Assembly (NCBI GenBank): GCA_023245865.1
Contig: JAHFJN010000001.1
Coordinates: 62,001-126,000 of the forward strand
DNA length: 64,000 nt
Reading direction: 5' to 3'
From: Candidatus Peribacteria bacterium
GTDB taxonomy: Bacteria; Patescibacteriota; Gracilibacteria; Peribacterales; Peribacteraceae
This document shows, piece after piece, positions 1 to 64,000 of this stretch. Each line of letters begins with the position of its first letter. The first letter of the stretch is position 1. The position numbers were made by a program, and so were the translations under genes. Under the pieces are notes generated by a model. That model was given only the letters and a program-made list of their open reading frames with translations, had not been told where the DNA came from and ran no database searches.

Positions 1-928
1 CAATTTCCCAATATGGTTTTTCAAAAAATTCCTTTATTGATTTTCCTCTTTCGGGTAGACCTAATGCGAACGTAGTTTCTCGATGACTTAAGACCTCATC
101 GATGTCTATAAGTCGACCTGACCGGATTGCCAACATTTCATAATCTTTGCATTGTTCCTTCCATTCCTTCATTCCTCTTAAAAGTTCCTGCCCGGCTTCT
201 TCCCACATTTTTTCTAATTCTTGATAAGTGTGAATACAACGAACGACCTGCGGAAGTTTTTTCTCGGCGAATAATTCATCATCCGTCCACGACCATCGAA
301 ATTCCGGTATTTCTTTTACTGCATTCTGCGCTTCTTGGATAATTTTAGCGGCGATATTTTCTGTGGGTAGATTGTTAAACGTAATGCGTATCTGCGGTTC
401 CTGTTGCTCTTTGGTGCGGACAAAATCTTCTACATCCAACTTCTTGTCATTATAGTTCATCATCACTGCAAGGAGTGCATCCTCCGTCAAATTTTTTGGT
501 TCAAAAGTTTCGGTCATTGCATTGGCCACCACGCGTACTGCTTCGAGCGTATTTCCATTTTTTTTCACAAGCAAAGCAATCGCGTAATCGCGAATGGAAG
601 CTTGTGCTGCCAGCAGGTTTTCTTTGACATGGCTCATTATTTTCCCCTCAGTTTTCTCACCTTTTTCCTTAAATGCACTGATGACTCCCTCTTTCAGGGT
701 GTCGATTGCACTGCGTACATGCCGTATCAATCTCTCGAACTGTTCGTACTGCTCGCGCGAAACTTCTGCAGGATTTGGTAATACGGAGTGCAATGCTGTA
801 AGGACACGAGTTTCCACGACAAAGCCCGCCTGTATTGCAAGTCCCTCCTTATTCCAAACCAATGCCTGCAACTCATCGCTAAGGGGTGCTATGGGATCGC
901 CGATTTGGCCAATAGAACGAGGTTCCAT
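1..928 (-). CDS. Hypothetical protein, C-terminus cut by window edge
   Basis: The reading frame is open on the minus strand from an ATG at 926-928 to the window edge, giving 309 visible residues without a stop. The product is soluble, mostly helical and rich in Glu, Lys and Ala, with no signal peptide or membrane segment. I do not recognise a family. It begins MEPRSIGQIGDPIAPLSDEL. The middle (roughly residues 75-130) is strongly helical and could form a coiled coil. A -35/-10 pair lies just upstream and no Shine-Dalgarno sequence is visible before the ATG. The plus-strand frames over this stretch lack protein-like composition. Coding status is likely; function is unknown. Confidence 0.75.
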   Translation of the reverse strand, partial: MEPRSIGQIGDPIAPLSDELQALVWNKEGLAIQAGFVVETRVLTALHSVLPNPAEVSREQYEQFERLIRHVRSAIDTLKEGVISAFKEKGEKTEGKIMSHVKENLLAAQASIRDYAIALLVKKNGNTLEAVRVVANAMTETFEPKNLTEDALLAVMMNYNDKKLDVEDFVRTKEQQEPQIRITFNNLPTENIAAKIIQEAQNAVKEIPEFRWSWTDDELFAEKKLPQVVRCIHTYQELEKMWEEAGQELLRGMKEWKEQCKDYEMLAIRSGRLIDIDEVLSHRETTFALGLPERGKSIKEFFEKPYWEI

Positions 929-954
929 ACTTATACTTTACAAAATGGGAAAAT

Positions 955-982
955 AGTATAATCAACACGAATGAAAATGCAA
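955..982 (-). promoter_or_regulatory. Promoter of the partial hypothetical gene
   Basis: On the minus strand, -35 TTGCAT (977-982) and -10 TATACT (955-960) are separated by 16 nt. The predicted transcription start is about 20 nt before the ATG at 928. Confidence 0.5.
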
Positions 983-1028
983 TACCAGAAAGACTTAAAT
1001 CGCCTTTTTATAGGTATTTTGTCACTGT

Positions 1029-2588
1029 TTATGTGTTCATGCGTTGTCGACTCAAAAACATCATCACCCCAATCAGCACCAACAGCGACACCGACCCCGC
1101 AGAGCCCGTGAGGAATTTTTCATCTTGAAATCCGCGCTTCGTTGCGGAGAAGAGGACCGCAGAGAGCGGTTTCCACTTGGGTCCCGCGGCGAAGTTTGTG
1201 ATGAAGACGTTGTCCACGGTCAGCCACAGATTCACGATGAACGTAAGCGCGAAGAAGCGCCGCCACTCGCGAATCGCCATGCCGAGTGTCCCCACGATGT
1301 TGCCGTGCATCGCACTCGTGAGCGTCCAGAGCTTGCGTTCTTCCGCTTCACCCCAAAGGCTCTCCCACAGAAAGAAACTCATGGGCGCCGTGAAGGAGGT
1401 CATGAGCAGAAACAACCACCACGGACTCGCTTTGAGAATGCCAAGCCCAGTCACACATAAACTGAAGAGCACGTACGCGGCCTCCGGTACAAGCGCGAGG
1501 AAGTAGAGGGAGGGCAACCACCATCTTGATCGAGTCTTGTGTTCTTGAAAAAAAGCAGACAGGAGGAATGCGAGGATCGTCGAGCAGAACGCGATCAAAC
1601 TTGTGAGTAGCAGCGTGAGCATGATCGATCGCTCTGCACCTTCCATCAATCGCAGCGGTGTTGCGTGGAGCATGATCGAACCAAAACGCATCACGCTATA
1701 GAAGAGCGGCCATGCGAGCAGCAGCAGAAGCAAACTACCAAGAATGCTGCCGATCCACGGCACCGTCGCAACGCGAATCGCACCGACCGTGAGGGGGCGC
1801 AGCCGCCGCAGGAGCATGCGAAGGAATGCCGCGAGGGAAAGCGCGGCGCCGTACGCGGCCACCGTGAAGACGAGACCGAGAATGATCAGCATCGCTGCCT
1901 GCCCGACGTCGCGCAGGGCGAACGCTTTCTGCTCGAACATCTGCGACCAGTAGAGTGCCTTGCCGCCGCCGATCGTCTGGATCACCCAATAATCGAAGAA
2001 GCTGAGGAGAAAAAACAACGCGAACGAAATCGGAAACCCACGGAGGAACGCGGGGAGCGACACGAAGCAGAGATCCAGCAGGCCTTTGAGCTCATGTGCG
2101 ACCGTGGATTTCCGAATGACGAAGAGGAAGCGAAGCAAGTAGATCGGCAGGTAGTGCGCACCGAGAATAAGTGCGGGCAGCAGGATCATCTGTGCGTTCC
2201 ATTCACCGAAGATTCGTATGGCCCATGTTTGTAGGCTCGTGTCGATCGTGAAGAGTTCACTGAACGCAAGCGCGCGGATCACCGGGTTGACGCTGTACAC
2301 AAGCACGATGCCGCACCCAACAATCATCGGAAAACGAGCCAGTGCGCGGGTGAGCACGATCCCGCACAGAATCGCAAAGAGCGATGCTATCACGGAAAGC
2401 ACGATTGAATTGCGGATCGCCTCGATCATCACGGGATCAAACGATGCGAAGAAGTTCGCGAGACTGAAAATCAGGGTGACATGGAAGGAACGATCCACCG
2501 TCAAGAACGGCAACACGACCATCGTGAACCCGATGAGGATCGTAAAGGCCAAGAAACTGAGATTGACGATAGTGAGGACTTTGCGCAT
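1029..2588 (-). CDS. ABC transporter permease, two permease domains fused (polyamine/iron type)
   Basis: This 519-residue polytopic membrane protein has about twelve hydrophobic segments in two halves (residues ~1-260 and ~270-519), each the size of a PotB/PotC- or FbpB-type permease. Fused double permeases occur in the thiamine, Fe(III) and some polyamine ABC families. The first half has a cytoplasmic loop of EAA type near residues 160-190; the second is more degenerate. The adjacent divergent gene encodes a PotD-like binding protein and the next minus-strand gene an ABC ATPase, so polyamine import is the best guess. The start codons of this gene and the binding-protein gene are only 9 nt apart, so each promoter must lie inside the other gene. 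Confidence 0.82.
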   Translation of the reverse strand: MRKVLTIVNLSFLAFTILIGFTMVVLPFLTVDRSFHVTLIFSLANFFASFDPVMIEAIRNSIVLSVIASLFAILCGIVLTRALARFPMIVGCGIVLVYSVNPVIRALAFSELFTIDTSLQTWAIRIFGEWNAQMILLPALILGAHYLPIYLLRFLFVIRKSTVAHELKGLLDLCFVSLPAFLRGFPISFALFFLLSFFDYWVIQTIGGGKALYWSQMFEQKAFALRDVGQAAMLIILGLVFTVAAYGAALSLAAFLRMLLRRLRPLTVGAIRVATVPWIGSILGSLLLLLLAWPLFYSVMRFGSIMLHATPLRLMEGAERSIMLTLLLTSLIAFCSTILAFLLSAFFQEHKTRSRWWLPSLYFLALVPEAAYVLFSLCVTGLGILKASPWWLFLLMTSFTAPMSFFLWESLWGEAEERKLWTLTSAMHGNIVGTLGMAIREWRRFFALTFIVNLWLTVDNVFITNFAAGPKWKPLSAVLFSATKRGFQDEKFLTGSAGSVSLLVLIGVMMFLSRQRMNT

Positions 2589-2597
2589 GATAGTACC

Positions 2598-3638
2598 ATG
2601 ACCTATTCTATCCGATTCCTACTCGCGTGCAGCACGCTCACATCGATGCTCCTGTCCGCATGTGGCGGCACAACGAACAGTAAAGAGCTCACGCTCCTCA
2701 TTTGGGACAATTACCTCGCACCGGACACCATTGCAAACTTTGAAAAAGAAACGGGAGCCAAGGTGACGGTGGAACTCTTCAAAAGTAATGAAGAAGCACT
2801 CGCGAAGATCAAAGCGAACCCTGGCGTCTATGACATCGCAGTCCCGAGCGACTACATGGTCGAGATCCTCAAAAAGGATGGTCAACTTGAATCAATCGAT
2901 CACGCAAGCGTTCCGAATGGGAATAATATCGCTGCCTCCGCACGCGGCCACTACTACGATCCGGATTTCTCCGCGAGTGTGCCGTATGCCTTTGGGTCCG
3001 CGGGCTTCGCCGTGAATACAAAATTTGTTCAAGATGCGACCCTGACCTGGAAAATGCTCACCGAACCCCGTTTCAAGGGGCACATCGTCCTGATGGATGA
3101 CATGCGCTACGTGCTCGGATCCGTGCTCCTCGAGCTCGGGCTGGACCCTAATACCCGCAAAAAGGAAGACATCGATGCGGCAGTGAAACTGCTGAAACAG
3201 GTAATTCCGAATGTCCAGAAGATCACGCCCGATACACCCGTTGACTTGATGGTCGCAAACGGCGCGTGGGTCGCGTATGGTTATAGCGGGGACAGTTACC
3301 AGATGCATGATGGCAACGCTGCTATTACCTACATGCTCCCGACCTACGGCGGGATGCAATTCTTCGACAACCTCGTGATTCCGGTTGGCGCGCTGCACAA
3401 AGATCTCGCGTTGCAATTCATCGATTATATTTTGCGTCCGGGAGTCTCCGCAGCGATCGCGAACGCGACGCACTACGGCAATGCCAATGCCGCGGCTCAA
3501 CCACTGATCGATGAAAAGATCCGGAATAATCCCAGCGTCTTTCCTCCGGCAAGTGTCATGCAGAAGTTGCATTTCGTGCAGGATCTCGGTGACGACCTCG
3601 CGCTCTACGACAATGCCTGGCAGGAGATCAAGCGCTGA
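2598..3638 (+). CDS. Extracellular solute-binding lipoprotein, PotD/PotF-like
   Basis: This is a 346-residue substrate-binding protein of the spermidine/putrescine class. The chosen start (MTYSIRFLLACSTL) gives a lipoprotein signal peptide with lipobox LLSAC and Cys22 as the lipidated residue; an upstream in-frame start would add an implausible charged stretch. Family hallmarks are WDNYLAPDTIANFEKETGAK, SNEEALAKI and the YDIAVPSDYMVEIL segment. It should deliver polyamine to the fused permease encoded divergently. Its 3' end overlaps the convergent ATPase gene by 11 nt. The substrate is inferred from family resemblance only. Confidence 0.88.
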   Translation: MTYSIRFLLACSTLTSMLLSACGGTTNSKELTLLIWDNYLAPDTIANFEKETGAKVTVELFKSNEEALAKIKANPGVYDIAVPSDYMVEILKKDGQLESIDHASVPNGNNIAASARGHYYDPDFSASVPYAFGSAGFAVNTKFVQDATLTWKMLTEPRFKGHIVLMDDMRYVLGSVLLELGLDPNTRKKEDIDAAVKLLKQVIPNVQKITPDTPVDLMVANGAWVAYGYSGDSYQMHDGNAAITYMLPTYGGMQFFDNLVIPVGALHKDLALQFIDYILRPGVSAAIANATHYGNANAAAQPLIDEKIRNNPSVFPPASVMQKLHFVQDLGDDLALYDNAWQEIKR

Positions 3639-4587
3639 GCACCCATGCGTCATCGATCCCGAGTAGTACCGGATCCCTTGAGTCGGCAATGCTTCCTCGT
3701 CCGACGAGCGTGATCGGTGCGGTGTTCTCTGCGATGATGACTTCCGCACGCGTGACGGTCATCCCTTGTTTGACGGTCGAGGAGGTGGATCGAATAGCGC
3801 TTCGCGGCAAGCGGATTGTTCTCATGGTCTTCTCATCCCAAGCCGCGGACCGCGCCCAGAAGCCGATGGATTGCTTGTCCGAGGCGAACACATCCGTTGC
3901 ACCGAGCCGATGCAGGGCTTGCGTCGAGAGAACATTTTCGACGCCGAGTGTCCATGCGGTGCGCACATTCGACGGATGCCAAGCGGGATCTCGCGTCGGG
4001 ACAATGCCGATGATCCCATGATCGTCGACCAGAAGAATGCGGCTGCAGAATGTCGTAAGAAGATCGTAGTCGTGACTCACGATGATCGTCGCGGTTGAAG
4101 CATCTTTGGCACGCTTGAGAATTTCACGCGTGCAAATGGTTTCAAACAGATGTCCGATCCCGACGAACGGTTCATCGAGGAGCAGCACCCGTGGATGCAT
4201 GATCAGGCAGCGGAGAATCTCCGCACGCTTGCGTTGTCCGCCGCTTAAACTTCGCGGATACTTCGCGAGCTGTCTGTCGACTTCAAAATCACGGAGGAGT
4301 GAGGCGTGGTTCTTTTCCCAGTTGCGGGCTTCTGAGGAAGTCCGTCCGCTCGCGGCGAGACCCAGTTCGATATTCTGTCGGATGGTGATTTCTTCGAGCA
4401 GCCCGTCGAACTGCGAGAGGTAGTGGACTTCGTGCGGGTTCAGAAGTTCCCGTACGCGTTTCAGGTAACTGGTCTTGCCCGCGCCTGATTTTCCGAAAAA
4501 ACCAAGAAGTTCACCCGGCTCCAACGTGAGCGCCGGCACAGCGAGCCGAAAGGTTTTATGGTCGATGGTAAGGCCAGGGATGTGCAT
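3628..4587 (-). CDS. ABC transporter ATP-binding protein
   Basis: This is a 319-residue ATPase. Walker A is GKSGAGKT (residues 32-39), the signature is LSGGQRKR (from residue 114), Walker B is VLLLDEP (D138, E139) and the switch histidine is H172 in VSHDYD. About 130 residues follow the nucleotide-binding domain and look like a TOBE-type regulatory tail, as in PotA-like ATPases, though divergent. It is the likely partner of the fused permease. Its 3' end overlaps the binding-protein gene on the other strand. The TGATACACT extended -10 at 4600-4608 (minus strand) lies 12 nt before the ATG. Confidence 0.87.
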   Translation of the reverse strand: MHIPGLTIDHKTFRLAVPALTLEPGELLGFFGKSGAGKTSYLKRVRELLNPHEVHYLSQFDGLLEEITIRQNIELGLAASGRTSSEARNWEKNHASLLRDFEVDRQLAKYPRSLSGGQRKRAEILRCLIMHPRVLLLDEPFVGIGHLFETICTREILKRAKDASTATIIVSHDYDLLTTFCSRILLVDDHGIIGIVPTRDPAWHPSNVRTAWTLGVENVLSTQALHRLGATDVFASDKQSIGFWARSAAWDEKTMRTIRLPRSAIRSTSSTVKQGMTVTRAEVIIAENTAPITLVGRGSIADSRDPVLLGIDDAWVLSA

Positions 4588-4599
4588 GGGTGAGTCCTC

Positions 4600-4609
4600 A
4601 GTGTATCAT
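4600..4609. promoter_or_regulatory. Overlapping divergent -10 boxes
   Basis: The minus strand reads TGATACACT (4600-4608) for the ABC ATPase. The plus strand reads TATCAT (4604-4609), 7 nt before the deacetylase ATG. The two -10 elements physically overlap, so polymerase binding in the two directions should be mutually exclusive. Confidence 0.45.
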
Positions 4610-4616
4610 CCCTGCA

Positions 4617-5354
4617 ATGCGTCGTATGGCCCTCTTCTGTGCGGTTTTTCTTCTTTTCGGGGCGGCCCCTGCAATACCGCCGGTTTCCCATGCACCGATT
4701 CCGATCCTTGTCTATCATCACATGCGTGACAATGCGGGCTGGGCTCCCACGACCTGGAGTGCGAAGATGTCCGTGTCCCCAAAAAATTTTGAAAAACAGA
4801 TGCAGTGGCTGGACGATCACGGATACACGACCGTCACGCTCGATACGTTTGTTGCGATCATGCGCGGAGAAACGGCAGGGCCCGCGAAGCCCGTCGTGAT
4901 CACATTCGATGACAATAACGCGACACAGTTCACAGTCGCGTTTCCGATTCTTCAGAAGCATCACCAGATTGCGGTGTTCTATCTGATTACCAACCGCCTT
5001 GACAACAAGAGCTTCATCGTCCGTGAGCAGGTCAAGCAACTGATGGACGCCGGTATGGACATCGAATCCCATACCGTCACGCACTCAACCCTTACGGCAC
5101 TTACCACCATGAAACTTGACTCTGAACTCACCGAGAGCAAGCGCGTGCTCGAGGAGCTCACGGGAAAACCGATTCGTCATATCGCGTACCCTTCCACCGC
5201 ACACAATAAAACGGTGCGCGAGCATGCGGCGAAAGCCGGGTACGTGACAGGGACGATCATGGACCCCCGCCCCACAACTGCGAAGGATGATCTCCTGAAG
5301 CTTCCGCGCATCATGATGATCGACAGTACGAATCTGGGGAAAGTACTTCCCTGA
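4617..5354 (+). CDS. Polysaccharide deacetylase (NodB domain), secreted
   Basis: This 245-residue protein has an N-terminal signal peptide (MRRMALFCAVFLLFGAAPA), then PIPILVYHHM, typical of the polysaccharide deacetylase fold. The NodB motifs are TFDD (D98 and D99, the catalytic base and metal-binding Asp) and SHTVTH (H152 and H156, metal ligands). The usual Gly after TFDD is Asn. It probably removes acetyl groups from peptidoglycan or another envelope glycan outside the cytoplasmic membrane. The ATG at 4617 was chosen because it gives a proper signal peptide and sits 7 nt after a -10 box. A GTG at 4590 would add nine residues. Confidence 0.88.
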   Translation: MRRMALFCAVFLLFGAAPAIPPVSHAPIPILVYHHMRDNAGWAPTTWSAKMSVSPKNFEKQMQWLDDHGYTTVTLDTFVAIMRGETAGPAKPVVITFDDNNATQFTVAFPILQKHHQIAVFYLITNRLDNKSFIVREQVKQLMDAGMDIESHTVTHSTLTALTTMKLDSELTESKRVLEELTGKPIRHIAYPSTAHNKTVREHAAKAGYVTGTIMDPRPTTAKDDLLKLPRIMMIDSTNLGKVLP

Positions 5355-5355
5355 A

Positions 5356-7077
5356 TCAGGGGCGCTGCAGTATTCCTTTTTGAACGAAGTGCCCAATCAG
5401 TGACCACGTGCGAGTATTGTTCGGGTCCAGTGCGAGCGTTTTTTTCAACTGTTCCACGGCCTCTTTATTTTCCCCGCGATCCGCCTGCATCGCGGCCAAA
5501 TTCAGACGCGCATCAAGCAGTGCAGGATTATCCGTTATTGCTTTTTCATAATATGCTTTTGCATCGTCGAATCTCTTCTCTTCACCGTCCATCACGCCCA
5601 GGTTGAACGACGCCATCGCAAAATGCGGATCGCTTTTGAGTGCCAATATAAACTGCTCTCGCGCTTTGGAACGCATGCCCTGATGATAGTAGATGCGGCC
5701 GAGATTCAGATGTGCCAAGGGAAATACTGGAGCGAGTGCGAGCGAGTGTTCGTACAATGTGATTGCTTCCGGCACCAAACCTTGTTCATCCCGGTCGACC
5801 CCGAGATCGTAGTAGGGCAAGTAATATTCGGGGTACACAGCAATTGCATGACGGTAGAGTGACTCGCTGCTCGCCCACACGAATGACTGACGATAGGAGA
5901 ATGTTGAGAGGATGATCAACACAACAACCCAGAGCGATCGTGAGGCGAAACGCAGTTGCATCCGAACATGCTCCTCGCAATGTTCTTTCACGAGTACGAA
6001 CAAACTCGCCGTTGCGTAGGTGATGCCGACGAGTGCCGTGTACGCATAGCGATCGGATCCGAGGAAAACATCATTGCCACGTACGAGATTGGTGAAACTC
6101 GGGATGATACCGATGAAATAAATCAACAGCCCAAACACGATGTCGCGCGTCCAGCGAAGCGTCAGGGCGGCGCAGAGGCCGACGAGTATCAAGACAAGCA
6201 GCGGACCGAAAAAATCTTCGGAAAACGGAATGGTAGGATGTTCATAGGGGTAGTACACGCTGTAGTCGACGGGAACGACGAAATGTTGGAGATAGAAGAG
6301 GGAGCTGCGCACGCTGAGGTAAAGTTTTGAACTGAGAGTGGAGGAAAGGAGTGCTCCTTCCTTGCCGTACAGTGCGATGATGCCGAAGAGAACGCTGAAC
6401 CCGAAATGCGGAATCTTTTCACGCAAGACCGTCCAGCGGAAAGGTCGCTGCTCCTTCCAGTCGATGAGGAGCATGATGAACGGCAGGAAAATCACTTTGA
6501 CCTTCGCAAGTAGTGCAAAGAGAAAGAATCCCCTGCTCACATGCAGCATTCCTTTCCGTTGATCGAATACGTACGTGACGTAGGCGATGAGGGTGAGACG
6601 ACCGAAGAATGTTGAGAGGAGATCTTTCCGTGCGTTGACCCACAGCACCGTTTCCGTATTGATGGGGTGGACGAGGAACATCAATCCACAGAGGAGACCG
6701 ATCCAACGATTGCGGCTGAAGAGAAACGTGAGCCAGACGATCAGGAGTGCGTTGATGGTATGCAGGATCAGGTTATCGATGTGAAACACAAATGCCGATC
6801 CGTTCCCCAGCCACCAGTCGATCTGGTAGGAGAGAAGGGTGAGGGGTATGTACAATTCGGGATCATAACTCGTGAATGCTTCTCTGATGGTATGCGGTGA
6901 TATGGTGTGCACAATCGGATTGAGCGATACCAGTTCTGCATCATTGAGTGTGATGAATGTGTGCGGAAGATGGAGACCGTAGATCACCATGCTGATCGCA
7001 AAAAATCCTGCGATAGTGAGGAGAATGAGCCGCAGCGGCGGGAGTGCGGGCGGTGGGGCGGCGTGATCGTGGGTCAT
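5356..7077 (-). CDS. Polytopic membrane protein with C-terminal TPR repeats (TMTC/GT-C-like)
   Basis: This is a 573-residue protein. The first ~390 residues carry about ten membrane segments with conserved motifs seen in TMTC/PMT-like GT-C proteins (an [16 protein letters not shown] stretch and HPINTETVLWVNARKDLLST). The last ~150 residues form four tetratricopeptide repeats (for example PHFAMASFNLGVMDGEEKRF and PALLDARLNLAAMQADRGEN). The architecture suggests a membrane glycosyltransferase or scaffold using a lipid-linked sugar. The gene at 38543-40309 is a clear paralogue. It lies in a run of envelope genes. Activity is not established from sequence. Confidence 0.82.
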   Translation of the reverse strand: MTHDHAAPPPALPPLRLILLTIAGFFAISMVIYGLHLPHTFITLNDAELVSLNPIVHTISPHTIREAFTSYDPELYIPLTLLSYQIDWWLGNGSAFVFHIDNLILHTINALLIVWLTFLFSRNRWIGLLCGLMFLVHPINTETVLWVNARKDLLSTFFGRLTLIAYVTYVFDQRKGMLHVSRGFFLFALLAKVKVIFLPFIMLLIDWKEQRPFRWTVLREKIPHFGFSVLFGIIALYGKEGALLSSTLSSKLYLSVRSSLFYLQHFVVPVDYSVYYPYEHPTIPFSEDFFGPLLVLILVGLCAALTLRWTRDIVFGLLIYFIGIIPSFTNLVRGNDVFLGSDRYAYTALVGITYATASLFVLVKEHCEEHVRMQLRFASRSLWVVVLIILSTFSYRQSFVWASSESLYRHAIAVYPEYYLPYYDLGVDRDEQGLVPEAITLYEHSLALAPVFPLAHLNLGRIYYHQGMRSKAREQFILALKSDPHFAMASFNLGVMDGEEKRFDDAKAYYEKAITDNPALLDARLNLAAMQADRGENKEAVEQLKKTLALDPNNTRTWSLIGHFVQKGILQRP

Positions 7078-7084
7078 TGAGTAG

Positions 7085-8368
7085 TTATGTCAGGCAATCT
7101 GCATGCGAGCAACGAAGACGTTTACGAGCAATGAAGGCATACACCCGGCGCCCGATGGGTGCAATGCCGGGAACGTAGAGCAGTGGTGCGATGATCCGGA
7201 GAGCGGGCAGGTGTCCGCTGAGTGCTCGAAACGCATCGAAGCCCTTCATGAAGCGATAAGCGGTGGGCGAAGAGCGAGAAGTATTCACAGGAATTCCTAC
7301 ATGCATTGCAGCGTTGAGTTGCTGAGAAGTGAGGCGTGGTGCAATCTTTTTTCGAGCATTCGTATCGTGCAAATCCACGAGCCTCAATCGATGCAGCCAG
7401 TCGAATAGCTGCAATACAAACACGCTGCGCCGACACAGGCCGCAGTGGCCGTCGTAGAGCACAACGATGGTGCGGTGATCGGTGAGCGGGAAGAGCAGTA
7501 ATCCCAAGTATGCCGTGAAGATGACGAGTGAGAACGATCCCGCGTCCATGAGCAGAAATATACTTCCATGAAAAAGGATGCCGCCAAACAGAATCCATCG
7601 CTTCACCCACGGCGGTCGATGTGGGATCAAAAGCACAAACCAGAGTGCTTCCCAGATCATACTGAGATAATCGGCTGGAACCGCAAGTGCCATCAGGCGA
7701 TTTGCCATCGCGGGATCCAACCGTGAGAAATATCCATGGTGTAGCACGATTTGAATCGCGGTTCCGTGTGTCCAAGGAATGCCGATCAATTTGTACCAGA
7801 GCGATGTTAAGTAGAGCACGATCATTTGCCAGAGCAGCAATCGATACGGCCAGATTGGCATGGTGGGAGTCGGCAAGAGTGTCTGAGTTTTTATCCAGTG
7901 TGACCACTGCGCGTGCGCGCGTTTGAGAGAGAAAGCGTCGATGTTCGGACAGAGTATGAGCAGAAATCCTATGTTCCGGAGCAGCACATCTCCGCCAAGC
8001 AAAATCATTTGATTGCGTTCGTGAAATGAGAAAAGGAGAAGCGTAGAGGCTACGGTCGCGATGCGCGGGCGGATCCCGAGTGCCGTGCACAGGAGTGCTA
8101 TGAGCAGCAGTACATAAAGCCAGAAGACGGGGCTCGGCTCAGTCACATATTGCAAGATCGTGAACACATACGTTCCGCGTTGCAGTGACGGCATCAGATC
8201 CGTCGGAAGAACGCCCGCGTTACTGTAGTACTGTGTGACGTCCGTCCATTGCATCAGGTAGTAGAGCCCGGCGACTGTCCCGAACGCCGCGCGCATGAGA
8301 CCAAAACCGACCGCGCTGATCGGTTGAAAGAAAAAATGCCGGAGCGCGTGCGTGACGTGTTCGATCAT
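7085..8368 (-). CDS. HTTM-domain membrane protein with C-terminal DCC (DUF393) domain
   Basis: This is a 427-residue protein. The N-terminal ~290 residues are an HTTM-type polytopic domain (the fold shared with vitamin K-dependent carboxylase). The C-terminal ~125 residues match the DCC thiol-oxidoreductase-like family, with the hallmark VVLYDGHCGLCRRSV (YDG.C..C). The chosen ATG (8366-8368) overlaps the stop of the upstream gene as ATGA, the standard coupling arrangement; a further upstream start would add 22 residues. The fusion suggests a redox-linked membrane enzyme. Substrate is unknown. Confidence 0.83.
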   Translation of the reverse strand: MIEHVTHALRHFFFQPISAVGFGLMRAAFGTVAGLYYLMQWTDVTQYYSNAGVLPTDLMPSLQRGTYVFTILQYVTEPSPVFWLYVLLLIALLCTALGIRPRIATVASTLLLFSFHERNQMILLGGDVLLRNIGFLLILCPNIDAFSLKRAHAQWSHWIKTQTLLPTPTMPIWPYRLLLWQMIVLYLTSLWYKLIGIPWTHGTAIQIVLHHGYFSRLDPAMANRLMALAVPADYLSMIWEALWFVLLIPHRPPWVKRWILFGGILFHGSIFLLMDAGSFSLVIFTAYLGLLLFPLTDHRTIVVLYDGHCGLCRRSVFVLQLFDWLHRLRLVDLHDTNARKKIAPRLTSQQLNAAMHVGIPVNTSRSSPTAYRFMKGFDAFRALSGHLPALRIIAPLLYVPGIAPIGRRVYAFIARKRLRCSHADCLT

Positions 8369-8910
8369 AAGGATGGGCAGCGGGTTATGAATGCAGTATG
8401 CGAGAACCACTCGGGTCGCCAAACGTTCCACCACGCAGAAGTCTCAGGCTTCATGATCTGCGGGATGATGGTATATGTGTATGTCAGCCGCAGGGCCGTA
8501 TGGGGTGGTAATTTTTCTGTCACGCAGACCTGCTGGATGACTCGCTCACCGACCGGACGATTCGTTTTGTTCCACTCTTCGACTGCGTTCACGAACAATT
8601 TGTACTGTGTGTGCCTTCTCCACCATGGAAAAGAGGAGGGATTCAATGTCACGATGTGTTTCCACGTTCCTTGATCGAATCGATCGACGGTATAGTACGT
8701 GACGCGCCGCATCGGTTCGGGGGCAAATAAATTCCACAGTTGCCATTGGCTCGTCATCCACATGTAGGGTGTGGTGAGGGGGACCAGGTGTGTGCGTGAC
8801 CACCGAGAAACGGGGTCCTGCGCCTCGCGCGGCAGGCTGAACACAAGCACGCAAAACATATGCCAGATGCTAAACGCTACGATCGCCGCTTGCAGGATGC
8901 GACGATGCAT
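8365..8910 (-). CDS. Membrane-anchored protein, HTTM partner
   Basis: This 181-residue protein has one N-terminal membrane segment (residues ~8-26, AAIVAFSIWHMFCVLVFSLP) and a Trp/Arg-rich extracytoplasmic domain. It is translationally coupled to the HTTM/DCC gene by an ATGA overlap. Small single-pass proteins of this kind often sit next to HTTM genes and probably form a complex with them. I see no catalytic motif. Function is inferred only from the coupling. Confidence 0.75.
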   Translation of the reverse strand: MHRRILQAAIVAFSIWHMFCVLVFSLPREAQDPVSRWSRTHLVPLTTPYMWMTSQWQLWNLFAPEPMRRVTYYTVDRFDQGTWKHIVTLNPSSFPWWRRHTQYKLFVNAVEEWNKTNRPVGERVIQQVCVTEKLPPHTALRLTYTYTIIPQIMKPETSAWWNVWRPEWFSHTAFITRCPSL

Positions 8911-8916
8911 GAGAGG

Positions 8917-10152
8917 TTACGAGAGGGGCCGGAGCAGAACAATTTCCCTTCCCACGATCTGTTCTGCCCTGCGGTAGAGGAGGGACGTTCGTCCCGGGTT
9001 GTCGGTGCGAATTGCCGGTGGAAGTACGGCCTTGTACCCAAGATCGCCGAGCTGTTTCCACACTTTTTCCAGGAAGACCGGACCGGTACTCACATACCAC
9101 ACGGGCCACGTCGCGACGATCGGGACACCGGGCATGGTCGCTGCGGCATTCTTGAGGAAGGCGAGCTCCGTTGCATCGCACTCCGTACGGATTTTCACGG
9201 CATCGCGCACCGTCGGTCGGTTGGACAGGGCCGGTCCGAGGGTTGTTTCCGTCACGATGACATTCGTGTGTTCGCGAAGAGCAGCATCAAACGGTTTTGT
9301 CGCGTCCTGCTTTGAGACCCTACTTTCGGCATCGCGCTTGAGGATTTTCCACTCCTTGCGGATCCATTCAATATTTTTCTCGCATCCGTGAACCGCCTTC
9401 AGTGACACGTCGGACGCGTGCACATTCCACCCGCGAAGCAGAGCTTCCATGGGTATCACTCCTGTTCCGCAGAACGGATCAAAGATAGTTAGTTTGTTTC
9501 TTGTTTCTTGTTTCTTATCTTTTGTCGTTGATGTCATCCATAATCCGAGGTTCAGCAGTATCTGCGCAAGTTTTGGCGGCAGGAGTCCCACCCGCGTGTC
9601 ACGGACAGGCTTTTCCATGTCGAGTTTGGTGTAGTGATGGGGATTTTGCACGGCAACGGAAACTCCCACCCAAAAGAAATCTTTCTCCTCGTCCGCAAGG
9701 ACAACAAGTTCTCGTCCGTGTTTTCCGTCGATCACACCGCTGTCGAGCAGAAGCGCCGAGACGGGCGGCTTGCGTTCCGTGCCGATGTACCGTGCGGGTT
9801 TTCCGACTTTCTTCAGTGCCTTTTTGCATTCGCGATAGAGCGTGTGAAGGGTCGGGCGCGCAATGCCGAATGCCCGCAAACTGAAGGTGACTTTACCGTG
9901 CAGTCCCTCCACTTCTTTCACGAGTACATGCACTATGTCATCCGTGGAACGGGCTTTCGTCTCGGATTGCTCTGCTAACAGAAATACTCCTCCCCACTTC
10001 TTGAGATCCTTTGAGGAGAGAGGAAGAGCGCTCTCAAATACCGCGATCGAATTGCCGAGCAACTTTTTCAGTTGAAAATCAGGGATGGTGGCCGAAAGCT
10101 CGGCGCAACTGATGGAAGGATGATTTCCTAAAAATGCTGCATACGAGGGCAT
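8917..10152 (-). CDS. Trm11-like RNA (guanine-N2) methyltransferase
   Basis: This is a 411-residue SAM-dependent methyltransferase. The N-terminal half carries the segment WVGVSVAVQNPHHYTKLDME before RDTRVGLLPPKLAQILLNL, seen in the Trm11/THUMP-associated family. The C-terminal Rossmann domain has IFDPFCGTGVIPMEALLRG (SAM-binding motif I). It probably modifies tRNA position 10. The start at 10152 is preceded by TAGGAT and a 7-nt gap; another ATG three codons earlier is possible. Between LWMTSTTK and LTIFDPF there is a Lys/Gln/Arg-rich insertion encoded by tandem 7-nt repeats (9497-9517). The usual NPPF/DPPY-like catalytic motif is not obvious, so specificity is uncertain. Confidence 0.78.
   Translation of the reverse strand: MPSYAAFLGNHPSISCAELSATIPDFQLKKLLGNSIAVFESALPLSSKDLKKWGGVFLLAEQSETKARSTDDIVHVLVKEVEGLHGKVTFSLRAFGIARPTLHTLYRECKKALKKVGKPARYIGTERKPPVSALLLDSGVIDGKHGRELVVLADEEKDFFWVGVSVAVQNPHHYTKLDMEKPVRDTRVGLLPPKLAQILLNLGLWMTSTTKDKKQETRNKLTIFDPFCGTGVIPMEALLRGWNVHASDVSLKAVHGCEKNIEWIRKEWKILKRDAESRVSKQDATKPFDAALREHTNVIVTETTLGPALSNRPTVRDAVKIRTECDATELAFLKNAAATMPGVPIVATWPVWYVSTGPVFLEKVWKQLGDLGYKAVLPPAIRTDNPGRTSLLYRRAEQIVGREIVLLRPLS
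9497..9517 (-). repeat. Heptanucleotide tandem repeat inside the Trm11-like gene
   Basis: Three consecutive 7-nt units (TTTCTTG, TTTCTTG, TTTCTTA on the plus strand; CAAGAAA on the coding strand) encode a KQETR-type linker just before SAM motif I. The length keeps the reading frame. Confidence 0.75.
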
Positions 10153-10168
10153 AGCCGGCATCCTACAC

Positions 10169-11623
10169 CTAATCGGAATCCGAACCCAAACCCGCCTTTA
10201 AACGGGCCCATAGAGGCAAATGTCGCCCAATGCCTCTTTCTAGGAGCAGCGTACACAGCAGCACCATCACCGGGGTAATCTGTACAAGCCCCCGAGCGTA
10301 CCCGGTTTGCCGCAGCGCCTCGGTGGAAAGTCCCGTAAAAAGGTAGAGCAACGCCTGTCCGCAATAGAGTATCAGGAAGAAGAGTGTGAGTGGCAGCAAC
10401 CGTGAGAAAGCGGTGCGCCATTGCCAGAAGAGGAGTCCGAACAGCAGCGGCAGGAGGAAGAGCCAATTTCCTTCGAAGAAGGTATTGATGAAGATGGAGA
10501 GGAGAACATTCTCCTGCCATCCAATCGCAAGGCTTGTGAAGGGTTTGCCATTGCCAAATGAGAGTCCGTGCATCCATTTGAAGGCGAGCCACGGTCCTGC
10601 GATCAAGACCAGTCCGACGATGTGCCAGAGCAGCACCTGCATGACGTCGCGGCCTGTCAACTGCTGCGAGCGTTTGAGTTGCCAGAGTATCAAACAGAGG
10701 ATCAAAAGCAGCGGTGGCAGATACACAATCATCCCCTCGTTTTTTGTGAAGGGCAGGACCGCAATGCACAGTGCCGCGATCCGGAAGTAACTCATCCGAG
10801 CTTGTGCATGGTGCGCTCGTGCCGCGTGCAGGAGCATGCTGATGCTTGCAAAAATATGCACCGAGAGGAACGCATCCGCATACGCATTCGTGCCGTGCAT
10901 GAGGTAAAGCGGGATGCTCCCGAGCAGATACACGGCAAAGAGTCCCCATGCATGCGATGCATATCGTCGTACTGCGAAGAAGACGAGGATCAACGCGCAC
11001 ACGTACCACACGATATGAATGCTGTTGATGAGAGGCTCATCCCACCGGCCCGCAACCAGCGCCAGCCACGTTTTCATCATCGGCACGCTCGGTGGATACG
11101 AGCTGATACCCCGTGGAGAGGTGATCGGCGATTCCGCAGGCATCACGAGCGTGAGTGCGTGGTCATAAAAGAACACCTTACCTCGCAGATTCCAGTTCGT
11201 GATCGAATCATCGAAATAGCTCGGGGTGAGGAGCAGAAACGTCACACCTGCGACCATGGTTTTGATCGTGATCCAGAGGAGCAAAATTCCGCAGATGTGC
11301 TTGAGCCATTCGGGCATGTAATCCTCTGCGTGCGCTGCGACAGGATGTGTACTACCTGCAACATGCCGTTGCAGAAAGAGAATGCCAAGCATCAATAATC
11401 CACTTGCCTGCACAATGAGAAACGTCATGAGCGTGAGCGGTGCACCGGTCGTCACATGGACGACGAAGACGAGGAACATGCTGAGCACGAGACCCAGGAT
11501 GCACCCGAGCGCGGTGCGTTCGAGCGGAAAGAGGACAGGGTGAGTGCCTTCGAGGCTCTGCAGTACCGTCCATCCGGTGAGGGTGGGGAGCAGGAAGCCG
11601 ACAAGGAGCGAGAGGAGCGTCAT
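10169..11623 (-). CDS. Polytopic membrane protein, probable GT-C glycosyltransferase
   Basis: This is a 484-residue protein with about twelve membrane segments, including an early large extracytoplasmic loop containing LLTPSYFDDSITNWNLRGKV. The DD/D-rich loop after the first segments and overall shape resemble GT-C (family 39-like) glycosyltransferases that use polyprenyl-linked sugars, but no motif fixes the family. The start overlaps the stop of the AlaRS fusion gene as ATGA, so the two are coupled. The last codons (AGLGSDSD) come from a short G/T-rich 7-nt periodic stretch. Confidence 0.72.
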   Translation of the reverse strand: MTLLSLLVGFLLPTLTGWTVLQSLEGTHPVLFPLERTALGCILGLVLSMFLVFVVHVTTGAPLTLMTFLIVQASGLLMLGILFLQRHVAGSTHPVAAHAEDYMPEWLKHICGILLLWITIKTMVAGVTFLLLTPSYFDDSITNWNLRGKVFFYDHALTLVMPAESPITSPRGISSYPPSVPMMKTWLALVAGRWDEPLINSIHIVWYVCALILVFFAVRRYASHAWGLFAVYLLGSIPLYLMHGTNAYADAFLSVHIFASISMLLHAARAHHAQARMSYFRIAALCIAVLPFTKNEGMIVYLPPLLLILCLILWQLKRSQQLTGRDVMQVLLWHIVGLVLIAGPWLAFKWMHGLSFGNGKPFTSLAIGWQENVLLSIFINTFFEGNWLFLLPLLFGLLFWQWRTAFSRLLPLTLFFLILYCGQALLYLFTGLSTEALRQTGYARGLVQITPVMVLLCTLLLERGIGRHLPLWARLKAGLGSDSD

Positions 11624-14490
11624 GGGGTGGCAAAGAGGAACGTATTGGCGTCTATGAAAAGTGCGACACGACCGGGATCCGTGAGGACCGTGCCACCCTC
11701 ATCGACGAGTCGATGATTGGTATCGATGTGCACCCCGGGTCGCGACACGAACCATAATTTCACTCCTGTATGATCATCTTCAGGCCGCAGCGCCACCGTC
11801 GGGTAACTCACGTATCGCAAATTCGCATAGGTGGGTGACCCTTGCATTGGCAAGACAACAAACCGATCGTATTTTTGGATGATCGGGAGCGCGCGTTCCA
11901 TGTCACCGTACAAATGTTCATGCGTCCGCAGTATTTTTTGCTCGACCGGCTGTGAGATGTATGACACAAAATCATTGCGAGCATAGGAGAGGATCTCAGC
12001 CCCCATTCGCACATCAAAGAGCACCCAGAGCGCAATACACGTGCATCCGAAAAATATCGCCGCACCGCGCGTTCTTCGTATCAACGCCACCGCACTCACC
12101 GCTGCAATCATCAGATAGAACAGGCGATCGGCGGACCATGCGTAGGGAGGTTGATGATCAAAGAGTACGGAGCGCGCAATGGGATTGAATGTCAGGAGCG
12201 GCCCCCATAAAAAATTAATGCTGTACGCGCGCATCAGATCAAATGTCCAAAACGTCCTCCATCCTTCCGCCACTTTTTCACTCGTGGACCAACGCTTCCA
12301 GGTCACTTTCTGAACGAGAGCATCGGACCCTTTGGAAAAACCGATACCGATCTGCTTCGACTGCCAGTTCCAGCTTTTAAAATCTGTCGGAATCACCGTG
12401 ACGGTGTGGAATACGTCACTCGGAGGCAGATCGATATCCAATTGACTCTGCGATGTGTCGATGTTTGCATTATCCGCGTACCAGAGGAGTGCTGCCTTGA
12501 CGCCCTTTGTATTTTTCGCAGTGAGCTCCAGCACATCGACGGAATCTGCGAGAGGGGAGTCCCAGAAGAGATACCCATCCGTATCCGTCTGCACGTCCAC
12601 CCCCTCCGGCGTGACAGTCACATGCGTGAGGTTCTGACTGTGCATGCGCTCCCCTTGGGCGCTCAAATTCCACACGTCCTCCTGCATCGCATGTACGGAG
12701 GGAATCGTGAGGAACAAAAGAAACGAGAGAAAGCCGCCTTTCACAACAGCTTTGATTCTCCGTATACCCGCCGCACAGCTTTCCTCTTTCTGAATGGTGA
12801 ACGTTCCGATCATTCCCGTGTGCGCGACGTGCGGCCCGCCGCAGATCTCTTTGCTGACGGATCCGATGGCATATACTTTCACCTGCGAACCATACCGTTC
12901 ATCAAATACTCCTATCGCCCCTTCCGCCTTTGCCCCCTCGACGGTCGTCACATGGTACGAGACGGGGAGATCCGCCGCGATCGCTTCATTCACGATTCGT
13001 TCGACTTCCTTGATTTGTTCCGGTGTCATTTTATCTGCGTGATTGAAGTCGAATCGAAGACGCTGCGCCGTGATATTACTTCCTTTTTGTTGGACGTGCG
13101 GGCCGAGTACTGTGCGAAGCGCTGCGTTTAATAAATGCGTGGCAGTGTGCAACTTCGTCGTCTCCGCGCTGTGATCTGCGAGTCCCCCTTTGAATTTTTG
13201 CTCAGCACCCGCACGTGAAAGTTTTTGATGTTCCTCGAAGGCTGTTGCAAATCCTTTTTCATCGACCGTACGTCCCTGCTCCTGCGCCAACTCTTTTGTG
13301 AGTTCAAGCGGGAATCCGTACGTGTCATAGAGATGAAATGCCACAATACCATCGATCGCACCGGAAGTTTTCTCAAATTGCTTGAGTCCTTCCTGCAGAG
13401 TTTTACCGAATTGTTGTTCCTCGTGTTGTAATGTCTCCGTAATTGTTTGTTTCTTGGATTTCAATTGTTCATACACGTGTCCGTACTGCGCGATCACTTC
13501 CTCGGCGATCCTCGGTGAGAAATTGCCATCGTTTGTGCTCCCAAGCTGTCGCGCCGATCGAATCGCCCGACGAATAAGTCTTCGCAGCACGTAGCCTCTG
13601 TCCACATTCGATGGGCTCACGCCGTCCGCAATCATAAACGTCGCCGCTTTCAGGTGGTCGACAATAATACGAACATGTCGTTCATCGCTTCTCGCTTCTC
13701 GCTTACCACTTACCGCTTCCATTATTGGCCTCATCCTATCCGTCTCATACACGCTCTTCACTCCCTGCAGCACTGCCGCGACTCTCTCAAGTCCCATTCC
13801 CGTGTCGACATTTTTTTGCTTCAAAGGAATATAGCTTCCATCTGCCAACTTTTCATACTGCATAAAAACGTCATTCCAAATCTCGAGCCAGTTCGCGTCG
13901 TCATTCGCGGGATTACTCCCTTTCGGTGGCAAATCGCCTTTCCCGATCCAATAAAACATCTCCGTGTCCGGTCCGCACGGACCGGTCTGTCCCGCGGGCC
14001 CCCACCAATTTTTCGCTTTCGGGAGAAATCCGATCCGTTCTTCGGGAATTCCCATTTTCTTCCAGAATTCTGCGGACTCCGTATCGCGCGGCGCATCGTT
14101 GTCTCCTTCAAAACATGTCACTGCCAATTTCTCGATCGGAATCTCCAGCACTTTTGTGAGGAATGCAAAACTCATCGCGATCGCTTCCTCTTTAAAATAA
14201 TCGCCGAGGCTCCAGTTGCCGAGCATCTCGAACATCGTCAGGTGCGACGCATCTCCCACTTCATCGATGTCCCCCGTGCGCACGCATCGCTGCACATCGA
14301 CCAATCTTTTTCCCGCAGGATGTGTTTCGCCCATGAGGTACGGCACGAGCGGATGCATCCCCGCGGTTGTAAAGAGCACGGTCGGATCATTCTCCGGCAC
14401 GAGCGGCGCACCCGCAATCACCGCATGTCCTTTACCCCGGAAGAAGTCCAGATACTTCTGCCTAAGCTGATCTGTGCTTAAAGATTTCAT
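11620..14490 (-). CDS. alaS: Alanyl-tRNA synthetase fused in frame to a secreted/membrane protein
   Basis: This is a 956-residue frame. Residues 1-582 are a short-form alanyl-tRNA synthetase: class II catalytic core (TTAGMHPLVPYLMG, DVQRCVRTGDIDEVG, GPCGPDTEMFY) and editing domain (HTATHLLNAALRTVLGPHVQ; ICGGPHVAHTG). The C-terminal C-Ala (DHHA1) domain is absent, and the core ends with the usual AGIRRIKAV. The frame then runs on from a GTG at 12742-12744 into a signal-peptide-like sequence (VKGGFLSFLLFLTIPSVHA), a ~180-residue beta-rich domain and several membrane segments (374 residues in all). A GGAGA lies 12 nt before that GTG. A one-base deletion in GTTGTG would create a TGA overlapping it. 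The result may be a true fusion, two products, or a sequence error. A 7-nt repeat array (13689-13716) lies within the catalytic part. Confidence 0.85.
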   Translation of the reverse strand: MKSLSTDQLRQKYLDFFRGKGHAVIAGAPLVPENDPTVLFTTAGMHPLVPYLMGETHPAGKRLVDVQRCVRTGDIDEVGDASHLTMFEMLGNWSLGDYFKEEAIAMSFAFLTKVLEIPIEKLAVTCFEGDNDAPRDTESAEFWKKMGIPEERIGFLPKAKNWWGPAGQTGPCGPDTEMFYWIGKGDLPPKGSNPANDDANWLEIWNDVFMQYEKLADGSYIPLKQKNVDTGMGLERVAAVLQGVKSVYETDRMRPIMEAVSGKREARSDERHVRIIVDHLKAATFMIADGVSPSNVDRGYVLRRLIRRAIRSARQLGSTNDGNFSPRIAEEVIAQYGHVYEQLKSKKQTITETLQHEEQQFGKTLQEGLKQFEKTSGAIDGIVAFHLYDTYGFPLELTKELAQEQGRTVDEKGFATAFEEHQKLSRAGAEQKFKGGLADHSAETTKLHTATHLLNAALRTVLGPHVQQKGSNITAQRLRFDFNHADKMTPEQIKEVERIVNEAIAADLPVSYHVTTVEGAKAEGAIGVFDERYGSQVKVYAIGSVSKEICGGPHVAHTGMIGTFTIQKEESCAAGIRRIKAVVKGGFLSFLLFLTIPSVHAMQEDVWNLSAQGERMHSQNLTHVTVTPEGVDVQTDTDGYLFWDSPLADSVDVLELTAKNTKGVKAALLWYADNANIDTSQSQLDIDLPPSDVFHTVTVIPTDFKSWNWQSKQIGIGFSKGSDALVQKVTWKRWSTSEKVAEGWRTFWTFDLMRAYSINFLWGPLLTFNPIARSVLFDHQPPYAWSADRLFYLMIAAVSAVALIRRTRGAAIFFGCTCIALWVLFDVRMGAEILSYARNDFVSYISQPVEQKILRTHEHLYGDMERALPIIQKYDRFVVLPMQGSPTYANLRYVSYPTVALRPEDDHTGVKLWFVSRPGVHIDTNHRLVDEGGTVLTDPGRVALFIDANTFLFATP
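13689..13716 (-). repeat. Heptanucleotide tandem repeat inside alaS
   Basis: Four 7-nt units (TTCTCGC, TTCTCGC, TTACCAC, TTACCGC on the plus strand) encode the charged insertion SGKREARSDER in the AlaRS catalytic region. The four units make 28 nt, and adjoining partial units keep the frame. Confidence 0.7.
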
Positions 14491-14508
14491 AATTGCAGGA
14501 GTCGGCTT

Positions 14509-14545
14509 GCCCGCCGTAGCTCTGAGAATGCAGAGCGAAGGGGGG
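14509..14545 (-). repeat. Short dispersed hairpin repeat in the alaS 5' leader
   Basis: The plus strand reads TTGCCCGCCGTAGC, then a GCTCTG/CAGAGC hairpin, then GCGAAGG. The same flanking words occur at 20624-20650 around a different stem. It sits between the alaS ATG (14490) and a probable extended -10 (TGATACACT, minus strand, 14569-14577), so it should be in the 5' UTR. Confidence 0.6.
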
Positions 14546-14658
14546 TTGTCATTTGTTGCATCGAACAGAGTGTATCAAAGAGTCACGTAAAAATGCCAAT
14601 AGGGCGAAATGTCAACAATCATTTGCTTTTGATTCTTAGAAGGGTAAAGTCGGGAGCT

Positions 14659-15135
14659 ATGATATTCGAGTATGAAAAGAGAATATCTTCTACAGACGAG
14701 GGAACGTCGGTCCGCCAATACATTGTGGAAAAAATTGAGGCAATAAAGCAAGAAGAACCCCGCATTACAGAGTATGCCGTTTTTGGAGTGATGCTTGCCA
14801 TGGAAGAGGCATTGGTGAATGCCATTAAGCACGGTAATCAGATGGACCCGAAAAAAACAGTATTGGTTCGTTGCAGCATCACCCGAGATCTTCTCATTAT
14901 CATTCTCATCGCTGACCAGGGGGTTGGTTTTAAGCCGGAGGAGGTACCCGATCCAACTGATGACGAAAATCTCGAACGTCCATGCGGACGAGGAGTGCAA
15001 CTTATGAGAGCATTCATGAAAGAAGTTACATACCTGTCGTTCTATGATGGCGAACAAGTTCCAGAAGGTTCTGTTGTCGAAATGACCCAAGATCTGACCC
15101 ATCAACGCACAGAGGAACTGATCCAGCAGGACTAG
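14659..15135 (+). CDS. Anti-sigma-factor type serine kinase (RsbW/HATPase_c_2)
   Basis: This is a 158-residue GHKL ATPase. The N-box region is AMEEALVNAIKHGNQMDPKK and the G1 region is IADQGVGFKPEEVPDP, followed by GRGVQLMRAFMKEVTY, the pattern of RsbW/SpoIIAB-like kinases that bind sigma factors or anti-anti-sigma partners. The ATG at 14659 is preceded by a GGGAG Shine-Dalgarno, one of the few clear ones in this window. It lies just upstream of a sensor kinase gene on the same strand. No sigma factor or STAS partner is in the window, so its target is unknown. Confidence 0.88.
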   Translation: MIFEYEKRISSTDEGTSVRQYIVEKIEAIKQEEPRITEYAVFGVMLAMEEALVNAIKHGNQMDPKKTVLVRCSITRDLLIIILIADQGVGFKPEEVPDPTDDENLERPCGRGVQLMRAFMKEVTYLSFYDGEQVPEGSVVEMTQDLTHQRTEELIQQD

Positions 15136-15153
15136 CCTTTTTGGCTTATTTCT

Positions 15154-15161
15154 GCTATAAT
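15154..15161 (+). promoter_or_regulatory. Extended -10 promoter for the histidine kinase
   Basis: TGCTATAAT (extended -10; hexamer 15156-15161) lies 34 nt before the GTG start. The -35 region is weak, as expected for an extended -10 promoter. Confidence 0.5.
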
Positions 15162-15195
15162 AGTAGAGAAATACTCATACCCATACCATAACTCT

Positions 15196-16602
15196 GTGGA
15201 TCTCCGTTTCTGGAAGCGCTGGCCGATTGTTACTGTCGCCGTCACGATCGGTCTCTCGATCGCGATTACGGGTGTGATGTTCTACGTGCACTCTCAGAAG
15301 GTGATGCAGCAGCAGTTGCGCTCGCGCCTGGAGAGCATCGCGGCGGTCGCCGCGCTTGGAATCGATGGCGACGCACTCGATGCCATTCACACACGCGCCG
15401 ACATGAGTAAACCCGGGTACCGTGAGCTCGCGGGCAAGCTCGATAAACTTCGTTCCATCGCGAGTATCCACTTCGCGTATATTCTGCGCCGCACGGACAA
15501 GTCCGACATTTTGCAATTTGTCGCCGATGCCGACTCGCTCAAAAACCCTGCCGAGCTCGATCGCAATCGTAGCGGCATCGTGGATGCAGACGAAGAGGCC
15601 TCCTATCCCGGGGACAACTATGAAATCCATGAAATGCCCGCACTGAGCGAAGCGTTCCTGCATCCGTCGTCCGATCCGACCGTTACTTACGATCAATGGG
15701 GCGCGCTCTACTCGGGCTATGCGCCGATTCATCGCAGAAGTACCGGTGCGGTGAATGCGGTCCTTGGCATCGACATGCGCGCGAACGAATTCATCCAAGC
15801 GAGTACCACTATTTTCTCGCCGCTCGATCTCATCGGAGTCATTCTTGCGGGACTCGTCTTCTCGGTCCTCATCATCGTGCTGTGGGAATACCGGCAAATT
15901 TCTATTCTCCACAAATTGAATGCCGAGCGTTCGTCGCTCCTCAAGCTCACGTTCCACCAGCTCGGTGAACCGCTCACCATCATGAAGTGGTCGCTCGAGA
16001 CCCTGCGTGATGAAACGCACGATGAAAGGCTGCGCAAGATCGTCGACGACCACGTCGTCTGTATGGACGAAGGCCTCGGGCGACTCAATACCATCATCGA
16101 CACGTTGCAGATGGCGGAGAAGGTCGATCTCAATACGCTGCAGTACATTGCGGTGCCCACCTCGCTCAAAACATTGATCCAAAACGCGATCGGGGAGTGG
16201 GAATCCAGCCTCGCCAAGCGCGAACAGACCGTGGAGTTTACGATGGAACACGACATCACGCTCTCGTTTGACCACACGCTCATTCGACTGGTGCTCCGCC
16301 AACTCCTGGAAAATGCTATCGAGTATTCACCCGCCCGAACAAATATTGTGCTCAACGTTCTCCCGCGCAAGCAGGATGTATTGATCACGGTGGAAGATCA
16401 CGGTTTCGGTATCCCCAAGGCGGATATCGACCACCTGTTCGAAAAGTATCGTCGCGCCTCCAATGCCGGCAAACACAAGCCCGATGGCAACGGCCTGGGG
16501 CTCTACATTGCCAATGGCATCATCCAAAAAGCAGGTGGGAAAATCTGGGTCGAGAGCATCGAGGGCAGCGGCACCAAAGTCGGCTTCACGCTGCCAATTT
16601 AG
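15196..16602 (+). CDS. Membrane sensor histidine kinase
   Basis: This is a 468-residue kinase with a GTG start. Membrane segment 1 is at residues ~10-32, followed by a ~170-residue extracytoplasmic sensor domain. Segment 2 (residues ~208-230, LDLIGVILAGLVFSVLIIVL) leads to a dimerisation/phosphoacceptor helix with H254 in LTFHQLGEPLTIMKW, a variant of the usual SHELRTPL. The HATPase domain has N-box QLLENAIEYSP, G1 VEDHGFGIPKADIDHLFEKY and G2 GNGLGLYIANGIIQKAGG. No response regulator gene is adjacent. The 3' end overlaps the convergent AAA+ gene by 4 nt. Confidence 0.9.
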   Translation: MDLRFWKRWPIVTVAVTIGLSIAITGVMFYVHSQKVMQQQLRSRLESIAAVAALGIDGDALDAIHTRADMSKPGYRELAGKLDKLRSIASIHFAYILRRTDKSDILQFVADADSLKNPAELDRNRSGIVDADEEASYPGDNYEIHEMPALSEAFLHPSSDPTVTYDQWGALYSGYAPIHRRSTGAVNAVLGIDMRANEFIQASTTIFSPLDLIGVILAGLVFSVLIIVLWEYRQISILHKLNAERSSLLKLTFHQLGEPLTIMKWSLETLRDETHDERLRKIVDDHVVCMDEGLGRLNTIIDTLQMAEKVDLNTLQYIAVPTSLKTLIQNAIGEWESSLAKREQTVEFTMEHDITLSFDHTLIRLVLRQLLENAIEYSPARTNIVLNVLPRKQDVLITVEDHGFGIPKADIDHLFEKYRRASNAGKHKPDGNGLGLYIANGIIQKAGGKIWVESIEGSGTKVGFTLPI

Positions 16603-19262
16603 AGATGTCGTCCCATAAACCCCTCATCAAGCTTTCGACGTACGGTTTCATAGAACTTGTCTTGAGCCCGCATGTCAGATATTGCATCGTCACTTTCAAG
16701 CACCTGCATGGCAATACTCTCGAACGTTTCTGCGGAGAGCACGATATTTTTGCCTTTACCGGCACCGAAGAGTGACAATTTTTTTTGCACAGTGAGTCGC
16801 TTGTGTCCGCCGCCGCCCAGCACTTCGATGCGCTCATGAATTCGATCAAGACGCCCCGGTCGTTTCGCATCAAACAGACGGATGAATTCAAGATATGCTG
16901 CATCGGCTATTTTTCCGATTGTATCTCCGCTCGCATCCTCCGATGCCTCAATGAGACGATCCCAGTTGATGCTCTTTTCGAAATCATTCTCCAACGGAAT
17001 GCCGCGAAGGAGTTGGCGCAAGAGAGTCATCCGTTCATCCTTTCTGAGCTTCTGGATGATCTCGATATGTGCAAAACGTCGTAGCACTGCGGCATCGATG
17101 TGTTCCGGATTATTCGTCATTGCAACGACAAACACCCCATCACGGCGGATATGCCCGTCGAGAACGGACTGAAAGGCTTTTTGCATGTCACGCTTCACAT
17201 GATCGAGAACCCCTCCCGCACGATTGGGGAACATCGTATCGAATTCATCGATGGAGATGACGACCGGTTTGTCATGCGCTGTGCGCAGGTCATGGGCCGC
17301 ATCAAAGAGATCAACGACATTCCGTTCCGCTCTGCCGACAAATTCGCTCATCAATTCAGCGACGGTAGTGGCAACGCCCACGGTTCTTGGATCAGCCATC
17401 ATCGCGCGTACAGCAATGTTCTTGCCCGAACCCGGAGGGCCGATCAGGAGCATGTTTGTATTCACCTGCCGGCGCGGAGCAAGTTCGGTGAAAATATTCG
17501 CTCTTCGTGCGTGCCCATAGACCGTATTCAGCTTCTCTTTGGCGTCCTGCCACGATGATCCGATGATGTCTTCCCATGCTGCGGGCTCGGTCGCAACTTG
17601 ATAGAGTTTCAAATCGCTGTACGGTCCGCCGCTCTCCACGCGATAGGTGAAATTTCCCTCTTGTCTGTCTTCGCGCAGGCGCTTGCGGCGTGAACGACTG
17701 TGTTTCTGCGTTCCGCTCTTCAGACGCATGAGTTCCTCGATGTCCTCTTGCAAGGAGTACCAATCCACAGTACCGCGTTCAAGGGACAGTTTTACCAGTA
17801 GATCATCGAGTGTTCCGAACAACTCGAGCATCCGCTTTTCCTCATCAGTGGAAGCTTCATGGGGTTGCCATTCGCCGTCCTCGTCGTCCGGCGCCTTGCT
17901 CATGTCGATCTCTGCGAGTACCCCAATTATTTCCTTCGGGTCGAAGCGCTTGGCATTGTCCATACTGACGAGGCTATCCCGTTCCATTGTTCTATTGATC
18001 TGGGCGGCGAATGCTTGCCGAGCTCCGTCCGGACCCTGCATAACTACCTCGTCGATGTTAGAGCGTTCGTACTGTTCGCTGAATGCCGCATAGACTGCGT
18101 GCAATAATGCGATGACCCTGCTCAAGGAACGGAAGAAAGCGGGTGATGTGACACTGTGCAGCAGGTGAGGGTCTGACTGACTGCGAAGCAGTTCAGCAAA
18201 ACTTTTTGCGCCTGCAACGTCGTACTCAAGATCGCCCTTTTTCTCAGGAGTTTTTGCATGCGGAATCTCTATCGCCAGTGCATGTAAAAATGCAGTGTAT
18301 TGAAGGTTGTTCTTGTAGAGGGGGACTTGAGTGCCTCGTTCCCGATGTCGGTTGGGTCGATCATCTTCAGCTGGATCACAGTACACAGTAGCAATTTGCT
18401 GATGATAATCGTCGAGCTTTCCCAGGAAATCCCGACATTTTTCCGGAAACCTATCGGCATTGGCTTTCATTCGCCGGACGACATCCAGAAAACCTAAAGA
18501 AATTTCACGAGCATTTTCCATAAGGCCAATGTCATCTTCGTCCCTTTCCAGTGCCAGGAGCAAACCACGCGCTTCCCGACGAAAGCTTTGTGCTCCACGC
18601 AGGAATGCAACGAAGAACTGAGTGTCCGCATCCATAGCGATCGTGACCGCATCGATCAAGCCTGCGTGAGGATTTTTATGAATGGCATCATGGCGCAATT
18701 GAATTTTTTCAGTATCGCACATCGAACGGAGCAAATTGCCTGCCACTGGCGCCCCACCGAACCGTGGATCTTCTGAAAGACCCTGCGTAAGTTTACAGAG
18801 GGCGCGGAGAAGTTCTTTATGATGTTCATGTTCTCGATGTTCCCTGTAAGCCTCCTGAGGATCTTCACGTGCACCAACGATGGCCCGGAAAAGTGATTGG
18901 ATTTTATCCTCCGGTGACATCGACTTCATGAGGTCTTCAGCAGTGACCGATTCGGGGGAACGGGCCGCCAGACGGATTTTCAGCAGCATATTGTGAACGG
19001 TACGGTCAAATTCCGCTCTGCCATGGATCGCACGTATCAGGTGCAGTTGTTGCGGGTCCATCAATTGAAAGATTTTTTCCACTTCTTCGTCATCCTCGGC
19101 AATGTCACGGACTGTCGATCGAAGCTCCGATGGGTTGTATGTATCCATTGCCTCTCTGACTTTGCTTTGCAGCTCAAGCATGTCGCGCATTGGTATGCCC
19201 TCCATCCCAGAGCTGTCCAGATGGATTTCAAATTCATTGCCTCCGAATGGAGATTTTCCCAT
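16599..19262 (-). CDS. Large AAA+ ATPase of unknown function
   Basis: This is an 887-residue protein. The N-terminal ~560 residues are helical and acidic with no recognisable domain. The C-terminal third is an AAA+ module: Walker A GPPGSGKN (residues 608-615), Walker B VVISIDEFD, pore-loop-like VAELMSEFVGRAERN, and a VLRRFAHIEI segment carrying the arginine-finger region. This resembles the classical (FtsH/proteasome-like) AAA clade. The ATG at 19262 was chosen because a textbook promoter ends exactly 6 nt before it. The codon TTG at 19268 is less likely. It could be an unfoldase or remodelling ATPase; partners are unknown. Confidence 0.8.
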   Translation of the reverse strand: MGKSPFGGNEFEIHLDSSGMEGIPMRDMLELQSKVREAMDTYNPSELRSTVRDIAEDDEEVEKIFQLMDPQQLHLIRAIHGRAEFDRTVHNMLLKIRLAARSPESVTAEDLMKSMSPEDKIQSLFRAIVGAREDPQEAYREHREHEHHKELLRALCKLTQGLSEDPRFGGAPVAGNLLRSMCDTEKIQLRHDAIHKNPHAGLIDAVTIAMDADTQFFVAFLRGAQSFRREARGLLLALERDEDDIGLMENAREISLGFLDVVRRMKANADRFPEKCRDFLGKLDDYHQQIATVYCDPAEDDRPNRHRERGTQVPLYKNNLQYTAFLHALAIEIPHAKTPEKKGDLEYDVAGAKSFAELLRSQSDPHLLHSVTSPAFFRSLSRVIALLHAVYAAFSEQYERSNIDEVVMQGPDGARQAFAAQINRTMERDSLVSMDNAKRFDPKEIIGVLAEIDMSKAPDDEDGEWQPHEASTDEEKRMLELFGTLDDLLVKLSLERGTVDWYSLQEDIEELMRLKSGTQKHSRSRRKRLREDRQEGNFTYRVESGGPYSDLKLYQVATEPAAWEDIIGSSWQDAKEKLNTVYGHARRANIFTELAPRRQVNTNMLLIGPPGSGKNIAVRAMMADPRTVGVATTVAELMSEFVGRAERNVVDLFDAAHDLRTAHDKPVVISIDEFDTMFPNRAGGVLDHVKRDMQKAFQSVLDGHIRRDGVFVVAMTNNPEHIDAAVLRRFAHIEIIQKLRKDERMTLLRQLLRGIPLENDFEKSINWDRLIEASEDASGDTIGKIADAAYLEFIRLFDAKRPGRLDRIHERIEVLGGGGHKRLTVQKKLSLFGAGKGKNIVLSAETFESIAMQVLESDDAISDMRAQDKFYETVRRKLDEGFMGRHL

Positions 19263-19268
19263 GTCCAA

Positions 19269-19297
19269 TTAATAGAATGTTTGATTGTTTTTGTCAA
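19269..19297 (-). promoter_or_regulatory. Leaderless-type promoter of the AAA+ gene
   Basis: On the minus strand, TTGACA (19292-19297), 17 nt, TATTAA (19269-19274), then 6 nt to the ATG at 19262. The expected transcription start coincides with the start codon. Confidence 0.75.
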
Positions 19298-19321
19298 CAT
19301 TAGGAAATCAGCGCTTGTCGA

Positions 19322-19627
19322 TCATGCCGGCAGCACGAGCGCACCTTCCTGCACCGGGCGACTCACTTTCATACCGACAATGTCCCCTTTCGCTGCTTTG
19401 TGGACGGCCATGTGATCGATCTGCAGCGAACTCACGATCATCGGCAGTTCGTCGTCCTTGCGTTTGATGATGATCATATCCGCGAGCTTCAGCGGCGATG
19501 CACACTCGACGATCGCAACACCGATGTGGTCGTAATAGTGCACTATGCGCCCGAGAATTTTCGGTTTTTTCGCGGGTGCTTTTTTGCGCGCAACAACCTT
19601 TTTCCGTGCGGGAGCCTTGGTGGGCAT
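19322..19627 (-). CDS. EF-Tu domain 2-like (U32 C-terminal-type) small protein
   Basis: This is a 101-residue protein. Residues ~1-24 are a Lys/Ala/Pro-rich basic tail (PTKAPARKKVVARKKAPAKK). The rest is a beta-barrel of the EF-Tu domain 2/U32 peptidase C-terminal type: GRIVHYYDHIGVAIVECASP, then DMIIIKRKDD, SSLQIDHMAVHKAAKGD, VGMKVSRPVQEGALVL. Stand-alone proteins of this barrel type are common in CPR genomes. The tail could bind nucleic acid. The second of two nearby ATGs was chosen; the first would add six residues. Confidence 0.82.
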   Translation of the reverse strand: MPTKAPARKKVVARKKAPAKKPKILGRIVHYYDHIGVAIVECASPLKLADMIIIKRKDDELPMIVSSLQIDHMAVHKAAKGDIVGMKVSRPVQEGALVLPA

Positions 19628-19685
19628 AGAAGTGCGGGAAGGCAACCGCTTATCCTACCCTTTCTATGGATGGTGACAAGCTCTT

Positions 19686-20078
19686 TTAGCTTGCACGCTG
19701 ACGCAGTCGTGCGGTGAGTTCAGGATTCCTCACTATCGCACTGATCGTGAGCAGCAAGAGCGTGACGTAAATCGGCAATGCATCCGCGTTACTGAGACCA
19801 TGCGTCAAGTTGGTCGCGAGTGCGCCACCCATGTAGCCGACCATGAGGACGAATCCGACGGTGGAGGTGCGTGGGATCAGGAACAGCACAACGATGACCA
19901 ATTCCAAAACGCCGAGCACGTGTTCCATGCCGATCGTAAGGCCGAGTTGTTTCATCATTGCCGCCCCCGGAGAATCCGGAGCTTGCGGGACAAATTTCAT
20001 CACCGCCGCGAACAGATTAAAAGCGGCGACGAGGATAGCGCAGGTCCAACCGATGATGGAACCAAGACGTGAGTTCAT
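19686..20078 (-). CDS. DoxX-family membrane protein
   Basis: This is a 130-residue protein with four membrane segments. The conserved early motif FNLFAAVMKFVPQ and the GMEHVLGVLELVIVVLFLIP segment match the DoxX/DoxX_2 family of small quinone- or redox-associated membrane proteins. It precedes the divergent tmRNA gene. The role in this organism is unknown. Confidence 0.8.
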   Translation of the reverse strand: MNSRLGSIIGWTCAILVAAFNLFAAVMKFVPQAPDSPGAAMMKQLGLTIGMEHVLGVLELVIVVLFLIPRTSTVGFVLMVGYMGGALATNLTHGLSNADALPIYVTLLLLTISAIVRNPELTARLRQRAS

Positions 20079-20130
20079 AAAAGCAGGAGGGAAGAAAGCG
20101 TGAGAAGTGTAGCGGAGACTGTAGGGTTTC

Positions 20131-20139
20131 TGCTACAAT
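20131..20139 (+). promoter_or_regulatory. Extended -10 promoter of tmRNA
   Basis: TGCTACAAT (hexamer 20134-20139) lies about 58 nt before the mature tmRNA 5' end. The leader contains a small GAGCC/GGCTC hairpin (20179-20191). Confidence 0.45.
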
Positions 20140-20197
20140 GATTTTCTGCTCTCTCACATCGTTGGCTATGCCACGTGGAGCCGCAGGCTCTTTACGT

Positions 20198-20609
20198 GGG
20201 GATGACAGGCTTCGACAGCGTGATTCTACGTTTGCATTGCTTCGTTCCGGGATGGCGACGGTTCCCGTTACCCACTTGTCGCACACGATAGTTGCCAAAA
20301 CAACTGCCACAGGTCGACTCGGAATTGCTGGCCGCTTCGCGCAAGTGAAGTCCGCCTTCGTTCCGGCGTTCGCCTAAGTCCGCACTTGCTGCGGACACGT
20401 CTCGCCTTCGATTCTCGCTACGAGGATGAGACGTCATTAGCGAGGTTGGCGCGTCGCGTGACGCGACGGCGCGACAATATTTTCGCGTCATCACTCACTC
20501 CTTTTCTTTGTTTCTTTCTTAAATAGGATGTGAGAACTGAAAGAAACATGACCGTACAGGCATCTGGCGTACACGTTGGACCCGGGTTCAACTCCCGGCA
20601 TCTCCACCA
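20198..20609 (+). ncRNA. ssrA: tmRNA (ssrA)
   Basis: The 5' end GGGGATGACAGGCTTCGAC pairs with 3' CATCTCC to form the tRNA-like acceptor stem (one G-U pair); CCA is encoded at 20607-20609. The T-arm is CCGGG, TTCAACT, CCCGG. The resume site is ATAGTTGCC, matching the AGUC-GCN pattern of other tmRNAs, with GCC (Ala) as first tag codon at about 20293. The tag reads A-KTTATGRLGI ... KSAFVPAFA and stops at TAA 20375-20377, giving 27 residues. Tags are usually 8-15 residues long ending in ALAA or similar, so length and C-terminus are unusual. Total length is 412 nt. Confidence 0.95.
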
Positions 20610-20610
20610 A

Positions 20611-20660
20611 CCTTCGCAGAAGGTTGCCCGCCGTAGCCTTGGCGAAGGTGGGCTCTTGCT
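20611..20660 (+). repeat. Short dispersed hairpin repeat downstream of tmRNA
   Basis: CCTTCGC ... TTGCCCGCCGTAGC-CTTG-GCGAAGG. It shares the TTGCCCGCCGTAGC and GCGAAGG blocks with the element at 14509-14545 but has a different central stem. On the minus strand it reads CGCCAAGGCTACGGCGGGCA. Confidence 0.6.
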
Positions 20661-20721
20661 GCATCAATATCTGAGTTCTTCTGGCTACGGTTGGCAAGCC
20701 CATTGTTCTATACTAAATGTT

Positions 20722-20997
20722 ATGTGGCATTATGTATACGTCCTCGAAAATGTGAAAGGTATGCAATATGTCGGATTGACCGAGGATGTAAACATGCGTC
20801 TCGAAAAACACAACAGAGGAGAGGTGACCTCGACTGGCAAATATCGACCGTGGATGCTCCGTCATTTTTCGGCGTTTCCAACGAGAGGAGAGGCTGCGCG
20901 ATTTGAGTTGTATCTTAAAAGCGGTTCAGGAAGAGAATTTCGCTACCGACACCTTGTCCAAAAATTGAAATCCAGATCGAACCATAGTCATGATTAA
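20722..20997 (+). CDS. GIY-YIG endonuclease domain protein
   Basis: This 91-residue single-domain protein starts at MWHYVYVLENVKG. The GIY-YIG motif appears as YVYVLEN ... MQYVGLTED, followed by RLEKHNRGEVTSTGKYRPW, typical of UPF0213-type small GIY-YIG proteins. The catalytic Glu of the family may be in FELYLKSGSG. TATACT (20709-20714) lies 7 nt before the ATG, and no Shine-Dalgarno is present. It is probably a stand-alone nuclease of unknown role. Confidence 0.88.
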   Translation: MWHYVYVLENVKGMQYVGLTEDVNMRLEKHNRGEVTSTGKYRPWMLRHFSAFPTRGEAARFELYLKSGSGREFRYRHLVQKLKSRSNHSHD

Positions 20998-21032
20998 ATA
21001 TGTTTCTGATACAATGCCTACACGTCACTACT

Positions 21033-21329
21033 ATGAATATGTTCAAAAGAATCATACGTATCGCGGTTGTCGTTGAGCTTCTCTTACTGATGGGTTTTAT
21101 ACCCACACTTTTTAACCCGAACGCGCGAATGTACGGGGGCCCCGGAGGCGGTTGGGATTGGTCGCCGTGGGGTTTTGTCGGTCCCATGGCCGGCCTGATG
21201 TTTGTCACGGGTCTCGCCATTGATTTCGCGGCGAGGAAAATTAAAAATCCCGTCGAGCGAACGATCGCGATAGCCGCTCTTGTGCTGGCACTCGCCTTTA
21301 TCTGGGTGAAGATTGTGAGGAGCGATTAG
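21033..21329 (+). CDS. Small membrane protein
   Basis: This 98-residue protein has two membrane segments (residues ~7-25 and ~50-68) and a third weakly hydrophobic C-terminal segment. Between the first two is a Gly/Trp/Pro-rich loop (MYGGPGGGWDWSPWGFVGPM). No family is recognised. An extended -10 TGATACAAT (hexamer 21010-21015) lies 17 nt before the ATG. Confidence 0.7.
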   Translation: MNMFKRIIRIAVVVELLLLMGFIPTLFNPNARMYGGPGGGWDWSPWGFVGPMAGLMFVTGLAIDFAARKIKNPVERTIAIAALVLALAFIWVKIVRSD

Positions 21330-21424
21330 GCGACGGAGTTGCCATACGCCACTCTACTAGCTGTCATCTCTCACATCACTACCACAGGGAACATGATTTG
21401 TATTTTTCTGTCAACGATGCGAAA

Positions 21425-22180
21425 ATGCCCACAATGACAGTCCTCTACACCCTCGGCAGCGTCGTTCTTGTCAGTGCTCTTTCGCTCCTCGGCATCATCT
21501 TCTTCCTCTTCGAGGAGAAATCCATTCACAAGGTTCTTCTCTATTTCGTCAGTCTCTCGACCGGGGCGCTGCTTGGTGATGTGTTTATTCATATTATTCC
21601 GGAAATGATGAATGATCCCACGACCATCAAGCGCAATTTGATTATTCTGCTCGGTGGCATCCTCTTTTCCTTCATTCTCGAAAAACTGATCCACTGGCGC
21701 CACTGCCACGTGCTGCCTTCCGTTCATCATCATCACCCGATGGGTCTTGTGAACGTGGTCGCAGAATCCATTCATAACTTCATCGACGGCCTCGCGATCG
21801 CGGCCGCTTTCCTCGCGAGCATCCCTGTCGGTATTTCGACCTCGCTTGCGATCGTGTTCCACGAAATTCCCCATGAAGTCGGCAACGTTGCGATCCTGCT
21901 CCACAGCGGCTTCCCGAAGAAAAAAGCTCTCCTCTTTAATATGCTCTCCGCTGCCGCCGCGATTGTCGGAGCGGTCGTGGTGCTCCTCTTTGCCGCTGCA
22001 TCCGACGTACTCAGCAGTGCCATGCTCCCGTTTGCCGCGGGCAACCTTCTCTATATTGCAGGCAGTGACCTGATCCCGGAACTTCACAAGGAATCCCGCC
22101 TGCCGCAGAGCTTGCTCCAGCTCCTTTGCATCGTCGCGGGTATGTTCATTATGTACGGGGTGAAGGTGTTTGAAGGCTGA
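21425..22180 (+). CDS. ZIP-family metal transporter
   Basis: This is a 251-residue polytopic protein. A His-rich loop (HWRHCHVLPSVHHHH) lies between segments 3 and 4. The conserved metal-path motifs are ESIHNFIDGLAIAAAF (segment 4) and VFHEIPHEVGN (segment 5), diagnostic of ZIP zinc/iron transporters. It moves divalent metal into the cytoplasm. The start is uncertain between ATG 21425 and ATG 21434; a TTG at 21398 is also in frame. A strong bidirectional terminator follows. Confidence 0.92.
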   Translation: MPTMTVLYTLGSVVLVSALSLLGIIFFLFEEKSIHKVLLYFVSLSTGALLGDVFIHIIPEMMNDPTTIKRNLIILLGGILFSFILEKLIHWRHCHVLPSVHHHHPMGLVNVVAESIHNFIDGLAIAAAFLASIPVGISTSLAIVFHEIPHEVGNVAILLHSGFPKKKALLFNMLSAAAAIVGAVVVLLFAAASDVLSSAMLPFAAGNLLYIAGSDLIPELHKESRLPQSLLQLLCIVAGMFIMYGVKVFEG

Positions 22181-22190
22181 CGCACAAAAA

Positions 22191-22213
22191 AAGCAGGGCC
22201 GCAGCCCTGCTTT
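22191..22213. terminator. Bidirectional intrinsic terminator
   Basis: GCAGGGC (22193-22199), loop CGCA, GCCCTGC (22204-22210), flanked by an A-tract on the left and T-rich sequence on the right. It separates the convergent ZIP and Gly/Met-rich genes and can serve both. Confidence 0.85.
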
Positions 22214-22231
22214 CCGGTTTTATCCCTGAGA

Positions 22232-23533
22232 TTACTGGTTGATGTACTCTGCAATGGCGTCGCGTGCTTCTTGGATTTGTCCAAGCTGATCCTCGAATTG
22301 CGATTCAATATCTTGCATATATTCATCCTTATCCTGTCCGAGGAATTCATTGAGCTGATCAACGTAATCTTGATACTTCGCCTGATCGTCACCTTTGGCT
22401 TTTGAGAGAGCTTTCTGAGCCTTTGTCAGCTCCTTCTTTGCCTTGTTTTGCTGCTTCGTGAATTCTTTGTCTGCTTTCGCAAGAGCCTTTGTCTTATCTT
22501 TCTCAACTTTGGCAAGAGCCTTCTCGAGCTTCGCATCTTGATCTTGAAGCTTTTTCAGCTCAGCAGCGGTCAAAGTCTTGTCATTACCAAAGTCGGTATT
22601 CAATAATTGATCGAGCTTAGAATCTTGCTGCGGGCCACCGAAATTGAAGTTCATCATTCCTTGGCCCATCCCCTGAGACATCCCTTGTCCCATGCCTTGG
22701 CTCATACCCTGTCCCATGCCCTGAGGCATGCCCATCGAAGGCTTGTTCTTGCCTCCATCGTTCATATCGAAGGGCATTTTCATGGACCCTTGATCCTTAT
22801 TCATCGAAGGCGCAGCACTATGCATCTGATCACCACCGTTCATAGGCATGCGATCCATCATCGGCTTTCCGCCCATGGTACTACCCATGTCCGGCATCTT
22901 TCCCATTGTCGGCATGCTCCCACCAGGCATTCCACCCTTGAACATGTCACCCATAGGGCTGCCAATGTTTCCTTTCATACCGCTTGGCATCTGATCTGTT
23001 CCTGCGCCGGCACCCGGGAAATTCATCATCTTTCCACCAGGCATTCCACCCATCGACCCACCCTGTGATCCACCAAAGGAAGGCATACTACCCATCTGAG
23101 GCATACCACCACCCATACCTCCTCCAAAACTGCCACCCATGCTGCCGCCATTCATCGAAGGCATATTTCCACCCCCCATATTGCCACTAGGCATTCCTCC
23201 CATGGAGCCGCCACCGAAATTCATATTTCCCCCACCCATGCTTCCACCCCCCATATTGCCACCAGGCATTCCACCCATAGAGCCGCCACCGAAGTTCATT
23301 CCACCACCCATATCACCACCGGAAGGCATTCCGCCACCCGAAGGCATGCTCGGAGAACCACCACCCATACTTCCACCACCCGAAGGAGGAGGCATTCCGC
23401 CACCACCGCTGTCACCGCCCGGAGGAGGCCCCATTTGAGCAACCAGCGAAGCGTGAAGAGCGTTCATGCCGCCAGAAACCAGCAGCGCGACCGCAGCAGA
23501 TAAAAGAACCTGTTTACTGAGACGATGCTCCAT
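22232..23533 (-). CDS. Secreted Gly/Met/Ser-rich repetitive protein with C-terminal coiled coil
   Basis: This is a 433-residue protein. A signal peptide (MEHRLSKQVLLSAAVALLVS) is followed by ~280 residues almost entirely of Gly, Met, Ser, Pro and Asn in imperfect repeats (GGGSMGGMPGGNMGGGSMGG; a QGMGQGMSQGMGQGM run). A ~105-residue Lys/Glu/Gln-rich coiled coil follows (residues ~330-433). No known family fits. Met-rich repeats can bind Cu(I) or other soft metals or form phase-separating or fibrous material, but that is inference. The ATG at 23533 was chosen because it begins a good signal peptide. An extended -10 (TGGTATACT) lies 41 nt upstream. Confidence 0.85.
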   Translation of the reverse strand: MEHRLSKQVLLSAAVALLVSGGMNALHASLVAQMGPPPGGDSGGGGMPPPSGGGSMGGGSPSMPSGGGMPSGGDMGGGMNFGGGSMGGMPGGNMGGGSMGGGNMNFGGGSMGGMPSGNMGGGNMPSMNGGSMGGSFGGGMGGGMPQMGSMPSFGGSQGGSMGGMPGGKMMNFPGAGAGTDQMPSGMKGNIGSPMGDMFKGGMPGGSMPTMGKMPDMGSTMGGKPMMDRMPMNGGDQMHSAAPSMNKDQGSMKMPFDMNDGGKNKPSMGMPQGMGQGMSQGMGQGMSQGMGQGMMNFNFGGPQQDSKLDQLLNTDFGNDKTLTAAELKKLQDQDAKLEKALAKVEKDKTKALAKADKEFTKQQNKAKKELTKAQKALSKAKGDDQAKYQDYVDQLNEFLGQDKDEYMQDIESQFEDQLGQIQEARDAIAEYINQ

Positions 23534-23574
23534 AGAGAGAGGGGAAGTGGGTATTTGTTTGATGTACGCTTCCC

Positions 23575-23583
23575 AGTATACCA
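23575..23583 (-). promoter_or_regulatory. Extended -10 promoter of the Gly/Met-rich gene
   Basis: On the minus strand, TGGTATACT; the transcript would have a ~35-nt leader without a Shine-Dalgarno sequence. Confidence 0.5.
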
Positions 23584-23633
23584 TACTTGACATTTCCTGT
23601 ACACACATAATTTTTGGCTTCCAAAAGGCAAAA

Positions 23634-23813
23634 ATGGAGGCCCGCCGCCACGGGGGGTGAAGAGGAAGCCCTGTCCTTGCGAAGCAACATGACGAAACGA
23701 ACTGCGAAGCCTTGGAGCAGTTCGTGAGGAATCACAGGGCGGGAGGAGGAGGATTGGCGGCGGAGCATTTCTTTAGTCCTTTCTTGTTGCCCTGACAAGA
23801 AAGGACAATGCTC
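23634..23813 (+). repeat. Structured dispersed element, copy A
   Basis: A ~175-nt element with nested helices. P1 is CCGCCGCCA (23642-23650) with TGGCGGCGG (23755-23763). P2 is GCCCTGT (23668-23674) with ACAGGGC (23734-23740). P3 is ACGAACTGC (23697-23705) with GCAGTTCGT (23717-23725) around loop GAAGCCTTGGA. The 3' hairpin is a 12-bp stem, 23776-23787 with 23795-23806. A further GAGCATT/AATGCTC pair brackets the 3' hairpin. Copy B (51072-51248, opposite strand) shares the single-stranded words and P2, but P1 and P3 are rewritten with pairing kept. It lies between the SLH gene stop and the Gly/Met-rich gene promoter, antisense to both. Confidence 0.8.
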
Positions 23814-24461
23814 TTAATACAACTGATACCACGCTTTCGATGAACTCTGCTGCATCTTTGGACTCATCGAGGTAGATGCCGGAGCCATCGATTGTTGACT
23901 GTTTTTCCAACTGTTCTTTTCCAATTCTGCGTAGGTATGGAAGGGCCTCCAGGTCACTTTGTAATCCAAACGCAGGGTAATTTCACTGTAGTCCTCCTGT
24001 GTGAGGCGTTGATCAAACGTTGCGATGCTCCGGGGGATGGCATGCTGCGTGGAAAGTGTACGCATATATGGAGCAAACCATGGATCCGTACTGCTCGCGG
24101 GTGCGTATCCAAGAGCATATGCACGGGCGAGAATTTTCCCGGCCTCCGCGGCATTGATCGGCTGATCGGGGCGGAACCGACCGTCTTCATAGCCGCGAAT
24201 CAACCCTTCCCGCATTGCTATGCAGAGTTGTACGGCGGCAGAGTGATGGATAGAGACATCGCTAAAGAGGAGTTTGAACGTACCCCCGCGCTTCGAACTG
24301 ATCTGCGAGAAACAGTGACCGTCGGGATCTGCCGTAAAAAGATGATCGACTATCTGTTTCGTAAACTCGGCTCTGGTCAGTGGCTCCTCTGCAGCGTGCA
24401 TTGAAAACGGAACAAGCAACAGCATGCACATCATTGTGGCAAAAAGCAGTGAGCATTTCAT
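23814..24461 (-). CDS. SLH-domain secreted protein
   Basis: This is a 215-residue protein. A signal peptide (MKCSLLFATMMCMLLLVPFSMHA) is followed by an S-layer homology region with the hallmark LIRGYEDGRFRPDQPINAAE near residues 88-108 and weaker SLH halves on each side. SLH modules anchor proteins to secondary cell-wall polymer. The C-terminal ~45 residues are Ser/Gln/Met-rich and low complexity. Its stop codon directly abuts copy A of the structured repeat. Confidence 0.82.
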   Translation of the reverse strand: MKCSLLFATMMCMLLLVPFSMHAAEEPLTRAEFTKQIVDHLFTADPDGHCFSQISSKRGGTFKLLFSDVSIHHSAAVQLCIAMREGLIRGYEDGRFRPDQPINAAEAGKILARAYALGYAPASSTDPWFAPYMRTLSTQHAIPRSIATFDQRLTQEDYSEITLRLDYKVTWRPFHTYAELEKNSWKNSQQSMAPASTSMSPKMQQSSSKAWYQLY

Positions 24462-24539
24462 AGGAATGAGGAAAGAAAGGGGGTCATCGTATAAACATGA
24501 CGTCTCTCTGTAAAGGTTGCACGAGTAAGAGTTGTGTTC

Positions 24540-24914
24540 TTAGGTAAGAATTTCCTTCAAGATCCAATTGCAGAGACCAAGAATCATCGCAATCAATAGC
24601 CACCCTGCAATGCCACCCGTAATGAGCAGCTGCAGCGCATGCGGATCGAATTTTTCTGCGATTTTCATGGTAAGCCACAAGAAAAACCAATTCACGGTGA
24701 TCGTAGCCAGGATCCCAAAGACCAAGTGGAATGGTGCAGTGAGAACATGCAAGATCGGACGGACGATTATGTTCATAAGCGTGATTAATGCAGAAACTGT
24801 GATATATGCTTTCAGCCCTCCTTGAAGAACAAAATACTGATCAATATATGTGCTCAATGCCCAGACCAGAATGATGGTTACTGCAAAGCGGATGATGAGC
24901 TGAAGAGGTTTCAT
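24540..24914 (-). CDS. YvlD/DUF360-type membrane protein
   Basis: This 124-residue protein has four membrane segments. The pattern AYITVSALITLMNIIVRPIL with HVLTAPFHLVFGILATITVNWFFLWL matches the YvlD (phage holin 4-2 superfamily) family found across bacteria. The start overlaps the IleRS stop as ATGA, so it is translationally coupled to ileS. Function is not defined; homologues are linked to envelope stress. Confidence 0.82.
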   Translation of the reverse strand: MKPLQLIIRFAVTIILVWALSTYIDQYFVLQGGLKAYITVSALITLMNIIVRPILHVLTAPFHLVFGILATITVNWFFLWLTMKIAEKFDPHALQLLITGGIAGWLLIAMILGLCNWILKEILT

Positions 24915-27900
24915 GCGTTTTCCATAAAGATGGTAACTTTCTTTCCATCGGCGATTTCCACAACATTTTTTTGTCCAGATTCCTTACGTATCGATACAGA
25001 GGTTTCGGCTTCAATCAGGGCTCGATAAGAATTCAAGATTGATGAATCAACGCCCTCAATCCCAATCGTGACTGTCGTTCCCATCTCATAGCCTTTCTCT
25101 TTACGGAGGCGCTGGATCTGCCGTATCAGATCTCGAGCCAAGCCTTCTGCCTTGAGATCTTTAGAAATTCTAGTTTCTATTCCAACAACAATGCCAGATT
25201 CACCAATAACATCTTGGTCTTCCTTACCACTAAACTTCATATTTACTTCATCTTTAGTTAGTCGTTCATCAAGAATGAGTATTGAGCCATCGTCTTCTCT
25301 TAAAAATTCACCACGCTTCCCTGCAGCTATAACTTCTTGGACAAGAGCTCCTAAGCGAGGTCCTACCTTACGAGCGTTTACTTCAACATACTCTGCTCCA
25401 AGAATAGTTGGATCATCCTTAAAGGTTAGACTTTTTACATTCATCTCATTCTTTAAGATTTCTATATCTTCAGCAACAAGTTGACCCATCGAAGGAGGCA
25501 AAGCGACGATGGCTGAATTAAGCGGTTGTCGAGTTTTAATATTTTTTTTGGACCGAATTTTTAGTCCCAGCGAAACAATTTTCCGCATCGTACGGTTTTT
25601 CGCAAGCAGATGCTTTTCTTCATTTGTAAGTGCGCGAACCGCGGGCCAGTCTGTGAGATGGATGGATCCGTGTTCTTCATGGATCAGGTTGAGGTAGATC
25701 TCTTCCGTCATAAACGGGCAGAAGGGTGCGAGCAGTTGCGAGAGTGTGACAAGGACATCCGAGAGTGTTTGTAGTGCCGAATGCTTATCGTCGTCCGCGC
25801 CGTCTTTACCGGCGAAACGCCTGCGGGATAAGCGTATGTACCAGTTTGTGAGTGCATCGATCGTTTCAAAAAGTTCGCTGCATGTTGCAGAGAGATCGTA
25901 TGCATCCAACTGCGCCGTCATGCGATTGACGAGATCCTGTACTTCCGCGCGGATCCAGAGATCGAGCGGATGCTCGGAAGACCGCGGCTTGGCGGCAGCC
26001 TCAAATTTTGCCGCATTCGCATATGTCACAAAGAACGAAAAACTATTCCAGAGCGGGAGCAGGACATTGCGGAGAGCCTCTTCCACTACACTTTCAGAGA
26101 ATCGTACATCTTCCCCACGTACCGCAGGAGAATTCATCAGCGCAAAGCGAAGCGCATCGGCTCCATACTTCTCGATGACGACGGATGGATCGGGGTAATT
26201 TTTCAGACGCTTGCTCATTTTGCGTCCGTCTTCCGCCAATACCGTTCCATTGACGACGCAGTTAAAAAACGCGGGCTTTTTGAAGAGTGCAGCACTCAAG
26301 ACGGTGAGCGTATAGAACCACCCTCGGGTCTGATCGATCCCTTCGGCGATGAAATCGGCGGGAAAGCCAATAGGAAGCGATGAGCGGTTAGTGACGAAAG
26401 AGAACGGAAAGTTCTCTTGAGCGTATGGCATCGATCCGCTCTCAAACCAGCAATCGAGCACATCGGGGACTCGTCGGAAAGTATTGCCACTGCGGTCTTT
26501 CCATGTGACATCATCGACGATCTCTTTATGGAGATCCACCTCTGCGCTTTGTTCATGATCCCAAAAGTAGGCATGAGGCGTTGCGAAGCGGACATGTTCC
26601 ACCTGAGCGATCTTGTAGGGATCTTCTTTCGTGAAGTAATGTTGAATGTTGTAGATCGGTTCGCCATGCGAAACGACGACGATGTGCTCCCCCTTGTGCT
26701 TGCCGAGTGTCTCGTCAAAAAAACTGTTCATGCGTTTCTGAATGTCGTCCCATGGTTCCATCCCTTCACGCGTAAAGATACTCTGTGGGCCTTTGCTCCT
26801 GTATTTTTCCATGCGCAACGTTCTGCTGAGATCCAGATCATGCACCGGTATGGTCTGCCCTTCGTATGGCCCCACCCCGAGTTCACGCAGACGATCATCG
26901 ACCACGATCTTGGCGCCGGTCGCGTCCGCGATCGCCTGTGCGGTTTGGTGAGTCCGCTCGATCGGAGAGCAGTAAATGATGTCCACCTTCTGATCTTTCA
27001 AAAATTCTCCTGCGAGTTTTGCTTGCCTCAAGCCTTGCGTCGTAAGGGGGGTTCCCGGGACCGTCGCCTGGTACAACGGCACTAAATTTCCTTCGCTTTC
27101 GCCGTGCCGCAGCACGGTGACTTTTGTGAAACGATTCGGCACATGTGCCATCAGATCGTCGCGACTACCGATGACTTCGATCTCTTTTGTCTCGTCGCAG
27201 CGCCAGATCGGCAGAGGCGTGCCCCAGTAGCGATTGCGGCTGATCGCCCAATCGCGTGCGTTTTCGAGCCACTTGCCAAAGCGGCCGTCACGCAAGTGCG
27301 CCGGCACCCACTGCGTCTCTTTATTCGCAAGGAGCATGTCTTCTTTGATTTTCTCAACGCTCACAAACCAAGAACTCGTTGTGTACGGGAGCAGGGGCGT
27401 TTCGCAGCGCCAGCAGTGGGGGTAACTGTGCGTGATCGAGTAGGCATCGAACACGCGGCTGTGTTTCTTGAGGTGTGAGATTATCGCCTTATCGGTTGCC
27501 ATCGGATCTTTTCCCTCGGGTTTTGCATTCATGCCGGCGAAGTCTGTCACTGCATCGATGAATGTTCCGTCAATACGTACGTGTGGTAGCACCTCTACCT
27601 TCTCTGCGGTCGCAACGGCATTGCTGTCTTCGCCTGTGCTCGAGGTTAGGTGCACGATGCCCGTGCCTTCTTCATCACTCACTTCCACATTCTTATTCAT
27701 GATCACCTTGAAGACGCGGTCGCCATGCGTTTTTTGGAAGTAGGGGAAGAGCGGCTCATAGCGTTTCCCGACGATCTCTTTGGCGGTAAGTGTTCCTTCC
27801 ACGACATACTCTCTTCCCTTGAAGACCGTTGGTACGAGTTTTTCCGCGAGGATGTAGATTGCGTCGCCCTCGCGCACTTTAGCGTATGTAATATGTGACC

Positions 27901-28654
27901 CGACCGCGAGCCAGAAGTTCCCAGGCAGCGACCACGGCGTCGTTGTCCATGCCAATAAATTTACTCTTGTTTCTTGTTTCTTGTTTGTCTCTTGGGTCTT
28001 GCCTCTTGCGTCTTCGATCAACGGAAATGTCACAATCACCGACTGATCCGTTCGATCCTTATACCCCTGCGTCACCTCGAAGTTACTGAGCGGTGTCGCA
28101 CAGCGCGGACAAATGTGCATCGGTTTCCACCCCTCGTAGAGCAACCCTTTTTCGTAGAGGGTGTGAAACACCCACCAGATTGATTCCATGTAGTTGGGGT
28201 CCATCGTCTTATAATCGTTGTCCATGTCCACCCAGCGCCCCATGCGCTCCACGGTCGTACGCCATTCCTTCGTATAACGCTGCACAATGCCGCGGCAGAG
28301 ACCATTGAATGCCTTTGTTCCCATCTGCTCAATATCGCGGCGGTTCTTGATCTTGTGTTCCTTTTCGATCTCATATTCCACAGGGAGTCCGTGGCAATCC
28401 CACCCGAATCTGCGTTCCACCCGATCTCCGCGCATCGCGCGGTACCGGGGGATCACGTCCTTGATGGTGCCCGCGAGCAGGTGGCCGTAGTGGGGGAGTC
28501 CGGTCGCAAACGGCGGGCCGTCGTAAAAACTGTAGCTCTTCGCCCCTTTTCGCTGCTTGATGCTCCGCCGGAAAATGTCTTCTTCTTGCCAATATTCGAG
28601 TATCCCGCGTTCCAGGTCGGGAAAGGATTGGTGAGGATTTACTGGGTCAAACAT
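24911..28654 (-). CDS. ileS: Isoleucyl-tRNA synthetase with inserted histidine-phosphatase domain
   Basis: This is a 1247-residue class Ia synthetase. The HIGH-type motif is PFATGLPHYGHLLAGT, followed by the editing (CP1) domain, the WGTPLPIWRCDE and DCWFESGSMPYAQ motifs, KMSKR (SKRLKNYPDPS) and the anticodon-binding domain. Between IEVIGSRDDLMAHV and VDLHKEIVDDV sits a complete histidine-phosphatase domain of ~200 residues (~505-706): RHGESEGN (R516, H517), SPIERTHQTAQAI, RELGVGPYEG and VVVSHGEPI. An in-frame 7-nt repeat array (27964-28016) adds a KTQETNKKQETR-type linker. The ATG at 28654 gives the canonical N-terminus and follows TACAAT by 8 nt. An upstream ATG at 28699 has a GAGGAG Shine-Dalgarno and would add 15 residues. 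Confidence 0.95.
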   Translation of the reverse strand: MFDPVNPHQSFPDLERGILEYWQEEDIFRRSIKQRKGAKSYSFYDGPPFATGLPHYGHLLAGTIKDVIPRYRAMRGDRVERRFGWDCHGLPVEYEIEKEHKIKNRRDIEQMGTKAFNGLCRGIVQRYTKEWRTTVERMGRWVDMDNDYKTMDPNYMESIWWVFHTLYEKGLLYEGWKPMHICPRCATPLSNFEVTQGYKDRTDQSVIVTFPLIEDARGKTQETNKKQETRVNLLAWTTTPWSLPGNFWLAVGSHITYAKVREGDAIYILAEKLVPTVFKGREYVVEGTLTAKEIVGKRYEPLFPYFQKTHGDRVFKVIMNKNVEVSDEEGTGIVHLTSSTGEDSNAVATAEKVEVLPHVRIDGTFIDAVTDFAGMNAKPEGKDPMATDKAIISHLKKHSRVFDAYSITHSYPHCWRCETPLLPYTTSSWFVSVEKIKEDMLLANKETQWVPAHLRDGRFGKWLENARDWAISRNRYWGTPLPIWRCDETKEIEVIGSRDDLMAHVPNRFTKVTVLRHGESEGNLVPLYQATVPGTPLTTQGLRQAKLAGEFLKDQKVDIIYCSPIERTHQTAQAIADATGAKIVVDDRLRELGVGPYEGQTIPVHDLDLSRTLRMEKYRSKGPQSIFTREGMEPWDDIQKRMNSFFDETLGKHKGEHIVVVSHGEPIYNIQHYFTKEDPYKIAQVEHVRFATPHAYFWDHEQSAEVDLHKEIVDDVTWKDRSGNTFRRVPDVLDCWFESGSMPYAQENFPFSFVTNRSSLPIGFPADFIAEGIDQTRGWFYTLTVLSAALFKKPAFFNCVVNGTVLAEDGRKMSKRLKNYPDPSVVIEKYGADALRFALMNSPAVRGEDVRFSESVVEEALRNVLLPLWNSFSFFVTYANAAKFEAAAKPRSSEHPLDLWIRAEVQDLVNRMTAQLDAYDLSATCSELFETIDALTNWYIRLSRRRFAGKDGADDDKHSALQTLSDVLVTLSQLLAPFCPFMTEEIYLNLIHEEHGSIHLTDWPAVRALTNEEKHLLAKNRTMRKIVSLGLKIRSKKNIKTRQPLNSAIVALPPSMGQLVAEDIEILKNEMNVKSLTFKDDPTILGAEYVEVNARKVGPRLGALVQEVIAAGKRGEFLREDDGSILILDERLTKDEVNMKFSGKEDQDVIGESGIVVGIETRISKDLKAEGLARDLIRQIQRLRKEKGYEMGTTVTIGIEGVDSSILNSYRALIEAETSVSIRKESGQKNVVEIADGKKVTIFMENA
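27964..28016 (-). repeat. Heptanucleotide tandem repeat inside ileS
   Basis: Seven-nt units with a TCTTG core on the plus strand: ACTCTTG, TTTCTTG, TTTCTTG, (4 nt), TCTCTTG, GGTCTTG, CCTCTTG, CGTCTTC. They encode the Lys/Gln/Glu/Thr/Arg insertion before NLLAWTTTPWSLPGN. Confidence 0.75.
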
Positions 28655-28728
28655 ACTTCGCGATTGTAGTGAATTCTTCGAATAGCGTATACCGCTCATT
28701 TTCTCCTCAATTTAGCTGTAATTTTGTA

Positions 28729-28756
28729 TTGACTGGGTGTATTGTATGAATACAAT
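28729..28756 (+). promoter_or_regulatory. Promoter of a small acidic protein gene
   Basis: TTGACT (28729-28734), 16 nt, TACAAT (28751-28756). The ATG at 28767 is 10 nt after the -10 box, so the mRNA has almost no leader. Confidence 0.6.
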
Positions 28757-28766
28757 ACGCGGGCTT

Positions 28767-29015
28767 ATGGATACCAAAGAAAACATTACAGGCGATGAAC
28801 CAAATGTGGATCCTGAAAGTGAGGAGGTTGCTGCATCTGAACCGGGAGATCCGGATTTCTCTGGAGCCCAGAAAGTCATGATAAAAGCTGTCACCAAGGA
28901 TGTCTTAGATAGGAATCCAGGGGTGCCAAAGCCTAAGCTTGTTGAATTGTCACTTATGGAGATTTTAGGTGCAGCAGCAGCCTTATTGAAAACTAGGAAT
29001 GGCAAGGGAAACTAG
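28767..29015 (+). CDS. Small acidic hypothetical protein
   Basis: This is an 82-residue protein. The N-terminal half is acidic and disordered (MDTKENITGDEPNVDPESEE). The C-terminal half is helical (KLVELSLMEILGAAAALLKT). No family is recognised. It precedes the 510-residue unknown gene on the same strand by 37 nt and may share its transcript. Base composition is more AT-rich than the neighbours. Confidence 0.65.
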   Translation: MDTKENITGDEPNVDPESEEVAASEPGDPDFSGAQKVMIKAVTKDVLDRNPGVPKPKLVELSLMEILGAAAALLKTRNGKGN

Positions 29016-29052
29016 ACTTTCTTTGTTTTTCCTTGTGTGATATCTTTGGATT

Positions 29053-30585
29053 ATGGAATCCAATGGTGAAGTTGAAAAACCACCGGCCGATTCACCAACG
29101 GAGGAGCAGTTAAAGCAAAAATTTGATCCTCAGTTAGTGGAAAATGTATCAAAATCTGTAGATGAAGGTTTGGAAAAAGCAGCAGCTGCAAAAGCCAATA
29201 TGAGCCCCTTTGCGAGGCGCAGACTTTCGGATCAGATCTTTAGTACATTTGATGCGGTACGCAAACATCTTTCGGATATTGGAGCTGCTGAACGGGAAAT
29301 ATTCATTCCTACCGATTCTGATGTGGATCGTAAACCAAGCGAAACTGATGTTCATCATGAGATTTCGAGCGGGATTGCAATTAGTCTGCTCGCAAGTAGT
29401 CGTATTGCTCTGAATTGGCTTTCATATGAGCCAAAACCAGTTGAAGCCGCTATTACTGAGGCGAACAAACTGCAGGCTGAGATCGATACTCAAGACAAAA
29501 GGAATCTTCAGATTGATGATTTGTTCACTCGTAATAATCTTTGGGGCGGGTTGGCACCGCTGAGTGCAGAACCTGATTTATTAGAACTACTGAAAGAGCC
29601 ACTACCGAAACACGTATTAAAAAGCAGACAGCGTACGGCTGTAGAAGCTTTGCCCGATGCCGATGAGCATATTCAAATTGCTGCGATTGTGCGACAAGCT
29701 CTGGTACGGCTCAAAGCTCTTTGTGGTCCAGATTCGCAGATTCTGCGTTTGCAGATTCGAGATTGGGAACGTTGGATGCCGCATGTACGCACTGCTAGCT
29801 TAGATGATGTCGCCGGTATGAAGTCGGTTTATGACAATGTGTTGATTCCAGATAGAACACTTCTGCAGCTCATTAGTACCTATCCGGATGTTGCCAAAGA
29901 TGCAAAGAAATTGATATGTAAACGAGGGGGTTTTCTTCATTTGCCAAATCAAAAAGAATTGGAGTGGATGGTGGATGAGGGTGTTACCGCCGTTCTGGAG
30001 AATTCACAGAAAGCTAATGATGAAGAAAATAATCGGTTACTTGGGTATTATTCCGTTGTTGCCAATACGAAGGAAGTAAAAAAAATTCTTTCACAATTTT
30101 GCGGATATGAAGATGGAGTCTTGTATCATGCCAAGAACTTGCCGAAAAAAACGCAGGGTGGTCAACCGATTCAATGGTTAAAGAAGGCAGATGCTATTGA
30201 TTTATTAAATGCAGTTGAAAAGGCTGCATGTACGATAGAGCTTGCTGTACTTCCCGCTAGCGGGAACATCAATTTGCCCAATTGGGGAGCGGCAGCAGCT
30301 CTGAAACATGCGGTGCATAAGCGGATTGCGAACGAGACAGGAAAGGTGATGGTTTTTACGAGATACTTTGAAATTCTTGAGGTAAATGGACAACGAGTGA
30401 AGCATGTAGAAAATCTTCCCAGTCATCGCTTTATCGAGGAGCTCGGCGGCCGGATGATTGGGACAGTAGAAGAGTCCTTTACGCGAGAGAATGTCGGTCA
30501 AATCAGAGTACTTTGGTATAACTGGGTATCGGATCTTACCGAGACAATTGAAAGTATTGAAGGGAAGCGTCAGTCAGAGGAATAG
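29053..30585 (+). CDS. Hypothetical soluble protein
   Basis: This 510-residue cytoplasmic-type protein has no signal peptide or membrane segment. The N-terminus is acidic and disordered (residues 1-50) and the rest is predominantly helical. No motif is recognised. Codon usage is more AT-rich than the flanking ileS and rel genes, which together with the preceding small gene suggests a two-gene cassette of separate origin. Function is unknown. Confidence 0.75.
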   Translation: MESNGEVEKPPADSPTEEQLKQKFDPQLVENVSKSVDEGLEKAAAAKANMSPFARRRLSDQIFSTFDAVRKHLSDIGAAEREIFIPTDSDVDRKPSETDVHHEISSGIAISLLASSRIALNWLSYEPKPVEAAITEANKLQAEIDTQDKRNLQIDDLFTRNNLWGGLAPLSAEPDLLELLKEPLPKHVLKSRQRTAVEALPDADEHIQIAAIVRQALVRLKALCGPDSQILRLQIRDWERWMPHVRTASLDDVAGMKSVYDNVLIPDRTLLQLISTYPDVAKDAKKLICKRGGFLHLPNQKELEWMVDEGVTAVLENSQKANDEENNRLLGYYSVVANTKEVKKILSQFCGYEDGVLYHAKNLPKKTQGGQPIQWLKKADAIDLLNAVEKAACTIELAVLPASGNINLPNWGAAAALKHAVHKRIANETGKVMVFTRYFEILEVNGQRVKHVENLPSHRFIEELGGRMIGTVEESFTRENVGQIRVLWYNWVSDLTETIESIEGKRQSEE

Positions 30586-30602
30586 AAGAAAATCAAGGAA
30601 AA

Positions 30603-33368
30603 TTATTGAAGAGAATTCTCAGAAGGCTTGAGGCCAGTTGAAAGATTTTTAGATGCAAGGAAATTTCCCCATACAAGCAACACTGCAGCGGGTAGGAATG
30701 GCAAGATGGTGGGATACCCTTCCGTTAGGGACTGTCCGACGAACGTGAACACTAGTGCAAAAGAAATCCAAGGAGAAATTAAGGCATAGCTGTAATTTTT
30801 CGTAAGCCAATAGAATAACACGTACGGGGTACCAACAAAGACGATGGAATATGTAACGACCCGGGCAACGATGTTGATCGGGAGGCTGCGAATATCCCCT
30901 GCAATCGGAAAGAAGACGAGCAGGCTGGTCGCTAACGCAATCCCGCTTGCATATAAGAAAAACTGAGAATAGCGCGCTTGAACTTTCTTTGCTTGCTGAA
31001 AACGTGTGCTCGCGAGCGTGTAGAGATAGAAAACAAAAAGTACCGCCAAGGAGAGTAGGAAGCCGGTAGAAAGTCCCTGATTCCAGCCGATAATCGTGTA
31101 GCCGGCGATCATGAGCACAATCGCCCAAGTGAAAGATGTCCTTTTTGTTCTTCGTGCAAGTTCTGTAAGGGCAATCAGCAGAGCGTTTCCACGCAGGACC
31201 GTGTTATAAAGAACGGGTGAGCCGTGGAGAAGTGCTTCATAGCTGAGGTAACTGATGGCGGCAAGTGTAATGCCGGCAATCCATAGCCAACGGTCACGCA
31301 GGGGCAGAGGAGAGAATGGATATCGATAGAGCGTTACAATGAAGAGGATAGCTGCGGTGAAAAAGACGCTCGATAAACGGAGTACGGTGAAATCAACAGG
31401 ACTCACGCCCCAATGCAAAATGATGCTTGCGAAGAGGGGGTCCAATCCCCAAAGAATCGCAAGGAGTATACAGAGACTAAAACGCATGTACCTCCGTGTC
31501 ATTTTTTCAAGTTGAATGTGCAATGCGCCGATTGTTTTGAGCTGTTGTGCGAGAGCCGCACTCAATGTCTCATTCAGCTTTAGACGAGCCTGAATACGTA
31601 TACCCTGATTATTTTCTCGCACACTGTATTTTTGAAGTGCATAAGTTTCTTGAAGCATATCAACCGCTTGTTGTTTTTTTGTGCTGTCGATCGGCATCGT
31701 AATATGAACGGAATAGTCACTCAGAGAAGAGTCTGTTTTTTTCTTACCGGCAAAAATGGCTTGATACAGATCATCAACGTTCAATTTCCCATCCGCAATA
31801 TCCGTGTAGGCATTGTGTAATGTTTCATAGCCGAGCTGCGAAACAAATTTCTCCAGTTTACGTTCGTCAAATTCTGCAAGATATCCCTTTTTGTGTTCGA
31901 GCATTTCCTGCTCCAGCAATTGGCGCGCGAATTGCAATTTTTGTCTGTCACTTTGTCGCGACAGAGCTTCGCGTATTTTTCCTGTTGCAACGCCACTTTG
32001 TACCCATGAGAGCCATTCGTGATTGACATGATTATGCCGTGCAAGATGCACAGTGACGCTATCGGCGTAGTGCAATGTGGTTTGAAAAGGAGTATCGCGA
32101 CCATTCACGATGATTTTATTGGAACGGAGCGCCACTTCACCGAACAAATAAAAAGCGGCATCCAGCGCGGTGGAATTTCTAGGAATGGTTGCTGTCCGAT
32201 CATCCGGACCATGCACAATGATCGATTCACCCAGAATATCACTTTGCAAATTCTCCCAGAATCCCTGGCTGTGATCGTGTGTATCGGCACTGAGAGTGGA
32301 TATGCGCTGCGTCCAAGGCAGTGGTTGAAAATCATCTCCACTGTCTTTTTTGAAACAACGTGTCGCGATGCCTCTGTGTGCATATTCATCCATCTCTTTC
32401 GTGCGGATTTTGCAACGCACCCGAATACCATTCTCCATGATGATTATGGTGTGCAGCCCGCGATAGCCGCTTAGCAGCGGGGAATTGATGTAATCCTCGA
32501 ACGACAACGTTTCCCGTTTCCATGTTTGATGCAGAGCCCCGAGCACCCGATAGCAATCGTCAACGTCGTTACAGATAAATGTCGTGGAGATGGTGGCAAG
32601 TCCCGTCGCGATCGCACTCTTTGTCTCTAATTGCAGACCTAATTTTTTCCAACTTTTATGTTCATACTCGATCTTCACATCCCGAAATGCCTCTTTGTGA
32701 TTTTTATGCAGTATCTTGCTCATTTCAGCCAAGGTTCCATGCCCGATTTTTTCATTGCGCTGTCGCAATTGTGACAGTCGGACAAAGAGATCCGGTTCGA
32801 GGATGCCGAGACAGAGTGCCTCCAATTCATCCGCCAAATCATTCATGGAGAGGCGGTCTGCGATTTTAACGTGCACCTCAAGGGTTTCCTTCGCGATGAT
32901 GACTCTTTTTTGTTCCGGAACGAACTCAATGGTTTGCATGTTGTGCAAGCGATCTATCAGCTTGATGACCATAATGCGCACGTCTTTTTCCGTCAGTTGG
33001 AATATTTTACGCAGTGTCTCGATCTTTTCATCCAGTGTTGGTTTCTCGGTGATGTCCTCACGTTTCAATTTCGTGACGCCATCAATCAGTTCTGCGACCG
33101 TGGATCCAAAGTTTACTTCAATGTCTGTGAGTGTGATTGTGGTGTCTTCGACGGTATCGTGGAGAAGTGCGACGATGAGAGTGTCTCTGTCGGCACCGAG
33201 ATCGGCAAGAAGATGCGCGACGGCGATCGGGTGAGTGAAGTATGGTTCCCCCGATTTACGTTTTTGTCCTTCATGGGCTTTTTTCCCGAGCTCAAATGCC
33301 CGTTCAACGCATTCGAGGTCTTCCTCGGGCAGGTAGCTGATATGGGAACGAAATTCCTTCCAATGCAT
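30603..33368 (-). CDS. Rel/Spo homologue (HD, synthetase-like, TGS) joined in frame to a DMT transporter
   Basis: This is a 921-residue frame. Residues 1-622 are a Rel/Spo protein: HD hydrolase (GEPYFTHPIAVAHLLADLGA, LLHDTVEDT), a synthetase-like region (SGYRGLHT; RTKEMDEYAHRGIATRCFK), TGS and a short ACT-like tail. The synthetase region lacks the usual RxKxxxS motif and the D..A.R motif, so it may only hydrolyse (p)ppGpp. Residues 623-921 (299 aa) are a complete EamA/DMT-type transporter with ten membrane segments. The junction is an A6 run (31502-31507): five As would give a stop overlapping the transporter ATG as ATGA. The ATG at 33368 lies 7 nt after TATAAT. Confidence 0.85.
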   Translation of the reverse strand: MHWKEFRSHISYLPEEDLECVERAFELGKKAHEGQKRKSGEPYFTHPIAVAHLLADLGADRDTLIVALLHDTVEDTTITLTDIEVNFGSTVAELIDGVTKLKREDITEKPTLDEKIETLRKIFQLTEKDVRIMVIKLIDRLHNMQTIEFVPEQKRVIIAKETLEVHVKIADRLSMNDLADELEALCLGILEPDLFVRLSQLRQRNEKIGHGTLAEMSKILHKNHKEAFRDVKIEYEHKSWKKLGLQLETKSAIATGLATISTTFICNDVDDCYRVLGALHQTWKRETLSFEDYINSPLLSGYRGLHTIIIMENGIRVRCKIRTKEMDEYAHRGIATRCFKKDSGDDFQPLPWTQRISTLSADTHDHSQGFWENLQSDILGESIIVHGPDDRTATIPRNSTALDAAFYLFGEVALRSNKIIVNGRDTPFQTTLHYADSVTVHLARHNHVNHEWLSWVQSGVATGKIREALSRQSDRQKLQFARQLLEQEMLEHKKGYLAEFDERKLEKFVSQLGYETLHNAYTDIADGKLNVDDLYQAIFAGKKKTDSSLSDYSVHITMPIDSTKKQQAVDMLQETYALQKYSVRENNQGIRIQARLKLNETLSAALAQQLKTIGALHIQLEKMTRRYMRFSLCILLAILWGLDPLFASIILHWGVSPVDFTVLRLSSVFFTAAILFIVTLYRYPFSPLPLRDRWLWIAGITLAAISYLSYEALLHGSPVLYNTVLRGNALLIALTELARRTKRTSFTWAIVLMIAGYTIIGWNQGLSTGFLLSLAVLFVFYLYTLASTRFQQAKKVQARYSQFFLYASGIALATSLLVFFPIAGDIRSLPINIVARVVTYSIVFVGTPYVLFYWLTKNYSYALISPWISFALVFTFVGQSLTEGYPTILPFLPAAVLLVWGNFLASKNLSTGLKPSENSLQ

Positions 33369-33375
33369 AAGGGTC

Positions 33376-33403
33376 ATTATACTTGGTTTTACGCAAGCAG
33401 CAA
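33376..33403 (-). promoter_or_regulatory. Leaderless-type promoter of the Rel/Spo gene
   Basis: On the minus strand, TTGCTG, 16 nt, TATAAT (33376-33381), then 7 nt to ATG 33368. An in-frame ATG at 33377 overlaps the -10 box and is therefore less likely. Confidence 0.6.
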
Positions 33404-33862
33404 CCGAATATACCCCTTCACATTTGCGAAGATTTCTTCGTTCGATAGCATCTCGATTTTTCCAAGTGTGAACCACTGCAACTCCGTTCCCTCTTTTTCC
33501 TCGAGCGTAAGCGTTTGAGTTTCATCGAGAGGGCGGGCGAGGTACACAAAATCCATGTGTTGGTGAGCGGGTTGCTCCGAGGTGGCGGGGATGTTTTCTA
33601 AAAGGAAACAGAAGGGTTTTTTGAGCATGCAGCCTTCGGCGGGATTTTCTCTGAAAAGATCTTCTGGTGAATCTGCACCTGCAATTTCCACATCAATTCC
33701 CGTTTCTTCCTTGCACTCGCGCTTCGCGGTCTCCTCCGGGAGTTCATTCTCATCCACGTGTCCCCCCGGCGGCATCCAACGTTGCAGCTTTTTGTGCCAG
33801 AGCAGGAGCACACGCTTGCGTGAGTCGATGACGAAGGCGGAGGCGGTGAAGTGGCGTTGCAT
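33389..33862 (-). CDS. NUDIX hydrolase
   Basis: This is a 157-residue protein with a complete Nudix box (GGHVDENELPEETAKRECKE, then ETGID), the metal-binding motif for hydrolysis of nucleoside diphosphate derivatives. The C-terminal part has LQWFTLGKIEMLSNEEIFANV, common in MutT/NUDIX proteins of CPR. It lies 4 nt downstream of uvrA on the same strand, preceded by AAGGAA. It may clean up oxidised nucleotides; substrate is not predictable. Confidence 0.92.
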   Translation of the reverse strand: MQRHFTASAFVIDSRKRVLLLWHKKLQRWMPPGGHVDENELPEETAKRECKEETGIDVEIAGADSPEDLFRENPAEGCMLKKPFCFLLENIPATSEQPAHQHMDFVYLARPLDETQTLTLEEKEGTELQWFTLGKIEMLSNEEIFANVKGYIRLLLA

Positions 33863-33866
33863 AGAG

Positions 33867-36737
33867 TTATTTCCTTTTACTCAGCATCTTTTTGAGGTAT
33901 TGACCCGTGTAGCTCTTATTCACTTTCGCAACTTCTTCCGGCGTGCCTGTTGCGACGACGTAACCACCACCCGTGCCGCCATCGGGGCCGAGATCCACGA
34001 TGTAGTCGACGGTTTTGAGCACATCAAGGTTATGTTCGATCACGAGCACGGTATTACCCATGTCGACGAGTCGCTGGAGCACCGAGAGCAAGCGTCGAAT
34101 GTCTTCGAAGTGGAGTCCCGTGGTCGGTTCATCGAGAATATAGAACGTTTGACCAGTCGAACGGCGGAGCAACTCGGTTGCGAGCTTCACGCGCTGAGCC
34201 TCGCCGCCGCTGAGCGTGGTCGCGCTCTGGCCGAGGTGGAGGTATCCGAGGCCCACGTCCTCGAGCGTCTGCAGTTTTTTCTTGAGCACCGCGATCGACG
34301 AGAGAAAATTGATCGCTTCGGTGACTGTCATGTCGAGTGCCTCCGCGATATTTTTTCCTTTATACGTGACTTCCAATGTTTCACGGTTGTAGCGTTTACC
34401 ATGGCATGCTTCACAGGTGACAAATACGTCCGGAAGGAAATGCATCTCGATCCGCTTCATTCCGTCGCCTTCGCATTCCTCGCATCGTCCACCTTTGACG
34501 TTGAAGCTGAAACGCCCCGGCTGATAACCGCGGAGTTTTGCCTCGGGTGTGGCCGAGAATAAATCGCGAATGTCGGTGAAGATGCCTGTGTAGGTCGCGG
34601 GGTTGCTTCGTGGCGTGCGGCCGATGGGTGATTGATCGATCACGATCGCTTTATCGAGGTATTGCAGACCATCGAATCCACCGACATTTTGCGCTCGCGC
34701 GTGCGCTTTATTGAGTCGGTGCAGCAGTTCCGGTCCGAGGATGCCGTGGATCAAGCTCGATTTCCCGGAGCCCGAAACACCTGAGATGCCGATGAATGTT
34801 CCAAGAGGGAGTGTGACGTCGACGTGCTGCAAGTTATGATGGTGGGCGTCTTTGACGATGATGTGTTTGCCGTTGCCCGCACGGCGCTTCTTCGGTACAT
34901 CAATCATTTTTTTGCCGCTCAAGTACTGTCCTGTCACAGAGTTCGGGTTTTTGATAAGTTCCTCCGGGAGTCCTTGCGCGACGACCGTGCCGCCGTACTT
35001 CCCCGCGCCCGGACCGATTTCCAGGAGGTAGTCGGCCGCCTCGATGGTCTCTTCGTCATGCTCGACGACGATCACGGTGTTGCCCAAGTCTCGGAGTTTC
35101 ATGAGTGTTGCAATCAAACGCGCGTTGTCACGCTGGTGCAGACCGATACTTGGCTCATCGAGCACATACAGCACACCCTCGAGAGCGGAGCCGATCTGCG
35201 TTGCGAGGCGAATGCGCTGCGCTTCGCCGCCACTGAGCGTGCTTGCCGAGCGGGAGAGCGTAAGGTACGTGAGGCCGACGTTCTGGAGGAAGGCGAGTCG
35301 TGCGATGATTTCTTGGAGGACCTTCTTCACGATTGTGAATTCGTACTCTGACAGCTTGATGCTGGAAAAATATTGTTCTGCTTCTTCCACACTCATGTCT
35401 GTCACTTCTACGATGTTTTTTTCACCGACCGTCACGCCGAGAATTCCTTTTTTCAGGCGCTCTCCATGGCAATCGGGACAGGGGAGTTCGAGCATGTACT
35501 CCTCGATTTGTGTGCGTACGTAACTACTCTCGCTCTCGCTGTGGCGTCGCTGGAGATTGGCGATCACCCCCTCGTACGTTGTTCGGTACTCGCTCCCGAT
35601 CCGTCCTTCCATGCGCACGATCAGCGGCTCCCCATATCCGCGCAAAATCAGTTCGCGATGGGTGTCCTTCAAATTTTTCCATGGTGTGTGCATCGTAAAC
35701 CCTACGACTTTGCCGAGCGCTTCGAGAACATTGCTCATAAACCCCATCCGGCTTGCCGAAGTGGTCCATGGGTGAATGGCACCTTCCGCGAGCGTCAAAC
35801 CGGGGTTCGGAACAATCGACGGTTCATCGACCTGCAAGATAGACCCGAGTCCGTGACATGTATCGCAGGCGCCGTGCGGAGAGTTGAACGAAAAACTCCG
35901 TGGTTCGAGTTCGGGGATTTCCTCTTCCGGATGCTCGGGGCAGACGAAAGATTCTGCGAAGCGCCATTCTTCGTTCGTATCCGCATCGAGGATGATGATA
36001 GATCCTTCACTCTTGCGCAGACACAGTTCCACGGAATCAGCGAGACGTGAGCGATGAGGATTTGATCCTGTGGTGAGCGTAGTCGAACCATCCTTTATAG
36101 CGAGATCGCGCACGACCAGTCTGTCCACAACGATGTGAATGGTGTGTGCTTTCTTCGGGTCGAGCGTCAGTTCCTCATCTGTGGTCATGATCTGTCCGTC
36201 AATCCGCACGCGCACGAACCCTTCGCGCCGGATTGCATCAATAATCTTCACGTGTTCGCCCTTGCGGCCTTCCACAATTGGCGCGAGTAAATAAATTTTC
36301 TTTCCCTCGGGCAGATTCGCGATTGTCTCAACGATCTGGCTCGAGGATTGTCGCTGCAGCAATTTTCCGCAGACGCTGCAGTGAACTTTGCCGATTTTCG
36401 CCCAGAGCAGACGCATGTAATCGTACACTTCCGTCACGGTTCCGACCGTGGATCGTGGATTGCGCGGCGCGGTTTTCTGGTCGATGGAAATAGCGGGGCT
36501 GAGACCCTCAATGCTGTCGACTTCCGGTTTTTCCATCTGCGCTATAAATTGTCGTGCGTAGGCGGATAAGCTTTCCACATACCTGCGTTGACCCTCTGCG
36601 AAGATCGTATCGAACGCGAGCGTGGATTTTCCCGATCCCGAAACTCCCGTAATCACCGTGAGTTTGTTCCGGGGAATGGTCACATCAATGTGCTTGAGGT
36701 TGTGCATGCGTGCGCCTTTGACAACGATGGAATCCAT
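33867..36737 (-). CDS. uvrA: Excinuclease ABC subunit A
   Basis: This is a 956-residue UvrA, normal length. The first ATPase has Walker [16 protein letters not shown] and the second [16 protein letters not shown]. Signature motifs are [17 protein letters not shown] and [18 protein letters not shown]. Zinc-finger cysteines appear as [12 protein letters not shown] and [20 protein letters not shown]...[10 protein letters not shown]. It recognises DNA damage in nucleotide excision repair with UvrB. The start ([19 protein letters not shown]) matches the conserved N-terminus; upstream in-frame codons would add 20 unlikely residues. Confidence 0.97.
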
Positions 36738-36862
36738 GGGAAAGTGGAGGAATAACAAAATGCCCGCGGCGCGTGCGCGGGGGCAGACCCCAAGCATAGC
36801 GAATCTTCTTGCGTCTGTCTAGGGTCAGGCTCTAGAGTAAATACCTCCTCCCACGCACTTTT

Positions 36863-38266
36863 ATGAAAAAAATCTGCCGGCTCGGTATCGGTGTAGCGTT
36901 GATGCTTCAGGCGTTTCCCGTATTTGCCGGGCAATTCCCGGATGTGCCCGACACGCAACTGCATGCCGATGCCATCAATCATCTGGCGTCCCTGAAAGTC
37001 ATTAATGGAAATCCCGATGGCAACTTCTACCCCAATCGACAGGTCAACCGCGCAGAATTTCTGAAGATGCTCTACTGGCTGAAGGGAGTGATTCCCTACC
37101 CCGCGAGCAAGCATTGTTTCTTGCTTGTGCAGGATATTCCGAACGATGCATGGTTCACGAACATTGTCTGTGATGCGATCAGTGAAGGGTATGTGAGCGG
37201 GTATGCAGATAAGACTTTCCGTCCGCAGCAAGCGGTCAATCGTGTCGAAGCGTTGAAGATGATGTTCACAGTGCTCGGTCTCGATGCATCCGCATCTGCC
37301 GAGGGTACCGTTGCCGCAAGCAGAAACATCGATGTTGCGCCGAGTGCGTGGTACATGCAGTACGTCGCGGCGGCGTACGCACTGCATATTTTGCCGATAG
37401 CGGGTCAAGATGCGGTACGTTTTTATCCCGATCAAGTGCTGCTGCGCGGTGAGGCGGCCGCGTACTTGATGAATGCGACCACGGCGCATGCGTTCAGCAC
37501 TTCAAGCACTGCGATGACATCTTCTCTGACACGCACGCCCGTCAGCTCCGAAGCGAGCAGTGTTCCGTCTTCCTCTGTCTCGTCGAAAAGTATGGCAAAC
37601 AATGCCGCAAGCGTGACGGATCTTTCGATCATCAAGCAGGTTGATTATCCATTCGGAGATGACGGCGTGTTTGTCGGCAAGCAGACGATCTCGTATCGAT
37701 TTCCAGTGAAGCAGGCCGGAGTCGCGTCGATTGTTGTGAACGTGGGCGATACGAGCACGCAGGGAGACGTCACGTGTCGTTTATACAAGCTGCAGGGGGG
37801 CGACAATAATTTTTCTTTGGAGTACTACATAGGTGTGCAGCAGCAGGGCAGTTGCTCCCTGCGCGTCGCTCTGACGCCGGGGTCGTATCAGATGGATGTG
37901 CAGCCCCGAACTTTAAATGCCGCGTTCACCGTGTACGCGAAAAATGTGAAAGGGGACGGCAACGACGGATTTTCTCAGGCGAAAAATCTGATCAAGGGTG
38001 CGCCGAAATCCGGACAGATCGAAACCGATGACGGTGCGGACTGGTACATGTTCAAACTTTCCTCACAGACGAGCACCATGTTGGAGCTCACGAACGAATC
38101 GAATCTCAAATGTCTTATCTATCCGATGGAAGACGTCGACATCTACGGATTTTCCGGACCGCAGTGCAATCAGCAGTACGATTTTCCCGCAGGCACGTAC
38201 TACATCGGTGTGATGCAGCGAGACAACCACGCGAGCAGGCAGAGCTACAGTGTCCGTCTGAAATAA
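36863..38266 (+). CDS. Secreted protein with three SLH modules and a PPC-type domain
   Basis: This is a 467-residue protein. A signal peptide (MKKICRLGIGVALMLQAFPVFA) is followed by three SLH repeats (hallmarks NGNPDGNFYPNRQVNRAEFL, SGYADKTFRPQQAVNRVEAL and a third near RFYPDQVLLRGEAAAYLM). A Ser/Thr-rich linker (residues ~212-245) follows, then a domain resembling bacterial pre-peptidase C-terminal (PPC) folds (SGQIETDDGADWYMFKL ... FPAGTYYIGVM). It is likely a cell-surface protein anchored by SLH. Confidence 0.88.
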   Translation: MKKICRLGIGVALMLQAFPVFAGQFPDVPDTQLHADAINHLASLKVINGNPDGNFYPNRQVNRAEFLKMLYWLKGVIPYPASKHCFLLVQDIPNDAWFTNIVCDAISEGYVSGYADKTFRPQQAVNRVEALKMMFTVLGLDASASAEGTVAASRNIDVAPSAWYMQYVAAAYALHILPIAGQDAVRFYPDQVLLRGEAAAYLMNATTAHAFSTSSTAMTSSLTRTPVSSEASSVPSSSVSSKSMANNAASVTDLSIIKQVDYPFGDDGVFVGKQTISYRFPVKQAGVASIVVNVGDTSTQGDVTCRLYKLQGGDNNFSLEYYIGVQQQGSCSLRVALTPGSYQMDVQPRTLNAAFTVYAKNVKGDGNDGFSQAKNLIKGAPKSGQIETDDGADWYMFKLSSQTSTMLELTNESNLKCLIYPMEDVDIYGFSGPQCNQQYDFPAGTYYIGVMQRDNHASRQSYSVRLK

Positions 38267-38381
38267 TTTTGCGAAACACAATCAGATCACAATTTTGATC
38301 TGACGCCGCATGACATGCTTCACATCGCGCGTGAAAGTCCTACAATGAAATCCACAATCTTATTTCTTCCCCATCATTGCT

Positions 38382-38477
38382 ATGGCAGCTAAGAAAAAGA
38401 AGAAGAAGACAGCGAGGAAGAGTGCTCGCAGGAAGACTGCGACGAAGAGGAAAAAGAGCAAGAAGAGCAGGAGATAA
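38382..38477 (+). CDS. Tiny Lys/Arg-rich basic protein (31 aa)
   Basis: The ATG at 38382 opens a 31-codon frame that ends at TAA 38475-38477. The product starts MAAKKKKKKTARKSARRKTA and ends KKSRR; about 20 of 31 residues are Lys or Arg. It resembles the tails of histone H1-like bacterial proteins and probably binds DNA or RNA. A TACAAT -10 lies at 38340-38345 and a strong intrinsic terminator at 38501-38524, so it forms its own transcription unit of ~170 nt. This supports a real gene despite the short length. The opposite strand also has an open but low-complexity frame. Confidence 0.72.
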   Translation: MAAKKKKKKTARKSARRKTATKRKKSKKSRR

Positions 38478-38500
38478 TGCTCTGTGACCGTGTCACGAAG

Positions 38501-38524
38501 AACGCCCCGCAAGGGGCGTTTTTT
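38501..38524 (+). terminator. Intrinsic terminator
   Basis: AACGCCCC, GCAA tetraloop, GGGGCGTT, then TTTTT. It ends the transcript of the small basic protein gene. Confidence 0.9.
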
Positions 38525-38542
38525 CTGATAGGCTGAGAGCCT

Positions 38543-40309
38543 ATGATCCGTCGTTGGATTTTTTTGATTCTCATCATCGCATTCGTCGTCTACGCGCCGT
38601 TTCTGAAGCATTCGTTCGTTGTCATCGATGACAACATGCTCATTTTTGAAAACCCCAATGTGTTGACGTTCTCGGCCCACACCATTGCGCGCATTTTTAC
38701 TTCGTATGATCCCGAGCTGTACATTCCGCTGACGCTTTTTGTGTACCAGCTCTTGCATGTTGCGTTTGATCTTCGACCGTTCTTTTATCATCTTGTCAGT
38801 CTTCTGCTTCATCTTGGCAGTGCATATCTGCTCTGGGGGATTCTACGCAGCGTCACGAAGCGAGAGGTCGTTGCTCTGACAGCCGCTGCGCTCTTTGCGC
38901 TTCATCCGATCAATGTGGAAACGGTTCTGTGGGCGGCGGCGTTGAAAGATGCGTTATCGTCGTTCCTGCTCTTTGCGACGATATCTGCATTTCTTCGCTT
39001 CGAAGAAACCGATCGATCTTTTTGGTACGCATGCTCGGTGGGGCTTTTCACGCTTGCGCTGCTCGCCAAGGTGTCGGTGCTCATAGCCCCGTTCGTGTTG
39101 TTGCTGCTCGCTTGGGGACGGGGGATCCCTCTCTCCAAGCGGATGGTCAAGACTCTGACGCCATTCTTCGTCTTGGACATCGTATTTTTCGTTATTGCGA
39201 TCATAGGCAAGGCAGAACAGATCTCCGACAACAGTGCGATCGAGAATGTGCTCCTGACTTGCAAGAGTGCGGTGTTTTACATCGAGCGGATTTTTCTGCC
39301 CACAGGATTTTCGATTTTGTATTCCCAAGCAGCACCCGTCACGATCCTGTCTCCCGAGTTTTTTCTCCCCGTCGCAGTAGTCTGTGCGATGCTCGTGTCC
39401 GCAGTACTGCTCAGGCAGCAGCAGCGCGCTTGGTCATGTGGCGTCGCATTCTATTTTCTTGCGCTCATGCCGTCTTTTGAAAACTACCACAAGAGTGGTT
39501 TCGTATTCTTTGGATCCGATCGCTACGCATACGTCGCTGCTGTCGCCGTTTTTGTTCTGATCGGCTACGCGTTTGCATACCTGCTCGTGCGTCGATGGTG
39601 GCGCGTGCCGGCGATGCTTATTCTCATCATGATCTCTGCAGTGCTTGTGGTACGCACGCGCACACAGGCGGCAACATGGAGAGACAGTCTATCGCTCTTT
39701 ACCAATGCCGTCGCAGCGTATCCGCTGTCAGCGATGGCTCGCAATAATCTCGCTGCGCAGTATATGGTGCGCGACAGGGAGGAAGATGCGACGAAGGAAT
39801 TTACCGAAGCAATTCGATTGGATCCCGGGTATGTGCTCCCGTACATCAATCTTGCTCACATGGCGTGGAAGAGAGGCGAAAGCGCAGAGCAGGAGCGTTT
39901 GTACCGAGCTGCAATGCAGGGAATTGCGGGGAAGCCACATCTCATCATCGATGATCTTGAAGCGCATTTTGAACTCGCACAATTACTGGAGGACAAGGGC
40001 AAGAGTGATGAAGGGCTCCGATTACTTGAACGGGCAGTGGAGCTTTTGCCTACTCACTATGTGACGCACCTGAACTTGGGGATCAAATATTTCGGTCGTC
40101 ATCGTCTTGAGGATGCCGCACGAGAGTTGGAAACTGGCGCGCGGCTGCGGCCGCGCGATGCGGACACGCAGTATTATCTCGCGGGAGTGTATAGCGAGCA
40201 GGGCAAACTCGAGGAGGCACGCCAAGCGCTGGAGCGTGTCCTTTCCATCGATCCCGGTAATGCAAAAGCGTCAGAGCACTTGGGGAATATTGAGAAATTG
40301 CTACAATAA
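38543..40309 (+). CDS. Polytopic membrane protein with C-terminal TPR repeats, paralogue of 5356-7077
   Basis: This is a 588-residue protein. About ten membrane segments cover the first ~375 residues, with [20 protein letters not shown] and [20 protein letters not shown] shared closely with the paralogue near the window start. The last ~200 residues hold five TPRs ([40 protein letters not shown] and others). It probably acts on lipid-linked sugars or protein O-glycosylation as in TMTC proteins (family-based inference). It is followed 4 nt later by msrA. Confidence 0.82.
40299..40307 (+). promoter_or_regulatory. Leaderless-type extended -10 of msrA
   Basis: TGCTACAAT followed by 6 nt and ATG. 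The expected transcription start coincides with the start codon. Confidence 0.6.
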
Positions 40310-40313
40310 TGAC

Positions 40314-40793
40314 ATGCCGACATCGGAACTCGCCACCTTCGCAGCAGGATGTTTTTGGGGCGTGGAGGATGCGTTCCGACAAATCCCGGGAGTCATCGAT
40401 GCCGCAGTCGGTTACACAGGAGGGCACACGGAGAATCCGATGTATGAGATGGTATGCAGTGGCACAACGGGCCATGCGGAAGCTGTCCAAGTTACATTTG
40501 ATCCATCGCAAGCGAGCTACGATCAATTATTGAACATCTTTTGGGACAATCACAATCCGACAACTCGCAACCGCCAAGGCCCCGATGTCGGCTCACAGTA
40601 TCGGTCGGCGATTTTCTATCATTCCGAGGTGCAGAAGACGCTCGCAGAGGCATCACGAAAAAAATTAGAGGACTCAGGACAGTGGCAGAGCCCGATCGTC
40701 ACCGAGATCGTCCCCGCAAAGACGTTTTACCGTGCAGAAGAATATCATCAGCAGTATCTGAAGAAGAATGGTTTGAGTGCTTGTCATCTATAA
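40314..40793 (+). CDS. msrA: Peptide methionine-S-sulfoxide reductase
   Basis: This 159-residue MsrA has the catalytic motif [10 protein letters not shown] (Cys attacks the sulfoxide) and family motifs [27 protein letters not shown] and [14 protein letters not shown]. The C-terminal resolving Cys may be that of LSACHL. It repairs oxidised methionine, relevant to a genome that also encodes a Met-rich secreted protein. The promoter TGCTACAAT (hexamer 40302-40307) lies inside the end of the previous gene, exactly 6 nt before the ATG. Confidence 0.96.
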
Positions 40794-40797
40794 CGGG

Positions 40798-41415
40798 TCA
40801 CTTGCTTGGTTTCGCTTCAATGACGTGCAAAATGCCTGAACAAGATCTGCGATGTGAAGTTATTTCTATACCTGCCGCCTGTGCAAGCTCCAAAGGTTCG
40901 CGGTTCATATGACATCCTGAATGTTTTGCGAAACGTTCCGCGAAAAAATCTTGTAAATGGCCAAGCATTGGTCGATCACTGCGACCATGCTCGAGGAGCA
41001 GCAATCGTCCATCGCTTTTGCAGACTCTCGCCATCTCTTTGATCGCCTCAACAGGATGTGGGTAGGTGCACACTGCGAGAGATGATACGACCGTATCGAA
41101 ACTGTGAGAGGGAAAGGTGAGATGCTCTACATCCATTCCAAGGAGATGAGCATCTAAGCCGAGATCAACTGCTTTAATTCGAGCTTGATCGAGCATCGCA
41201 GGACTTAAGTCCACACCGGTGATGCGGCAATCGCGAGAGTACCAGGGAAAATTTCGACCGGTTCCGCATGCTACATCAAGAACATCGCCCGTCGCTTTTT
41301 TCAAGAGATCCCGACGTAAACGATCCGCGCCTGAAATCTTTTCCAAAACTGCGATCTTCCAATCATAACTTGGAGCAGTTTCCTCATACTTCTGGCGGAT
41401 TTCTTCTGATTTCAT
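40798..41415 (-). CDS. SAM-dependent methyltransferase (UbiE/class I type)
   Basis: This is a 205-residue methyltransferase. Motif I is DVLDVACGTGRNFPWY, then ITGVDLSPAMLDQARIKA and FDTVVSSLAVCTYPHPVEAI, the UbiE/methyltransf_11 pattern. The substrate is unknown; phospholipid or quinone relatives exist in the family. An upstream in-frame ATG would add seven residues. The gene converges with msrA with a 4-nt gap. Confidence 0.88.
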   Translation of the reverse strand: MKSEEIRQKYEETAPSYDWKIAVLEKISGADRLRRDLLKKATGDVLDVACGTGRNFPWYSRDCRITGVDLSPAMLDQARIKAVDLGLDAHLLGMDVEHLTFPSHSFDTVVSSLAVCTYPHPVEAIKEMARVCKSDGRLLLLEHGRSDRPMLGHLQDFFAERFAKHSGCHMNREPLELAQAAGIEITSHRRSCSGILHVIEAKPSK

Positions 41416-41462
41416 TTTTCTATTGTGACGAGGCAAGCGGGTCTATAAGCAAGTGCCCATGT

Positions 41463-41537
41463 TGGCTGGGGAGGAGGGATTCGAACCCCCGAATGGTAGC
41501 TCCAGAGGCTACTGCCTTACCACTTGGCGACTCCCCA
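41463..41537 (-). tRNA. tRNA-Gln (CTG)
   Basis: On the minus strand a cloverleaf begins TGGGGAGTCGCCAAGTGGTA. Acceptor TGGGGAG pairs with CTCCCCA. Anticodon stem GTAGC/GCTAC encloses loop CTCTGGA with anticodon CTG. The T-loop is TTCGAAT. CCA is encoded at the 3' end (41463-41465). Confidence 0.93.
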
Positions 41538-41633
41538 ACGCGCAAAGCTCGCGTATCGTACCACAGTTATTCGTTTGAAATAACATCAGCGCAACTATCC
41601 AATTCGCGATATACTCCTACTATCCCACTCGCG

Positions 41634-41685
41634 CCTGCCTGCCGGCAGGCAGGTAGCTCAATGGGTCGAGTCCGCCTTGGCGGAC
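41634..41685 (+). repeat. Paired palindromic repeats
   Basis: A perfect 20-nt palindrome (41634-41653; half-site CCTGCCTGCC) is followed after 16 nt by GTCCGCC-TT-GGCGGAC (41670-41685). A related but imperfect copy of the first is at 63573-63590. The surrounding 41538-41740 region between the two tRNAs has no credible gene; TATAAT at 41692-41697 may serve tRNA-Arg. Confidence 0.65.
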
Positions 41686-41740
41686 GAGCAGTATAATGAA
41701 TAGTACGATCCAAAGTGTATCTTTTACAGCATCCGGTCCT

Positions 41741-41816
41741 GCCCGCGTAGCTCAGTGGATAGAGTACTTGGCTTCGAACCAAGGGGTCGTAGGTTCAATT
41801 CCTACCGCGGGCACCA
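41741..41816 (+). tRNA. tRNA-Arg (TCG)
   Basis: A cloverleaf begins GCCCGCGTAGCTCAGTGGAT. Acceptor GCCCGCG pairs with CGCGGGC. Anticodon stem CTTGG/CCAAG encloses loop CTTCGAA, anticodon TCG, reading CGA. The T-loop is TTCAATT. CCA is encoded. Confidence 0.93.
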
Positions 41817-41869
41817 TTGAAACAGAACAGCGATTTTTGCTCATGTTACAGTATACTAGTATACTGATC

Positions 41870-42076
41870 TTAGGCGGTGTTGTGCGTATCACTTAACGGA
41901 AAATCATTCTTCGCACCAGCAATATCACGACAAAACCACCGTTCATGAGAACAGATGAACCATGAGAACGCGTGCGGTTTTGTTTTACCGCTGAAGATAC
42001 TCCGAAAATAAGCGATGTACCCGATCAATCCTAAAAAAACTGCCAAGTATCCCAATAGTTCTCGGTAGTCGTTCAT
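41870..42076 (-). pseudogene. Frameshifted small membrane protein remnant
   Basis: The first ~42 codons (LGYLAVFLGLIGYIAYF, then GKTKPHAFSWF) look like the start of a small PQ-loop/SemiSWEET-like membrane protein. After HAFSWF the frame becomes hydrophilic, while the +1 frame continues as a hydrophobic helix (MNGGFVVILLVRRMI) and stops soon after. This fits a single-base indel near 41948. It is either a decayed gene or a sequence error; the frame as read gives 68 residues. Confidence 0.55.
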
Positions 42077-42126
42077 TGTTGTCAGTTTAGCAGTGACTGC
42101 ATAAATATATTTGCTATCCTCTGGAC

Positions 42127-42681
42127 ATGAAAAATGCCGTCATTCTCCATGGCACGGGAACACACAATAACATGTTTTGGTTTCCATATGTGAAAAAGGC
42201 GTTAGAGGCGAAGGGGTATAATCCGTGGTTGCCGCAGATGCCAAATGTCGATCATCCGAATCTCGAAGAATGGTTGCCATTTGTCTTGAATGGAATGAAG
42301 TTTTCAACCGAAACGATTTTGATCGGACATTCCGCAGGCGCGCAATTGATCTTGAGTATTCTGGAGAAGATCGATGTCCAGGTACGACAGTCGATTCTTG
42401 TATCCGGCTACGCACGGCCGCTGCGCCCGACTGCACAGTCCGAAGAGGAAGGACACTGCGATTGGGATGCCATCAAGAGTCATTGCAAACAGTTCGTGTT
42501 CATCAATTCCGACAATGATCCGTGGGGCTGCGATGATTCGCAAGGCAAGATCTTGCTTGAGAATCTCGGTGGGATTCTTGTTATTCCCAAAGGCGAAGGT
42601 CACATGGGTTCCACGACGTACGATCAACCGTACATAGAGTTCCCACTCCTCGTGAAATTGTTGGATGTGGAAATTAGTTAA
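42127..42681 (+). CDS. Alpha/beta hydrolase (RBBP9/YdeN type)
   Basis: This is a 184-residue serine hydrolase. The nucleophile elbow is IGHSAGAQ; AVILHGTGTHNNMFWFPYVK supplies the oxyanion strand. The likely Asp is in NSDNDPWG and the His in KGEGHMGS. This order is typical of the RBBP9/YdeN family, whose physiological substrates are mostly unknown. TGCTATCCT lies 6 nt before the ATG, implying a leaderless mRNA. Confidence 0.9.
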   Translation: MKNAVILHGTGTHNNMFWFPYVKKALEAKGYNPWLPQMPNVDHPNLEEWLPFVLNGMKFSTETILIGHSAGAQLILSILEKIDVQVRQSILVSGYARPLRPTAQSEEEGHCDWDAIKSHCKQFVFINSDNDPWGCDDSQGKILLENLGGILVIPKGEGHMGSTTYDQPYIEFPLLVKLLDVEIS

Positions 42682-42684
42682 ATA

Positions 42685-42753
42685 CAGTGAATAGATGCCA
42701 TTTACCTATTATATTCACTATATATTGACAATTTATAGTGAATAGAATACCAT
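42685..42753 (+). promoter_or_regulatory. Fic promoter with overlapping operator palindrome
   Basis: -35 TTGACA (42725-42730), 17 nt, -10 TACCAT (42748-42753), then 6 nt to ATG 42760. An 11-bp inverted repeat, TATTCACTATA (42712-42722) and TATAGTGAATA (42734-42744), brackets the -35. A third half-site, AGTGAATAG, lies at 42686-42694. This arrangement fits a repressor-binding site. Confidence 0.6.
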
Positions 42754-42759
42754 GGGAAT

Positions 42760-43641
42760 ATGGCTATTGATGCTCGCATCAAGAAGCGGATCCAAGAGCT
42801 GCGTATGCAGTACGATGTTTTGCGACAAGGAAAGGACTCTCTCCTTATGTTGCTTGATGAGGCGGAGATTGCTGAGAGCGTTTATAACTCCAATGCTATC
42901 GAAAATTCCACTCTCACCCTGAAGGAAACAGAAAAAATTCTGCTTCACATGGAGATTTCTCGCGATATTTCGCTACGAGAAGTCTTCGAGGCAAAAAACC
43001 TCGCACGAGTCATGGATTACATTCGGAAAAAATCGCAAGAGGAGGAGCTGACGCAAGAGAGGATTTTACTTCTGCATCGTATGCTGATCGGTGGTATCGA
43101 TGACAATATCGCGGGTCGTTTTCGAAAACTTGGAGAATACGTTCGCGTTGGTACACACGTTGCTCCATCGCCCGAGCTGGTGGAACGTATGATGGGGAAT
43201 CTCCTCGTAGGATATTCAAGTGATCTTACAAGCTTCATTCTCGACAAGATTGCAAAGTTTCACTTGGAATTCGAAACCATTCATCCGTTCAATGACGGAA
43301 ACGGTCGGATCGGTCGTGTACTCATGAATTGGCAACTATTCCGATCGGGATTTCCACCCGTGATTATTCGCAATAAAGAAAAATACGTATACTATGATGC
43401 ATTTCGCGACTACAACGATGCCAAACAAATGAGATCCATGGAGCGCATTATTGCGCATGTCGTTCTGGAGTCACTCCACAAGAGAATGAGTTATTTGAAA
43501 AATGAGAAGATCGTGAAGCTCTCCGAGTATGGAAAAAAACGCAAGCAGTCTGCCCCTGCTCTTTTCAATGCAGCACGGAGACAAACGATTCCGGCATTCA
43601 GGGAAAAAGGAATATGGATGATAGGGGAAGCGATGGTATGA
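42760..43641 (+). CDS. Fic-family protein (AMPylase type)
   Basis: This is a 293-residue protein. The Fic core motif is HPFNDGNGRIGR. An N-terminal inhibitory helix (NSNAIENSTL, the SxxxE[N] pattern) near residue 45 marks a class II Fic, auto-inhibited until the helix moves. Fic proteins transfer AMP or other phosphoryl moieties to target hydroxyls. The C-terminal ~90 residues may be a winged-helix-like region. The operator palindrome just upstream suggests tight, perhaps autogenous, control. No antitoxin partner gene is adjacent. Confidence 0.93.
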   Translation: MAIDARIKKRIQELRMQYDVLRQGKDSLLMLLDEAEIAESVYNSNAIENSTLTLKETEKILLHMEISRDISLREVFEAKNLARVMDYIRKKSQEEELTQERILLLHRMLIGGIDDNIAGRFRKLGEYVRVGTHVAPSPELVERMMGNLLVGYSSDLTSFILDKIAKFHLEFETIHPFNDGNGRIGRVLMNWQLFRSGFPPVIIRNKEKYVYYDAFRDYNDAKQMRSMERIIAHVVLESLHKRMSYLKNEKIVKLSEYGKKRKQSAPALFNAARRQTIPAFREKGIWMIGEAMV

Positions 43642-43648
43642 TGACGCA

Positions 43649-44335
43649 GTGGAACTGTATGCTTATCTTCTCCTCGATATTTTCTTTGCAATTCCCTGGG
43701 CTGTCTTTTTTCTTCTGCGCAAGGATCTTCGGAGCAAGATGATTCGTATCGGCATGATGGCGGGCGTGGGAGTGGTGATCGTGGAATATTTCTGGTTGTT
43801 CAAAGATTATTGGCACCCACCGACCGCCTTTCCCTTCGTCGGATCGCCGATCATCGAGGATTTTTTATTCGGCTTTGTGATCAGTGGCAGCATTGCAGTT
43901 TGCTACGATGTCTTGTTCCGCTGCAAACAGCAGGCAACCACAAAAAAGCGACTCGGTCTTTTTCTTGTAATGTTCATGCTCGGCGTGCTCTTGCTTGTGC
44001 TCTTCAGTACCATTCTGTACTATAATTCCGTGATCGTGTGCAGCATTGTGCTCCTTCTCTATGCACTGTTCATGATCATTTGTCGTAGAGAACTACTCTT
44101 TCCATCTATTGTGGCGGGGATATTTTGTCTCTTCCTTGCAACGATCATCTACGTCGTTCTTTTTGAGTACATGGTTCCCGACTACTGGCATCGCTATTGG
44201 TTTCTCTATCAAACACCCGTTGGGTATCTCTTTGGTAACGACATTCCCTTCACCGAAATGCTGTGGTATGTGTCGTGGGGGTGTTTCGGAGGCATCGCCT
44301 CGCAATTTGCGAATGGGACAAGATCGCTGAAATGA
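43649..44335 (+). CDS. Lycopene-cyclase-domain-like membrane protein
   Basis: This 228-residue polytopic protein uses a GTG start, which lies exactly 6 nt after TGGTATGAT. It has about seven membrane segments. The motifs VEYFWLFKDYWHPP and PFVGSPIIEDFLFGFVISG resemble the CrtYc/CrtYd-type lycopene cyclase fold (P[I]EE motif here PIIED). No carotenoid genes are near, so a carotenoid role is not supported. A strong terminator follows. Confidence 0.7.
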   Translation: MELYAYLLLDIFFAIPWAVFFLLRKDLRSKMIRIGMMAGVGVVIVEYFWLFKDYWHPPTAFPFVGSPIIEDFLFGFVISGSIAVCYDVLFRCKQQATTKKRLGLFLVMFMLGVLLLVLFSTILYYNSVIVCSIVLLLYALFMIICRRELLFPSIVAGIFCLFLATIIYVVLFEYMVPDYWHRYWFLYQTPVGYLFGNDIPFTEMLWYVSWGCFGGIASQFANGTRSLK

Positions 44336-44342
44336 TTCATGG

Positions 44343-44377
44343 AAACGGGAGACTCTTGCGAGTCTCCCGTTTTTTTT
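44343..44377 (+). terminator. Strong intrinsic terminator
   Basis: A 13-bp stem (44343-44355 with 44360-44372), loop TTGC, and a run of Ts. A second hairpin, GCAATCCC-GTTA-GGGATTGC (44378-44397), follows at once. Confidence 0.92.
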
Positions 44378-44437
44378 GCAATCCCGTTAGGGATTGCAAT
44401 CCCTGTTTGGCAACGGATAATCATCCGCCCCCTTTCG

Positions 44438-44698
44438 CTATAGTTGTTTTCCTGTCTTGAGCGAGAGGACGGCCCCATCAGGAAGCAAAACGACGAACGA
44501 ATCTTGCAGACCGAAATGGCCTGCATACTTGCGGGGCATCTGACAGATCAGATATCCCACACGAGTGATCTGGGCTGCCTCCTTCATCGAGATTTTTTTG
44601 ATCCACCACTCGAAGCGTTCTTCGAATGGTGGTACGACGAATGTTCGTACAGTTCTTCTTGGGGTTTCCGTAATACCGAGGGACGGCATGGTGTGCAT
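44438..44698 (-). CDS. Small hypothetical protein behind an attenuator-like leader
   Basis: This 86-residue protein (MHTMPSLGITETPRRTVRTF ... LPDGAVLSLKTGKQL) has no recognised domain, signal peptide or membrane helix. An internal ATG three codons later is possible. It lies downstream of a terminator that can be pre-empted by an alternative helix, which suggests conditional expression. Coding status is moderately supported by composition only. Confidence 0.5.
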   Translation of the reverse strand: MHTMPSLGITETPRRTVRTFVVPPFEERFEWWIKKISMKEAAQITRVGYLICQMPRKYAGHFGLQDSFVVLLPDGAVLSLKTGKQL

Positions 44699-44808
44699 CC
44701 TTTCATGAATTGATGCGTTTGTAATGATCCCCTGTTGCCAATCAACAGGGCGGAGTGCAGACCGTGATCGGCACGCCACCATGTTGCGGGACTGTGTTGT
44801 CAGAGAAC

Positions 44809-44972
44809 AAAAAACACCCCTCTCGGTCGGAAGGGTGGGCTGGAATTCTTCGTGTCGTCTCTAGCAGCGCACCCTACCGACCGGAATACGGACGGCGATC
44901 TTGTGGGCTGCGATGATGACGAACAGTGACTTCATCTGCACGCAGTATTACAAAGTGCCCTGTGATTGTCAA
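44809..44972 (-). promoter_or_regulatory. Promoter, leader ORF and attenuator-like structure
   Basis: On the minus strand: TTGACA (44967-44972), 16 nt, TAATAC (44945-44950), ATG 9 nt later opening a 24-codon ORF. Then three segments: A (44870-44883), B (44824-44837) and C (44815-44822). A and B can pair over 14 nt with one mismatch. B and C form a terminator stem followed by six Us (44809-44814). A:B and B:C are mutually exclusive, the logic of an attenuator. Confidence 0.6.
44861..44935 (-). CDS. Short leader peptide (24 aa)
   Basis: The frame starts with ATG at 44933-44935 and ends with TAG at 44861-44863. The product begins MKSLFVIIAAHKIAVRIPVG and ends RVRC. Segment A of the attenuator lies in its last third, so ribosome position could control the downstream terminator. 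There is no run of one amino acid that would name the effector. It could instead be a small membrane-active peptide or part of a non-coding RNA. Confidence 0.45.
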   Translation of the reverse strand: MKSLFVIIAAHKIAVRIPVGRVRC

Positions 44973-44980
44973 CTTCATCC

Positions 44981-45310
44981 TTACTTTCCCGCGAGCAATT
45001 CAATGAGCTTTTTGTGTTTTTCACTAGCGATCTGATGCATCGTAAGTTCATCGAGTTCGCTCATGGTCAGTGGCTCAACAGTAGCAGTATCGGACACTTC
45101 CCATCCGAATTCTGCAGCGATGAATGCAGAGACGATACGGATCTGCTCTGCACTGAGTTCCGGTACAACGTGGATTTCTTGCTTGGGTAAAATTCCAAGT
45201 CTATGGGCAATTTGCCTTGCCTGTTGATATGAAATAGTCCGAGCAGTTTTTGGCGTTATTTCTTGCTCGGTCATGTCTGTGCCGGTGGTTTCGAGGAGAC
45301 CTGTGGACAT
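44981..45310 (-). CDS. Hypothetical soluble protein
   Basis: This is a 109-residue helical protein (MSTGLLETTGTDMTEQEITP ... QIASEKHKKLIELLAGK). No domain is recognised. The start follows TTGACT, 17 nt and TACAGT on the minus strand. A later ATG, 12 codons in, is possible. It lies downstream of the Tat-signal-like protein gene. Confidence 0.6.
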   Translation of the reverse strand: MSTGLLETTGTDMTEQEITPKTARTISYQQARQIAHRLGILPKQEIHVVPELSAEQIRIVSAFIAAEFGWEVSDTATVEPLTMSELDELTMHQIASEKHKKLIELLAGK

Positions 45311-45348
45311 AGGATCAGAGTAGACTGTACTAAGATATTTATGAATAG

Positions 45349-45984
45349 TCAATGCGAAGATTCCGCTGGGCGCTGGGCAAATTGATCAGGTATGGGCATT
45401 TTTTCTCTGAAGAGGAGTGTGCAGTCTCCCTCGGTACAGGGTTGGAGGAAGCGGGGAAGTTGAACGTCGCTGATGCGGTAGCGCACCGATACGGACACTG
45501 TTTCTCGAGATGTATTGTCCCGTAAGAAATTGGCAATGGAGTGGAAATCATTCCAATCGATATGTCCTTTACCGATTGTAGAATCAAGCGTGACACATTC
45601 ATCATTGCGATGAGCAGTGAGACCATTCTTCCCGATAAGATTTCTCAAGCATTCCCGTGAGAATGTCAGATCTCCGGCTCGCAATTCCAATAATTCAAAT
45701 GTCCTTTTCCCCACTTGGACGTCGAATCCGTCATTCATGAAGCGCATGTCTGCATTTTTTTCAACTTCCATCGAATGTTCCTGTACTGCGCCATGGGAGT
45801 CCGCTTTCTTTTCTCCATGGTCTCGACGGGAGTTGTTCGAAGATATATTCACTGTTGCCAACCAGGCTGCAAATGCTGTTGCGGCTCCTGCAAACAAAAA
45901 AGAGCGACGAGAAATTTCTCTCTCCAAAGAAAAAACGCAATCACACGGTTCTGCATCGTCAGGATCGTCAGAGGGCTTGAGCAT
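45349..45984 (-). CDS. Exported hypothetical protein with twin-arginine-like signal
   Basis: This is a 211-residue protein. Residues ~24-46 read ISRRSFLFAGAATAFAAWLA, matching the Tat consensus S-R-R-x-F-L followed by a hydrophobic stretch and a small-residue region. The mature part is acidic and beta/alpha mixed with three Cys, and no family is recognised. The gene overlaps the upstream ABC ATPase gene by 17 nt, so they are probably co-translated. No tat genes are visible in the window, so the export route is unproven. Confidence 0.7.
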   Translation of the reverse strand: MLKPSDDPDDAEPCDCVFSLEREISRRSFLFAGAATAFAAWLATVNISSNNSRRDHGEKKADSHGAVQEHSMEVEKNADMRFMNDGFDVQVGKRTFELLELRAGDLTFSRECLRNLIGKNGLTAHRNDECVTLDSTIGKGHIDWNDFHSIANFLRDNTSRETVSVSVRYRISDVQLPRFLQPCTEGDCTLLFREKMPIPDQFAQRPAESSH

Positions 45985-46771
45985 TCGATCCAATGGAAGT
46001 GATGCGAATGCGTCGTCCGGGAAGTGCGCGCTGCGTCTCCATTGGCAGAACGGATTTTGCCTCGAGGATGTGATGCGTTTGTTCCTCAGTAAGAGTTTTT
46101 GCAGGAACTGCTTCCTCTTTGTGCATCGTCACCACGCCGTTTTTCAAATCTGCCCTCCGAGCATGCAATTTCTCCGCAAGGCTCAGATCGCGCGTGAATA
46201 CGATTACCGTGCTTCCGTTTTTGTGCATGTTCATGATGAGCCCCATTGCCGTTGCCACTTGCTCGGGGTTCAGGTCTGAGAATGGTTCGTCCGCGAAGAT
46301 CACTGCCGGAGCGGTGATAAGAGCGCGTGCAATGCCGACAAGTGATCGTTCGCTTCTCGACAATTCCTCAGTGTACGCTTTTGCTCGTTGTGTGAGCTGC
46401 AGACGTTTCATCAAATCCTGCGTGTTTCTTTCGATGAGGGTTTTGGATGTATTGGTCAATGCGAGCGGTAACGCAATATTTTCCTCGACCGTGGCGTGGG
46501 AGAGGAGGATCGGTTCCTGAAAAATGATTCCGACTTTTTGGCGAAAGAGCTGGAGGATCGGAGCGGGAATCTGCAGAATGTCGACACCGTCGACTTCAAT
46601 GCTCCCACTCGTGGGAGTGTCTTCTCCGAGGAGCAGTCGCAGGAGCGTTGTTTTTCCACTGCCGCTTTCGCCGACAATGCACAGGCAAGCACCGGGCGGA
46701 ATGTGCAGACTCACACCACGGAGGAAATTTCTCTGACCCTTGGACACCTTTACGTTCTTCAGGGTGATCAT
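45968..46771 (-). CDS. ABC transporter ATP-binding protein, FtsE/LolD-like
   Basis: This is a 267-residue ATPase. Walker A is GESGSGKTTLLRLLLG, Q-loop IIFQEPILLS, and Walker B AVIFADEP followed by FSDLNPEQV. The signature is LSRSERSLVGIARAL, a departure from LSGGEQQRV at two positions, and the switch His is replaced (VFTRDLSLAEK). This suggests reduced or regulatory ATPase activity. No permease gene is adjacent. TGCTACGAT lies 7 nt before the ATG. Confidence 0.82.
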   Translation of the reverse strand: MITLKNVKVSKGQRNFLRGVSLHIPPGACLCIVGESGSGKTTLLRLLLGEDTPTSGSIEVDGVDILQIPAPILQLFRQKVGIIFQEPILLSHATVEENIALPLALTNTSKTLIERNTQDLMKRLQLTQRAKAYTEELSRSERSLVGIARALITAPAVIFADEPFSDLNPEQVATAMGLIMNMHKNGSTVIVFTRDLSLAEKLHARRADLKNGVVTMHKEEAVPAKTLTEEQTHHILEAKSVLPMETQRALPGRRIRITSIGSNAQAL

Positions 46772-46776
46772 GGTGG

Positions 46777-47439
46777 CTATCGTAGCATATGAGCCTTTGC
46801 CTCACCAACCACTCGCGGATACTGTGGTGGGACAGGTGCGGTTTTCCGAAAGATCAGCAGTTGTCTCTGCCCGAAATCACCGTCGAGCGAATAGCGATAG
46901 GCGGGGAGCGGTTGGCAATGCAAGATTTTCTGAGCAGCTGCACTCTCTCGCAGTTCTTCGTCGATGTGCATGCTCTTCCAGAGAACGATGCATCCCCCGA
47001 CCCTTGCAAATGGTGCGCAGTATTCGAGGAGGATGTTGAGAGGGGCGACGGCTCGAGAGGTGACAACATCATACTGTTCGCGGTACTCCCGCTTTCTTCC
47101 GAGGATTTCGCTGCGCTCTGCGATCACGCTCACATTCTTGATGTCCAATTTTTTCACAATGCGATTCACGGCATCTACTTTCTTTTTGATCGAATCCACG
47201 CCCGTGCAGTGCCAATCGGGGCGCGCGATGGCGAGCGGGAGGAGAGGAAAGCCGCCTCCCGTTCCTATATCAATGAGTTTGCATCTTGTATCTTGCATCT
47301 TGTGTCTTTCGGCACTGTGCAGCAGAGCGAGGGAATCTTCGATGTTTCCAATCCGGCAGGCCTCCGGCGTTCGCAGGGCCGAAAGGTTCAGCTTCGCATT
47401 TTCCTCCAAAAATGCCTGTAGTAGATGATCAAAATTCAT
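46777..47439 (-). CDS. rsmG: 16S rRNA (guanine527-N7)-methyltransferase
   Basis: This is a 220-residue RsmG. Motif I is LIDIGTGGGFPLLPLAIARP, followed by VDSIKKKVDAVNRIVKKLDI, SRAVAPLNILLEYCAPF and a GGCIVLWKS strand. It methylates 16S rRNA G527 in the decoding region. A 28-nt array of four 7-nt units (47281-47308) encodes the insertion RHKMQDTRCKL just before motif I, at a point where homologues have a short loop. Confidence 0.93.
   Translation of the reverse strand: MNFDHLLQAFLEENAKLNLSALRTPEACRIGNIEDSLALLHSAERHKMQDTRCKLIDIGTGGGFPLLPLAIARPDWHCTGVDSIKKKVDAVNRIVKKLDIKNVSVIAERSEILGRKREYREQYDVVTSRAVAPLNILLEYCAPFARVGGCIVLWKSMHIDEELRESAAAQKILHCQPLPAYRYSLDGDFGQRQLLIFRKTAPVPPQYPRVVGEAKAHMLR
47281..47308 (-). 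repeat. Heptanucleotide tandem repeat inside rsmG
   Basis: Four exact-length units on the plus strand: GCATCTT, GTATCTT, GCATCTT, GTGTCTT. The array sits immediately before the SAM-binding motif I. Confidence 0.75.
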
Positions 47440-47448
47440 ATTTCCTCT

Positions 47449-47471
47449 AGCTCTAACCCTAACCCGAACCC
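47449..47471. repeat. Heptamer-periodic repeat between rsmG and pyrE
   Basis: CTCTAAC, CCTAACC, CGAACCC, followed directly by the TATACT -10 box of pyrE. It resembles the C-terminal heptamer stretch at 10163-10185. Confidence 0.45.
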
Positions 47472-47483
47472 TATACTTCGTCC

Positions 47484-48119
47484 ATGCCCCACGGTCAACG
47501 CATTGCGGAGTTTCTGCTCGATATCGGTGCAGTCCGGCTCTCGGTTCATACGCCCTTCACGTGGGTGAGCGGCATCAAAGCTCCCATCTACTGCGACAAT
47601 CGCATGATCTACAGTCACCCCGACGCGCGCGATTTTGTCGTAAATGCACTCGTTGCCCGTGTGAAGAGTCTCCATGTTCCGCCCGATGTGATCGCCGGCA
47701 CCGCAACCGCTGCAATTGGGTGGGCAGCTCTTGTGGCGGATCGACTCAAGCTTCCCTTTGTGTATGTGCGCGCCCAAGCGAAAGATCATGGCGCGAAGAA
47801 GCGGATCGAAGGCGATCTCAAGGAAGGCCAGCACGTTGTGGTGATCGAAGATCTTATTTCCACCGGGGGCAGTTCCGTTTCCACGGCGGAGGCACTCAGA
47901 ACCGAAGGGAAGTGCATCGTGACCGATGTCGTTGCGATCTTCAGTTACGATCTCGTGTCTGCGCGGGAGAAAGCGATGGAGAACAGCGTGCAATTCCACC
48001 CCCTCTCAACCCTCTCTGTGCTTCTGCAAGTAGCGCTCGACCAAGATCGCATCATCGATGAAGAATCAGAGGAAATAGAGCGCTTTGCCAAGGACCCAAG
48101 CCATTGGCATGCAGTTTGA
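47484..48119 (+). CDS. pyrE: Orotate phosphoribosyltransferase
   Basis: This is a 211-residue OPRT. The PRPP-binding motif is VVVIEDLISTGGS; other family motifs are YCDNRMIYSHPDAR and VIAGTATAAIGWAALVADRL with YVRAQAKDHGAKKRIEG (flexible loop). It makes OMP from orotate and PRPP in pyrimidine synthesis. TATACT lies exactly 6 nt before the ATG. It is divergent from rsmG. Confidence 0.95.
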   Translation: MPHGQRIAEFLLDIGAVRLSVHTPFTWVSGIKAPIYCDNRMIYSHPDARDFVVNALVARVKSLHVPPDVIAGTATAAIGWAALVADRLKLPFVYVRAQAKDHGAKKRIEGDLKEGQHVVVIEDLISTGGSSVSTAEALRTEGKCIVTDVVAIFSYDLVSAREKAMENSVQFHPLSTLSVLLQVALDQDRIIDEESEEIERFAKDPSHWHAV

Positions 48120-48143
48120 CATAATTAAAAAATAGTATAAAAT
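48116..48143 (+). promoter_or_regulatory. Promoter of the surface-protein gene
   Basis: TTGACA (48116-48121), 16 nt, TAAAAT (48138-48143). It overlaps the end of pyrE. The resulting leader to ATG 48330 is about 180 nt, the longest in the window; it holds no obvious riboswitch. Confidence 0.6.
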
Positions 48144-48329
48144 AACTTAGTTCATGCACAGGGGCGACTATTTTGCACTGTATGCTGCATGAGCGCCGTT
48201 CTTTGGCATCAGCGGCTTTCTCTCAACAATAAGACTACTTCAAGGAAGTGGGATATGTATAAAAAATGTGTTCAGTATATCGATTTCAAACCCATTACCC
48301 CCCGTTCCTCGTTTCTCGAAAGGAAACAC

Positions 48330-50006
48330 ATGTCACAACTCGTCTCGTTGGTCGCCGCGTACGTTCATGGATTTTTTGGAAGTGTTCCGGCTCGTCGTCG
48401 GAATGGTCGTCGCTCGGACGCCGTCCCGGCAATGATCGAACGACTCGAGGCCCGTGCGCTCTTGTCCGGCACATCCATCGAGATGCACCGGGCGTACAAC
48501 CCGAATGCCGACTTTCATTTCCTCACGACGTCCCAGGCCGAATACAACTTTGTCATCGCGGCTGGATACCTCGATGAATCGGCCGGGAACAACGGCTTCT
48601 GTGTCTCGGCAACGTTCGGTGGTGCGCTCGTTGGAATTGGTCGGGTGTATAACCCGAATTCTGGCGCCCACTACTATACATCCAACTTTTCCGAGATCGA
48701 AAGCCTCGTTGGCTTCGGTTGGCGGGAAGAAGGCACGGAAGGTTGGATCTACCCGACGCAAGAACCCGGCGCTGTGGAGATCTTCCATCTCTACAACGTC
48801 AAAACCGGAGACCACTTCTACACCGTGAATGCAACAAGCAAGGATGCAATTTTGGATGCTTTCCCGGGAAGATGGCAACAGCATGGATCGCTCGGGTGGG
48901 GTTTTCCGATCGTGAATCAGGGCGACCTCTTCGTTAGCATGGATGCGACACCGCTGCGCTCTCGCCAACTTCTCGGAGGTGCGCTCGGTGATGAAGTTCT
49001 GCGCTTGGAACTGCGTGCGCAGAACGAACCGATTGATGTCACCGATCTTCATTTCTTGGTGACGGGAGAGTCGGCGTCGATCGATCGCCTCGAGCTGTAT
49101 AAAATTGGAGAAATTTCTCCTTTTGCAACAGTAACGTTCGGCGCTACCGGTTTCGACAATGTTCCTTCCGGTGGATCGACAATGACTGCACGGATGCAGA
49201 ACCAGCAGCTTGTCATTCCCGAAGGACAAGTCCAGATCATCAGTGTTCGTCCTCGCCTGAAATCGGACGAACAGGGTGCGGTCTCCGGTCATCAGTTCCA
49301 GGTAACCATTGACCCGAGTTCGGAGCTTGATAACGCGAGCGGCGATGGAGCGATCCATGCCCGCGGCGTGACTTCGAGCAACAACTTGTCTGGCAACGAC
49401 GGTGACAGCCTCGCCGAGGGTGAAGTCTTCATCGGCCGTGATGCACCGGGACCGAATGTCGGGATCGTCGGACAAACAGAAACGGTGGTGCTCTCGAAGA
49501 TCACTTCGATCATCAACGCCAACCCCGATGCGGACGGGACAAACGTTCCGACGGGCATCTCTGCAATCGGTCAATTTAAGTTCACGGCAGCGACGAACAC
49601 GAACTCGCTCAATGGATTGAACAAGGTTGTGATTGATGAGTTGCCGCTCGACGTAAACATCGTGAATGCAGCACTTGAATGGACCGCTTACTATGTGTAC
49701 AACAAAGCAGATCCCACCAGTAAATTCGGTGCCTCGTCTGGTACGGTCACTGCAACCGGTGTTCATTTGGTATTCGCAGGTCTCTCGACATCGATCGTCG
49801 ATACCCAGATACCGATGGGTGCGACTAGCACATTCGTACTGCAGGCAAACATCACCAATTCCAAGGTGTCGACTTCGCAGTCGACTGTGCAGGTAACACT
49901 CGATCCGTCCATCATTGGATGGTTCGATGCGGATATCACAAGGACCCCGATCACAGGGTTCGAGTTGTCGGAGACAGTTGTTAAATCAACAAGCTACCAG
50001 AGCTAG
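48330..50006 (+). CDS. Surface protein with DUF5648-type and beta-rich domains; planctomycete-like N-terminus
   Basis: This is a 558-residue protein. The ATG at 48330 has an AAAGGAAA Shine-Dalgarno; an ATG at 48255 with GGAAG is also in frame. The N-terminus is basic and contains MIERLEARALLSG, close to the LEPRxLLS motif near the N-termini of many planctomycete exported proteins. Residues ~50-195 are a Tyr/Trp-rich DUF5648-type module (HRAYNPNADFHFLTTSQAEY ... HLYNVKTGDHFYT). The remainder is beta-rich, Asn/Thr/Ser-rich and Cys-free, as in CPR S-layer-like proteins. Promoter, long leader and terminator suggest strong expression. Confidence 0.82.
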   Translation: MSQLVSLVAAYVHGFFGSVPARRRNGRRSDAVPAMIERLEARALLSGTSIEMHRAYNPNADFHFLTTSQAEYNFVIAAGYLDESAGNNGFCVSATFGGALVGIGRVYNPNSGAHYYTSNFSEIESLVGFGWREEGTEGWIYPTQEPGAVEIFHLYNVKTGDHFYTVNATSKDAILDAFPGRWQQHGSLGWGFPIVNQGDLFVSMDATPLRSRQLLGGALGDEVLRLELRAQNEPIDVTDLHFLVTGESASIDRLELYKIGEISPFATVTFGATGFDNVPSGGSTMTARMQNQQLVIPEGQVQIISVRPRLKSDEQGAVSGHQFQVTIDPSSELDNASGDGAIHARGVTSSNNLSGNDGDSLAEGEVFIGRDAPGPNVGIVGQTETVVLSKITSIINANPDADGTNVPTGISAIGQFKFTAATNTNSLNGLNKVVIDELPLDVNIVNAALEWTAYYVYNKADPTSKFGASSGTVTATGVHLVFAGLSTSIVDTQIPMGATSTFVLQANITNSKVSTSQSTVQVTLDPSIIGWFDADITRTPITGFELSETVVKSTSYQS

Positions 50007-50050
50007 AAAGGAAAAAGAGAGAAGGCCAACAACCGTCAAAGAAACACAGC

Positions 50051-50078
50051 GCCGCTTCCTTCGGGAGGCGGCCTTTTT
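50051..50078 (+). terminator. Intrinsic terminator with UUCG loop
   Basis: GCCGCTTCC, TTCG tetraloop, GGAGGCGGC, then CTTTTT. It ends the surface-protein transcript and abuts the pheS stop on the other strand. Confidence 0.9.
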
Positions 50079-51054
50079 AAAATTGTGCCAAAAACCTTGT
50101 GTTCCCCTCATAAAAACTCCGTAAATCCCCGATGCCGTGCTTAATCATAAGCAGCCGCTCCACGCCGAAGCCAAACGCGAATCCGCTGAATTTCTTCGGA
50201 TCGATCTTCACATTCTTGAGGACATTCGGATGAATCATCCCGCAGCCCACCACCTCTAACCACTTTTCTGAATCACCAAACTTCATATCCACTTCGAGCC
50301 CCGGCTCGACGAACGGAAAGTAACTTGTGCGAAAGCGAAATTCTATATCGGGTGCGATCAACGCTCGCATTGCCTCACTCATGATCGCTTTCATGTTTGC
50401 AACGGAGACATCGGGTCCCACCATCAACCCTTCAAATTGATGGAACATCGGACTGTGCGTTGCATCACTGTCGCGCCGGTAGACTTTGCCCGGGCAGATC
50501 ATCCGCATCGGCGGCGTGTGCGATTCCATGTAGTGGATCTGCACCGGTGAGGTATGCGTTCTGAGGACATTACCCGGTTGATCCTTTATCCAAAACGTCG
50601 CCTGCATATCGAGCGCGGCGTGGTCTTTTTCAAAATTCAATTTAAAGAAGTTGTATTCTTCGCTCTCGATTTCATTGCCGCGCGCTGTGTCAAATCCCAT
50701 TCGTCCGAAGACATCCTCGACGTGACGGATGAATTCAGGAATCAAATGCAGATGTCCATGCGGTTGCGGTGGTAGTGAAAGAGTCGGATCAAGCGGATCA
50801 GTCTCTTTGAGCGAGCTGAAGGTTGCATGCACAAGAGATTGTTTTCTCGCGGCAATGGCATCTTCCAGATTTTTCTTGAGTGCATTGAGTTCGATGCCTT
50901 TGATTTTGCGTTCTTCCGGTGACATCGTCCCCAGCTTCTTTAATTCCTCCGTGAGAAGTCCTTGTTTACGCCCAAAGAGTTGGAGCTCGAGGGCATCGAG
51001 TTCGGAGGAGTTCTTTGCTTGTTTAATACTCACAATATATTGCTGCCAATCCAT
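50077..51054 (-). CDS. pheS: Phenylalanyl-tRNA synthetase alpha subunit
   Basis: This is a 325-residue PheS. An N-terminal coiled coil (residues ~1-85) binds tRNA. The class II core has HPMF-type motif 1 region (GRMGFDTARGNEIESEEYNF), motif 2 (LRTHTSPVQIHYM; GKVYRRDSDATHSPMFHQFE) and motif 3 (GFAFGFGVERLLMIKHGI). It forms an (alpha-beta)2 enzyme with PheT, which is not in the window. TATTAT lies exactly 6 nt before the ATG; copy B of the structured repeat lies immediately upstream. Confidence 0.95.
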   Translation of the reverse strand: MDWQQYIVSIKQAKNSSELDALELQLFGRKQGLLTEELKKLGTMSPEERKIKGIELNALKKNLEDAIAARKQSLVHATFSSLKETDPLDPTLSLPPQPHGHLHLIPEFIRHVEDVFGRMGFDTARGNEIESEEYNFFKLNFEKDHAALDMQATFWIKDQPGNVLRTHTSPVQIHYMESHTPPMRMICPGKVYRRDSDATHSPMFHQFEGLMVGPDVSVANMKAIMSEAMRALIAPDIEFRFRTSYFPFVEPGLEVDMKFGDSEKWLEVVGCGMIHPNVLKNVKIDPKKFSGFAFGFGVERLLMIKHGIGDLRSFYEGNTRFLAQF

Positions 51055-51071
51055 GAGGAAATAATACCTGT

Positions 51072-51248
51072 GTTCTTTCTTGTCAGCCACACAAGAAAGA
51101 ACCAAAGAAAGTCACCGTCCAGTGAGCCATACTCCGCCCGCCCTGTCATTCCTCGCAGACGTCTCCAAGGCTTCGACGTCTGCTTCGTCATGGTGGCTTC
51201 GCACAGGGCTTCCCCTTCACCCCCGCGCACTGGACGGCGCCCCTCCAT
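51072..51248 (-). repeat. Structured dispersed element, copy B
   Basis: This is the same architecture as 23634-23813, on the minus strand. Plus-strand coordinates of pairs: P1 51115-51124 with 51228-51237 (10 bp, CCGTCCAGTG type). P2 51140-51146 with 51203-51209 (identical to copy A). P3 51155-51163 with 51175-51183 around the conserved 11-nt loop. The 3' hairpin is 51072-51083 with 51091-51102. Relative to copy A, five of nine P1 pairs, five of nine P3 pairs and one 3'-hairpin pair changed on both sides. It lies between the stop of a membrane-protein gene and the pheS promoter. Confidence 0.8.
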
Positions 51249-51253
51249 GATTT

Positions 51254-51616
51254 TTAATGTTGCAACGCCAATTCAATCAACAAAAACACCGTGTAAATCA
51301 GCACTCCTATCCACCAGGTGAGGATTCCAAGCAAAAAGAAGAGCAGCACGATCAGCGTACTGACTCCAAGGAAGAGCCCCTGCCGGAGAGCGATGTGGAG
51401 GATTTTGCCTTCGTCCCATGCATGGACCGGAAACCATTTCCAGAGAGCAAAGAGGATCAGCGTTGCAATGGTGGAAACAGAGAGGAAGATGCTTAGGAAA
51501 AACGCAGGCAGTGCCTGCACGGGAGAGGTCAAGGGGCTGATTCGAAAGAGCACCGCGAGGAGCGAAGTGAGGGAGAGCAGCGCCGCGACGATGATGGAAT
51601 AAAGAAGGGTGGTCAT
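51254..51616 (-). CDS. Four-helix membrane protein, unknown
   Basis: This 120-residue protein has four hydrophobic segments (residues ~5-25, ~35-58, ~80-97, ~99-116) and few charged residues. No family is recognised. The ATG overlaps the stop of the UDG gene as ATGA, so the two are translationally coupled. Confidence 0.72.
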   Translation of the reverse strand: MTTLLYSIIVAALLSLTSLLAVLFRISPLTSPVQALPAFFLSIFLSVSTIATLILFALWKWFPVHAWDEGKILHIALRQGLFLGVSTLIVLLFFLLGILTWWIGVLIYTVFLLIELALQH

Positions 51617-52161
51617 TTCTTTTTCAAAAATTCTCCCAATGACTTGAAATCATCAAACAATGCTTGGCGCAGCCCTGGGTTATGGAGCGCTGCCGCGGGG
51701 TGATAAATGGGGAAGATGGTTGCGCCTGCGATCGTATGAGCTTTTCCATGTGCATCACTGATGCTCATTTTCGTGAAAAATTGTGTCAACGCATGGCGCC
51801 CGAGTGGAACGAGAACTTTTGGCTTGATCAATGCGATCTCCATTTGTAAAAAAGGTAAGCATGCCGCCTTCTCTTCCGGTGTCGGATCACGGTTATCCGG
51901 CGGGCGGAACTTTACGACGTTCGTGATGTACACATCCTCGCGCTTAAGATTGATGGTGCCGAGGAGTTCATCGAGGAGTTTGCCTGCCTGCCCGACAAAA
52001 GGTCTCTTCAATTCATCTTCACGTTGTCCCGGTGCCTCGCCGATGAAAACGATCTCCGCCTTGGGATTCCCTTCGCCCGGAACGGGATTTGAAGTCTTTG
52101 TGAGATCAATTCCTTTCCATGTATTCAGTTTTTCACGAACGTCAGCGAGGGTGAGGGGCAT
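51613..52161 (-). CDS. Family-4 uracil-DNA glycosylase lacking Fe-S cysteines
   Basis: This is a 182-residue UDG. The family-4 motifs are GEAPGQREDELKRPFVGQAG (active site), VKFRPPDNRDPTPEE and FPIYHPAAAL. Family-4 enzymes normally bind a [4Fe-4S] cluster through four Cys. Here the N-terminal pair is absent (LNTWKGIDLTK), the Cys of VVKCRPP is Phe, and only the Cys of AACLPF remains. It removes uracil from DNA. TGCTATCCT lies exactly 6 nt before the ATG; an ATG seven codons upstream overlaps that promoter. Confidence 0.92.
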   Translation of the reverse strand: MPLTLADVREKLNTWKGIDLTKTSNPVPGEGNPKAEIVFIGEAPGQREDELKRPFVGQAGKLLDELLGTINLKREDVYITNVVKFRPPDNRDPTPEEKAACLPFLQMEIALIKPKVLVPLGRHALTQFFTKMSISDAHGKAHTIAGATIFPIYHPAAALHNPGLRQALFDDFKSLGEFLKKK

Positions 52162-52201
52162 GAGGGAAGGATAGCATGCCATTGTGTTGAATAAAGGCCA
52201 A

Positions 52202-52210
52202 TGATAGGCT
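52202..52210 (+). promoter_or_regulatory. Extended -10 promoter of the tRNA pair
   Basis: TGATAGGCT lies 18 nt before tRNA-Arg. The same nine bases precede the TPR gene at 38543. Confidence 0.4.
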
Positions 52211-52228
52211 CTGTTAGCTATTTTTCGT

Positions 52229-52306
52229 GCGCCCGTAGTTCAGCCCGGATAGAACGCCAGATTGCGGATCTGGAAGTCGTAGGTTCAAATCCTGCCGGGC
52301 GCACCA
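52229..52306 (+). tRNA. tRNA-Arg (GCG)
   Basis: A cloverleaf begins GCGCCCGTAGTTCAGCCCGG. Acceptor GCGCCCG pairs with CGGGCGC. Anticodon stem CCAGA/TCTGG encloses loop TTGCGGA, anticodon GCG. The T-loop is TTCAAAT. CCA is encoded. Most bacteria read CGC/CGT with an ACG anticodon converted to inosine; here G34 is encoded. Confidence 0.9.
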
Positions 52307-52310
52307 TAGT

Positions 52311-52387
52311 GGGGCCATAGCTCAGCTGGCTAGAGCGCTTCCATGGCATGGAAGAGGTCGGGGGTTCGAATCCCCCTGGCTCCACCA
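52311..52387 (+). tRNA. tRNA-Ala (GGC)
   Basis: A cloverleaf begins GGGGCCATAGCTCAGCTGGC. Acceptor GGGGCCA pairs with TGGCTCC. Anticodon stem CTTCC/GGAAG encloses loop ATGGCAT, anticodon GGC. CCA is encoded and is followed without a gap by the stop of gmk on the other strand. Confidence 0.95.
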
Positions 52388-52960
52388 TTAGGCGCCAATC
52401 AATTTCTCAACCTGGTTTATCGTTTCCTCCATCTTTCCTTCGCGATTGATGACGGTCGCTGAGCAATGATTTGCGTACTGGAGTTCTTTCTCCATGCTTT
52501 GGAGTCTTCGGGTCAACTCTTCGTCGTTCATCGGCGCGCGTTTGGTGATGTGTTTGATCAGCTGCTCTTTGCTTTCTGGGAGAATAAAGATCGACTGTAA
52601 TCTGTCTGCGTTCTCGCCGGTGAAGTGCGGATTGCTCCCGATGCTGACAAACCCCTGTACGTCGACCTCGCGGACGACAATACGGCCTTCCTCGATTGGT
52701 GGGATAATTTCATCGACCATCGTCGCGTAGCGCTCGCCTCCATGAACAATCGCCCACTCCAGGAATTTTTTTTCATGCAGGAGTCGATCAAACTCTTCAT
52801 TCGTTACAAAGTGGTAGAGATCACCGCTCTCGCCCTGCCTGCGTGCGCGTGTCGTTGCGGATCTAGGAAAATGAAACTCAGGATGCGTGGCTCTCAGCCG
52901 CTTTAAAATGACACTTTTGCCAACCCCGCTTGGTCCGATGATGAGCGTCAATTTCCCCAT
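52388..52960 (-). CDS. gmk: Guanylate kinase
   Basis: This is a 190-residue GMP kinase. The P-loop is IIGPSGVGKSVILKRL, the GMP-binding segment is FPRSATTRARRQGESGDLYH, and REVDVQGF contributes to the active site. It converts GMP to GDP. TACCAT lies exactly 6 nt before the ATG; an upstream in-frame ATG would add 24 residues. Its stop abuts the tRNA-Ala CCA end. Confidence 0.94.
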   Translation of the reverse strand: MGKLTLIIGPSGVGKSVILKRLRATHPEFHFPRSATTRARRQGESGDLYHFVTNEEFDRLLHEKKFLEWAIVHGGERYATMVDEIIPPIEEGRIVVREVDVQGFVSIGSNPHFTGENADRLQSIFILPESKEQLIKHITKRAPMNDEELTRRLQSMEKELQYANHCSATVINREGKMEETINQVEKLIGA

Positions 52961-52987
52961 AGGGGGATGGTACCCGAGCGTTTCCCC

Positions 52988-53016
52988 TTGTCCAACATTG
53001 ACGAATATGCTACAAT
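52988..53016 (+). promoter_or_regulatory. Promoter of candidate ncRNA
   Basis: TTGTCC (52988-52993), 17 nt, TACAAT (53011-53016) with TGC immediately before, so both a -35 and an extended -10 are present. Confidence 0.6.
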
Positions 53017-53022
53017 GGTGGG

Positions 53023-53346
53023 TTCTGTTCATTCAAAGCTCCTACCCACGCAGGGAGAAAAGAAATGTTACTCGTTCACTGGTTACTCGTTTACTAGCAA
53101 CGAACAAACGAGCAACGAATAACGTTTCTCTCCTCCCTGCCTCGCGTCTGACCAACGCACCCAGGAAACAAACACACATACAAAGTCGTGAACAATCAAA
53201 CACAAACACACGCGAGACCGTATGTCTCACGTGGTAGGGAGCTACAGAAGGTCACTGTAACTTCTTAGGCACACGCGTGTCTAAGAGCTCGAAACCCCGT
53301 TCCTTCCTGCGCTTCCAAAGAGCGTAGAAGGGAGCGGGGTTTTATT
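53023..53346 (+). ncRNA. Candidate structured ncRNA of ~320 nt, class unknown
   Basis: This is a stand-alone transcription unit with promoter and terminator but no convincing ORF. Visible helices: GCTCC-TAC-CACG near 53038-53050 with CGTG-GTA-GGGAGC near 53228-53242; GCAGGGAG with CTCCCTGC enclosing a heptamer-repeat arm (53067-53123, GTTACTC units opposed to AACGA units); GAGAC-CGTAT-GTCTC; CTTAGGCAC with GTGTCTAAG near 53262-53286; and the terminator hairpin. RNase P and SRP consensus words are absent. A 6S-like RNA remains possible. The next gene is on the opposite strand, so it is not a leader. Confidence 0.55.
53291..53346 (+). terminator. Long intrinsic terminator
   Basis: AAACCCCG and CCTTC...TGCGCT pair with AGCGTA...GAAGG and GCGGGGTTT, followed by TTTATTT. 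It ends the candidate ncRNA and overlaps the 3' end of the small YtxH-like gene. Confidence 0.85.
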
Positions 53347-53494
53347 TGTCTTCTTCCTTTTCCCCCTCCTCATTCTCTTCATCAAGGAGTTTTTTCCCGA
53401 TGATCGATCCGATCGCACCGCCGATGATGATCCCGGCAATGATTTTCTTTGCAATACTGCTCTTCTTTTCCCGATGACGACGAAAGGGCCACAT
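53342..53494 (-). CDS. Small membrane protein (YtxH-like)
   Basis: This is a 50-residue protein: basic N-terminus (MWPFRRHREKKSSIAKK), one Gly/Ile-rich membrane helix (IIAGIIIGGAIGSIIGKK) and an acidic tail (DEENEEGEKEEDK). This charge pattern resembles YtxH/Gly-zipper small proteins. An in-frame upstream ATG would overlap the pgm end. TACACT lies 8 nt before the chosen ATG. Confidence 0.65.
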   Translation of the reverse strand: MWPFRRHREKKSSIAKKIIAGIIIGGAIGSIIGKKLLDEENEEGEKEEDK

Positions 53495-53510
53495 ATGAGA
53501 GCAGTGTAGA

Positions 53511-54896
53511 CTATAACGTAACTTCAGGATATTGCCTGACATGACTCATAACCTCTTCCTCCACCTCACGTAGCCGTTGAGGCGTTCTGGCTTCCATGCA
53601 TATGGAGAGACAGGGTGATGTATTACTTTGGCGAATACCCGCCCATGCACCGCCGCCGAAATCGATCCGTGCGCCGTCGAGAGTTTCCACGGGGTAGATG
53701 GTTTGAAAATGTTCCGTCATGCGGCGGATGACATTTGCCTTATCTTCATCACGTATGGTTGGTCGTTGCTCGGGAGTTTGATACACGCGCGGAAAAGAAG
53801 AAAATGTCTGTGACGTGGCGATGCCTGCACTGTTGATAATTTTCAAGACCCGCAGCGCCGCAACGAGTGCATCGTCGAATCCGAAGTAGTCTTCGCCACA
53901 GAAAAAGTGTCCCGATTGCTCACCGCCGAGTTGTGCATTGTGTTCACGCATTGCGTGTTCCACAAATGAATGACCGACTTTGCACATCACAGGCTTGCCA
54001 CCCCACTGCGTGACTTCACTCCAGAGAATGCCGGAATTACTGACGGTAAAGACAACGGGTGTCCCGGGAAAGCGCTGTAGATGATCCTGCGCAAGGAGAA
54101 GCAGTAATTCATCGGCGCTGCGAATCGTTCCCGTTTCATCCACCAGTCCCAGCCGATCGCCGTCACCATCGAACGCGAGCCCTAGGTGAGCATGCTGCTC
54201 CATCACGAGACTTTGCAAATCTTTCAGTGTTTCATATTTGCTCGGATCCGCAGGGTGATTGGGAAATGTGCCATCGGGCTCGGTGTAGAGTTCCGTGACA
54301 GTCGCGCCGACTGCTCGCAAAATTTCGGAGTCAAGCGGCCCCGCCACACCATTGCCGCCGTCGACGACGACGTGCATTCCCTTACCCACATCTGCAAAAA
54401 GATTAGCGACGAATTGTTTGTAGGGCGTCACCGCATCTATCTCTTTCTTTGAACCCTTGCCCGACAGGAAATCTTTTTTTTCAATGCGATCTCGCAATGT
54501 TTGAATATCGTCACCTGCAAACGCTTCTGCATTCGCCGTACAGAGTTTGAGTCCGTTATCGTGCGCGGGATTGTGGCTCGCGGTGAGCTGTACGCCGCCA
54601 TCGAGTTTTTGCGTGCAGATCGTGAAGTAATTCAGGGGGCTCGGGGTCTGGCCGATCGTGTACACGGTACAACCGGTTTCCAGAAGTCCATTGATTACCG
54701 CACTTTCCAAAATCGGACTGTGTGTGCGCGCGTCACGGCCGACACAGACCGTGGGTGATTTTTTCCTTGTTCGTGTACGGAGCTCTGAGCCGAACGCTTG
54801 TCCGATCAATCTGCAAGCTTCTTCCGTAAGTTGTTCGTATGCGCGACCGCGAATGTCATACGCGCGGAAAATCCGTGGATCTATGGAGCTCTGCAT
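53511..54896 (-). CDS. Phosphomannomutase/phosphoglucomutase
   Basis: This 461-residue alpha-D-phosphohexomutase contains the catalytic serine loop TASHNPAHDNGLK, the metal-binding loop DGDGDRLG, the sugar-binding GEQSGH and a C-terminal phosphate-binding segment (IRQSNTSPCLSICMEA). The N-terminal FRAYDIRG motif is typical of ManB/AlgC-type PMM/PGM. It supplies Man-1-P or Glc-1-P for surface glycans, in line with the glycosyltransferase-like proteins here. TGATATACT lies 7 nt before the ATG. Confidence 0.95.
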   Translation of the reverse strand: MQSSIDPRIFRAYDIRGRAYEQLTEEACRLIGQAFGSELRTRTRKKSPTVCVGRDARTHSPILESAVINGLLETGCTVYTIGQTPSPLNYFTICTQKLDGGVQLTASHNPAHDNGLKLCTANAEAFAGDDIQTLRDRIEKKDFLSGKGSKKEIDAVTPYKQFVANLFADVGKGMHVVVDGGNGVAGPLDSEILRAVGATVTELYTEPDGTFPNHPADPSKYETLKDLQSLVMEQHAHLGLAFDGDGDRLGLVDETGTIRSADELLLLLAQDHLQRFPGTPVVFTVSNSGILWSEVTQWGGKPVMCKVGHSFVEHAMREHNAQLGGEQSGHFFCGEDYFGFDDALVAALRVLKIINSAGIATSQTFSSFPRVYQTPEQRPTIRDEDKANVIRRMTEHFQTIYPVETLDGARIDFGGGAWAGIRQSNTSPCLSICMEARTPQRLREVEEEVMSHVRQYPEVTL

Positions 54897-54909
54897 CGCT
54901 CGCAGTATA

Positions 54910-55812
54910 TCAGGGTACCACCAGCCCTGAAACGAAGGAAACGGCGACGAAACTGAGGAGGATCACGATCAGCCCGATGAATGCTCGCACAATCAATCCC
55001 TTGGCTTTTGTGTACTGCTCATCGTTGCCGGTGTTTACGATCATGAGGACGCCCGCGTAGAGGATCATCGCGGTCGCAACGAGTGCGAGGAATTCCATGA
55101 GGATGGTTGTGATGCTCACGATCTTGGAAATGATCGGACCGGTACTCGGCGTACCGCCGGGAAGCACGGCTACGGCGGCCGTGTTCAAGCTGAGGGCCAA
55201 TTTCACCGAAGGCCCGATCACAATCAAAAGCAGTCCCGTGATCACCCCAAACACACTGTTTCGAAATTGCGTCACGGCGTCGTCTTTGCCGAAGCTTCCC
55301 ATCGCTTTGATGCCGCTCACGATGATCATGAGGATCCCGAGCGCAGCGAGAATATACGCGAGCCACAGGATCAATCCCTGGATCTCGAGCGCCGCAACGC
55401 TCGCACCAGCTTGGATATCTGCAACGGTAGGTGCGTTGATGAAGAACGCCGCGCCCCCAAGGAAAAATGCATCAACAAATCGACCACTTAGAAATGCAAG
55501 GACAAGTCCGACGAGATTCACTGCAATCGACGTTTTAGCTTTATTAAGGGTTTCTTCTTCGCTCCCAACAATCATTTTCATTCCTGCCTTCACAATATTA
55601 TAGGTTGCTATTGCTCCGATGAGAGTCAGTATGATTGTTTTAATATCCGCGGCCAACCCACCGATGCCAAGTGCAGGTAAGCAATAATGTAAGGTGCATG
55701 GCGCCACTGCGGTCGTTGCATTGGAAATACTGGTGGAATTTGTTATCTGGCCATAGGCAGTTATCGGCAGAAATGACACCATGAATGCCAACAGAAAATG
55801 GAAGAGCTTCAT
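54910..55812 (-). CDS. Polytopic TrbC/VirB2-like membrane protein
   Basis: This is a 300-residue protein: a signal peptide (MKLFHFLLAFMVSFLPITAYG) and six to seven membrane segments. Pairs of helices separated by short charged loops (AGMKMIVGSEEETLNKAKTS; NTGNDEQYTKAKGLIVRAFI then GLIVILLSFVAVSFVSGL) resemble tandem TrbC/VirB2 pilin-type units common in CPR genomes. It overlaps the next gene by ATGA. It is possibly part of a pilus or DNA-uptake apparatus; no other type IV secretion genes are in the window. Confidence 0.7.
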   Translation of the reverse strand: MKLFHFLLAFMVSFLPITAYGQITNSTSISNATTAVAPCTLHYCLPALGIGGLAADIKTIILTLIGAIATYNIVKAGMKMIVGSEEETLNKAKTSIAVNLVGLVLAFLSGRFVDAFFLGGAAFFINAPTVADIQAGASVAALEIQGLILWLAYILAALGILMIIVSGIKAMGSFGKDDAVTQFRNSVFGVITGLLLIVIGPSVKLALSLNTAAVAVLPGGTPSTGPIISKIVSITTILMEFLALVATAMILYAGVLMIVNTGNDEQYTKAKGLIVRAFIGLIVILLSFVAVSFVSGLVVP

Positions 55813-56654
55813 AAATTAATAACGAAAGAGATGACTATTCTGCATACAAGAACAATGATGAGAGTGACCACCGTAGTGAACATCGTTTTCTTTGCCTTCT
55901 CTTTCAAGCTGTCATCTGTGGAAATAACAAGGAAAAATCCTGCTGCGATGAATGTTAACACCGCAAGTGCGCCGAGCAATTCCAAAAGAAAATTCGCGAT
56001 ACCGACGATTTCCAATGCGAGAGCCCCGGAATTTCCGGTCCCCCCATACAGAGGAATGACAAATGCTTCGATGACGCTGTTTACGAGCAATATAACGGAA
56101 ACGCCGACAAGCGTGTAGAGAAAACTTTTCTTCTGTTTCTGCATTTCCGCGTCGTCCCCTTGTGCCACGATCAAACGAATTCCCTGATACACAATGATCG
56201 CGCTGACGGCTGCGGCGACCATATATCTATAATAAATCGTCACACGGCCTATGGCAGTGAGCGCAGCCGTGGTGTCGACCAATCCTACATTTGTCGTTGT
56301 ATTCTGTCCCACTGCCTGCACGATCAGCGAAGTCAGACTGACGATGGCAGCGCCTGTAATGCCGTAACTATATGCGCTCCGGACCTCGCTCACGGTGCTT
56401 TCCTCATCACCTTCAATCAGGAGACGCACTGCGTAGTAGAGAAACATCAGGGAAGCAACGGCAATGAAAATTGCCTGTATGTTGCTCATGAATTGTACTT
56501 TCGTTACAAATGCATATATTGCTGCGAAACCGGGTTGAGACGGGCAGGGCAACGTAATGCTGATGCCTAAATTTCCGCACGGATTCTGAACCCCCTGGTT
56601 CGGAAGCGAAGGGATGGTCTGTGCCAAGAATGTGCCGAGAAGCAGGAAGCCCAT
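55809..56654 (-). CDS. Polytopic TrbC/VirB2-like membrane protein, paralogue
   Basis: This is a 281-residue protein with the same plan as the downstream coupled gene: signal peptide, then six or seven helices with short charged loops (RLLIEGDEESTVSEVRSAYS; RLIVAQGDDAEMQKQKKSFL; STDDSLKEKAKKTMFTTVV). The chosen ATG gives a clean signal peptide (MGFLLLGTFLAQTIPSLP) and follows TGGTATACT by 10 nt. Together the two genes form a co-translated pair. Confidence 0.7.
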   Translation of the reverse strand: MGFLLLGTFLAQTIPSLPNQGVQNPCGNLGISITLPCPSQPGFAAIYAFVTKVQFMSNIQAIFIAVASLMFLYYAVRLLIEGDEESTVSEVRSAYSYGITGAAIVSLTSLIVQAVGQNTTTNVGLVDTTAALTAIGRVTIYYRYMVAAAVSAIIVYQGIRLIVAQGDDAEMQKQKKSFLYTLVGVSVILLVNSVIEAFVIPLYGGTGNSGALALEIVGIANFLLELLGALAVLTFIAAGFFLVISTDDSLKEKAKKTMFTTVVTLIIVLVCRIVISFVINL

Positions 56655-56720
56655 AAATCTCGTTAGTATACCACAAATCAAGTATTGGAGCCAGTACGGC
56701 AAATGCTCTACAATGCAGGC

Positions 56721-57413
56721 ATGCAACCTCTCTCCTCTGTCCGCAGCCAACCCCTTACCCTCTCTCGCTCCACCGAGGCACAAGTGTATCTCCTCTTTGC
56801 CATCGCTATGGGGCTCACGCTCATTGGCGTTTTTATTGGCATCATGAATGCCGCGTTGCTACTTCGGTCCGGCGTACTCCTGCTCTGCGTGATTGCGGAA
56901 CTGGCAATCATTTTTACTTCGCGCTTGTGGATGAATAGTTCGCCACTCAATTATCTCCTCTTCGCGCTCTTCCCTCTGCTCTCCGGTTTTACCTTCACGC
57001 CGTATCTTCTCTCGGTCCTTGCGGGCTACGTGAATGGATCCGCGATCCTTCTCAACGCAGCGCTGGCGACGGTATTTCTCTCGCTTGCTGCCGCAGTCTT
57101 CGCACGCACAACGTCGTGGGATATGTCGAGCATGGGGAGGGGACTTTTTCTCGCACTTCTGGGGCTTCTGATTCTTAGTATTCTCCAGATTTTCTTCGTG
57201 TCATTGCGATCGCAGGGCAGTGAACTCATCATTTCGGGTTTCGGGGTCGTCCTCTTCGCATTCTTCATTGCGTTTGATCTGCAGCGCATTCAGGCAATGG
57301 GCAGAGCCGGTACCAATCCGTTTCTCCTGGCCTTGAGCCTCTATCTCGACATCTTTAACGTCTTTATGTATATCCTCCGTTTCATGCTTGCACTCTCCGG
57401 AAATAGGAGATAG
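56721..57413 (+). CDS. Bax inhibitor-1/YccA family membrane protein
   Basis: This is a 230-residue protein with seven membrane segments. The PLLSGFTFTPYL segment and IAFDLQRIQAMG near the C-terminal helices are the BI-1 family features (the latter includes the conserved FD). Family members act as pH-sensitive Ca2+ leak channels or in stress response. TACAAT lies exactly 6 nt before the ATG. It may be co-transcribed with the rpmF-nusB-rnc group 12 nt downstream. Confidence 0.85.
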   Translation: MQPLSSVRSQPLTLSRSTEAQVYLLFAIAMGLTLIGVFIGIMNAALLLRSGVLLLCVIAELAIIFTSRLWMNSSPLNYLLFALFPLLSGFTFTPYLLSVLAGYVNGSAILLNAALATVFLSLAAAVFARTTSWDMSSMGRGLFLALLGLLILSILQIFFVSLRSQGSELIISGFGVVLFAFFIAFDLQRIQAMGRAGTNPFLLALSLYLDIFNVFMYILRFMLALSGNRR

Positions 57414-57425
57414 CCTGTACGCCCT

Positions 57426-57611
57426 ATGGCAAAACGTCCTACACCAAAGAAGCGCCGTGCGAAGCGCGCAACGCGACTCCAGCACTCACATTTCCTCTCC
57501 CTTGAGGTCGTGCGGCTCCGCGGGCGTCAAAATTCACCGTACGCACAAGTTGCAGAGCCCAAGAACAAGGGGGATAAAGCACTGAAGAGCATCACGCGCA
57601 TCAAAGCCTAG
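57426..57611 (+). CDS. rpmF: 50S ribosomal protein bL32
   Basis: This is a 61-residue basic protein (MAKRPTPKKRRAKRATRLQH). Its length, the N-terminal PKKRRAKRA-type basic stretch and its position before nusB and rnc match bL32 in CPR genomes. The central part lacks the zinc-binding Cys pairs seen in some bL32 proteins. Assignment rests on context as much as sequence. Confidence 0.65.
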   Translation: MAKRPTPKKRRAKRATRLQHSHFLSLEVVRLRGRQNSPYAQVAEPKNKGDKALKSITRIKA

Positions 57612-57612
57612 T

Positions 57613-58011
57613 ATGGCGAGGCGCAGACACTTGTCGCGCATTGCGGTCATGCAGGTTCTGTTTGAACGAGAGCGTCGCCCCGAAGCGGATCCCGCGCACG
57701 CACTCGTACTGAATGAAGCGGAGCTCGGAGAACTTGATCGTTCGTTTGCAGAAGCTCTCCTGAAGGGAATTCTCAAGGAGTACAATGCCATTTGCAAAAC
57801 GATTGTCGAACATGCGCCCGATTGGACGCTGGATCGCATGGACCCGGTTTCTCGCTGCGTTCTGTATCTGGGTACCTATGAAATGCTCTTTGCCAAAGAC
57901 GCACCGCCGGCGGTGATCATGAACGAGGCGATCGAGATTGCGAAGGAATTCGGCTCCGACGAGAGCGGAAAATTTGTCAACGGCGTGCTCAATTCCATGG
58001 CCAAGAAATAG
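57613..58011 (+). CDS. nusB: Transcription antitermination factor NusB
   Basis: This is a 132-residue all-helical NusB. N-terminal RRRHLSRIAVMQVLFERE and the C-terminal stretch LYLGTYEMLFAKDAPPAVIM with NEAIEIAKEFGSDESGKFVNGVL are diagnostic. With NusE (S10, encoded nearby at 58716) it forms the boxA-binding complex for rRNA antitermination. It starts one base after the bL32 stop. Confidence 0.95.
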   Translation: MARRRHLSRIAVMQVLFERERRPEADPAHALVLNEAELGELDRSFAEALLKGILKEYNAICKTIVEHAPDWTLDRMDPVSRCVLYLGTYEMLFAKDAPPAVIMNEAIEIAKEFGSDESGKFVNGVLNSMAKK

Positions 58012-58025
58012 GGTATACTGCAAGC

Positions 58026-58715
58026 ATGCCTCCTGTTTCTTTCCTCACACTCGAGAAAACAATCGGATTTCACTTTCGCAATAAAGAGCTGCTCGCGCAA
58101 TCCTTGACGCACCGCAGCGCGGTGCGCGAGAGCAAGCGCAGCGGCCACAACGAACGCTTGGAATTCCTTGGCGATGCCGTCCTCGAACTTGCCGCGACCG
58201 AATACCTGTATCACCTTTCGGAAAAACCCGAGGGGGAGCTCACGAACTGGCGCTCCGCACTCGTGCAGCGCGAACACCTTGCCGCAGTTGCGCGTGACAT
58301 TCAGCTCGGATCGCACTTGATGCTGAGCCGCGGGGAGGAAGCGAGCGGCGGACGCGATCGGCCCTCCAATCTTGCGAACGGTCTCGAAGCACTCATCGGT
58401 GCCATCTACCTCGACAAAGGTTTTGAAGATGCGAAACAGTTCTGCTTCCATTTCATCCTGCGTCGCCTGGAGGGGCTCCTCGCCGCAGGAAAAGATCGCG
58501 ACGAAAAGAGTTTGTTCCAAGAGCATGCGCAGGAGAAATACGGCATCACTCCTCACTACGAAACGGTCGATGCCGTCGGGCCCGACCACAAGAAAGATTT
58601 TACCTGCGCGGTCTACATCGGCGAAGAGCGCGTCGCCGAAGGCCATGGCAACAGCAAGCAGCGCGCTGAACAAGCGGCCGCGAAGGCCGGACTGAAAGCA
58701 AAAGGGTGGAAATAA
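58026..58715 (+). CDS. rnc: Ribonuclease III
   Basis: This 229-residue RNase III has the catalytic signature NERLEFLGDAVLELAATEYL, second acidic site ANGLEALIGAIYLDKGFEDA, and a C-terminal dsRNA-binding domain (DPHKDFTCAVYIGEE-type region ending EQAAAKAGLKAK). It processes rRNA and structured RNAs. TATACT lies exactly 6 nt before its ATG, so it also has its own promoter within the operon. It meets rpsJ end to end with no gap. Confidence 0.96.
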   Translation: MPPVSFLTLEKTIGFHFRNKELLAQSLTHRSAVRESKRSGHNERLEFLGDAVLELAATEYLYHLSEKPEGELTNWRSALVQREHLAAVARDIQLGSHLMLSRGEEASGGRDRPSNLANGLEALIGAIYLDKGFEDAKQFCFHFILRRLEGLLAAGKDRDEKSLFQEHAQEKYGITPHYETVDAVGPDHKKDFTCAVYIGEERVAEGHGNSKQRAEQAAAKAGLKAKGWK

Positions 58716-59147
58716 CTACTTCATTTTAATCTCAATATCCACTCCACTCGGCAAACTCAAGCTCTGCAAGCTCTCAACCGTCTTAAACGTCGTTTCTGTC
58801 AAATCAATCAACCTCCGGTGTGTCCGCATTTCGTACTGATCGCGGGCATTTTTATGGACGAACGTGGATTTATTCACGGTGAATTTGCGGATGTTTGTCG
58901 GGAGTGGAATCGGCCCATGCACCACGGCACCGGAACGCTCTGCCGTCTCGATGATTTTACTTGCAGTTTCATCAAGTACGCGGTGATCAAATGCGCTGAG
59001 GCGGATCCGAATCCCTGAAACCGAAGCTTCGCCCTTCGCAGATTTTTTGGGCTCTTTCACAGATGACTCCGCAGAATCCTTTGCAGCCACTTTCTTTGTC
59101 GTGACTTTCTTGGGGGTGTCCTTTTTGGCGGCAGCTTTCGGATTCAT
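58716..59147 (-). CDS. rpsJ: 30S ribosomal protein uS10 with basic N-terminal extension
   Basis: This is a 143-residue protein. The S10/NusE core starts at ~residue 45 ([20 protein letters not shown]) and has [20 protein letters not shown] and THRRLIDL. The first ~44 residues are a Lys/Ala/Thr/Ser-rich tail absent from standard S10 (~100 aa). It follows tuf, as in many bacteria, but no other S10-operon gene follows; the next gene is rnc on the other strand. Confidence 0.95.
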
Positions 59148-59171
59148 AGAGCGGAGGGAAAAGAGCAGCAG

Positions 59172-59192
59172 GGGCGCCCCGTTGGGGCGCCC
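59172..59192 (-). promoter_or_regulatory. GC-rich hairpin between tuf and rpsJ
   Basis: GGGCGCCCC (59172-59180), GTT, GGGGCGCCC (59184-59192): a 9-bp perfect stem in the 55-nt spacer. No T-run follows on either strand, so it looks like a processing or attenuating hairpin, not a full terminator. Confidence 0.55.
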
Positions 59193-59202
59193 ACAGAAAA
59201 TA

Positions 59203-60384
59203 TTATTTCAAAATCTTCGTCACGACTCCGGCACCGACCGTGCGTCCCCCTTCGCGAATGGCAAAACGCGTGCCGTCTTCCAGAGCGACCGGCGCACCGA
59301 GCTCGACTGTGAACTTCACGTTGTCGCCCGGCATAACCATTTCCACATTCGCAGCCAAGGTCACGGCACCCGTGACGTCCGTGGTGCGGATGTAGAACTG
59401 GGGCTTGTACCCTTTGAAGAAGGGAGTGTGGCGGCCGCCCTCTTCCTTCGTGAGAATATACACCTCAGAATCAAACTGCGTGTGCGGCTTGATGGAACCG
59501 GTCTTCGCAAGCACTTGTCCGCGTTCGATATCCTCACGCTCAATGCCGCGCAGGAGCAGTCCGACGTTGTCTCCGGCCTGTCCTTCGTCGAGGAGTTTGT
59601 GGAACATTTCCACGCCCGTGACGACGGTCTTGCGCGTCTCGCGGATTCCGACGATCTCCACTTCATCGTTCACGTGGACGATACCCTGTTCGATGCGTCC
59701 CGTCGCGACCGTGCCGCGTCCTTTGATGGAGAACACATCTTCCACGGACATCAGGAACGGTTTATCGAGAACGCGCTTGGGATCCGGAATGTAGGTATCA
59801 AGAGTGTTCAGGAGCTCCTTCAATTTTCCAATCGCTTCCGCGTCACCCTCAACTGCCTTGAGCGCGCTGCCGCGAATGATAGGAGTCTTGTCGCCTGGGA
59901 ATTCATATTTCGTGAGAAGTTCACGGATCTCTGTTTCGACGAGGTCGATGAGCTCCGGATCCTTCACCATGTCGCACTTGTTCAGGAATACGACGATATA
60001 CGGAACGCCGACCTGGCGGGCGAGCAGAATGTGCTCACGAGTCTGCGGCATTGGGCCGTCAGCTGCGGAAACCACGAGGATCGCACCGTCCATCTGGGCG
60101 GCGCCCGTGATCATGTTTTTAACGTAGTCGGCGTGACCCGGACAGTCGACGTGCGCGTAGTGGCGCTTCTCTGTTTCATACTCGACGTGCGCGGTGTTGA
60201 TGGTGATGCCGCGCTCCTTTTCCTCGGGGGCGTTATCGATATCTGCGTATCCCTTTTTCTCGCCTTCCGGTGAGAAATTCATGGAGAGCGCAGCGGTCAG
60301 CGTGGTCTTGCCATGGTCGACGTGACCGATGGTACCGACGTTGACGTGGGTCTTGTTGCGAATAAATTTCTTTGCTTCGGCCAT
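59203..60384 (-). CDS. tuf: Elongation factor Tu
   Basis: This is a 393-residue EF-Tu, standard length. GTPase motifs are [10 protein letters not shown], the switch I region [22 protein letters not shown] and NKCDMV. Domains 2 and 3 are complete ([38 protein letters not shown]). It delivers aminoacyl-tRNA to the ribosome. Promoter TTGACC-17-TACACT lies 33 nt upstream. No Shine-Dalgarno is visible before the ATG although this should be among the most highly translated genes. Confidence 0.98.
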
Positions 60385-60416
60385 ACGAAAGTGGGGAAAA
60401 TAAGGAAAGCTGCGGT

Positions 60417-60445
60417 AGTGTAGAGAATCGTGAAAGTGCGGTCAA
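60417..60445 (-). promoter_or_regulatory. tuf promoter
   Basis: On the minus strand, TTGACC (60440-60445), 17 nt, TACACT (60417-60422): close to the sigma-70-type consensus. Confidence 0.7.
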
Positions 60446-60479
60446 CAGGACTTTTTCCTCACGCTATACTCTCCGTCGT

Positions 60480-61490
60480 ATGACAGAGCACCATCGTATC
60501 CGTATGTTTTCTCAGGAAATCTGGGCATGGTACGCGCGGCACAAGCGCACGCTTCCATGGCGCGATATGAAGCTGACAAATGATACTGAACGAGCATACA
60601 GGATCCTCATTTCTGAGGTGATGCTGCAGCAGACGCAGGTAGCCCGAGTAAAAATTGTATTCAAGAATTTTCTCGATCGATTCCCACACATTTCCGACCT
60701 CGCCAAGGCATCAAACAAAGATGTGATCATGGCATGGCGGGGGATGGGGTATAACAGCCGCGCGCTGCGACTCCGGGATGCTGCACATGCGATTGTTACT
60801 CGTTCATTCGTTTCTCGTTCATCGCTCGAGAAACCAGATAACGAGCAACGAGCAACGAAGATAATTTTCCCAATGTCCATGGAAGAACTTACGTCGATCC
60901 CCGGCATCGGCCCCTACACCGCCGCCGCGATTCGTAACTTTGCTTTCAATATGCCGACCCCCTGCATCGACACGAACATTCGTCGTATCCTGCACCGTAC
61001 GTTTTTCGGGCCCGAGAATGCGGATGGCACATGGAACAAGAGTGATAAAGAATTATTGAGAGTGGCGGAGAAAGTGTTGAGCACAGAAGATACGGCGAAC
61101 TGGCACGCAGCCCTCATGGACTTCGGCTCGCTTGTACAAACCAAAAATAATCCGAAGTGGGACATCTGTCCGCTGACGGCTAGGGGAATCATGAAAACGA
61201 CTCCCTTGACATTCCTGCGTAGGGGCAAGGCATGCCTTGCCCCTACAACAAAAAAGGAACCCGGCCGCATGGTTGGACAGCGTTACATCCCCAACCGTAT
61301 TTTCCGCGGAAAAATCGTCGAGGCTCTTCGTGATGCGGACCGTGCATGGACCCTCGAACATATCGGCAAGCACATTTGCATTGATTGGGAGGCGAGACAT
61401 CGCGCATGGCTGAGAAAGCTCCTCGCAAAGCTGGCGGTCGATCAGCTCGTTGTATGGCGCAAATCCGGATACGTCCTGAGCGACATGTGA
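60480..61490 (+). CDS. mutY: A/G-specific adenine glycosylase lacking the Fe-S cluster
   Basis: This is a 336-residue MutY. The catalytic Glu is in SEVMLQQTQVARV, the HhH motif is IPGIGPYTAAAIRNFAF, and the catalytic Asp is in CIDTNIRRI. The Fe-S loop, normally C-x6-C-x2-C-x5-C, reads QTKNNPKWDICPLTARG, so three of four Cys are gone. It removes A opposite 8-oxoG. Two repeat insertions are in frame: a heptamer hairpin array (60795-60860) and a 28-nt palindrome (61219-61246). TATACT lies 9 nt before the ATG. Confidence 0.93.
   Translation: MTEHHRIRMFSQEIWAWYARHKRTLPWRDMKLTNDTERAYRILISEVMLQQTQVARVKIVFKNFLDRFPHISDLAKASNKDVIMAWRGMGYNSRALRLRDAAHAIVTRSFVSRSSLEKPDNEQRATKIIFPMSMEELTSIPGIGPYTAAAIRNFAFNMPTPCIDTNIRRILHRTFFGPENADGTWNKSDKELLRVAEKVLSTEDTANWHAALMDFGSLVQTKNNPKWDICPLTARGIMKTTPLTFLRRGKACLAPTTKKEPGRMVGQRYIPNRIFRGKIVEALRDADRAWTLEHIGKHICIDWEARHRAWLRKLLAKLAVDQLVVWRKSGYVLSDM
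60795..60860 (+). repeat. Inverted heptanucleotide array inside mutY
   Basis: Units GTTACTC, GTTCATTC, GTTTCTC, GTTCATC are followed after 16 nt by AACGAGC, AACGAGC, AACGAAG. The two halves are complementary and can fold back. A closely related array lies in the candidate ncRNA at 53067-53123. The insertion encodes a Ser/Arg/Glu-rich loop. Confidence 0.75.
61219..61246 (+). repeat. Perfect 28-nt palindrome inside mutY
   Basis: The half-site is GTAGGGGCAAGGCA followed by its exact complement. It encodes RRGKACLAPT in the linker after the Fe-S-loop region. Similar GTAGGGGC-type palindromes are known as dispersed repeats in many bacteria. Confidence 0.8.
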
Positions 61491-63518
61491 TCACTGTGGA
61501 CAGGCATTGTACTCTCGCACGATATTGCGAATGGCATTAAACAGGAGTGTTTTATTCGTGGTTGTGTCCCATACGGGGAAGCCATAACCGTTCTCGTTTG
61601 GAAGCACTGCCGTGCTTGTGATGAAGGTGTGATTTTGCGGGTTGAATCGAACAAGGTTGTTCCCCGCGGAGAAGATGTACACTTTCTGAAGGAACGGATC
61701 ATAGACCGCACTGGGGTGTGAAAGTGCCGTTGGCAAAGAGGCCACGCGCATCAGTGTACTCAGAGAGGGATCGAATTCGTAGACGGCAGTGGACCAGCCC
61801 CCCGTCCCCGTCGAATTTCCCTCGTATCCTCCGATAACGAGAATTTTATTTCTTCCTGCGTCCCAGATAGCTGCAGAGGCACTGAGGGGCAGTGGCAAGA
61901 AAGCATTGGACAGAGATGTTGTGCCGGAAGCGACATCAAATGTGAGGATCGTGTTCAGGAAGCTGCCGTTGCTGTATCCCCCGAAAAAGTAGATCTTCCG
62001 ATCAACGGGACTCCAGACCGCCCTTGCTCCTGCCAAGTAGCCGCCGTATCGGGTTTCGCTTGCAACCGTGGCCAATTGCATCGTGTTCGCCCCTATATCA
62101 TACCGATAGATGGCACCGCCACGGCCCAGCAGATACAGCGCATTGGTACCGGTGGCTGCGACCCCTGCATCCGCTTCCACCCATCCCGAAACGTTCGAAT
62201 CATAGATGCGCGCAGAGACGGATCCATTTTCATAGACGTACATTTGTCTTGTTTTATTGAACATGTAGGTCACACCGGTTTCCGGATTATGAATCGTGAC
62301 AAGAACTCCGTAATTATTGGCAGGGAACGTCGCAGGTTTCGTTTCGAGACTGTCGCATGCGGTTGGGGTTCCATTGATGGAGGAAGAAGAGGATGAAGAA
62401 CTGCATCGCCACGGTTGCATCTGACAGATGTCCTCAGAGCGGGTTGATGATGAAGAACTGCTACTGAGAGAGGAACGAGAAGATGATGATGACAGGCAGA
62501 GAACCGTCAGTGTAACAATACTGCTCTGGTTATTGGAGAGATCCGGATCGCTCGCCCCGCCGGTGGGTGACACAGTTGCCTGCACACTGACTGTCGAGCC
62601 GCACTGCATATTTCCCGTATTAAAATTCGCCCACTCCGTGACCCCTTGTCCGGACCCTCGCGGTTGCAAATCATGAAGATAAAATATTCCATTTTGAATC
62701 ACGCCTCCGGGCGTTGAGTCGGCCGCACGTAGGCTCCATGTTGCAGGGAGTGGGATCGAGAGGACAGAGGTGCTGGTGGATGGTCCGTTATTTCCCACCG
62801 TGATGCCGAAAAGAACATTGCTATTTGCGTACACAGTCGTCGGACTCGGAACCTGGAGTGCAGCGAACTCAGAAATTTGCAGATCTGCCGTCGGACTTTG
62901 ACTGCTCGTTGAAGCTCGACTGCTGGAGGAAGCACAGACCATCGGCCCGCAGGAGAGAACACATCCATTGGAATTACGTGTGATATTCGGAAAACTGCAC
63001 CCCGCTTGTGCATCACAATGTGTAGCGCAGGTAGATGAACTCTGTGCAGAGGAAACCGAAGAAGCACTTGATGAAGAGCTCTGTGGCACACGCCCAATCC
63101 CTGCCCCACAACGGAAGATCAACGTCTGTGTCGGGTGGATATCATAGATTTTGCCTCTCTGAAAAACCGTTAGCGTTGCGGGCGAGGCATCGGGAGTAAG
63201 GAATCGCTGTGCGGTTGAGAGATAGTATTGTCCCTTCACACTCGGCTCGTGTCCTGTGTATTCGTAGATCATGAGCGCTACATTCGGATCCTGCGCATAC
63301 GAACTATCCATCAAAGGAAAATTGCCGTTGCCGACGCACGTCACGAGGTTGTCCTGATTTGCCACCAAGGTGATGCCACTTTCAGAGTTTTCAGGATGGA
63401 ATAATCCAAACATGATAACCTGCGCCGGCACGTTCAATGTCCGGAACAAAAGGATTGCAAGACCGATCGCGACCGCAAGCATGACAGCGACAAGGCCTCT
63501 GTGGGACGGACCGGACAT
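61491..63518 (-). CDS. Secreted Ser-rich protein with DUF11-like and Kelch-type domains
   Basis: This is a 675-residue protein. One N-terminal membrane segment (LVAVMLAVAIGLAILLF) is followed by a ~110-residue domain, a poly-Ser linker, a Cys-rich segment (CATHCDAQAGCSF ... CVLSCGPMVC), a DUF11-like beta domain (ITVGNNGPSTSTSVLSIPLP), poly-Ser linkers, then about five Kelch-like repeats (GARAVWSPVDRKIYFFGGYS; KILVIGGYEGNSTG). Poly-Ser linkers of this sort recur in Peribacteria-type genomes. It is likely displayed on the cell surface. An in-frame start 15 codons upstream is possible but would prepend a charged stretch. Confidence 0.85.
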   Translation of the reverse strand: MSGPSHRGLVAVMLAVAIGLAILLFRTLNVPAQVIMFGLFHPENSESGITLVANQDNLVTCVGNGNFPLMDSSYAQDPNVALMIYEYTGHEPSVKGQYYLSTAQRFLTPDASPATLTVFQRGKIYDIHPTQTLIFRCGAGIGRVPQSSSSSASSVSSAQSSSTCATHCDAQAGCSFPNITRNSNGCVLSCGPMVCASSSSRASTSSQSPTADLQISEFAALQVPSPTTVYANSNVLFGITVGNNGPSTSTSVLSIPLPATWSLRAADSTPGGVIQNGIFYLHDLQPRGSGQGVTEWANFNTGNMQCGSTVSVQATVSPTGGASDPDLSNNQSSIVTLTVLCLSSSSSRSSLSSSSSSSTRSEDICQMQPWRCSSSSSSSSINGTPTACDSLETKPATFPANNYGVLVTIHNPETGVTYMFNKTRQMYVYENGSVSARIYDSNVSGWVEADAGVAATGTNALYLLGRGGAIYRYDIGANTMQLATVASETRYGGYLAGARAVWSPVDRKIYFFGGYSNGSFLNTILTFDVASGTTSLSNAFLPLPLSASAAIWDAGRNKILVIGGYEGNSTGTGGWSTAVYEFDPSLSTLMRVASLPTALSHPSAVYDPFLQKVYIFSAGNNLVRFNPQNHTFITSTAVLPNENGYGFPVWDTTTNKTLLFNAIRNIVREYNACPQ

Positions 63519-63572
63519 AGCGTACCTAACTGTAGCGCGGACACCCTTGATTGCAAGTGTCATGGTGAGCCA

Positions 63573-63590
63573 TGCCTACCGGCAGGCAGG
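63573..63590 (+). repeat. Imperfect GCC/GGC palindrome
   Basis: GCCTACCGGCAGGCAGGC type, related to the perfect palindrome at 41634-41653. It lies in the 85-nt gap between the RNase Y stop and the Ser-rich Kelch gene start. Confidence 0.55.
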
Positions 63591-63603
63591 CACAGTCGAA
63601 CCA

Positions 63604-64000
63604 TTACTTTGCAATCTCTTCTATACGGCGTTCGCGAATGACGTTCACTTTGATCACGCCGGGGTAGGTGAGCTCATTCTCGATCTTCTTCGCGATGTCC
63701 TTGGCTAGTTTCTGTTGCTGCAGATCATCGATGCGAAGCGTGTCGACGTACACGCGAATCTCACGACCGGCCGAAATGGCGAACGCTCTTTGGACGCCTT
63801 CGAATTTCTTCGCAACTTCCTCGAGCTCGCGCAATCTCTTGAAGTACTCCTCTATCGACTCGCGCCGTGCCCCCGGACGCGCTCCGGAAATCGCATCGGC
63901 CGCGGCGACGACGAACGCCTCGGGCGTTTCCATCGGAATGTCCTCATGGTGCGCGGCCACGCAGTGAATGACCTCGGGGCGGATCTTGTAGCGTTTGCAG
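63604..64000 (-). CDS. rny: Ribonuclease Y, C-terminal part (cut by window edge)
   Basis: The frame runs off the right edge; 132 residues are visible. HHEDIPMETPEAFVVAAADA, then SGARPGARRESIEEYFKRL, VQRAFAISAGREIRVYVDT and a C-terminal YPGVIKVNVIRERRI are diagnostic of the HD-domain end of RNase Y, an endonuclease that starts mRNA decay at the membrane. The catalytic HD lies outside the window. Confidence 0.95.
   Translation of the reverse strand, partial: CKRYKIRPEVIHCVAAHHEDIPMETPEAFVVAAADAISGARPGARRESIEEYFKRLRELEEVAKKFEGVQRAFAISAGREIRVYVDTLRIDDLQQQKLAKDIAKKIENELTYPGVIKVNVIRERRIEEIAK

Follow-up and report, generated by a model that had tools for sequence, protein, structure and literature searches.

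The chromosome of this Candidatus Peribacteria bacterium carries a dispersed, hairpin-folding repeat that represents a previously unlisted family in Candidatus Peribacteraceae; no prior description of it was found in literature searches. On balance, the element is probably a mobile repeat of the non-autonomous kind: a trans-acting enzyme, outside the classes tested here, would act on one of its DNA strands in folded, single-stranded form. The stretch analysed, hereafter the window, is the 64,000 nucleotides at positions 62001-126000 of contig C3 (1.07 Mb; host genome 1.1 Mb).

Two copies, A and B, had been described in the window from its letters alone. Both are real: the alignment of A with B spans the entire length, and the unpaired words that they were said to share are present in each. 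The coordinates given in the earlier note were accurate to within a few bases, except that copy A ends at its hairpin foot, at 23806. The features are as follows, in window positions.

23634..23806, + strand: copy A, whole element (long form, end class 1), from alignment, profile and model searches
23635..23640, + strand: copy A G-rich 5' leader TGGAGG, outer boundary soft; kept in most of the 16 own copies
23642..23650, + strand: copy A P1 5' arm CCGCCGCCA, from covariation
23651..23667, + strand: copy A conserved unpaired purine-rich stretch CGGGGGGTGAAGAGGAA, its words invariant across copies
23668..23674, + strand: copy A P2 5' arm GCCCTGT, which covaries in relatives
23677..23687, + strand: copy A variable small hairpin P2a, TTGC-GAA-GCAA; other copies pair with different sequence
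23697..23705, + strand: copy A P3 5' arm ACGAACTGC, from covariation
23706..23716, + strand: copy A P3 loop GAAGCCTTGGA, conserved across copies
23717..23725, + strand: copy A P3 3' arm GCAGTTCGT, from covariation
23734..23740, + strand: copy A P2 3' arm ACAGGGC, from covariation
23755..23763, + strand: copy A P1 3' arm TGGCGGCGG, from covariation
23768..23806, + strand: copy A 3' end module, T-rich TTTCTTTA followed by the 12-bp hairpin GTCCTTTCTTGT(TGCCCTG)ACAAGAAAGGAC, whose foot is the 3' boundary
51072..51248, - strand: copy B, whole element (long form, end class 1, variant P1), from alignment and profile search
51072..51102, - strand: copy B 3' terminal hairpin GTTCTTTCTTGT(GTGGCTG)ACAAGAAAGAAC
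51115..51124, - strand: copy B P1 3' arm CACTGGACGG, from alignment with A and fold
51140..51146, - strand: copy B P2 3' arm ACAGGGC, from alignment with A
51155..51163, - strand: copy B P3 3' arm GACGTCTGC, from alignment with A and fold
51175..51183, - strand: copy B P3 5' arm GCAGACGTC, from alignment with A and fold
51203..51209, - strand: copy B P2 5' arm GCCCTGT, from alignment with A
51228..51237, - strand: copy B P1 5' arm CCGTCCAGTG, from alignment with A and fold

As had been claimed, five of the nine pairs in each of P1 and P3 are changed on both sides between A and B with pairing intact, and the 12-bp 3' hairpins differ at one pair. P2, described as invariant, is indeed identical in A and B but covaries among the relatives, so that its invariance holds within the host genome only. 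The MFE z-scores against dinucleotide shuffles were -3.8 for A and -6.4 for B, and both copies beat all 200 shuffles. The exact loop word GAAGCCTTGGAG is found nowhere else in the window. Their likeness is not due to chance, since the chromosome contains 16 full copies (nhmmer E-values down to 1e-51) and the relatives contain hundreds. The window also holds a tmRNA gene at 20198-20609 (standard Rfam match RF00023, tag AKTTATGRLGIAGRFAQVKSAFVPAFA).

An iterated profile search of the whole of C3 recovered the 16 full copies together with 4 shorter copies that have the same ends. By self-comparison of C3, the element is the only evident dispersed DNA repeat; most other matches come from tandem repeats or from genes related to each other, and no insertion sequence occurs in multiple copies. 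A covariance-model search of host and relatives, proposed in the earlier note as a check, found many further copies. With a model built from 11 own-genome copies and then run on the relatives, the element was detected in 35 of 74 genomes of the same family, Candidatus Peribacteraceae (21 of 40 genera), at 0 to 32 copies per genome. It was detected in none of ~280 other genomes of the class searched with the covariance model, and all of the named contigs with core-pattern matches (57 of 57) are from Candidatus Peribacteria(ceae) or Peregrinibacteria; the family therefore appears to be restricted to Peribacteraceae at covariance-model sensitivity. The statement that the layout matches no named family also stood: Rfam scans by gathering threshold and by E-value were empty, and one copy had no match, including to HEARO/omega-RNA (RF02033), even at E=10. 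A known RNA family was ruled out on these scans.

Comparison of the copies revealed a modular anatomy. In the core, a G-rich leader is followed by the P1 stem, which encloses GGGGGGTG...GGAG, then by a T-rich stretch and lastly by a 3' hairpin with its foot as the boundary. Long forms consist of this core with an inserted P2-P2a-P3 domain, and short forms of the core alone; the latter, with their own covarying 3' hairpins, are found in the genomes G000, G007, G009, G010, G023, G042 (13 places), G059 and G063. The 3' boundary is placed at the hairpin foot because two events end there. One is the match between copy A (C3 85637-85806) and C3:841136-841305, exactly 170 bp at 98.8% identity with unrelated flanks, and the other is the left breakpoint of a head-to-head doublet in G073, which was duplicated with its spacer as one unit at two loci; a third locus in G073 carries a diverged doublet.

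Two end classes were distinguished. A P1 of the type CCGCCGCC/CCGCGCGC goes with the TTTCTTTG hairpin (58:1), and a P1 of the type GGCGCGCC with the TTTTGGCTCCACC hairpin (47:0), a linkage with a Fisher p of 1.5e-29 when related copies are counted as independent. Both classes can occur within one genome. Interior identity is 0.72 between copies from the same genome with different ends, compared to 0.60 between copies from different genomes with any ends. Since the ends are tightly linked to each other while the interior tracks the genome and not the end class, ends and interior evolve as separate modules. The two ends of the element are unrelated (TGGAGG... and ...GAAC) and form no terminal inverted repeats, and no target-site duplication was visible on inspecting the flanks of the host's own copies. 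CRTG, a candidate guide tetranucleotide of the IS200/IS605 type, precedes most of the own copies but not those of the relatives.

Several copies are associated with other repeats. Two copies (C3:413337-413519 and 652595-652782) have a 20-bp perfect palindrome, CCTGCCTGCCGGCAGGCAGG, inserted in their P3 loop, and in relatives other small repeats, of the CCTGTCCTGAGCCTGTCGAAGGG type and the GCCCGCCGGCC...GGGCGAAGGCCGG type, are nested within other copies; the elements therefore seem to attract or tolerate insertions. Three of the four host short forms (C3:432598-432790, 447898-448124 and 1014635-1014855) are preceded by a separate palindromic repeat, TCCTTCGACTACGCTCAGGATGACAC or a close variant, as if palindrome and short form travel together. 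The copy at C3:652595-652782 is chimeric, with a left half like type B, a right half like type A and a partly unpaired P3, and so points to copies having recombined or converted one another. In one genus (G050-G054; loci L095, L097, L099, L125, L136 and L147), an A/C-rich stretch of ~30-60 nt (AACAAACAAAACAACATAC type) lies upstream of the element; it may be a target that the element prefers, or the element itself may extend further 5'. Locus L230 was considered as a low-GC island and rejected, its low GC being judged an artefact of N stretches.

The covariation proposed in the earlier note is real: as regards copies that keep sequence and lose pairing, absence of covariation, and membership of a known family, the results all went in the element's favour. 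Among the host-genome copies, 275 of 275 pair cells are standard, with 29 double changes. Arms of wholly different sequence and perfect complementarity are seen directly in the host copies (CCGCCGCCA/TGGCGGCGG, CCATCGCCA/TGGCGATGG, CCGTCCAGTG/CACTGGACGG and CCGGCCGTG/CACGGCCGG). In an alignment of 94 copies (91 distinct, from many genera), pairing is kept in 97.1% of cells and both-sided changes occur at 24 of 25 pairs (557 cells), counts that are inflated by the fitting of the alignment to the structure; the copies are also related to one another. The covariation score of this alignment is 0.645, compared to 0.172 for shuffles and ≤0.13 for slid registers. When relatives were compared two by two at eight orthologous insertions, 48 of 200 helix pairs differed, of which 27 are compensated, 6 changed via G-U and 15 broken, with some register errors remaining. 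The retention of pairing in place at orthologous copies suggests function, or gene conversion, after insertion.

The covariation is nearly Watson-Crick-only. Of the element's standard pairs, 1.7% are G-U; in 46 host tRNAs the share is 4.5%. Across element copies, G-U is about as rare as A-C (36 and 35 occurrences), and therefore neither strand is favoured; when only well-paired copies are counted and one poorly paired closing position is dropped, few occurrences remain, and they lean slightly towards G-U. The low G-U content argues, if not decisively, for Watson-Crick pairing of DNA.

The presence of the element varies between the congeners G069 and G070, in which occupied and empty orthologous sites can be compared, with junctions that are not base-precise. 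Copies are intergenic, and their flanking genes are more often convergent or co-directional than divergent. The orientation of the element follows replication. The terminus inferred from skew lies at ~0.48 Mb in G050; in the host it is at ~0.35 Mb, and in both genomes a gene for an Xer-type recombinase adjoins it. With origin and terminus placed from GC skew only, the top strand is on the C-rich (lagging) strand in all 13 copies of G050, in 23 of the 29 copies that could be assigned in G069 and in 15 of the host's 20, and thus the C-rich strand of the element is on the lagging-strand template. Pooled over these three related genomes, the orientation agrees with GC skew in 51 of 62 copies (p=2.8e-7), and local skew at the relatives' copies agrees as well (53/73, p=1.4e-4). 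Orientation tracks replication more strongly than it tracks transcription.

An alternative, which we regard as unlikely, is that the element is a functional structured RNA which has spread as a repeat and whose fold is selected as RNA; it could be a small RNA, or could act as part of the 3' UTR on the mRNA of the gene upstream. Transcribed structured repeats have a precedent in the bcr repeats of Bacillus cereus (PMC3446304), and the strong covariation, the conserved unpaired words GGGGGGTGAAGGGGAAG, the P3 loop GAATCCTTGGA and GAGGAG, and the compensated changes in place at orthologous copies would all fit such an RNA. So would two features of position: in 44 of 65 relatives' copies the element shares its strand with the upstream gene, and several host copies begin within ~13 nt of a stop codon. 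However, flanks are unrelated between copies, and aligning them revealed no conserved promoter. As had been reported, copy A runs antisense to its two neighbours, copy B being co-directional with both of its own. G-U pairs, scarcer than in the host's own tRNAs and no commoner than A-C, also speak against an RNA, as does the lagging-side top strand in 51 of 62 copies, since transcribed genes usually prefer the opposite orientation. The earlier note had left the choice between a structured RNA and a mobile element, non-autonomous and with an RNA or hairpin-DNA function; dispersal, presence and absence in congeners, doublets and short forms favour the second, while rare G-U, the lack of a conserved promoter in the aligned flanks and replication-linked orientation disfavour the first.

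The orientation with GC skew would also be expected of a chromosomal DNA site for replication or segregation, such as a priming or restart hairpin or a site for gyrase or an architectural protein, kept at fixed loci with the fork setting its orientation. Maintenance of the structure in place at orthologous loci agrees with this, and the interior is homogeneous per genome, as if co-evolving with one host protein. We consider such a site improbable, as about half of the same-family genomes have no copy (model R1), the number varies from 0 to 32, and the positions differ between congeners. Less probable still is that selection or mutation acts alone, without an active recombinase: purging from the lagging-strand template of top strands that are strongly G-rich (runs of G3-G6), and restoration of stems by quasi-palindrome template switching, would suit compensated changes that are often full Watson-Crick swaps without G-U intermediates, but leave the dispersal, end-class linkage, doublet duplication and conserved unpaired words unexplained.

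To identify an enzyme for the mobile repeat, genomes were searched for Y1, reverse transcriptase, TnpB, RRXRR and tyrosine recombinase, searches that highly diverged members could escape. Y1 transposase (PF01797) is absent from G000, G050, G069, G070, G073, G019 and G014, which are 97-99% complete and all contain copies, most being copy-rich; mobilisation by RAYT/Y1 was rejected on this basis. Reverse transcriptase (PF00078) is absent from G050, G070, G073, G019, G047, G048 and G012, and retro-mobility was rejected because most copy-rich genomes lack it. The host itself carries two ~360-aa reverse transcriptase genes (C3:606943-607566 and 851087-851698), which by size only are probably of the diversity-generating type. 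TnpB (zinc ribbon) is absent from 13 of the 14 genomes searched, which disfavours mobilisation by TnpB/omega-RNA. The search for IscB (RRXRR) gave no matches, yet the control genomes were equally silent. Tyrosine (Xer-type) recombinases number mostly one or two, and at most a few, per copy-rich genome, and likewise in copy-free genomes, for which reason integron-like recombination was rejected; G050 and G000 have one at the skew-defined terminus. No autonomous parent with the same ends was found: all hairpins of this kind in the host chromosome are within the 20 copies, and the relatives' loci examined yielded none either. No gene family was retained as co-occurring beside the copies, the clusters being housekeeping neighbours at orthologous loci or ORFs through elements.

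Known systems share some of these properties. REP/REPIN (BIME) sequences, mobilised with RAYT (TnpA_REP), are palindromes of 20-40 bp (to ~65 nt) with a GTAG/GTGG-type foot and a cognate Y1 gene (PMC3733652, PMC6006769). The present element is likewise dispersed, palindromic and intergenic, lying near gene 3' ends and mostly between convergent or co-directional genes, occurs as singles and head-to-head doublets in genome-specific families, and has a G-rich foot beside the hairpin, here GGAG-like and variable. It differs in its length of 110-170 nt, its two different end structures with an optional inner domain, and the many copy-rich genomes without a RAYT/Y1 gene. In IS608 and ISDra2 (IS200/IS605), a replication-linked orientation bias is a documented signature of single-strand transposition, arising because they move as single strands (PMC5371812). 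Like this family and its non-autonomous derivatives, the element has end hairpins that differ from each other, lacks both terminal inverted repeats and any evident target duplication, and shows an orientation linked to the lagging-strand template (51/62); its copy-rich genomes lack TnpA (Y1) or TnpB, its sequences differ, and its 3' boundary is the hairpin foot. The bcr repeats of the Bacillus cereus group are lineage-restricted, structured, 100-400 bp long and mobile without a known dedicated enzyme, and carry a TTTAT motif (PMC6542083, PMC3446304). The Peribacteraceae element is similarly lineage-restricted, dispersed, non-coding and structured, with mobility but no known dedicated enzyme, whereas the TTTAT-motif repeats were not seen in it. 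We know of no modular end classes of this kind in bcr repeats.

HEARO/omega-RNA repeats are likewise structured, RNA-like and of comparable length, and some have no gene beside them; the element is set apart from them by the empty Rfam scan at E=10 (one copy) and the absence of TnpB in 13 of 14 genomes. DDE-type MITEs differ in the terminal inverted repeats and target-site duplication that are not visible here, retroelements (group II-like, retron) in the reverse transcriptase that seven genomes including G050, G070 and G073 lack, and integron attC sites in their integron integrase and cassette arrays, the present copies being dispersed with mostly one or two tyrosine recombinases, as in copy-free genomes. 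The element would work like REP/REPIN and IS200-type elements and have a lifestyle like that of bcr repeats, but it lacks tested defining features of REP/RAYT (size, enzyme), IS200/IS605 (enzyme), DDE MITEs (terminal repeats, duplication), HEARO and retroelements.

The sequences themselves show the dispersal, covariation, modular ends, presence and absence, doublet duplication and replication-strand bias; for the mobile repeat, we infer both a single-stranded DNA substrate and a dedicated enzyme. The P1 stem and 3' hairpin would serve as matched recognition structures when the DNA becomes single-stranded at the fork, the element's C-rich strand then lying on the lagging-strand template. A trans-acting recombinase outside the tested classes would cut and rejoin at the ends, leaving no obvious target duplication. 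P1 and the 3' hairpin, ~110 nt, would form the minimal mobile unit; the inner P2-P3 (~70 nt) would be an optional, genome-specific module that brings the total to ~170 nt, and that turnover or gene conversion would keep uniform within each genome. Counting against the mobile repeat are the conservation of P2-P3 though short forms dispense with it, the lack of an enzyme in these searches, the imprecise empty sites and the pairing maintained in place. We tentatively hypothesize, as a possibility that is itself rather unlikely, that the element is mobilised at the fork by an enzyme that is not HUH/Y1, reverse transcriptase, TnpB or a dedicated tyrosine recombinase, and that P2-P3 has a second, host-specific function which keeps it folded at fixed loci.

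Bacteria of the Candidate Phyla Radiation have very small genomes. The host has no multi-copy insertion sequence, yet it maintains 20 copies of a structured repeat. The family offers a clean case for telling RNA-level from DNA-level covariation. A strand signature of single-strand transposition without the usual enzyme class points to a further mobility or maintenance system, and the two linked end classes, together with the short and long forms, give a clear handle for finding it.
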